Position numbers and translations under genes: made by a program
The notes under the pieces: generated by a model
What the model was told of the DNA's origin: nothing
The model's input: only the letters and a program-made list of their open reading frames with translations
Database searches by the model: none
Part shown: positions 1-24,513 of the stretch, piece by piece
Layout: every line of letters begins with the position of its first letter
Position numbering within the stretch: position 1 is the stretch's first letter
From: a virus
Strand: one strand, 5' to 3'
Virus record (IMG/VR): IMGVR_UViG_3300000124_000004
Coordinates: 1-24,513 of that record
Length of the DNA: 24,513 nucleotides

Positions 1-238
1 ACTTCCAATAGACGAACTGAGATGCACCACCGGGGCCGTAGTCTTGGAACAGGTCAACGCCGCGCTGTGCCCAGCCAGCCGGGGCGCTGGTGATCGAGGG
101 CTGAGGGCTATCCTCGCCGCACGCAATCATCGCGATCATAAGATCGCCGGTCGTTACGCCAGACGGCAGTGCGGGCGTGATGGTTGTCGATGTTGCGGTT
201 GCGGCTAGAGCGCCGACGCCTACGAGAGTAATAGCCAT
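1..238 (-). CDS. Virion/minor tail-like protein, C-terminus off the window
   Basis: The ORF starts at an ATG at 238 and reads without a stop to the window edge, giving 79 residues. It begins MAITLVGVGALAATATS and continues with a run of small and hydroxyl residues. It then has a GDLMIAMIACGED stretch and a PAGWAQRG stretch. A Thr/Ser/Ala-rich beta-like start, then 'GDLxxA' and 'P(A/S)GW' elements, is common in phage tail-fibre and minor tail proteins. That, and its place at the end of the tail module, suggests a virion protein. No enzyme motif is visible in the part present. The family assignment rests on pattern memory and is moderate at best. Confidence 0.6.
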   Translation of the reverse strand, partial: MAITLVGVGALAATATSTTITPALPSGVTTGDLMIAMIACGEDSPQPSITSAPAGWAQRGVDLFQDYGPGGASQFVYWK

Positions 239-259
239 TGGGTTGAGTCCCCTAGAAAG

Positions 260-778
260 TTATCCCTCGTTGAGTCGAGGGTCGATAGTGGGCTCCTCTT
301 CCTCAGCCGGTTCAGGCTCAGGCTCAGGCTCTTCCCAAGTGATCGTGTTCAGGTGCGTGCGGAGTGCTGTGCCCACCCAGCACTCGTCGCTGGATGTAGT
401 CTCAACTGCGCCGTTTGGTGCGACCCATGTCCAGACCGTGAGGCTTCCCTTCTTCCACCCGATTCCGTAGACACGGAACGCCGGTACGGAGAGATGGGGG
501 ATCACCTTGCGCTCGATCTGGTCGGACGAACGACCGGTGATGTTCCCAACGAAGACGCGCGACCGGAAGACCGGCTTCGCTCCGACAGGGATGTCGATGG
601 TCACCATTGGGTACTGGCGACCGTCGAGCATAACGTGCGTCCCCTTTGGGACGAGAGACCAGCGGCGGGTACGGGCCAGCATTGGCTTGCTGGCCCATCC
701 CTGCTCTTCTAGGTCGATAGCCCCGATGTCGGTTCCGTCATCGAGGGTTGCGTTTGCGAAGTAAGCGTACTCAGACAT
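260..778 (-). CDS. Hypothetical protein with acidic Pro-Glu tail
   Basis: This 172-residue protein starts at ATG 778 with a GAAAGG-like ribosome site upstream. I do not recognise the family. The N-terminal 145 residues look like a folded, beta-rich domain with many aromatic and Val/Ile residues and no Cys-rich or catalytic motif. The C-terminus is a low-complexity EPEPEPEPAEEEEP segment followed by DPRLNEG, probably unstructured. It lies between two virion-like genes on the same strand, so a structural or tail-tip role is possible, but this is inference from position only. Confidence 0.7.
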   Translation of the reverse strand: MSEYAYFANATLDDGTDIGAIDLEEQGWASKPMLARTRRWSLVPKGTHVMLDGRQYPMVTIDIPVGAKPVFRSRVFVGNITGRSSDQIERKVIPHLSVPAFRVYGIGWKKGSLTVWTWVAPNGAVETTSSDECWVGTALRTHLNTITWEEPEPEPEPAEEEEPTIDPRLNEG

Positions 779-818
779 TGAGTTGTCAGCCCTTTCTGGA
801 CTCGTCGGTAGTTGAGGC

Positions 819-1331
819 TTAGACCTCGTCGTAGGAGTAGTTCAGAGTCTCCTGAGCCCACGCACCCGGAGTAGCAGCGCCGGTTGGGACCAACTGCAGC
901 AGGAGTGCCTTGGAAACGGTGTTGAGACCGCCGATGGAAGCCGTAGCGTCCCACGTTCCCTTTGAGCCTGACGTGTACGAATACGCATCGGCATCGCCGG
1001 TCATCGCAGAAGCGGTGGGAGTGCTGTCGCCGGTTCCGGGGGTTGCGCCACCGGTACCGACTGCCAACTTGGCGCGGAGGCCAACGTTGGCCTGACCCGT
1101 GCCGTCAGTCCAGAACTTGATGTTGCCCCACGAAACGGAAGGAGCCACAGTCGCCTTGAGGCGAAGGTGCTTCTCAAACGAAGTGGTGCCCGCTACGACC
1201 GGGTTGTTCTGACGGGTCGTTGCGTCAGTTGCGTTGGAGTCGATGCTCAGGAACGAGATGCCCGTCTGAACGGTTGACTCAGTTCCGGCGTTTGTACCAG
1301 TGTACACGAATACGCCAACTGTTGCTGCCAT
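819..1331 (-). CDS. Probable virion protein, Ser/Thr/Gly/Ala-rich
   Basis: This 170-residue protein starts at ATG 1331. Its AGGAG site overlaps the stop of the upstream 50-residue gene, so the two are probably translationally coupled. The sequence is rich in Ala, Thr, Gly and Ser, low in charge, and made of short beta-like stretches (VGVFVYTGTNAG, FEKHLRLKATVAP, ALLLQLVPTG). It has no recognisable catalytic residues. This composition is typical of phage tail-fibre or decoration proteins. The position downstream of the fibre-like gene agrees, but the exact role is unknown. Confidence 0.7.
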   Translation of the reverse strand: MAATVGVFVYTGTNAGTESTVQTGISFLSIDSNATDATTRQNNPVVAGTTSFEKHLRLKATVAPSVSWGNIKFWTDGTGQANVGLRAKLAVGTGGATPGTGDSTPTASAMTGDADAYSYTSGSKGTWDATASIGGLNTVSKALLLQLVPTGAATPGAWAQETLNYSYDEV

Positions 1332-1334
1332 GTG

Positions 1335-1487
1335 TTACTCCTTTGCCACCTTATTGGTGACTGATTGCTCCTGAGGCTTGGCCTCAAGTTCATTGATACG
1401 CTCATTGGCAGCATTGAGTTGGGCCCTGAGCATGTCGTTCTCGACAGTGAGAATGCCGATCTTTGTAAATAGGTCGTCTACTTGCAA
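1335..1487 (-). CDS. 50-residue coiled-coil protein, TTG start
   Basis: A short gene is visible between 1487 and the TAA at 1335. It starts with TTG, 7 nt after a strong AGGAGG that overlaps the stop codon of the upstream gene. The product reads MQVDDLFTKIGILTVEND, then a Leu/Ala/Asn/Glu heptad pattern (MLRAQLNAANERINELEAK), ending KVAKE. Hydrophobic residues fall at roughly 3-4 residue spacing, as expected for one coiled coil. Its own AAGGAG-TAA end serves as the ribosome site of the next gene. The tight packing on both sides and the strong ribosome site support a real gene. Function is unknown; an oligomerisation or tail-assembly peptide is possible. Confidence 0.75.
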   Translation of the reverse strand: MQVDDLFTKIGILTVENDMLRAQLNAANERINELEAKPQEQSVTNKVAKE

Positions 1488-1499
1488 CTCTTGTCCTCC

Positions 1500-1853
1500 T
1501 TATTGCTGGTCATCGTTGTCATCCCAGTCAGCAATTTCACCATCCCAATCTTGGTTGGCGTGCTTCCCCTTGTAGCCGTCGCGGGTGAAACCCTTCTTTA
1601 CTGGGTCATCCGTAATGTTCTCGATCCACTCAGAGCATCGGCCACAGAAGACACGGTCGATGCCGTCAGCGTTGTCGTCAATCCGGGTTTGCCAGTAGCG
1701 TCCGAAGTTGGGGCATGTAGCCGTGCTGCACGTTACTGTTACAAGCCTCTGGTATCGGCGTGTCGCTCGATCCCAGTTTGCCGGAACATTGCCTTGAGCG
1801 TCTGCCACAACCGGGCGTCGGACGGCCAGTTGAGTATCCTTCTTAGTTGACAT
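1500..1853 (-). CDS. Hypothetical protein with CxxxxC...CxxC zinc-type motif
   Basis: This 117-residue protein starts at ATG 1853, overlapping the upstream TGA by one base (TGATG), which indicates translational coupling. The middle contains CSTATC and, about 26 residues later, CGRC. These four cysteines could bind one zinc ion. The N-terminus is basic and the C-terminus is very acidic and Asp/Trp-rich (DWDGEIADWDDNDDQQ). No nuclease or protease motif is seen. Its place among tail genes suggests a small virion or assembly protein, but I cannot name the family. Confidence 0.75.
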   Translation of the reverse strand: MSTKKDTQLAVRRPVVADAQGNVPANWDRATRRYQRLVTVTCSTATCPNFGRYWQTRIDDNADGIDRVFCGRCSEWIENITDDPVKKGFTRDGYKGKHANQDWDGEIADWDDNDDQQ

Positions 1854-3286
1854 CAGGCGTACCCTCCGACGAACAGGACATCAATGCCTGTAGACGTTGA
1901 GCCGCTGCGGAGCATGTAGATGGTCGAGCCCGCCGCGCTCGTGCTGCCCGAGGAGACATAGTCAACGACGCCCGGAACGGTCGTGACGCCGACGGGGAAG
2001 CAGCGAGGGTTAGCGCCACCGATGGACAGTCCGGTGATGCTTGTGCTTGTCACTGACCCTGAACCTCCAGCGACGTTCACCCTGCACGCGTACATGTTGC
2101 TCGATGTTAGGGTGTCTGGAGTGTGGAGAATGTTGACGCCAGAACGATAGAGAGACACGTCGGCACCGAACTGGATGCCGCTGTCTGGCGGGGTAGGGTC
2201 TGCGAATGACGTTGACAGAAGGATGCTCTTGGCCTTGATGAACTGAGCGGCAGATGCCCTAGTGAAGAAGTCAAACGATGAGTCGCAGAGTAGGTCGCCA
2301 GTATTCAGGTACACGCCGCCCATGAACTCTGCGTTGCCGTAGAACTGCAACTTGCCGCTGCTGCTCAGGTTGTAGATGATGCGGGCACCGTAGTCCATCG
2401 ACCCATCAGTCGAGAAGTCAATGAACGGGTTTGTGCTCCTGAGTTCTAGGACTCCTTGCCCAAGTGTCGAAGAGTTTGGGGTTGGGTATCCGTTTGTCGT
2501 GAACCCACCAGCGTACATTCCGCCAGTGTACGCTAGGTCGCCCTCAAAGGCGGGGTCGGCACCAGCGTATTGCGTTCCTGCCGGTAGGCTTGATGAGTAC
2601 CCTTGGTTGGAGTAGAACTGAACGGTCTGGCTTGATGTATCTAGGTGGATCGGCTGGAACCAGAGATGCGTGTAGGAGATGGTGTTCCTGAACCAGAGTT
2701 CGAACGTCGTAGGACCGGCCACGCTTGTGACGATGAGGATCCAGTCATTCTGTGCAACATCGACCGGGCTTGTCGTGTTGACTGTCACGCTAGGCTGGGA
2801 GCCAAACGCTGCTTGCTGCTTGACCCTGACGCTGAGGATTCCCCTCTGGTGCTGGGCCGCGCCGCTGCCGTTCCCGACGAACAGAAGAGTGAACTGAGGG
2901 TTCTGGTACTGGCTTGAGATGCTGCCAGTCGCGATCTTTGTCCACTTGCTGGAGTCGCTAGACCCGGTATTGCTCGTCTGGTATCCGCGGCCCGACAGGG
3001 TCTTGTGCCCCCCAAGGACGGACTCTACCCAGCGCTCCTGCCCATTGATGCAGACGACTGCTAGGTCGCCAGCGGTCGGCAGCGACGCCGAACGAATGTT
3101 GAACCCGCTGGACTCCGTCGTGCTGCCCTGTAGGTACACACCAGCAGTCATCGTGGTGTAGTTGACGGACACGATGGTCACGATGTAGCGGTTGATCTTG
3201 GCGTAGTTACCGTTCGACCCGTCGATCCGTTCCTCGATGGCGCGGATCATTCCGGTAGCGAAGGTAGGATCTCCGATGTCACTCAT
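1853..3286 (-). CDS. Tail fibre/baseplate-like protein
   Basis: This 477-residue protein starts at ATG 3286 and overlaps the stop of the upstream gene by four bases (ATGA). Residues about 20-95 form a compact domain (YIVTIVSVNYTTMTAGVYL and GDLAVVCINGQERWVESVLG). This resembles the OB-like domain that precedes fibre regions in many siphovirus tail proteins. The middle is a beta-rich Ser/Thr/Gly region. The C-terminal 100 residues contain LYRSGVNILHTPDTLTSS followed by Gly/Ser repeats, which resembles fibre shaft and tip sequence. Position downstream of the tail-hub-like gene fits a receptor-facing fibre or baseplate component. No enzymatic motif was found. Confidence 0.75.
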   Translation of the reverse strand: MSDIGDPTFATGMIRAIEERIDGSNGNYAKINRYIVTIVSVNYTTMTAGVYLQGSTTESSGFNIRSASLPTAGDLAVVCINGQERWVESVLGGHKTLSGRGYQTSNTGSSDSSKWTKIATGSISSQYQNPQFTLLFVGNGSGAAQHQRGILSVRVKQQAAFGSQPSVTVNTTSPVDVAQNDWILIVTSVAGPTTFELWFRNTISYTHLWFQPIHLDTSSQTVQFYSNQGYSSSLPAGTQYAGADPAFEGDLAYTGGMYAGGFTTNGYPTPNSSTLGQGVLELRSTNPFIDFSTDGSMDYGARIIYNLSSSGKLQFYGNAEFMGGVYLNTGDLLCDSSFDFFTRASAAQFIKAKSILLSTSFADPTPPDSGIQFGADVSLYRSGVNILHTPDTLTSSNMYACRVNVAGGSGSVTSTSITGLSIGGANPRCFPVGVTTVPGVVDYVSSGSTSAAGSTIYMLRSGSTSTGIDVLFVGGYA

Positions 3287-4473
3287 GAGACTTCCTGAAT
3301 CTTCTTGACTGAGATCTGTTGACTGCTGCTACGCATCGGGATGTCAAAGCGCGATAGGAAGTAGTTGTCGTCCGTATCTGAGTCTGGCTCAGAGATCCGG
3401 ATGACATCTCGTCCTTCGAACATCGGAACGACGATGGTTGGGAGGTTGATCTCCTCCTCCACCAGCCTGTTCTTCATCAGTTCAGCCTTGGCAAGATCCA
3501 GACATGCTGCAGTTGTACGGAGCGTGGTCGAAGTGATGTGCTTGACCCTATCGCCAATCTCGTCAACTGACGTTGTTGAGTAAGAGTTTGAGTAATAGAC
3601 AGATGACGTTGACGTTCCGAAGTCGTCAATCGCTTCCCCGCGGACAACGGGGATGTTGTCGTCATTCTCTCCAGTAACGACGATGTGGTTCTTGATAGTG
3701 TCACCGGACTTCGACTTGGAGATGTTCAGGAAGATGGCCTCACGTCCCGGAGCGAACGTCCACTGCGGAGCGGCGTTGAGCGTCGCGTTGACGGTGTTCA
3801 TGTCGGTCGTGACAAGGTACCCGGTGACATCGAAGTAGATGTCTAGGTTCCAGTCAGCAGCCAACTTCTTGAGGACATCCCCGCGGTTCTCGTCTGCTTC
3901 GAAGAAGATCGGAACCTGAGCAGTCTTCTCTGTCGTACCGCGAGATGCGAGTGGATCGAGGTTGATCTTCGACACACCGGCAGATGCCGCGATTGCAGAG
4001 ATGATGGTGTTGTACGACGTGTTCTTTGAGTACGCTACTGGTGCGGCGAACGTCGAGGACGAGAAGCGCTTCCACAGATCGGACCCGTCGATGTTCAGAA
4101 CCGACACGCCTCGCTCTGCAAGAACCTCAGTCTTGTCAACCATGAACATCCCAAGCGGGACGTACTGGTAGACTCCACCGACCTTCACGCCGTATTCGAT
4201 CTTGAAGACCTTGTTCCACCAGAACAGGGCGTTCGTCCCAAGGGAAGTGTAGTCGCCGCCCTTGGGAGTGTACGCACCGTTCTTGTTGATGAGCCTGATC
4301 TGAGCCGTCCGACGGGTGGCCCTGTCAACGTCAACGTAGACAGAGCCTTCCGTCGTCGGGTCTGTGATGTCGGCAATCGGAACGAAGTTGGCATCCAGAG
4401 CAGTGACACGAATCGTTACGTCCCTGATCGGCGCTGTGAGCGCGTCTCTGAATGATGGTGTCACTGTGTACAT
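3283..4473 (-). CDS. Minor tail protein, tail-hub-like
   Basis: This 396-residue protein starts at ATG 4473, directly after the stop of the 956-residue gene. It begins MYTVTPSFRDALTAPIRDV. A beta-rich N-terminal domain follows (VDVDRATRRTAQIRLINKNG, KIEYGVKVGG). The middle contains the phrase FEADENRGDVLKKLAADW and then LDIYFDVTGYLVT. That is the pattern of phage minor tail proteins in which a hub-type (gp27-like) fold positions a fibre. The order tape measure, distal-tail fusion, hub, fibre is conserved in siphoviruses and supports the call. Without a profile search the family name remains uncertain. Confidence 0.7.
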   Translation of the reverse strand: MYTVTPSFRDALTAPIRDVTIRVTALDANFVPIADITDPTTEGSVYVDVDRATRRTAQIRLINKNGAYTPKGGDYTSLGTNALFWWNKVFKIEYGVKVGGVYQYVPLGMFMVDKTEVLAERGVSVLNIDGSDLWKRFSSSTFAAPVAYSKNTSYNTIISAIAASAGVSKINLDPLASRGTTEKTAQVPIFFEADENRGDVLKKLAADWNLDIYFDVTGYLVTTDMNTVNATLNAAPQWTFAPGREAIFLNISKSKSGDTIKNHIVVTGENDDNIPVVRGEAIDDFGTSTSSVYYSNSYSTTSVDEIGDRVKHITSTTLRTTAACLDLAKAELMKNRLVEEEINLPTIVVPMFEGRDVIRISEPDSDTDDNYFLSRFDIPMRSSSQQISVKKIQEVS

Positions 4474-4476
4474 GGC

Positions 4477-7347
4477 CTAGTAAACCTCAGTGTACGGTAG
4501 CGAGATCTTCATCGCCCCACCGTTCAGGTAACTCTTCGTCGGCGCACCGAAGTACGAGTAGTAGTAGTCACCAAACGGACTCTTGATGTAGACCGCGTCG
4601 GTCAGGTTCAGGATCGCAGTCAACTGCGCTTCCTTGGCCTTGCGCTCAAAGAGGTCGAAGTAGATCTCGACGGTTCCCTCGTTACCAAGGATGCCGGATC
4701 TGACGATGACCTTTCTGTTGCGACCGAACGGCTCAAAGACCTCTTCTTGGAACGGGGCGCTGTGGCTCTCGTCGGTAACTGCGATTGAGAACGTCAGATC
4801 CGGTCTATTCGGAGCGACGATCCACCAGTCGTCAGACGACAGAGCGCCGGTCGTAACCTCAGACGGATACGACTCGACGGTGTCGGCACCGACGAGTGAC
4901 GATTGCTTGACCATGTACTCGTACTCAACGCCGTAGCCGGTGTTGTAGTCATCGTAGAACGGCTGGTTCACGTTCGTAATGACTGCGTACGTCTCCCAGT
5001 CCTCTGCGCCGTATGACCGACGGTAGAGCGTATACTTGACGTAGTTCCCATCAGCCGATGGATCCCACTCGATCTTGACGTATCCTGCGTCGTCATACGC
5101 CGTAGCGGACACGCCCTCGATTACCGCTGGCGGCGTCCACGTCGTTGTGTATGTGACGGAGTCGTAGTCTGCCTGAAGGGTGTCAGTGTCCTCAGCGTAG
5201 AGGTAGAACGTGTAGTCCTGACCGTTGGACAACTTGCCAGAAGGCATCGCGAAGGATGTAGACGATGATGTCTGCCACCCTGAGTCATATACGGACAGGT
5301 CGTTCACGTCCTTGACGACCATCTTGCGCTTGGCCTGTGACTTCCCACCGGAACCGCTGAACGTCCACGTTAGCGTTGGGTTGCCCTTGTTGATGTAGCC
5401 AAGCGTCAGGTCGTTGGCAATGACCGCCAGCCCGGAGGTTGTCGGGATCGCTGATGGCTTGAACCCGGCATAGCCGGTGTACGAACCAGTGGCGTTTGCC
5501 GACCCAGTGTTGTCAACGTAGTAGCAGCGCCAGCGGTACCACGTGTCCAGTGACAGGGCCGTTCCTTCCGCTGCCCGTGCCGTGCTGTTCGACGTGGTCG
5601 TAAGCCCGGCGCTCTTGGTCAGCGTATGCATCACGGTGTATGGGCTATACATCATCGAGACTTCGACAACGTACGAAGACGGAGCGTCTGCAAAGCCCAG
5701 CGCCTTGTCTGCATCGCTGAACGTGCTGGTGTACTGTGGCGTGAGCGTCGTGACGACAGCGTTGTTGACAGGAGATGTCTGAGTGGCAACAGGCGCAGAG
5801 TTCGTGTAGAACGTCATTCCTGTTTCGTCTGGAGAGTATGCAGACCAGATGTTGTTCGTGTCGCGGTACCTGACCTTGACGCGGTACTTGCTACCCCACG
5901 ACAGCGCGGTTGTCGCGTATAGGTAGTTGACCGTCGTGCCGCTCGACGCGACGTTGGTAAGCGACACGTGCGTAGCGCCAGTCGTACCGTTGTAAATGAT
6001 CATGTCGTACAGGTTCATCGTCGTCGGAGTCGTGAACGCGATGTACGGAGTCAGGGTTGTTGTCTTGCTGACTGCGGATCCACCAGACGAGTTCTTTACA
6101 ACAAGACCTGTTGGAAGACCAGCAGTGTAGGTTGTGAACTTCTGGAGAGCAGACCAGCCTGAGTACCATCCGTTGGTATCTGCAGTCTGAGCGCGCACCC
6201 AGTAACTGACGCCGTTGGGGGCGAGAGTCGTACCGCACGTGATCGAGAACGAAGACCCTGAAGATGAGACATCACCAGAGTCCCACTTCACAGATGTCCC
6301 GCCAGCATCGTTGTAGACAACGACGCGGGCATAGGCCAACTGGTCGTTTGGATCCGGGTCGTCAGACGCCCCAGTGAATGTCGGGGTCAGCGTCGTGATC
6401 GTTGAGTTGGCCGTCGGGGTGACGTTAGTCGGTGTCGGCGGCGAGTTGTTTGGCTTGAATGCACGAAGCCCGGTGTATGGACTCCACGAACCGGCAAGGT
6501 CGCTGTTGCGCGCCTTCCAGTAGTAGGTCGTGTTCCCAGACAGCGTCGTCCCTGCGTAGGCGATTGAGAACGATGTTGCCGTTCTGCTCTGCGCTACCTG
6601 ACCGGAGTCCCACTTTAGGGATGTCCCACCAGCATCGTTGTAAACGATGACCTGAGCCGATCCGACCTTGTCATTGGCGTCGGCGTCGTTCATGGTCGCT
6701 GTGAACGTCGGTGATGTTGTCGTCACTGCGCCGATAGTAGGCGTGGAGAGCGAAGGCGCTGTAGGTGCAGTGTTCGTCTCGTAGACGATTGTCAACTCAG
6801 GCTTCTTGCCGGAAACGTGTCGAGCGTAGAACTCAAGACCATCCCCGACGGTCGTCATGTCGTTGTTGTTCAGGCAGAACCCGTAGTTGTTCGACCCTGA
6901 ATACCATGCATTGACGATGTCAAGCACGTTGATGCTCATCACCACGCCTTCACCGTATGTGGTGCAAGCGTGTGATGTCTGGCCGCTCGTAGTGTATGCG
7001 GTAGCGCGGTTTGTGTAGTTCCACGACTCGTTGCTTGACCAGATGGACTCGCCGCGGTCAGTTCCTTCTCCCCAGTCGCTCGTCATGCGACGAACGAGCA
7101 GGATACGGCCCGACTGGCTCGCGTTACCGTAGACGTGGTTGCCTGAACCGGCGCGGTGTCCAGTCAACTTCAGCGTGGCCGACACGATTGATGTCATGCC
7201 ACTGAAGTTGATCGGGAAGTAGACGAATGACTTGTACTTGGCTGAGCCCATGCCGCAAGGGTGATGGTCGTCCCAACCGGACCAGCCGACGCTGCCGTCA
7301 CGCGCCGAAGCGTCCTTTGAGCATGTATAGGTTACGGTTGAAGACAT
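4477..7347 (-). CDS. Large minor tail protein: DNRLRE domain, FN3-like repeats, distal-tail C-terminus
   Basis: This 956-residue protein starts at ATG 7347 with GAGG upstream. Residues 1-190 match the DNRLRE pattern of surface proteins: a YKSFVYFPINF strand, 'SATLKLTGHRAG', then 'DWGEG' with Trp and Asn, ending in a KPELTIVYE strand. Residues about 195-740 hold tandem Ig/FN3-like modules. Modules one and two share the nearly identical phrase VYNDAGGTS(L/V)KWDSG at about 236 and 345, so they arose by duplication. A more classical FN3 domain spans about 740-835. Residues 838-956 (PFGRNRKVIVRSG, SPFGDYYYSYFG, ISLPYTEVY) look like the tail-attached domain of siphovirus distal tail proteins. The likely role is an adhesive tail-tip protein. 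The display domains precede the anchoring domain. Confidence 0.8.
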   Translation of the reverse strand: MSSTVTYTCSKDASARDGSVGWSGWDDHHPCGMGSAKYKSFVYFPINFSGMTSIVSATLKLTGHRAGSGNHVYGNASQSGRILLVRRMTSDWGEGTDRGESIWSSNESWNYTNRATAYTTSGQTSHACTTYGEGVVMSINVLDIVNAWYSGSNNYGFCLNNNDMTTVGDGLEFYARHVSGKKPELTIVYETNTAPTAPSLSTPTIGAVTTTSPTFTATMNDADANDKVGSAQVIVYNDAGGTSLKWDSGQVAQSRTATSFSIAYAGTTLSGNTTYYWKARNSDLAGSWSPYTGLRAFKPNNSPPTPTNVTPTANSTITTLTPTFTGASDDPDPNDQLAYARVVVYNDAGGTSVKWDSGDVSSSGSSFSITCGTTLAPNGVSYWVRAQTADTNGWYSGWSALQKFTTYTAGLPTGLVVKNSSGGSAVSKTTTLTPYIAFTTPTTMNLYDMIIYNGTTGATHVSLTNVASSGTTVNYLYATTALSWGSKYRVKVRYRDTNNIWSAYSPDETGMTFYTNSAPVATQTSPVNNAVVTTLTPQYTSTFSDADKALGFADAPSSYVVEVSMMYSPYTVMHTLTKSAGLTTTSNSTARAAEGTALSLDTWYRWRCYYVDNTGSANATGSYTGYAGFKPSAIPTTSGLAVIANDLTLGYINKGNPTLTWTFSGSGGKSQAKRKMVVKDVNDLSVYDSGWQTSSSTSFAMPSGKLSNGQDYTFYLYAEDTDTLQADYDSVTYTTTWTPPAVIEGVSATAYDDAGYVKIEWDPSADGNYVKYTLYRRSYGAEDWETYAVITNVNQPFYDDYNTGYGVEYEYMVKQSSLVGADTVESYPSEVTTGALSSDDWWIVAPNRPDLTFSIAVTDESHSAPFQEEVFEPFGRNRKVIVRSGILGNEGTVEIYFDLFERKAKEAQLTAILNLTDAVYIKSPFGDYYYSYFGAPTKSYLNGGAMKISLPYTEVY

Positions 7348-7371
7348 TGAGCGACCTCAGAGGACTGGCTT

Positions 7372-7404
7372 GGACCCCCAAAACCAAACTGGCCTTGGGG
7401 GTCC
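7372..7404. repeat. Perfect 10-bp inverted repeat between tape measure and DNRLRE tail gene
   Basis: Positions 372-381 (GGACCCCCAA on the plus strand) pair perfectly with 395-404 (TTGGGGGTCC), with a 13-nt loop between them. The hairpin fills most of the 63-base space between the tape-measure stop and the next start codon. On the minus (coding) strand the bases after the stem are not T-rich, so it is not a textbook intrinsic terminator. It could act as a processing site, an mRNA stabiliser or a weak terminator. Confidence 0.7.
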
Positions 7405-7410
7405 TTTGGG

Positions 7411-10400
7411 TTACTGCGTGCGAGCAGCGGCGGTGAGGTTGTTGATGAATGTGCTTCCACTCAGCATCTGTGCGACCTGTGTGGTGTTGGCATTCGCAAG
7501 AGCCCCATCCGGATCCTTGACGATATGGACGATTGTCAGCGTCGGGTTGTTGCCCGTGACGTTCACCGATACCGGTGACGATGCACCACCAAGAATGGTC
7601 TGCATCTCAATGACCGCTGCTGATAGCGCTGTGTAGCGAGACCGCATCCCAAGGATGAAGTTGTCAACTAGCGCAGCGCCCTGATCTCCGAACTGGACGA
7701 CGAATGTCGCCACCGTGGCAATGATCTCGTCAAGGGCCTTCTGCACAAGCGTCCCCAGAGAGTCCGGGTCCTGACTTGCGTTCTTGCCGATGTTGAAGAA
7801 TGCCTCGATAGCCCCTGCGATTGAAGTCGCCGCGTCGCCTAGGTTCTTGATCTTGGTGATGGTCTCATCGCTGATCCCACCAGATAGTGCTTGGAATTCT
7901 GCAACTGCAAGGCGGATCCAACCGAAGACAGTGTTGAAGTTGATGACCTCACGGAACTGGTCTACGAACTGGATCGTCTTGACGAAGGCGTCGTACGTGT
8001 CACTGATTGCTCCAGTGACCGCAGAGGTCATCTCGCTGAATGCCTTGACCTTCGCCATCTGCTCTTCGCTGAGCGAGAACTTGCCCATCGCAACAATCAT
8101 CAACTGTACAGCGATGATTGTCGTGTCTACGATCCCCTCAAGGATCCCCGGTAGCGGCTTGACGTAGTCGTTCAACTTCATGAACGTGTCGAATGCCGAA
8201 CCGATGGTGTCAATGATCGTGCCAGCGCCTTCTGAGAAGTCAGCAGCAGCGGTGACCGCTGACTGCTTCATCCCGGCAGATGCCTTGATCATTTCCTTGA
8301 CCGCGGCGACCGTGTCGAGCGCGATGGCGGTGAACGTGGAGTTGGCGATGTTCTTGTAGCCCTTTGTCTTCGTCAGCGACTCTGCAACGCTGCCATACGT
8401 GTTGGCAACAGTCGCAGCGACCTCAGCGAAGACTTGGACGTTGCCAAGCGTTGAGCCCTTGTACTTCTTTGCTTCCTTGGACATGAACGTGATCGCAGCA
8501 TGGATGTCTGCGATAACGATCTTGAACTGGTTGTTGTTGAGGTTCTTGTAGCCGCGCAACTTGTCGAACGAGTCGATAGATGCGGAGATGGCCTCAGCAA
8601 GAGCGCCAACGGCAGACGAGAAGTCCGCTACCTTCTGCAGCGTCTTCTTGCTCACGCCCTTCGCGTACTTGTAGGTGATGGTCGTTGCCAACTTCATTGC
8701 TGAAGCGACACCGCCCATCGCTGACTGAACCAACTTGCGTAGGTTCACGCCCTCCAACTTCTTGAGGGCTTCAGCGAGATCGACACCGTTCTGAGCGACC
8801 GTGAGTGCCTCTTGGAGAGGGTTCTTCTCAGACCCACCCGACTTGCTGCTCCCGCCACCGCTCTTCTTGCTGCTCGACCCGCCACCGACTCCAACAGGCT
8901 TGATCTTTCCTACGGCCTTGATGCTCTGGGCCGTGCTGAGCAACTTCTCCCACTTGGCGGCTTCGGCATTGATCATTCGGAGACCAGCGCCACCATACTG
9001 CTGGATGTAAACACCCATCAGACCCTTGATGGCGGCGATCCTGTTCTTGATTGCCGTGACGCCAGAGTCGAACGACTTGACCTGACCGTTGAGCCACGAT
9101 GTCACAAGGTTCCAGCCAGCAGCAGCAGCCGCAGCATCACCCTGATTCATCAGGTCAACCATAGCGTTGAGGTTTGCCGCTACAGTCGGGCTTAGGCCCT
9201 CCTGCTGCGCGAACCCGGATACGAGCGAGGCCATCAGGCCACGTCCACGCTTGATCAGATCCTTGTCTCCGCTGTCAAGCATCGACTTGATCTCGCCAAG
9301 GACAACTTCCATCGCCCTAGGCGCAGCGTCTGCACCGTAGTTCTCCATATCGCCCATGAGCCAGCCCATTACGTCTGTGCCCATCTGGCGAACATTCTCT
9401 GCGTTTGACGACAGGGCTGTGTTCATGAACGAGACAAGGGAGGTGACCATCGGGTCAACCTGATCCTTGGCGTTCGTGTAGAACTCCGTGACCATGTCAC
9501 GTCCAGCCTTGGCAGCGCCCTTTCCGACCTTGCCGCCCTTCGCCATTCCGGCAGTGACCAGATCCATCGTGCTGTCGAACAGCGTGAACAGTTGTTCCTC
9601 AGATCCGATCATTCCGGATGCGAATGCCTGAGGGATCATTCTCCCCGCTTCCTCGACGTAGTCTGACAACTTGTCAACCACAAGAGTAGTCGGAATGTAG
9701 ATCCCAAGCATTGCGGCTTCTTCCATAGCCGCTGCGTGTTCCTTGGTTGCTTGCGCTTGATCCTCTAGGGCCTGAGCCAACTTCTGAAGTTCTACTTCGT
9801 CAGCCGCCGCTTGCTGTTCAGCAAGCACCTTGTCGGCCTCAGCGGCAGCGTCCTGACGAGACTTGTACGACTTAGCGTACATCTCGTTGATTCGCTTCTG
9901 CTCTTCGGTCAGCCCTGATCCGTTGCCTAGAGTCTTCTCAGCCTCTAGGTTGAACTTCTCAAGTTGATCGCCAAGCCATCCAATGGCATCAGCGATACCC
10001 TGAACGAACCCGGCGACTGCCTCTGCGACAACCTTGACGGCATCGAGGCTACCGACGAAGTCTAGGACGCCGCCGATTGCGTTTGTGAACTGCCCCAGAA
10101 GCCACCCAACGATAACGCCGATGTACTGGAGGCCGTTCATAACGCCCTTGACGAATTCGACAATAACCTTGACGACGCTTCCAATGACATCCTTGATGCC
10201 CTTGAAACTGTCTCCAGCCTTGTCGGTCGCCTTGGCGGTAGCGCCAAACCCTTGGATCAGTCCGCGAACGAACTGGACAACGAATGCGATTGTCGCACCG
10301 ATTGCGGCGAGGATAGGAATCTTGGTTACGAGTTGGACCCCGAACTTCCCGATGCTCAACGCGGCCTTTGTGAAACTGCCTTGGATACCAAGAGCAGCCT

Positions 10401-12483
10401 TCACAAGAGCGGCCATCCCAAGAGTCTTGGGGGACTTGAACGGAGCCGCAGCCACGCCCTTCGGGACGATGACGCCACCAGTTGACAACTTCTGTGCCAC
10501 GCCAAGTTCTACAAGCGACGCGGCATACGCCTCATTTGCCGCAGTAGCAGCCGCAGTGGCGGTTGTGTTCGCACGCAGGAATAGGCTCATCTCAGGGATG
10601 ACCGATCCAGCGAGCAACTTGATAGCACCGAAGACGAGAAGGAACGTTCCGGCCAGAGTGGCGAGACCACCCGTCAGCCCGATGAGGGCAACGATCCCTG
10701 CGAACAATGTCTGGTTGTTCTTTGCCCACTCGTTGATTGAAAGCGCGATGTCGCCAATGACCTTGGCGATTGGGGTGAATGCGTCAACAATCGCCTGTCC
10801 AGTGCGAAGCAGCAGGGGAGCGATCTTGTTCGACAACTCTTGGAAGGTGGCCTTGGCAGACTTACCCATGACCTCCCAGCCCCTTGCGATGGAGTCTTGG
10901 GAGTCGGCAAAGTTCTTCTGCGCGTTGTATGTCGCAATGATCCCTTGACCGTACTTCTCCTGAGAAGCAGTGTTGGCATCAACCAACTTGATCAGGGGAC
11001 CAATCTCGTTCATTGTCGCTGCAGAACCAAGAAGGGCCAGACGCTGCTGGTTGTTGAGCCCCTTCGTGAGGTTCGTCATGGCGTCAAGAGCGCCCTGCAT
11101 CCCGACAAATTCGCCATGCGGGAAGACCAACTCGTCCCACGTCGTGCCGAGTCCGTAGACGGCTTCAGCCTGAAGGTCGAGTTGCTTGGTCGTCGCGCTG
11201 GTGTCCTTGGCGAGGCGGATGAAGAACATGCGCAGTGCACGTCCAGCCATCGAGCCCCTGATACCGGCGTCACCGATGACGCTCAGCAGCGTCGCTACCT
11301 CTTCGAAGGTTACTCCTAGGGAGGCTGCGACCGGACCGACCATCTTGAACGATGACAGAAGATCTTCGAACTCAAGAGCCGTCTTCATCGTGGCGGCGTA
11401 TAGGATGTTGGCGACGCGAGCCGTCTCCTCCATTCCCATGTTGAACTGCTGCTCGATGCCGTAGACGCCCTTCAGGGCAGTCTCAAGGTCTAGCCCGGTG
11501 ATGGCTGCAGCCTTCATGACCGGAACGATATCTGAGGTAACGGCCTCTAGGTCTGACATCGAGTCCACGACCTGACCGGTCGTAGATCCCCAGTAGTAGA
11601 GTCCAAGGGCGACTTCGTCGGGCTTGAACAACTTGGTCTCGATAGCAGTCTTCTGGATCGCGGTGGTCAGGTTCTCAAACCCGACAGCACCATCTGCGGT
11701 GATGTCCATCGAGATCGCCGCACGGCGCATGTTCCAGTCGAAGTCCTTGAGGGCATCGACTGAACTGCCCATCGCGTTGGTGATCGACTGACCAAACTGC
11801 TTGATCTGCATACCCATGATTGTGAACGAGTATGCGTTACGACGGTTGGTGTCGATCTGCTGCTGGATGTTCTCAACGTACTGCTGCTGGACTCTCAGGG
11901 CGTCGTTGTACGCACGCTTGATGTCCTTCATCGACTTCTGCTGAGCGCGTGCACTCGCAGCCGCAGCCCGCTGTGTCTCGCGGGCGATCTTCTCCTGCGC
12001 GCGTACTTGCGCAGCAGCGGCCTTCTCAGCCTCACGCACTTGCTTCGCAGCAGTGGTAGCCGCGGTGCGCTGCTGCCTGTCGGCTGCGGCTGCATCTGCG
12101 CGGGCGACTCGCTCAGAACGTGCAGATGCCGCAACTGCCGCTGCGTTCCCTGCCTGTTGCTCCTTGCCGTAGTTGGCAATCCGCTTCGCGAATGTAGACT
12201 GCTTGGCCTTCTCAGCCGCTGCGTCTGCCTTGACCTCCGCAGCACGTGCCTTCATGGCGCGGGTTGCGTCGTCCCTTAGGAATCTTTCCTTGGCCTTAGC
12301 GGCCTTCTCAGCGGCCTTGCTCTGAGCGTTGGCTACGTCCTCAGCAGACTTCTTCTGAGCGTTAGCGGCCTTGGTGGTCACTTGCTGGATGCCGTTGAGG
12401 TCTGCCTTCAACTTGTTGAGGGCAGTCTTCGCCGCAGCCGCGTTGACCGTGATCTTGATCGATAGTTCGCGGTTGCTAGCCAT
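7411..12483 (-). CDS. Tail tape measure protein (TP901 type)
   Basis: This 1690-residue protein is the longest in the window and starts at ATG 12483. The first ~190 residues are an Ala/Lys/Arg/Glu-rich coiled coil. It is followed by a conserved core (LKDFDWNMRRAAISM, ETALKGVYGIEQQFNMG, VTFEEVATLLSVIGDAGI, GSMAGRALRMFF) typical of the PhageMin_Tail/TP901 family. Two hydrophobic stretches follow (around LFAGIVALIGLTGGLATLAG and IPILAAIGATIAFVVQFV), then more helical sequence and a Ser/Gly-rich linker with SSSKKSGGGSSKSGG. Tape measure proteins fill the tail tube and set tail length. At about 0.15 nm per residue this one would suit a tail near 250 nm, which is an inference. It sits right after the tail chaperones, as expected. 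Confidence 0.95.
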   Translation of the reverse strand: MASNRELSIKITVNAAAAKTALNKLKADLNGIQQVTTKAANAQKKSAEDVANAQSKAAEKAAKAKERFLRDDATRAMKARAAEVKADAAAEKAKQSTFAKRIANYGKEQQAGNAAAVAASARSERVARADAAAADRQQRTAATTAAKQVREAEKAAAAQVRAQEKIARETQRAAAASARAQQKSMKDIKRAYNDALRVQQQYVENIQQQIDTNRRNAYSFTIMGMQIKQFGQSITNAMGSSVDALKDFDWNMRRAAISMDITADGAVGFENLTTAIQKTAIETKLFKPDEVALGLYYWGSTTGQVVDSMSDLEAVTSDIVPVMKAAAITGLDLETALKGVYGIEQQFNMGMEETARVANILYAATMKTALEFEDLLSSFKMVGPVAASLGVTFEEVATLLSVIGDAGIRGSMAGRALRMFFIRLAKDTSATTKQLDLQAEAVYGLGTTWDELVFPHGEFVGMQGALDAMTNLTKGLNNQQRLALLGSAATMNEIGPLIKLVDANTASQEKYGQGIIATYNAQKNFADSQDSIARGWEVMGKSAKATFQELSNKIAPLLLRTGQAIVDAFTPIAKVIGDIALSINEWAKNNQTLFAGIVALIGLTGGLATLAGTFLLVFGAIKLLAGSVIPEMSLFLRANTTATAAATAANEAYAASLVELGVAQKLSTGGVIVPKGVAAAPFKSPKTLGMAALVKAALGIQGSFTKAALSIGKFGVQLVTKIPILAAIGATIAFVVQFVRGLIQGFGATAKATDKAGDSFKGIKDVIGSVVKVIVEFVKGVMNGLQYIGVIVGWLLGQFTNAIGGVLDFVGSLDAVKVVAEAVAGFVQGIADAIGWLGDQLEKFNLEAEKTLGNGSGLTEEQKRINEMYAKSYKSRQDAAAEADKVLAEQQAAADEVELQKLAQALEDQAQATKEHAAAMEEAAMLGIYIPTTLVVDKLSDYVEEAGRMIPQAFASGMIGSEEQLFTLFDSTMDLVTAGMAKGGKVGKGAAKAGRDMVTEFYTNAKDQVDPMVTSLVSFMNTALSSNAENVRQMGTDVMGWLMGDMENYGADAAPRAMEVVLGEIKSMLDSGDKDLIKRGRGLMASLVSGFAQQEGLSPTVAANLNAMVDLMNQGDAAAAAAGWNLVTSWLNGQVKSFDSGVTAIKNRIAAIKGLMGVYIQQYGGAGLRMINAEAAKWEKLLSTAQSIKAVGKIKPVGVGGGSSSKKSGGGSSKSGGSEKNPLQEALTVAQNGVDLAEALKKLEGVNLRKLVQSAMGGVASAMKLATTITYKYAKGVSKKTLQKVADFSSAVGALAEAISASIDSFDKLRGYKNLNNNQFKIVIADIHAAITFMSKEAKKYKGSTLGNVQVFAEVAATVANTYGSVAESLTKTKGYKNIANSTFTAIALDTVAAVKEMIKASAGMKQSAVTAAADFSEGAGTIIDTIGSAFDTFMKLNDYVKPLPGILEGIVDTTIIAVQLMIVAMGKFSLSEEQMAKVKAFSEMTSAVTGAISDTYDAFVKTIQFVDQFREVINFNTVFGWIRLAVAEFQALSGGISDETITKIKNLGDAATSIAGAIEAFFNIGKNASQDPDSLGTLVQKALDEIIATVATFVVQFGDQGAALVDNFILGMRSRYTALSAAVIEMQTILGGASSPVSVNVTGNNPTLTIVHIVKDPDGALANANTTQVAQMLSGSTFINNLTAAARTQ

Positions 12484-12496
12484 GTGTTATTGCCCC

Positions 12497-12548
12497 AAAC
12501 AAAGAAAGACCCGCCCCGCCACTCGCTGGAGTGACAGAGCGGGCCGGG
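12497..12548 (-). terminator. Intrinsic terminator between gpGT and tape measure
   Basis: On the minus strand a hairpin is followed by a T-rich run. The outer arms are 12539-12548 and 12510-12519 (nine of ten pairs, one G.G mismatch). An inner 5-bp stem CACTC/GAGTG closes a 4-nt loop at 12525-12528. After the stem the minus strand reads TCTTTCTTTGTTT (12509-12497). This is a good rho-independent terminator. It lies in the middle of the tail operon and would reduce tape-measure expression relative to tail tube and chaperone. Confidence 0.75.
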
Positions 12549-12563
12549 AGGGCGCGATGAAGG

Positions 12564-12866
12564 CTACTTCGTCAGTTGCTTCATAGCGACGGCCCGCTCA
12601 GCGTACATAAACTGAGCGAAAGCATCTACTAGGTAAGCGGGCTGATCGAGTAGTCCACCTTGGTAAGGAAGAGGGCCATAGCCCGATGGTACGTAGACCA
12701 TGCGGGTCTGAACCTTCTTCCCTCCATCTTGAGGTACTTCACGAACAACCAACTGCCTGTTACGGCATTGGTCGTACAGGGCGTAAGCCTCTGCCAAGCG
12801 CGGGAAGTCTGCGACTATTCGGTCGCGGGTGTAGCCTTCCGCTGCCCCCTTGGAGAGGTCGAACGC
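12564..12866 (-). CDS. gpT-like C-terminal part of frameshifted tail assembly chaperone (gpGT)
   Basis: This reading frame has no good start of its own (only TTG at 12797). It is open upstream through the end of gpG in the -1 frame. Read through the slippery site at 12866-12872 it continues gpG as AFDLSKGAAEGYTRDRIVAD and FPRLAEAYALYDQCRNRQ, ending at the TAG at 12564. The fusion would be 113 gpG residues plus 100 residues. In lambda and many siphoviruses gpGT binds the tape measure while gpG binds the tail tube during assembly. The conserved position between tail tube and tape measure, and the coherent protein sequence across the gpG stop, strongly support the frameshift. Confidence 0.9.
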   Translation of the reverse strand, partial: AFDLSKGAAEGYTRDRIVADFPRLAEAYALYDQCRNRQLVVREVPQDGGKKVQTRMVYVPSGYGPLPYQGGLLDQPAYLVDAFAQFMYAERAVAMKQLTK

Positions 12867-13204
12867 TTTCCCGATTCTTCCTTGGTCAGCGACATGCTGT
12901 TGAAGTGTTCAAGCAGCACGCCGTCCAACCAGTTGGTCGCTTCGGGCGGAAGCAGTCCATAGTTCTCGACGGTGGGCGGAACGTCCAGTGACCACCCAGT
13001 CACAAGCACGCCGAACAGAACCTCAGGGGTCTGAAGCGCCATCTCTAGGTTGTCGCCCTCCTCAGTCATTGCTGACCGGGGAATGCCACGAACGATGGTG
13101 TTCATGTCCCGCTTGGTTAGGTTGGTGCGGACGATGACAAAGTCACCGTCCTCACCGTCAATCTGCGTGGTTTCTGTCTGGTCTACGATATGGAGAAGAC
13201 CCAT
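12815..13204 (-). CDS. Tail assembly chaperone gpG-like
   Basis: This 129-residue protein starts at ATG 13204. It is acidic and lies between the tail tube gene and the tape measure gene, the invariant place for the gpG chaperone. It contains DGEDGDFVIVRTNLTKRDMN, then VLFGVLVTGWSLD and LPPEATNWLDGVLLEHFNSM, ending with a different, basic tail after the slippery site (RSTSPRGQRKATPATE). That poorly structured tail is what remains when the ribosome does not shift frame. The product should assist tail-tube polymerisation around the tape measure. The call comes from position and the frameshift rather than from a strong sequence signature. Confidence 0.85.
   Translation of the reverse strand: MGLLHIVDQTETTQIDGEDGDFVIVRTNLTKRDMNTIVRGIPRSAMTEEGDNLEMALQTPEVLFGVLVTGWSLDVPPTVENYGLLPPEATNWLDGVLLEHFNSMSLTKEESGKRSTSPRGQRKATPATE
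12866..12872 (-). promoter_or_regulatory. Programmed -1 ribosomal frameshift site, GGGAAAG
   Basis: On the minus strand the gpG frame reads TCG GGA AAG, which contains the heptamer G GGA AAG in the X XXY YYZ phase. This is the same slippery sequence used by lambda gpG/gpGT. Slipping back one base here joins gpG to the open -1 frame that ends at 12564. The gpG stop follows 49 bases later, so the shifted frame overlaps the gpG end. Confidence 0.9.
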
Positions 13205-13237
13205 CGGAATCTGTATTCCTTCCTCGTCAGTATGGGA

Positions 13238-14224
13238 TTACGTTACGAGCGTAGCGCCGTCCTGATTATTGATCAGGGTCACGGTGCAGATGCTGGTAGC
13301 ACTTGTTGGCTTGAGGACCGTGCACTCAACGTCCTGAGTAATGAAGTCCGAAGCGCTGATCGGCACGCCGACAGTCTTGTACTTCACACGTGGGAGGTCG
13401 ATGCGGAGCGACATGTTGGACAGACCGCTAGTTCCTACGCCCACCGGGCCAAGCATGTAGAGCGATACTGCGAACTCCGTGTCGTTCAGCAGCCGGTCGT
13501 ACTCAGCCGTGTCAGCGAAGTCGAGGGCCATCGACAACGTCATCTCGCGAGGGCCAAGGGCCACACGGTAGTATGAACGGGTCGTGCGCAACGTGCCGAT
13601 ATGCTCGACGTTGTTGTTCACGTTGAACGTGAAGTCCTTGACTGCGTTGCTGGCCGAACCGGCGATGTCAACGGACGCGCCGCTGAATGCCAGCGGGTAG
13701 AACGAAGAAGCCGCGTAGGTCGGAGAGGCAGCGCCGCCCTGCTTCGCACGGCCAACGCCGTCGAGGCCGAAGGAAGCCATGACCAACTCACCGAAGGTGG
13801 CCTTGAGTTCCATCGTGTTCACACGGACGCCGTTGTAGGACATGATCAGCGGGGAAGGACCGGCAGTGCTGGTCTCGACGCTGAACGTCGGTGAGGCATT
13901 CGCGATGGGGTCAAACACGTGGGTGTAGCCACCGCCCGTGTATGCAGACGAGTTGATGTTCGCTGCGAACGCGGACTGAAGCAGCCCGCCAATATCCTCA
14001 GCAACCATCGCCATCTCCATCGAACCAGCGATCTGGTACGGAGCGGCGATAGCAACACCCGAGTCACGGATGCCACGAATCTGCAGAGGGTTGAGGTAGT
14101 CGTTCGAATCGTTGAACGACACACTGTTTGCGGCTAGGAACTTAGTCGGTGCAATGCGAGTGCCTTCGACACTCTCCTTTGCGAGACCTACGTATCCAAG
14201 CGCGCCAATTCCAACGTCAGCCAT
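13238..14224 (-). CDS. Major tail tube protein
   Basis: This 328-residue protein starts at ATG 14224 (MADVGIGALGYVGLAKES) with GGAGAA upstream. The opening 'G.LGYVGLAKESVEGT..AP' followed by a region on 'RGIRDSG' and 'GSMEMAMVAEDIGGLLQSA' is the usual pattern of siphovirus tail tube proteins. In these, the N-terminus states the tolerance of the tube and 'GD/E.. G.LL...A' follows. The C-terminal region is beta-rich (DVECTVLKPTSATSICTVTL). It lies between the tail terminator-like gene and gpG, which fits. The product forms the hollow tail tube. Confidence 0.85.
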   Translation of the reverse strand: MADVGIGALGYVGLAKESVEGTRIAPTKFLAANSVSFNDSNDYLNPLQIRGIRDSGVAIAAPYQIAGSMEMAMVAEDIGGLLQSAFAANINSSAYTGGGYTHVFDPIANASPTFSVETSTAGPSPLIMSYNGVRVNTMELKATFGELVMASFGLDGVGRAKQGGAASPTYAASSFYPLAFSGASVDIAGSASNAVKDFTFNVNNNVEHIGTLRTTRSYYRVALGPREMTLSMALDFADTAEYDRLLNDTEFAVSLYMLGPVGVGTSGLSNMSLRIDLPRVKYKTVGVPISASDFITQDVECTVLKPTSATSICTVTLINNQDGATLVT

Positions 14225-14242
14225 TGGGGTTGGTTCTCCGGA

Positions 14243-14722
14243 TCAATCGAGGGTGCGTGCGTAGTTCTTACGCACGATGAGAGTCGTTCTGGACGACTTG
14301 GAAATCACATTCCCGCGCTGCTGCGTCCGATACTGCGTGGGACCAACTGTGATGTTGGTCACGGTCCCGTCGAGGGTTCTCTTGCTTCTCCTGCGGAAGT
14401 TGGCAAGCACCAGACTGGTGACCTGTACCAGCATCCTGTCTCCAATCGCCTCGTCGGCGTTGGCATCAAAATACTGGCGAGCATCGATATGGATGCTCAG
14501 ATTGAGGCGCAGATCGCGCTTGTCGTAACCAGTTGTCTCTCCTTCGCTGTCGTCGCTTGCGGGCTCGACGGTCACGGCTGGATAGAGGCTGGCCGGGATG
14601 AGACCGGGGTCACCAAAGTAGACCGCGGTCAGAGGCAGGACATCAGCGATACCGCCCTCTGCGGAAGGCTTCTCGTTGAGATCCTTGAGTTCTTGAATGA
14701 TCTTGTCTGCGACAGTCTCCAA
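14243..14722 (-). CDS. Tail terminator-like protein
   Basis: This 159-residue protein starts with TTG at 14722. A strong AGGAGG six bases upstream overlaps the stop of the previous gene, which decides the start. It begins METVADKIIQELKDLNE and continues with LYPAVTVEPASDDSEGETT, then NLSIHIDARQYFDANADEAI and a basic beta-rich end (TNITVGPTQYRTQQRGNV). This layout (helix, 'yPavtV', 'l.i.i.a', 'a...i') is that of small tail terminator/neck proteins. The position between tail completion protein and tail tube fits. Identification is by pattern and synteny. Confidence 0.7.
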   Translation of the reverse strand: METVADKIIQELKDLNEKPSAEGGIADVLPLTAVYFGDPGLIPASLYPAVTVEPASDDSEGETTGYDKRDLRLNLSIHIDARQYFDANADEAIGDRMLVQVTSLVLANFRRRSKRTLDGTVTNITVGPTQYRTQQRGNVISKSSRTTLIVRKNYARTLD

Positions 14723-14732
14723 CGACGGCCTC

Positions 14733-15224
14733 CTATGCCTTCAGCCAGTCGTCGGCCCATGACTCCACGGGGTTCATCATGATGTCGGCAACCTTGCCGT
14801 CCACGTCGGGCCAGAACTCGCGCTGGGGAACGTAGTTCCCGGTTTCGTTCACGAATCCACCCTTGGTGTTATGACGTACCTTGTCGCCCCACAGCCTGAG
14901 TTCAACTGATGAGTTGGTGTAGATCTGGTCGGCAGAGACGCCTTCTGCTCCGTATGGATCGTAGGATGTCGCTGCGTCTCTCAACTGGCCGAACCAGTGC
15001 AGGATCGGATGTTCCTTACCCTGCCGCTTTGCGACGGTATACGGCTTCAGCGGTACCCAAGTCCCGGACCCTGCGGCCCCCTCCGTTTCGAAGACATCGT
15101 CAACGAAGTCGTAGTAGACCTTGGACATCTTGTCGAGCATCGGGTAGAAGTCAGACATCCGCTTGTCAAGATCGTCCAACTTGTCTAGTACGATCTTGAA
15201 CCCGCCATCGACAAGGACTGCCAT
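14733..15224 (-). CDS. Neck/tail-completion protein (Mu gpG / HK97 gp10-like)
   Basis: This 163-residue protein starts at ATG 15224, overlapping the upstream TGA by one base. It contains an N-terminal helix (VLDKLDDLDKRMSDFYPML), then GTWVPLKPYTVAKRQGKEH followed by PILHWFGQLRDAATSY. The phrase 'W.PLKP.T..R......L..tG.Lr.S' is a hallmark of phage virion morphogenesis/tail completion proteins. A conserved 'PQREFWP' near the C-terminus matches the family's R-x-F/W element. The role is to complete the head-tail interface, following the connector gene in the usual order. Confidence 0.8.
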   Translation of the reverse strand: MAVLVDGGFKIVLDKLDDLDKRMSDFYPMLDKMSKVYYDFVDDVFETEGAAGSGTWVPLKPYTVAKRQGKEHPILHWFGQLRDAATSYDPYGAEGVSADQIYTNSSVELRLWGDKVRHNTKGGFVNETGNYVPQREFWPDVDGKVADIMMNPVESWADDWLKA

Positions 15225-15784
15225 CAGATTCTCCTGCGACGGAGCGGGATCAGCAACTCGCTGATCTGCTGGCTTGAGAGGGGTACGATCTCAGGAACGG
15301 ATTCCTGTGCGCCACCGTAGTCGGGCTTGAGCAACTCTGATACCCATAGGGCGGTTGCGTGCTTGACCACCGCTGGCGCAGCGGCGAACCCTCCGGTGTA
15401 TGTAACCGTATAGAGTGATCCAGATGAGAACGTGCTGATGTTGTTGTCGAGCCCGTTCAGTTCGACCCTGCCCATTGCGAGGTTCATGTCCGTCAGGATG
15501 ACGTTCGTCATTGACGACATGGACGTGGTGACGGGCGTGGACGCAATCGTGGTCTGGGTGATACCAGTCAGCGATTGGATCGGGTACTCGTAGATAAGGT
15601 GGGTGTCGGTGTTGTCGCCTTGGAACACTTCAGTGTAGTTCTCCTGAGAGAACTTGCGCTCAGTGAACGCATCGACGTTCGCCGTAGCGATATCGATGTA
15701 CTCCTGAAGTAGTTCGTCGTCATACTGACGTAGGGCAATCCCGAATGGCTTCGTGCGGAATTCCGCAGGGGTGATGTATCCCAT
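15224..15784 (-). CDS. Head-tail connector protein (HK97 gp6-like)
   Basis: This 186-residue protein starts at ATG 15784, directly abutting the TAG of the upstream 60-residue gene. The N-terminus MGYITPAEFRTKPFGIALRQ and ELLQEYIDIATANVDAFTER give the 'yit..e......i......d..l...i..As..id..t.r.f' pattern of HK97 gp6-type connectors. A beta-rich central part and the terminal helix (VVKHATALWVSELL) with a basic C-terminus follow. Connectors form a ring beneath the portal and seal the head. The position between head and tail genes agrees. Confidence 0.8.
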   Translation of the reverse strand: MGYITPAEFRTKPFGIALRQYDDELLQEYIDIATANVDAFTERKFSQENYTEVFQGDNTDTHLIYEYPIQSLTGITQTTIASTPVTTSMSSMTNVILTDMNLAMGRVELNGLDNNISTFSSGSLYTVTYTGGFAAAPAVVKHATALWVSELLKPDYGGAQESVPEIVPLSSQQISELLIPLRRRRI

Positions 15785-15967
15785 CTAGACCTTCCGCTTG
15801 ATGTAGGTGTTACGCTTCTTCCTGAAGGCGTCGGGCATCGTCTTGCGATGCGCGAGGCGTGCCTTTGTCTTGAGTGACAGGCGGCGACGTTCGAACTTCT
15901 TCTTACGCTTCCGCGACAGGTCGAGGCGCTTGTACTTCTTGACCGTTGACTTGAGAATTGAGACCAT
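15785..15967 (-). CDS. Very basic 60-residue protein
   Basis: The start chosen is ATG 15967, with GGAG seven bases upstream. A longer ATG in the same frame lies inside the glycosyltransferase gene and lacks a good site. The product begins MVSILKSTVKKYKRLDLSRK. Of its 60 residues 26 are Lys or Arg, with almost no acidic residues, and no recognisable domain. It overlaps the end of the glycosyltransferase gene by 65 bases and its stop abuts the connector start. Such a charge suggests nucleic acid binding or packing against DNA inside the head. It is not a known family to me. Confidence 0.7.
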   Translation of the reverse strand: MVSILKSTVKKYKRLDLSRKRKKKFERRRLSLKTKARLAHRKTMPDAFRKKRNTYIKRKV

Positions 15968-17120
15968 TGAAGCGCTCCACCAACGTACGCTCGTAAGATG
16001 CCCACGTGAACTTGTCACGGGCGCGAGCGAGACCCTTCTTGGAGTAGCGCTTCCGCTGCTCAGGGCTCTCGATTGCCTTTGAGATCGTGTTCGCAATCTC
16101 AAAGCGGTCAACGTTGGCGTACTTCTGCCCGCCTTGGAACCACTCGTAGTCGTTGGGCTCCATCAGGTACCCGGCGTCACCGACGACCTCTGCCCCAGCG
16201 GCCCAGTCTGTGTGGGCCACTGGCAGTCCGCACGCCATTGCCTCAGCGAGCGGGAGACCGAAGCCCTCGACCTGAGACGGAAGTACGAAGAGATCTGCCA
16301 TGTTGTAGAGATCGACAAGCCCCGGAGCGTCCTTGCCGCGGAGGGCTAGGGCGTCGTTGTGAGTCTTCATCTCAGATGGAAACTGGACCCTGTCCCAAGC
16401 GCCAATGGTCTTGGCGACCTGTGGTAGGTCCCAACCTCCAAGCCAGTAGTTGTTGAATGGGACAGTGTGCGCGTACAGCAAGACTTCCGGGTGTCTGCGG
16501 GAGACCAACTCTACTGCCTCGATCAGCCGGGGCCACTGCTTGCGGCGCACGTTCTGCGCAACGCACATGACCACGAATCTGTCGTCCCAACCCACAGCCC
16601 TTCGCATCTCAGCGCGGTACTCTGGATCCAGTTGCTGGAAGTCACGGCTCACACCGTGGTAGGCCATCCAACTGTCAAACCCGGCTTCCGCAAACACCCG
16701 TTGGCCGTACTCTGAGCATGTGATGAATTGGATCCCCGCCTTGGGGGCCTTGCGCCATAGTCCGGTCCAGCGCTCGTTCAGTGGCTCGCCCTCGACCGGC
16801 ATGTAGACGACGAGGGGTAGGGCTGCGATCTCTTCGACCAGCAGCCAGAGCGTGACCATCGTCGCGTCACCGATGATGTGCACGGCATCGGGCTTGTGGG
16901 CCTTGACGGTTGCACGGGCCTTGCCCCAGCCCATCACGTCGCCCACGCCCGGAGAAGATGGTACGAAGACGAAGTCCTCGTATGGGCGCTCGATGTAGTC
17001 CTGCCCGCCAAGCACGACCAGTTCGTGCCCTGCGGCAAGGAGCGCGTCCACTGCGACCCTGTTCACCACGCCGAATCCTGTGCGCACGAACGGGGAGTCG
17101 CCTAGCATGAGAATCTTCAT
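15903..17120 (-). CDS. GT4-family glycosyltransferase
   Basis: This 405-residue protein starts at ATG 17120 with GAGG nearby. It is a GT-B fold, family GT4 enzyme. The N-terminal Rossmann start is MKILMLGDSPFVRTGFGVVN, including a Gly-rich loop. The C-terminal nucleotide-sugar half has FVVMCVAQNVRRKQWPRLIE, then DLFVLPSQVEGFGLPLAEA with the E-x7-E pair at E285 and E293, followed by MACGLPVAHTD and VVGDAGYL. The family transfers sugar from an activated donor; donor and acceptor cannot be read from sequence. It lies between head genes in the structural operon. This suggests it decorates a virion protein, phage DNA or a host surface target. Confidence 0.9.
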   Translation of the reverse strand: MKILMLGDSPFVRTGFGVVNRVAVDALLAAGHELVVLGGQDYIERPYEDFVFVPSSPGVGDVMGWGKARATVKAHKPDAVHIIGDATMVTLWLLVEEIAALPLVVYMPVEGEPLNERWTGLWRKAPKAGIQFITCSEYGQRVFAEAGFDSWMAYHGVSRDFQQLDPEYRAEMRRAVGWDDRFVVMCVAQNVRRKQWPRLIEAVELVSRRHPEVLLYAHTVPFNNYWLGGWDLPQVAKTIGAWDRVQFPSEMKTHNDALALRGKDAPGLVDLYNMADLFVLPSQVEGFGLPLAEAMACGLPVAHTDWAAGAEVVGDAGYLMEPNDYEWFQGGQKYANVDRFEIANTISKAIESPEQRKRYSKKGLARARDKFTWASYERTLVERFNGLNSQVNGQEVQAPRPVAEA

Positions 17121-17141
17121 CTTCGCACCTCAGTTGGGCGT

Positions 17142-17426
17142 CTATGTCACGTTGTACGTGTACGTCAACATGACCTTGTTGCTTGTTGTGTCGTACTTGT
17201 AATAGGAGTTGTCTGACGTGATCGTGAAGTCTGTGATCTGAAGGGTGTCGTAACCTGTCTTGGAGGTCTTACGCACCATGTCTTCGTCATCAACGCAGCG
17301 GATGATGTCGCCACACGAACAACGGACGTGCATCGTGGCGAGGTATTCGTAGAAGTGCAAGTGGCTCATCGAGAATGTGGGGGAAGTCCCGCCGACGACC
17401 AGCGGGAGGTTCTTCTTCCAGTCCAT
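17142..17426 (-). CDS. Hypothetical protein with a CxC...C motif
   Basis: This 94-residue protein starts at ATG 17426, one base after the stop of the upstream gene (TGA C ATG). It reads MDWKKNLPLVVGGTSPTFSM, then HVRCSCGDIIRCVDDED, and ends in a beta-rich Thr/Tyr segment (SNKVMLTYTYNVT). Three cysteines close together could bind a metal, but a fourth ligand is not obvious. It lies between the capsid gene cluster and the glycosyltransferase. Function unknown; possibly a minor capsid-associated protein. Confidence 0.7.
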   Translation of the reverse strand: MDWKKNLPLVVGGTSPTFSMSHLHFYEYLATMHVRCSCGDIIRCVDDEDMVRKTSKTGYDTLQITDFTITSDNSYYKYDTTSNKVMLTYTYNVT

Positions 17427-17427
17427 G

Positions 17428-17715
17428 TCAGGAGTAGTAGATACGCGAGAAGGCGTCGATGTCGTCCTTGAACTTGAGCGAGTAGCCGTTCATGATGAGC
17501 CGGTTGACCCAGTCAGCGCGATCACGCGGCACAAGGGCAATACCCTCGACGGTATCAACGGCACCGTCGTAGAACGTCTCTCTGCAGTTGACTGTCGGAT
17601 ACCAAGCCGGTGACTGCATTGTCCAGTACATCGGATCGGCTTCAGAGGTAGACTCTTCGACCGTGACGGCCTCTTCTTCTACGACTGGCTTTGGATTGGG
17701 GATTCCGCGGGGCAT
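17428..17715 (-). CDS. Hypothetical protein following major capsid gene
   Basis: This 95-residue protein starts at ATG 17715, with a strong AGGAGG five bases upstream. The N-terminus is Pro- and Glu-rich (RGIPNPKPVVEEEAVTVEES) and probably disordered. A compact part follows (MYWTMQSPAWYPTVNCRETF, ALVPRDRADWVNRLIMNGYS). Small genes just after the capsid gene are often decoration or head-completion proteins, but I see no family signature. It is separated from the capsid gene by a GC-rich hairpin. Confidence 0.75.
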   Translation of the reverse strand: MPRGIPNPKPVVEEEAVTVEESTSEADPMYWTMQSPAWYPTVNCRETFYDGAVDTVEGIALVPRDRADWVNRLIMNGYSLKFKDDIDAFSRIYYS

Positions 17716-17738
17716 CTCAACCTCCTAAGGGTGAGAAT

Positions 17739-17769
17739 GGGGGGCTAGCCAATTATGGGCCAGCCCCCC
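17739..17769 (-). terminator. GC-rich hairpin after the capsid gene, possible weak terminator
   Basis: An 8-bp perfect stem (GGGGGGCT at 17739-17746 with AGCCCCCC at 17762-17769 on the plus strand) is extended by three more pairs after one mismatch. It closes a loop around AATTATG. It lies 9 bases after the capsid stop. On the minus strand the following bases are ATTCTCACCC, only weakly T-rich. It may be a leaky terminator or a 3' mRNA stabiliser that raises capsid message over downstream genes. Confidence 0.6.
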
Positions 17770-17777
17770 GTTCTGGG

Positions 17778-18650
17778 TTACGCGAAGTTCTTCACCAGAA
17801 CCGGACGACCCTCAAGAGCAGCACCGAAGTAGCCCTTGATGAAGTAATCCTCAGAGTCCTTCGTCTTCGCCAGAGGCGAGTACGTGAAGTCCTGATTGAC
17901 GATCAACTTCATGTCGGCACGGCGAGCGAAGAGGATCTGCTTCGGAGAAGTAGCCTCCCAGTGGAGGTCGGTCAGGATCGGCACGCCGTCGTAAGACAGC
18001 ACGCGGAATCCACCGCCAACTTCCATCGTGTCCACGAAGCGCTGCTGCGCCTGAAGAAGACCGTTGATCTGACGACGCACTGCGCGAGAGGTGATGATGA
18101 CATCGCACTCACCGCGCGTGTCGTCAATCGCCTTGTCGATAGCAGCGAGAGTAAGAGCAGCCGCGGACAGGTCCGTGGTGCCACCCTCGTCGCCGGGCGC
18201 AGAGCCGTTGACCTGAGGGATGAAGCCAACGATTGAGTCGCTGGATCCGTCGCCGGTCATGATCGAAGTGACCAACTGCTCAGCAATCGCCTGAGACGAA
18301 GTGCGAATCTCTTCCTGAAGTGCGTTGACAACGCCGCCAGCCGCTGCAATGAGCGGGCCGGTGACCTCACCACGGGTGTACAGGAATGAGACCGTCTTGC
18401 TTACCCGCGTGTAGGTGCTGTTGCTAGCGGTCGGAAGCGATCCACCATCAGCAGCCCACTCAGCGGTAGGCAGAGCCGTGCGCTTGCGGATCCAGTAGGT
18501 CTGAGTAGGCCACGGCACACGCGTGACTACGTTCAGAAGAGGGGTGGCCTTGGCAACATAGTCGCGAATGACCGGATCAACGACCTCAGGGATGAGGTAG
18601 TTGCCAGTCGTTGCGACAAGACTGTTCAAGGCGCGTTCGATGTCAGCCAT
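17778..18650 (-). CDS. Major capsid protein (HK97 fold)
   Basis: This 290-residue protein starts at ATG 18650, with AGGAG eight bases upstream. It has the order of HK97-type capsid proteins. These parts are an N-terminal arm (NSLVATTGNYLIPEVVDPVI), the E-loop region (TYWIRKRTALPTAEWAADGG), a long spine helix (VVNALQEEIRTSSQAIAEQL), and the A-domain end (CDVIITSRAVRRQINGLLQA). The last part has DGVPILTDLHWE, then KQILFARRADMKLIVNQDFT. There is no long N-terminal delta domain, which fits a separate scaffold made by the gene upstream. It forms the capsid lattice and follows portal and protease in the usual order. Confidence 0.92.
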   Translation of the reverse strand: MADIERALNSLVATTGNYLIPEVVDPVIRDYVAKATPLLNVVTRVPWPTQTYWIRKRTALPTAEWAADGGSLPTASNSTYTRVSKTVSFLYTRGEVTGPLIAAAGGVVNALQEEIRTSSQAIAEQLVTSIMTGDGSSDSIVGFIPQVNGSAPGDEGGTTDLSAAALTLAAIDKAIDDTRGECDVIITSRAVRRQINGLLQAQQRFVDTMEVGGGFRVLSYDGVPILTDLHWEATSPKQILFARRADMKLIVNQDFTYSPLAKTKDSEDYFIKGYFGAALEGRPVLVKNFA

Positions 18651-18684
18651 CGTTGGCGCTCCTAGAGAACTAGATAGGGGGGGG

Positions 18685-19314
18685 TTAGCGGTTTGCGTAG
18701 ATGCCGTTCAGGCCCCAGCGAAGACGCTCTTCAGGAGTCATCTTCGACAGGTCGGGCTTGTCCGACTCAAACTTCTCGCGAACGAGGGGGGCGGGCACCT
18801 TCCCGGCTGGCATTGACTCCAACTGGGTGATGTACTCCTGCTGGGTAGCGACAGTCTGCATGAGTTCAGTGGTCACCCGCTCGACTTCCGCAGAGACGAA
18901 CGTAGTGATTGACTCAGCGATTGAACGCTCCAAGCGAACGCCACCGACTTCAACGAGATCCTCTTCGCCCGTATCTGAGTTCTCAACAGTTGTGTTCTCA
19001 GGGGCTGGTGCTGGCGTGGACTCTTCCGTGCCTTCAAGCACGCCAAGGGAGATCAACTGATCGCCAAGCGCCTTGTAAGAGGCGAGAAGCGCTTCAGAAT
19101 CCTTCTTGGCAATGCGGGCACGCTCAACCACGGGCTCCTCGACAGGCTCAGTGTCTGCGGCCTCATCGGCACGCTCGACAACTGCTTCCTCTTCGACGGA
19201 CTCTTCGGTTGAGGTAACGTCCTGCACTGCGTCGGCGCTCAAGGCGACCTCAGCGGTAACAGGCTCTGCGTCTGGGGTCGTCTCCTCGACGGCCTTCTCC
19301 AGATCTTCTGCCAT
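18685..19314 (-). CDS. Nested scaffold protein from internal in-frame start
   Basis: Inside the protease/scaffold gene, codon 181 is an ATG at 19314. It is preceded by AGGAG at 19325-19321 with a 6-nt spacer, an ideal ribosome site. It falls exactly at the junction of protease and scaffold domains and would yield a 209-residue free scaffold (MAEDLEKAVEETTPDAEP onwards). Lambda C/Nu3 uses the same device to make excess scaffold over protease. The start is well supported by sequence; expression is inferred. Confidence 0.75.
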   Translation of the reverse strand: MAEDLEKAVEETTPDAEPVTAEVALSADAVQDVTSTEESVEEEAVVERADEAADTEPVEEPVVERARIAKKDSEALLASYKALGDQLISLGVLEGTEESTPAPAPENTTVENSDTGEEDLVEVGGVRLERSIAESITTFVSAEVERVTTELMQTVATQQEYITQLESMPAGKVPAPLVREKFESDKPDLSKMTPEERLRWGLNGIYANR

Positions 19315-19854
19315 GTCATTCTCCTGTGAGATGTCGCCATCGAGACTACGAGCAAGTACGGTACCAAACGATGGAACCCACGACGGCTTGGTGGTGTTAC
19401 TGATCTCGCGTAGCAAGACCTTCGTGAACTGAATGATCTTCTCGCCAAGGCCGTTCCGCTGTACGCGGAACTCGACCCCGTCGCCTCCGACCGACATGCC
19501 GTACTGCTTCTTCTGCGGTCCGGTGATCGATTCGTGGAGGTAGCGAGCGGCTGGGTTTGATTCGTCAAGGCGAACCACAACCCTCAAGTGGAAGTCCGGG
19601 GTGATTGACCCCTCAACAATGTGGCCCAGTTGGCGCAAGAGGCCAACCTTGATGTGGCTGTCCAGATATGGGATCGGGTCACCAGCATCTAGGCGGTCAG
19701 CAATCTGGCGAGCGAAGTCTGCAATAGCATCTTCGGACATCGCGGTTCCGTGGCTGTCAGGCTCAGGACCGCTAGCCTCGCCTACCAGATAGAGCCCCCC
19801 GTCCTCCCGCTCTTCAGCGCGGACGACTGGAAGCGTGATCTTCCAACTGTTCAC
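18685..19854 (-). CDS. Prohead protease fused to scaffold
   Basis: This 389-residue protein starts at ATG 19854, overlapping the portal stop by four bases. Residues 1-150 form an HK97-type (U35) prohead protease. The segment GEASGPEPDSHGTAMSEDAI is followed by DSH with His67 and by YGMSVGG with Ser121, close to the catalytic His and Ser positions of HK97 gp4. Residues ~181-389 are acidic, Glu/Ala/Val-rich and helical, ending YITQLESMPAGKVPAPLVRE and a conserved-looking SKMTPEERLRWGLNGIYANR tail, typical of scaffold. The protease should cleave scaffold and itself during maturation. The scaffold half also has its own in-frame start (separate entry). Confidence 0.88.
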   Translation of the reverse strand: MNSWKITLPVVRAEEREDGGLYLVGEASGPEPDSHGTAMSEDAIADFARQIADRLDAGDPIPYLDSHIKVGLLRQLGHIVEGSITPDFHLRVVVRLDESNPAARYLHESITGPQKKQYGMSVGGDGVEFRVQRNGLGEKIIQFTKVLLREISNTTKPSWVPSFGTVLARSLDGDISQENDMAEDLEKAVEETTPDAEPVTAEVALSADAVQDVTSTEESVEEEAVVERADEAADTEPVEEPVVERARIAKKDSEALLASYKALGDQLISLGVLEGTEESTPAPAPENTTVENSDTGEEDLVEVGGVRLERSIAESITTFVSAEVERVTTELMQTVATQQEYITQLESMPAGKVPAPLVREKFESDKPDLSKMTPEERLRWGLNGIYANR

Positions 19855-21206
19855 TTTGTGTTCGCCTTCGCGTCAGACTTGTTGGGGTCAGGCTCCTTAG
19901 GAGCCTTCTGATTCGGGAGGTTTCCCCCCGGCGTTGCTGCACCTTCAGGTACTGTGCCTCCAGCGCCTCCCGGTACAGGAGGTGGTGCATTCTTTGCCTG
20001 TAGGATGGCATCTGCCGCTTCTGCCAACTTGGAGACTGGCATGAGGCCAAGAGGAGTTGAGATGTATGGTTCATCGCCGCCTTGTACGTCCGGTAGTCCC
20101 AACTGTCCGTTGACCCAGTTGATGGTGTAGATTCCGTTGGTCATACCTTGGACGTAAAGATCCATCTTGGTCTTCTCGTCACGCTGGTCAACGTCGTTGT
20201 GGGCGAACATCAGGTCATCGAACTTGAAGACGGGAATGATCAACTGCTCGTTGATTCCCTCTTCCACGATGTTCTGTAGAGGAACGATGCTCTCTGCACG
20301 GAATGACTTGTCGTTCTCTGCTGACTGGGATCTGTTCGCACTCTCCATCGCGCCGCCCAACTTGGTGTACGGCATGTCGAAGACTGCGAGGATCTCCTGC
20401 ATCAGGCTCTTGCGACCCTCGATGAACTGCATCTCTGCTGGGGTCGATACTGAACGCTGCACCGACACGTCGCCCTCAAGGAGCAGCGGCTTGTGTGCGT
20501 TCTGCGATCCGACGTAGTCCTTCTTCAAGAACTCGCGGTTCCGCTCTACCTCTTCCTTGGAAGCGTTGCGCATGTTGAACACGACGCCGGTCTGCGCGTT
20601 GTTTGCGAAGAACGACTCGTTGTACTGCTGCGCGAACAGATCCTGAGCGACTGTCGAGGTCAGCGACTCAAGCGGGCTCAAGCCGTAGACATCGTTGTCA
20701 GGATCGAAGAGCATGAAGTGGGTGATCTCTTCTGGCTTGAACTGGGTCTCGATTCCTTCGGAGTCCCGGACAATGTAGGAAGTGATCTCTCTTGTTGTCT
20801 TGTCGATGACAACCGCCATCTGCGACGGGTGTACTCTGACGAAGGCGTACGGGACGCCCAGCCTCGACTTCGTGATGAACCAGTATGCATCGCCGTAAAC
20901 CAGAATGTCTGTGTAGGTTTGGCGAAGCAGGAACTGTGCACGTGAGCGAGCGAATGTCTCTAGTAGAGTCTTCTGTCGAGCGGCGTTTACAGGCTTGGTG
21001 GTATCACGGGTGACGAATGTGTATCCGGTGGCCGTGGCCGTCTTCGCCAACTTGTCGATTGTCGCTCTGACGATAGGGTGTGACTTGTACATCTTCGTGT
21101 ACGTCGCATACCCAGTCGGAGCGGGCATCTTCTGGTCGTTGTCGCCCAGAGATACGATGTTGTTTCCGGCGCGCTCAATGGCGACGGGAGCCTTCTTCGT
21201 TGCCAC
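19851..21206 (-). CDS. Portal protein
   Basis: This 451-residue protein starts with GTG at 21206, with AAGGGG eight bases upstream overlapping the stop of the zinc-ribbon gene. It has the portal pattern: N-terminal SHPIVRATIDKLAKTATATG, then LLRQTYTDILVYGDAYWFI, then VHPSQMAVVIDKTTREITSY, and EEITHFMLFDPDNDVYGLSP with LESLTSTVAQDLFAQQYNES. A helical C-terminal half (MQEILAVFDMPYTKLGGAME) leads to a Pro/Gly/Lys-rich tail. The dodecameric portal is the DNA gate of the head. The protease gene directly follows. Length is usual for HK97-type portals. Confidence 0.9.
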   Translation of the reverse strand: MATKKAPVAIERAGNNIVSLGDNDQKMPAPTGYATYTKMYKSHPIVRATIDKLAKTATATGYTFVTRDTTKPVNAARQKTLLETFARSRAQFLLRQTYTDILVYGDAYWFITKSRLGVPYAFVRVHPSQMAVVIDKTTREITSYIVRDSEGIETQFKPEEITHFMLFDPDNDVYGLSPLESLTSTVAQDLFAQQYNESFFANNAQTGVVFNMRNASKEEVERNREFLKKDYVGSQNAHKPLLLEGDVSVQRSVSTPAEMQFIEGRKSLMQEILAVFDMPYTKLGGAMESANRSQSAENDKSFRAESIVPLQNIVEEGINEQLIIPVFKFDDLMFAHNDVDQRDEKTKMDLYVQGMTNGIYTINWVNGQLGLPDVQGGDEPYISTPLGLMPVSKLAEAADAILQAKNAPPPVPGGAGGTVPEGAATPGGNLPNQKAPKEPDPNKSDAKANTK

Positions 21207-21211
21207 TCGCG

Positions 21212-21403
21212 CTACCCCTTAGTGATCACAAGCGAGAAGGCTGTCGCGGGCCAGACGACCGTCTGCCCACACTTGCGGCATGGGCCTTGTACCCGACCTT
21301 CGACCTCGCGATAGAGATCCTTGAACTTGATGCGGAGGATTCCGTCATCGCCTTCGATGCCGAAAAGCGTGCCGCAATGAGGACACTTGATGTAAATCGG
21401 CAT
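21212..21403 (-). CDS. Small zinc-ribbon protein
   Basis: This 63-residue protein starts at ATG 21403 with GGAAGG upstream. It contains CPHC at residues ~8-11 and CRKC at ~42-45, two CxxC knuckles that should form one zinc ribbon, separated by a charged helix (LRIKFKDLYREVEGRVQGP). Small zinc-ribbon proteins near the portal or terminase occur in many phages; Mu Com is a related type, acting in translation control. The exact role here is not known. It is the first gene after the terminator that closes the tRNA array. Confidence 0.75.
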   Translation of the reverse strand: MPIYIKCPHCGTLFGIEGDDGILRIKFKDLYREVEGRVQGPCRKCGQTVVWPATAFSLVITKG

Positions 21404-21420
21404 CAGAGTACCTTCCGACC

Positions 21421-21465
21421 AAAAGAGAAAGACCCCGCAGGGACCTTATGGCCTCCGTACGGGGT
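21421..21465 (-). terminator. Terminator after the tRNA array
   Basis: On the minus strand, after tRNA-Gly(GCC), the arms ACCCCG (21465-21460) and CGGGGT (21437-21432) pair. A second imperfect stem lies inside (GGCC/GGTC around an ATAA loop). The following bases are CTTTCTCTTTT (21431-21421). This is a plausible intrinsic terminator that would separate the tRNA transcript from the head operon. Confidence 0.7.
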
Positions 21466-21472
21466 GGGTGTT

Positions 21473-21547
21473 TGGTACTGTCGGCGGGAGTCGAACCCGC
21501 GTCCCCTGCATGGCAAGCAGGAATCGTAGCCGCTAGACCACGACAGT
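21473..21547 (-). tRNA. tRNA-Gly(GCC)
   Basis: The acceptor is ACTGTCG paired perfectly with its 3' strand. The T loop is TTCGACT on a GCGGG stem. The anticodon loop TTGCCAT sits on a perfect CCTGC/GCAGG stem, giving anticodon GCC for GGC codons. Coordinates include the encoded CCA. It is the last tRNA of the array, one base after the CCA of tRNA-Thr(GGT). Confidence 0.95.
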
Positions 21548-21548
21548 A

Positions 21549-21624
21549 TGGAGCCCACCGCGAGATTCGAACTCGCTACCTCGTCCTTACCAAGGACGTG
21601 CACATCCGCATGTGCTTGACAGGC
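21549..21624 (-). tRNA. tRNA-Thr(GGT)
   Basis: The acceptor GCCTGTC pairs with GGTGGGC (three G.U pairs). The D arm is GCAC/GTGC. The anticodon loop TTGGTAA sits on CGTCC/GGACG, and the T loop is TTCGAAT on GCGAG/CTCGC. CCA is encoded and included. It follows the small virion-like gene by 11 bases. Confidence 0.93.
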
Positions 21625-21635
21625 ACCGTATTCAA

Positions 21636-21920
21636 TTAGTGCCCAATCGCCATGATGGTGGCGGTGACACTCGACTGGTCAGACGTGTCGCCCGCCTCAG
21701 TCGTAAGCGCGGTGTACACCTTCAACTTGCCACCCTCGTAGGTAACGACACGCGTGCCGTGGGGTGAGACGAGGATGGAGTCCACAACCTCAAGCCCGAG
21801 CCCACTAGCGGCAAGCGTCTCGCCACCGGTCGGATAGGAGTTGTCGAACGCGACGTTTGCGATGACAACGCGCTTGTTGCCGAAGACGGACGAAACCGGA
21901 GTGGTGATCGTAAGTGCCAC
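21636..21920 (-). CDS. Small virion-protein-like gene inside the tRNA array
   Basis: This 94-residue protein starts with GTG at 21920, preceded by AGGAAGAGG at a suitable distance. It begins MALTITTPVSSVFGNKRVVI and continues ANVAFDNSYPTGGE, ASGLGLEVVDSILVSPHG, then KLKVYTALTTEAG. The phrase 'VFGNKRVVI..V.FD.SYPTGGE' is a pattern I recognise from small structural proteins encoded near capsid genes of many tailed phages. It is probably a virion or decoration protein, but no function can be assigned from motifs. It is placed between tRNA-Thr(TGT) and tRNA-Thr(GGT), which is unusual for a structural gene. Confidence 0.8.
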   Translation of the reverse strand: MALTITTPVSSVFGNKRVVIANVAFDNSYPTGGETLAASGLGLEVVDSILVSPHGTRVVTYEGGKLKVYTALTTEAGDTSDQSSVTATIMAIGH

Positions 21921-21944
21921 GCTGTGAACCTCTTCCTAGATTTG

Positions 21945-22018
21945 TGGAGCCCCCGCACGGATTCGAACCGTGATCCGCTGATTACAAAACAGCAGTCCTG
22001 CCGTTGAACGACAGAGGC
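21945..22018 (-). tRNA. tRNA-Thr(TGT)
   Basis: The acceptor is GCCTCTG with CGGGGGC. The T arm is CACGG/CCGTG with loop TTCGAAT. The anticodon loop is TTTGTAA on GCTGT/TCAGC, where the pair next to the loop (31:39) is T.T. The anticodon is TGT. CCA is encoded. Confidence 0.9.
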
Positions 22019-22022
22019 AAGT

Positions 22023-22099
22023 TGGTAGGGCTGGCGGGATTCGAACCCGCATCATCCGGCTTGAAAGGCCAGCATCCTGAACCGTTAGACGACATCCCC
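22023..22099 (-). tRNA. tRNA-Glu(TTC)
   Basis: The anticodon loop CTTTCAA on a CTGGC/GCCGG stem gives TTC. The T arm is GCGGG/CCCGC with TTCGAAT. The acceptor GGGGATG pairs with CAGCCCT except for one A.G mismatch at the fifth pair. CCA is encoded. Confidence 0.9.
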
Positions 22100-22174
22100 A
22101 AGGCGGTTGCTGCGTCACGGCTTGACCCGGCTATGAACCCGACGAAACAACCAGTCGTTTCGGGTCGCATCATT
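22100..22174. other. tRNA-sized gap with one hairpin
   Basis: These 75 bases between tRNA-Glu(TTC) and tRNA-Leu(CAA) hold no gene that I can fold as a tRNA. A 6-bp inverted repeat is present: CGAAAC at 22143-22148 and GTTTCG at 22157-22162 with an 8-nt loop. The T-loop signature is missing. It may be a decayed tRNA or a spacer. Confidence 0.5.
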
Positions 22175-22251
22175 TGGTGCCTCTCCCCAGATTCGAACTG
22201 GGAACATTGCGCTCTTGAGGCGCACGCCTCTGCCAGTTGGGCCAGAGAGGC
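22175..22251 (-). tRNA. tRNA-Leu(CAA)-like, without long variable arm
   Basis: The acceptor GCCTCTC pairs perfectly with GAGAGGC. The anticodon loop CTCAAGA sits on a perfect TGCGC/GCGCA stem, giving CAA, which reads the Leu codon TTG. The T arm is CCCAG/CTGGG with TTCGAAT. The variable loop is only five bases (ATGTT), whereas bacterial tRNA-Leu normally has a long extra arm. CCA is encoded. By anticodon it is Leu; the body is class I, so charging identity is uncertain. Confidence 0.8.
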
Positions 22252-22257
22252 AAGTGT

Positions 22258-22332
22258 TGGTAGGCCCACGGGGAGTCGAACCCCGGTCTGATGGCTGAGA
22301 ACCACCGATCCTGTCCACTAGACGACAGGCCC
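22258..22332 (-). tRNA. tRNA-Glu(CTC)
   Basis: The anticodon loop TTCTCAG on GGTGG/CCATC gives CTC. The T arm is CGGGG/CCCCG with TTCGACT. The acceptor GGGCCTG pairs with TGGGCCT using wobbles at the ends. CCA is encoded. With tRNA-Glu(TTC) it covers both Glu codons. Confidence 0.9.
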
Positions 22333-22419
22333 ATATAGTGGGGCGCGAGCGATGCGGACTAGGCACCGTCATTCAAGCCTTGCGCCGACCACGGTGACAT
22401 CGTGGAACGGACCCAATGT
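22333..22419. other. tRNA-sized gap with an anticodon-like stem-loop
   Basis: The 87 bases between tRNA-Glu(CTC) and tRNA-Asn hold no intact tRNA. On the minus strand a 5-bp stem CCACG/CGTGG (22405-22389) closes a 7-nt loop ATGTCAC. That has the geometry of an anticodon arm with T33, GTC and A37. No matching T arm or acceptor was found. It could be a decayed tRNA-Asp, or chance. Confidence 0.45.
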
Positions 22420-22494
22420 TGGCACACACGGCTGGATTCGAACCAGCATCAACGGGGTAACAACCCGTGATCCTACCAATTGAACGACACGTGT
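22420..22494 (-). tRNA. tRNA-Asn(GTT)
   Basis: The acceptor ACACGTG pairs with CGTGTGT. The anticodon loop TTGTTAC on ACGGG/CCCGT gives GTT. The T arm is GCTGG/CCAGC with TTCGAAT. CCA is encoded. Confidence 0.93.
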
Positions 22495-22498
22495 ACGA

Positions 22499-22569
22499 TG
22501 GAGCCCCAGCAGGGAGTCGAGCCCTGACCGTCACGCTACGAGGGTGACGCCTGTCCCACAGACAGGGGC
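22499..22569 (-). tRNA. tRNA-Thr(CGT), tiny D loop
   Basis: The gene is short: 68 nt before CCA. The acceptor GCCCCTG pairs with CTGGGGC with one T.T mismatch. Only 15 bases separate acceptor and anticodon stem; the D arm reads CTGT-GGG-ACAG, a 3-nt loop. The anticodon loop CTCGTAG gives CGT, with a C.C mismatch next to the loop. The T loop starts with C instead of T (CTCGACT). It may still work or be decaying. The 5' half can also form a competing hairpin, CCTGTC/GACAGG. Confidence 0.7.
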
Positions 22570-22571
22570 GT

Positions 22572-22645
22572 TGGCAGGGCAACGAGGAATCGAACCCCGG
22601 CCCGATGGTTTGGAGCCACCAGTCCTACCACTAAACGATTGCCCT
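22572..22645 (-). tRNA. tRNA-Trp(CCA)
   Basis: The acceptor AGGGCAA pairs perfectly with TTGCCCT. The anticodon loop CTCCAAA on GGTGG/CCATC gives CCA. The T arm is CGGGG/CCTCG with TTCGATT. CCA is encoded. Confidence 0.93.
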
Positions 22646-22647
22646 AT

Positions 22648-22722
22648 TGGAGAGCCCCCGGGGGATCGAACCCCGATCCGGACGGGTAAGAACCGTCTGC
22701 ACCACCGTTGTGCTAGAGGCCC
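22648..22722 (-). tRNA. tRNA-Lys(CTT)
   Basis: The anticodon loop TTCTTAC on a perfect GACGG/CCGTC stem gives CTT. The T arm is CGGGG/CCCCG with loop TTCGATC. The acceptor GGGCCTC pairs with GGGGCTC. CCA is encoded. Confidence 0.92.
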
Positions 22723-22729
22723 TCGATGT

Positions 22730-22805
22730 TGGTTCCGCCCCTCAGAATCGAACTGAGATATCCGGGACTTCAATCCGGAGCCTTGACCACGTCGGCCAGA
22801 GCGGC
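22730..22805 (-). tRNA. tRNA-Phe(GAA)
   Basis: The anticodon GAA lies at the centre of the loop; the pair next to the loop is A.C, so the loop could also be read as nine bases on a TCCGG/CCGGA stem. The T arm is CTCAG/CTGAG with TTCGATT. The acceptor GCCGCTC pairs with GGGCGGA except for a terminal G.A. CCA is encoded. Confidence 0.88.
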
Positions 22806-22809
22806 ATGT

Positions 22810-22886
22810 TGGCGATGCTTGTGGGGCACGATCCCACCATCTCCGGATTGACAATCCGGCATCTCGTCCATCTCGACCTAAGCACC
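22810..22886 (-). tRNA. tRNA-Asp(GTC)
   Basis: The acceptor GGTGCTT pairs with AAGCATC. The anticodon loop TTGTCAA on a perfect CCGGA/TCCGG stem gives GTC. The T stem GTGGG/CCCAC is perfect but the T loop reads ATCGTGC instead of TTCRANY. CCA is encoded. Confidence 0.88.
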
Positions 22887-22980
22887 ATGTGGCGGGCTAC
22901 CCATTACCGCACTCCCCGGTGTCATCCCCAATCGCGCTGGGCGAAACCATGCGCTCTGTCTGGGGTCCGGATACCTCGTT
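22887..22980. other. Structured gap in the tRNA array
   Basis: These 94 bases between tRNA-Asp and tRNA-Leu(TAG) contain nested inverted repeats: CCCCA at 22926-22930 with TGGGG at 22961-22965, and inside it GCGC at 22934-22937 with GCGC at 22951-22954. I cannot fold it as a tRNA and no T-loop signature is present. The size would suit a class II tRNA or a small RNA. Confidence 0.45.
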
Positions 22981-23058
22981 TGGTGCGCCCCCGGAGATTC
23001 GAACTCCGACTGTACTGCTTCTAAGGCAGTGGCCTCCTACCAATTGGGCTAGAGACGC
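22981..23058 (-). tRNA. tRNA-Leu(TAG)-like, without long variable arm
   Basis: The acceptor GCGTCTC pairs with GGGGCGC. The anticodon loop CTTAGAA on a perfect ACTGC/GCAGT stem gives TAG, reading the Leu codon CTA. The T arm is CGGAG/CTCCG with TTCGAAT. The variable loop is five bases (ACAGT), so the long arm expected for tRNA-Leu is missing here too. CCA is encoded. Confidence 0.8.
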
Positions 23059-23060
23059 AA

Positions 23061-23136
23061 TGGAGCCCCGCGCCGGATTCGAACCGGCCCGCTCTGCTTG
23101 GAAGGCAGACATGCTAGCCGCTGACATCAGCGAGGC
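23061..23136 (-). tRNA. tRNA-Gly(TCC)
   Basis: The acceptor GCCTCGC pairs with GCGGGGC. The anticodon loop CTTCCAA on TCTGC/GCAGA gives TCC. The T arm is GCCGG/CCGGC with TTCGAAT. CCA is encoded. It lies one base from the CCA of tRNA-Met. Confidence 0.93.
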
Positions 23137-23137
23137 T

Positions 23138-23209
23138 TGGTTGCGGAGGCGAGAGTCGAACTCGCGTGACGGGCTTATGAGACCCGCTGGGAGGCCGCTC
23201 CTCCCCGCA
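23138..23209 (-). tRNA. tRNA with CAT anticodon (Met, or Ile if modified), tiny D loop
   Basis: The gene has 69 nt before CCA. The acceptor TGCGGGG pairs with CTCCGCA. The D arm reads GGAG-CGGC-CTCC, a 4-nt loop. The anticodon loop CTCATAA sits on CGGGT/GCCCG, giving CAT. The T arm is GCGAG/CTCGC with TTCGACT. A CAT anticodon may mean elongator Met or lysidine-modified Ile; sequence alone cannot decide. The T1-A72 pair argues against a typical C.A initiator end but is not decisive. Confidence 0.8.
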
Positions 23210-23213
23210 ATGT

Positions 23214-23288
23214 TGGTGGACCCACAGGGAATTGAACCCTGACCTACTGCTTGCAAAACAGTGGTGCTTCCGTTATCACCATAAGCCC
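23214..23288 (-). tRNA. tRNA-Ala(TGC)
   Basis: The anticodon loop TTTGCAA on ACTGT/GCAGT gives TGC. The T arm is CAGGG/CCCTG with TTCAATT. The acceptor GGGCTTA pairs with TGGGTCC. The usual Ala G3.U70 pair is present at this end (G3 with T70). CCA is encoded. Confidence 0.93.
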
Positions 23289-23292
23289 ACGT

Positions 23293-23366
23293 TGGTCAGG
23301 ATGGAGAGATTCGAACTCCCGTTGCCCGGTCCCAAACCGGGAGCGCGGCCACTACGCCACACCCTG
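23293..23366 (-). tRNA. tRNA-Pro(TGG)
   Basis: The anticodon loop TTTGGGA on a perfect CCCGG/CCGGG stem gives TGG. The acceptor CAGGGTG pairs with CATCCTG and has the C1-G72 pair usual for bacterial tRNA-Pro. The T arm has loop TTCGAAT. CCA is encoded. Confidence 0.93.
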
Positions 23367-23464
23367 ATATGTATGTCGGTGACGGCCGTCCGACAGGCTT
23401 CCCACACCAGACCTCCTAGGGGCCCGATGGGGGCCGGGGCGTGATACCCCGTGCCTCGATTGTA
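23367..23464. other. GC-rich structured gap in the tRNA array
   Basis: These 98 bases between tRNA-Pro and tRNA-Val hold two inverted repeats: TGTCGG at 23374-23379 with CCGACA at 23390-23395, and CGGGG at 23435-23439 with CCCCG at 23447-23451 around a 7-nt loop. No T-loop signature or acceptor pair was found. It could be a small structured RNA, a decayed tRNA or a spacer. Confidence 0.45.
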
Positions 23465-23539
23465 TGGTACCCACTGAGGGAATCGAACCCCCTACGCCCT
23501 GCATGTAAAACAGGCGTTCTACCGGTGAACTAAGCGGGT
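23465..23539 (-). tRNA. tRNA-Val(TAC)
   Basis: The acceptor ACCCGCT pairs with AGTGGGT. The anticodon loop TTTACAT on CCTGT/GCAGG gives TAC. The T arm is GGGGG/CCCTC with TTCGATT. CCA is encoded. Confidence 0.92.
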
Positions 23540-23541
23540 AT

Positions 23542-23625
23542 TGGTGGGTCGTCAGGGGATCGAGCCCTACCAGCCGAAGCATCGGTTTTACAGACCGTCC
23601 CGCGTCCTTAGCGAGATACCGACCC
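23542..23625 (-). tRNA. tRNA-Tyr(GTA)
   Basis: At 81 nt before CCA this is the one clearly long tRNA of the array. The anticodon loop CTGTAAA gives GTA. An extra variable arm containing GC-TTCG-GC is present, as normal for bacterial tRNA-Tyr. The acceptor GGGTCGG pairs with ACGACCC except the last pair (G.A). The T loop is CTCGATC. CCA is encoded. Confidence 0.9.
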
Positions 23626-23628
23626 AAG

Positions 23629-23700
23629 TGGTCCCCCGGATAGGATTCGAACCCACCGTTCAGGCTTAGAACACCTGTTACCGATCCACCGGACCGGGGG
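23629..23700 (-). tRNA. tRNA-Arg(TCT)
   Basis: It has 69 nt before CCA. The acceptor CCCCCGG pairs perfectly with CCGGGGG. The D arm is small (CCG-GTGGAT-CGG). The anticodon loop GTTCTAA on CAGGT/GCCTG gives TCT, reading AGA. The T loop is TTCGAAT. CCA is encoded. Confidence 0.88.
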
Positions 23701-23704
23701 ATAG

Positions 23705-23779
23705 TGGAGGCTCCTGACGGAATCGAACCGTCGTCAAGGTGGTCTGCAACCACCCGCCTTCCCATTTAGCATAGGAGCC
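23705..23779 (-). tRNA. tRNA-Cys(GCA)
   Basis: The acceptor GGCTCCT pairs perfectly with AGGAGCC. The anticodon loop TTGCAGA on a perfect GGTGG/CCACC stem gives GCA. The T arm is GACGG/CCGTC with TTCGATT. The discriminator is T, as usual for tRNA-Cys. CCA is encoded. Confidence 0.94.
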
Positions 23780-23784
23780 AAGTT

Positions 23785-23812
23785 TGGCGCGTCGTGAGGG
23801 ATTCGAACCCCC
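23785..23812 (-). pseudogene. 3' half of an interrupted tRNA-Arg(ACG): T arm, acceptor strand, CCA
   Basis: On the minus strand this segment holds a T arm (GGGGG, loop TTCGAAT, CCCTC), the acceptor strand ACGACGC, discriminator G and CCA. Directly before it are 14 bases and then the CCA of the intact tRNA-Arg(ACG), so there is no room for a D arm or anticodon arm here. The acceptor strand is the exact complement of GCGTCGT at 24284-24278, the start of an orphan tRNA 5' half. The two pieces together make a canonical tRNA. Confidence 0.85.
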
Positions 23813-23826
23813 GTCGTCACGCTATC

Positions 23827-23903
23827 TGGCACCACCGAGAGGAGTCGAACCCCCATATGCACTGGTTCGTAGCCAGCCGCGTTATCCATTACGCTACGGT
23901 GGT
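23827..23903 (-). tRNA. Intact tRNA-Arg(ACG) inside the interrupted tRNA
   Basis: The acceptor ACCACCG pairs perfectly with CGGTGGT. The anticodon loop CTACGAA on GCTGG/CCAGT gives ACG (23870-23868). The T loop is TTCGACT, and CCA is encoded. The first 15 bases overlap the end of the HNH gene. The anticodon is the same as that of the interrupted tRNA, and the core TGGCTACGAACCA is shared between them, while the acceptors differ. It could replace the lost function. Confidence 0.93.
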
Positions 23904-24224
23904 ATGTTGCCCGCGAGTCCACGTCCGCGCCGCATGGCAGTTGGCACACACCAACTCGCACTTGGCAATCTCCTCCATGACCCGCGGAAGCGTTGTGCTG
24001 ACGGACAACTTCGCAACATTGGCGACCTTGCCGTCGATGTGATCGAACTGCATCACGTAGAACGGGTACTGCTTGCCGCAGTCAGCGCACGGACGATCTT
24101 CCTTGTAGCGCTGGACCGCCGCCTTGACCTCCGCGCGGCGACGCTTGTTGCGTTCGCGGTAGTAGTCAGGCTGTTCCCGGTAGTGGTCGGCAGATGTCCT
24201 GTAGTCGAAGTCCGGGTTACTCAT
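23889..24224 (-). CDS. HNH endonuclease inside an interrupted tRNA
   Basis: This 111-residue protein starts at ATG 24224 (MSNPDFDYRTSADHYREQ), with AGGAG at 24240-24236 and an 11-nt spacer. A longer in-frame start at 24320 would read through tRNA-Gln and is rejected. Residues 15-40 are a very basic helix (YYRERNKRRRAEVKAAVQRY). The core has C46-x2-C49 (CADC), FDH with His62 (MQFDHIDGK), then CELVCANCHAARTW with C93, Asn95, C96 and His97. This is the zinc-containing HNH fold of small phage homing-type endonucleases. Its stop TAA lies within the following tRNA-Arg. It sits between the two halves of a tRNA-Arg(ACG), which suggests it moved there as a mobile gene; its cut site is unknown. Confidence 0.9.
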   Translation of the reverse strand: MSNPDFDYRTSADHYREQPDYYRERNKRRRAEVKAAVQRYKEDRPCADCGKQYPFYVMQFDHIDGKVANVAKLSVSTTLPRVMEEIAKCELVCANCHAARTWTRGQHTTVA

Positions 24225-24235
24225 TGAAACCCAAT

Positions 24236-24240
24236 CTCCT
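24236..24240 (-). promoter_or_regulatory. AGGAG ribosome site of the HNH gene in the tRNA variable-loop position
   Basis: AGGAG follows directly on the anticodon stem of the tRNA 5' half and precedes the HNH ATG by 11 bases. The same five bases would be the variable loop in an uninterrupted tRNA. This decides the HNH start. Confidence 0.75.
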
Positions 24241-24284
24241 AATGGTTCGTAGCCATTGGCACCGTTCCGCTGTGCTAACGACGC
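24241..24284 (-). pseudogene. 5' half of an interrupted tRNA-Arg(ACG)
   Basis: On the minus strand, starting seven bases after the CCA of tRNA-Gln, the segment has acceptor strand GCGTCGT, TA, D arm GCAC/GTGC with a 9-nt loop containing GG, one base, and a perfect anticodon arm AATGG/CCATT. The loop is CTACGAA (anticodon ACG at 24250-24248). It is a normal tRNA up to position 43. AGGAG then takes the place of the variable loop and acts as ribosome site for the HNH gene; no T arm follows. The matching T arm and acceptor are at 23812-23785. Confidence 0.87.
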
Positions 24285-24291
24285 GTGATGT

Positions 24292-24365
24292 TGGCAACCC
24301 CACAGGGATTCGAACCCCAATCATCTGGCTCAGAACCAGAGATCCTACCGTTGAACGATAGGGTT
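24292..24365 (-). tRNA. tRNA-Gln(CTG)
   Basis: The acceptor AACCCTA pairs with TGGGGTT. The anticodon loop TTCTGAG on a perfect TCTGG/CCAGA stem gives CTG. The T arm has loop TTCGAAT. CCA is encoded. It is the first tRNA of the array, nine bases after the stop of the partial gene upstream. Confidence 0.92.
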
Positions 24366-24373
24366 GCGGATTG

Positions 24374-24513
24374 TTATGAGCCCTCAGTCTCGCCCTCGTC
24401 AGCGTCGGGCGACATGTTCGCTCGACGGACGGGACGGCGCTTCTTGAGGTTGGCGCTTTCGGCTTGGTACTGAGTTCTGAGGGCGTCTGGAAGCAGTGCG
24501 ATCACCGCGTCCA
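24374..24513 (-). CDS. C-terminus of an unidentified protein, 5' part off the window
   Basis: The last 45 residues of a protein end at TAA 24374. They read DAVIALLPDALRTQYQAESA, then a basic NLKKRRPVRRANMSPDADEG and the acidic end ETEGS. The frame is open to the window edge. The first half looks helical and the end disordered. By order (upstream of portal) a terminase large subunit is possible, but no terminase motif is in view, so the product is unknown. Confidence 0.65.
   Translation of the reverse strand, partial: DAVIALLPDALRTQYQAESANLKKRRPVRRANMSPDADEGETEGS

What the first reader, a model, noticed from the sequence alone, without database searches (positions are those of the whole stretch)
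23785..24284. tRNA-Arg(ACG) split by an HNH gene plus a complete replacement tRNA-Arg(ACG)
Seen directly: a canonical tRNA 5' half (24284-24241, ACG anticodon) lacks a T arm, and 428 bases further on an orphan T arm, acceptor strand and CCA appear (23812-23785). The 7-nt acceptor strands GCGTCGT and ACGACGC are perfectly complementary. Between them lie an HNH endonuclease gene and an intact tRNA with the same ACG anticodon but a different acceptor. The break falls at the junction of variable loop and T stem, next to the most conserved tRNA sequence. Inference: this is a mobile cassette in which an endonuclease invades a tRNA gene and carries a substitute isoacceptor, so the phage keeps the decoding function and the insert is not selected against. 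I know of tRNA-targeting introns and integrases, but not of this 'break and replace' arrangement. An alternative is that the halves are joined in RNA.
Basis: partly seen in the sequence, partly recalled or inferred. Interest (0 to 1): 0.9.

Follow-up and report, generated by a model that had tools for sequence, protein, structure and literature searches.

The report
Nuclease cassette replaces broken tRNA gene
In this phage, a nuclease gene that carries its own spare arginine tRNA has landed inside the phage's arginine tRNA gene, breaking it and replacing it in one step, and the same trick recurs in unrelated phages with other tRNAs, pointing to an overlooked kind of selfish gene that makes its insertion harmless.

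Summary
Confirmed and generalised. On the minus strand lie a tRNA-Arg(ACG) 5' half, a 111-aa HNH gene, an intact tRNA-Arg(ACG) overlapping the HNH stop codon, and a 3' half whose acceptor pairs 7/7 with the 5' half. A second assembly (L003) is identical here. Two relatives of this phage (L010, L011) have the same tRNA order with one uninterrupted tRNA-Arg(ACG) in that slot and no HNH gene: the empty site. Related HNH genes show the same arrangement at five more loci: His-GTG, Met-CAT, Glu-CTC, Trp-CCA and Arg-ACG again (L218); Arg-TCT (L119) probably. In the six clear cases broken and intact tRNA share the anticodon and the halves' acceptors pair 7/7, against at most 5/7 when mismatched. The Trp slot is a single intact tRNA-Trp in four sequenced Streptomyces phages. 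Left junctions lie near the anticodon loop, often about 28 nt before the HNH start. Best reading: an HNH homing-endonuclease cassette that inserts into a tRNA gene and carries a substitute isoacceptor, so it needs no splicing. Cleavage and homing are inferred, not shown. Fungal mitochondrial endonuclease ORFs carrying replacement C-termini are the nearest analogue; I found no published tRNA version.

The parts
24241..24284 (-). orphan 5' half of tRNA-Arg(ACG): acceptor 5' strand GCGTCGT, D arm, complete anticodon arm AATGG-CTACGAA-CCATT
   Evidence: read directly; joins with the 3' half to a tRNA-Arg(ACG) by ARAGORN
24225..24240 (-). junction/leader between 5' half and HNH start; AGGAG just upstream could serve as ribosome-binding site
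   Evidence: read directly; role inferred
23889..24224 (-). HNH endonuclease gene, 111 aa, C-x2-C ... DH ... C-x2-C-H motif complete
   Evidence: phrog_3106 E=2.8e-27, phrog_2255 1.4e-22; catalytic columns invariant in 24 relatives; AlphaFold pLDDT 89, weak Foldseek top hits to HNH nickase 4h9d and T4 endonuclease VII
23827..23903 (-). intact replacement tRNA-Arg(ACG) with CCA; overlaps the last 15 nt of the HNH ORF; the only intact Arg(ACG) found in the record
   Evidence: ARAGORN; Rfam tRNA 53.4 bits
23813..23826 (-). short stretch GATAGCGTGACGAC between replacement tRNA and 3' half; its last bases may be the variable loop of the broken tRNA
   Evidence: read directly
23785..23812 (-). orphan 3' half of the broken tRNA-Arg(ACG): T arm, acceptor ACGACGC, discriminator G, CCA
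   Evidence: read directly; 7/7 acceptor pairing with the 5' half
24292..24365 (-). tRNA-Gln(CTG), left neighbour of the slot, same in the empty-site relatives
23705..23779 (-). tRNA-Cys(GCA), right neighbour of the slot, same in the empty-site relatives

Best explanation
This is a selfish homing cassette made of an HNH endonuclease gene fused at its 3' end to a complete tRNA. It has inserted into the phage's tRNA-Arg(ACG) gene, just 3' of the anticodon arm. The insertion destroys the tRNA gene, but the cassette's own tRNA-Arg(ACG) takes over decoding, so no splicing is needed and the insertion is near neutral. Shown: the broken halves, the intact same-anticodon tRNA that is the only one of its kind in the record, the empty slot in relatives, and recurrence with other isotypes. 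Inferred: the HNH protein cuts uninterrupted tRNA genes near the anticodon stem-loop; repair copies the cassette in through the flanking halves; the cassette tRNA differs enough in its stems to escape cutting. Where acceptor stems agree, recombination may instead fuse the cassette's 5' part to the target's 3' part and leave no orphan 3' half.
For: Empty site of the window's own phage: L010/L011 (portal 59-62% identical) keep the order Gln(CTG)-Arg(ACG)-Cys(GCA)...Glu-Leu-Glu-Thr-Thr-Gly-portal with an intact Arg(ACG) and no HNH. Same pattern at L084 His, L109 Met, L116 Glu, L154 Trp, L218 Arg-ACG, and probably L119 Arg-TCT. L154 slot uninterrupted in Alone3, pSt2308, GiJojo and BRock; its halves join without loss to a tRNA-Trp. 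Strict halves test: 7 of 180 HNH loci against a null mean of 0.45, maximum 3 in 2000 permutations. Six own acceptor pairs all 7/7, 30 mismatched pairs at most 5/7. Of 81 HNH-tRNA pairs, 10 carry the downstream tRNA's exact 7-nt anticodon loop upstream of the HNH, null mean 0.8, maximum 5. Simple split tRNAs around non-HNH gaps: 0 of 131. In the fetched stretches of the window, Trp, Glu and L218 Arg-ACG records the replacement is the only tRNA with that anticodon.
Against: No cleavage, homing or expression data. Most of the 81 HNH-tRNA neighbours lack recognisable halves, so many may be ordinary neighbours or decayed copies. L010/L011 tRNA-Arg is diverged from the halves, so the empty site is shown by gene order, not base by base. 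Two HNH insertions, L152 (Asn) and the second HNH of L116 (Arg-TCG), split a tRNA with no spare seen beside them. The HNH tree is unresolved, so movement of one lineage between isotypes is not shown.
Confidence: 0.82

Rival explanations
1. The HNH gene is an ordinary free-standing homing endonuclease that inserted between tRNAs; the broken tRNA is an independently decayed copy after a tandem tRNA-Arg duplication.
For: HNH genes sit between intact tRNAs in many phages, and same-isotype tRNAs flank the HNH at L098, L118, L139, L147, L169, L173.
Against: The empty-slot relatives have one Arg(ACG), not two. Halves flank both HNH and tRNA with 7/7 acceptors in six loci. Broken and intact copies differ strongly in sequence in the window. 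A decayed tandem copy would not be split around the HNH plus the other tRNA.
Confidence: 0.08
2. The two halves are joined in RNA (intron-like or trans-spliced), and the insert is a novel intron that carries genes.
For: Halves can be joined to good tRNAs, and acceptor pairing is kept.
Against: No group I intron or other ribozyme family passes Rfam thresholds at these loci. At L084 the orphan T loop is one base short, and at L052, L133 and L342 the 3' half is gone, as expected of relics. A same-anticodon tRNA is already present.
Confidence: 0.05
3. Chance or assembly artefact: a random 5'-like and 3'-like fragment flank an HNH gene.
For: Crude half detectors do give hits in mismatched pairs.
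Against: A second assembly agrees; strict test with permutation null; recurrence with matching anticodons.
Confidence: 0.01
4. The nuclease is kept by the phage for tRNA supply against host tRNA-cleaving defences (as SegB amplifies tRNA-Tyr in phage T6), with the split a by-product.
For: SegB sits beside phage tRNAs, cuts in tRNA genes and drives their amplification (PMC13096335).
Against: SegB is a GIY-YIG enzyme; here tRNA copy number is not raised, the spare only restores one lost gene.
Confidence: 0.04

Closest known systems
Fungal mitochondrial mobile endonuclease ORFs that carry a replacement gene C-terminus (Allomyces macrogynus atp6; Glomus atp6, atp9, cox2, nad3; PMC3630166)
   Same: An endonuclease ORF splits a host gene and brings a foreign copy of the lost part, while the native end remains as a relic.
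   Different: Protein genes, LAGLIDADG or GIY-YIG enzymes, and only a 3' gene piece fused in frame; here a whole substitute tRNA gene and an HNH enzyme.
T4 SegB free-standing homing endonuclease in the phage tRNA region (PMC13096335; PMC2988022)
   Same: Endonuclease gene among phage tRNAs, target in tRNA genes.
   Different: GIY-YIG family, no split tRNA and no carried replacement described in what I read.
Group I introns with homing endonucleases in tRNA genes (PMC3984707)
   Same: Endonuclease gene inside a tRNA gene near the anticodon; insertion made harmless.
   Different: No ribozyme here; function is restored by a second gene, not by splicing.
[quoted passage not shown]
   Same: HNH homing endonuclease gene embedded in and splitting a phage gene.
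   Different: Protein gene; no replacement copy carried, as far as I know.

Membership tests
HNH homing endonuclease gene | HNH nuclease motif with catalytic residues | tested here: met
   phrog_3106 2.8e-27; C..C, DH, C..CH columns invariant in 24 relatives. Pfam HNH only weak, 0.053, below cut-off
HNH homing endonuclease gene | occupied and empty alleles of one site in relatives | tested here: met
   L010/L011 for the window; four Streptomyces phages for L154; by gene order
HNH homing endonuclease gene | protein cuts or nicks the empty allele | not testable with these tools
   needs biochemistry
HNH homing endonuclease gene | biased inheritance in mixed infection | not testable with these tools
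   needs crosses
Group I intron with homing endonuclease | group I ribozyme around the ORF | tested here: not met
   no intron family at gathering score in the window or in seven related loci
SegB family | GIY-YIG nuclease | tested here: not met
   HNH PHROG families only
tRNA-targeting integrative element | integrase with att repeats restoring the tRNA 3' end | tested here: not met
   the insert holds only the HNH gene and a whole tRNA; the 5' and 3' halves stay broken
Split or trans-spliced tRNA | halves joined to a functional tRNA | not testable with these tools
   joinable on paper; needs RNA data; relics degenerate at L084, L052, L133, L342
Mobile endonuclease ORF carrying a replacement gene piece | inserted copy more foreign than the native relic | tested here: inconclusive
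   cassette and broken tRNA differ, but phage tRNAs in the empty relatives are too diverged to say which is native by sequence

The most novel reading that the evidence does not exclude
A widespread class of 'spare-part' homing elements: HNH genes that insert at a fixed place next to the anticodon loop of tRNA genes, in phages and possibly in bacterial chromosomes, each carrying a whole tRNA of the same anticodon. An inverted copy of the anticodon loop placed just before the HNH start codon would act as operator or hairpin that limits expression.
Probability: 0.5. Interest if true: 0.88.

Novelty: new variant of a known kind. Interest (0 to 1): 0.76.

Why it matters
Selfish genes that invade essential genes are thought to need a splicing intron or intein, or to land between genes. 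This cassette shows a third way, carrying a spare of the gene it breaks. It offers a reason why tRNA genes in phages turn over so fast, a route for tRNA genes to spread, and a warning that tRNA annotation misses relic halves. The recurrence across at least five anticodons makes target choice and resistance of the spare directly testable with short DNA substrates.

Tried and rejected
Near-identity search of the phage collection with the window: no match. Exact pattern of the window's 5' half in viral contigs: only the sister assembly. Crude half detectors gave too many null hits and were replaced by a stricter test. ARAGORN joins of mismatched flanks also give tRNAs (81 of 891 pairs), so I rely on 7/7 acceptor pairing, not on ARAGORN alone. 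A general inverted-repeat test (arms of 7 or more before the ATG) showed no excess for tRNA-followed HNH genes (4 of 37 against 16 of 143 others); only the anticodon-specific version is above its null. HNH tree: unresolved, no conclusion. PDB sequence search: nothing; Foldseek only weak. The non-HNH gap control is not designed to catch the replace type, so it only shows absence of simple splits around other genes.

Full report
Observation. On the minus strand the window holds, in order, a tRNA-Arg(ACG) 5' half (24284-24241), an HNH ORF (24224-23889), an intact tRNA-Arg(ACG) (23903-23827) that overlaps the last 15 nt of the ORF, and an orphan T arm, acceptor and CCA (23812-23785). The acceptor strands GCGTCGT and ACGACGC pair 7/7. 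A second metagenome assembly, L003, is 99.93% identical over 7224 bases and has no difference inside the feature. The record is a 28,317-base virus fragment with about 25 tRNAs called by ARAGORN, plus a few that ARAGORN misses.

Empty site. Portal-protein relatives L010 and L011 carry a largely collinear tRNA array: Gln(CTG), Arg(ACG), Cys(GCA) and, further on, Gly(TCC), Leu(TAG), Asp, Lys, Trp, Thr(CGT), Asn, Glu(CTC), Leu(CAA), Glu(TTC), Thr(TGT), Thr(GGT), Gly(GCC) before the portal gene. The slot between Gln(CTG) and Cys(GCA) holds one uninterrupted tRNA-Arg(ACG) and no HNH gene. The tRNA sequences themselves have diverged, so the comparison is by gene order. L010 and L011 are identical in this stretch and count as one comparison.

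Recurrence. I fetched HNH relatives from viral contigs. Of 144 distinct ones first examined, 33 are followed within 40 bases by a tRNA, usually overlapping the HNH stop codon. Reading their flanks shows the complete arrangement at L084 (His-GTG), L109 (Met-CAT), L116 (Glu-CTC), L154 (Trp-CCA) and L218 (Arg-ACG), besides the window. L119 (Arg-TCT) also has both halves, but its spare is not called by ARAGORN. ARAGORN joins across the flanks gave a tRNA at exactly five of 34 loci in the first set, each with the anticodon of the intact neighbour. Because ARAGORN also accepts some mismatched joins, I used acceptor pairing: six own pairs are all 7/7, thirty mismatched pairs reach at most 5/7. A stricter automatic test on 180 HNH loci finds 7, with a permutation mean of 0.45 and a maximum of 3 in 2000. 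It includes L152, a simple split, and misses L084, whose orphan T loop is one base short.

The Trp case is the cleanest. L154 lies in a 111.7-kb contig related to Streptomyces phages. Alone3, pSt2308, GiJojo and BRock have the same order Thr-Thr-Thr-Leu-Leu-Trp-Asn and a Ro-like protein gene, with one intact tRNA-Trp and no HNH gene there. The L154 halves join as ACT|GA into a complete tRNA-Trp, which puts the junction three bases past the anticodon loop. By eye, left junctions at L119, L152, L116, L084, L218 and L133 fall at about the same place. In the window the whole anticodon arm is kept.

Function of the spare. In the fetched stretches of the window, L154, L116 and L218 records the intact tRNA is the only one with its anticodon; in L109 there are two tRNA-Met genes, which may be initiator and elongator. 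The spare thus fills the vacancy it makes. Orphan halves look like relics: a short T loop at L084, and lost 3' halves at L052, L133 and L342. No intron family is found by Rfam in the window or seven related loci.

Link of HNH gene and tRNA identity. Over 81 HNH-tRNA pairs, including bacterial contigs, the exact 7-nt anticodon loop of the downstream tRNA occurs within 100 bases upstream of the HNH gene in 10, against a permutation mean of 0.8 and maximum of 5; its reverse complement occurs in 7, against 0.5 and maximum 3. The loop often begins 27-30 bases before the ATG. At L118, L119, L127, L139, L152, L163 and L172 the reverse complement sits directly before the start codon, in several with a TATAAT-like box between the two copies. 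By analogy with T4 endonucleases, whose operators resemble their homing sites and whose leaders fold into hairpins (PMC2988022), this may be an operator or a hairpin; that is inference. The window itself lacks such a copy.

Mechanism. Shown here: insertion, same-anticodon replacement, empty slots, recurrence. Inferred from homing-endonuclease biology: the HNH protein cuts the uninterrupted tRNA gene near the anticodon stem-loop, and repair from the occupied genome copies the cassette through the flanking halves, as in intron homing, but with a spare gene in place of splicing. Simple splits without a spare (L152 Asn; second HNH of L116, Arg-TCG) could be a precursor state or could damage the tRNA outright.

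Comparison. The nearest published parallel is the fungal mitochondrial endonuclease ORF that replaces a gene's C-terminus (PMC3630166). SegB is a GIY-YIG enzyme tied to phage tRNAs and cuts in tRNA genes, but no split or replacement is described in the parts I read (PMC13096335). Eight literature searches found no description of a tRNA version; only open-licence papers were searched. I therefore call it a new variant of a known kind.

Limits. No biochemistry, no RNA data; the HNH tree is unresolved, so jumps of one lineage between isotypes are not demonstrated; most HNH-tRNA neighbours lack recognisable halves.

Noticed in passing
L152:2438-2938; L116:2417-2924: HNH genes of the same family split tRNA-Asn(GTT) and tRNA-Arg(TCG) with no spare tRNA beside them; the HNH stop codon TAG lies in the T stem of the 3' half.
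   Followed up: partly
L111:2940-3015; L119:2905-2990: The 3' end of the HNH gene runs into a tRNA-like element with acceptor, anticodon hairpin and T arm but no D arm in the usual place; a GG-bearing stretch follows the anticodon hairpin instead, and the outer stem differs in a paired way between the two (CGC/GCG and CTC/GAG).
   Followed up: partly
upstream of HNH genes in L118, L119, L127, L139, L152, L163, L172, L343: Inverted copy of the anticodon loop directly before or close to the HNH start codon, often with a -10-like box between the two copies.
   Followed up: partly
L262-L340 (bacterial contigs: Saccharibacteria, other Patescibacteria, Chloroflexi, Actinobacteria, Acidobacteria): The same HNH family sits directly before tRNA-Arg(TCG), Gln(CTG), Phe(GAA), Pro(TGG), Trp(CCA) genes in bacterial genome assemblies; L296 and L313 also show a 5' half with the same anticodon upstream of the HNH.
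   Followed up: partly
L334:1440-1810 (Acidobacteria MAG): An HNH gene flanked by tRNA halves GCCGAAG / CTTCGGC (7/7) without a spare; anticodon unclear.
   Followed up: no
window 23550-23626, 23629-23703, 22500-22570 (-): tRNA genes that ARAGORN does not call: by eye Tyr(GTA), Arg(TCT) and Thr(CGT).
   Followed up: no
L250-L253 tRNA-Trp slot: The intact tRNA-Trp genes in one syntenic slot of related Streptomyces phages are mostly very different in sequence, suggesting frequent replacement of tRNA genes.
   Followed up: no
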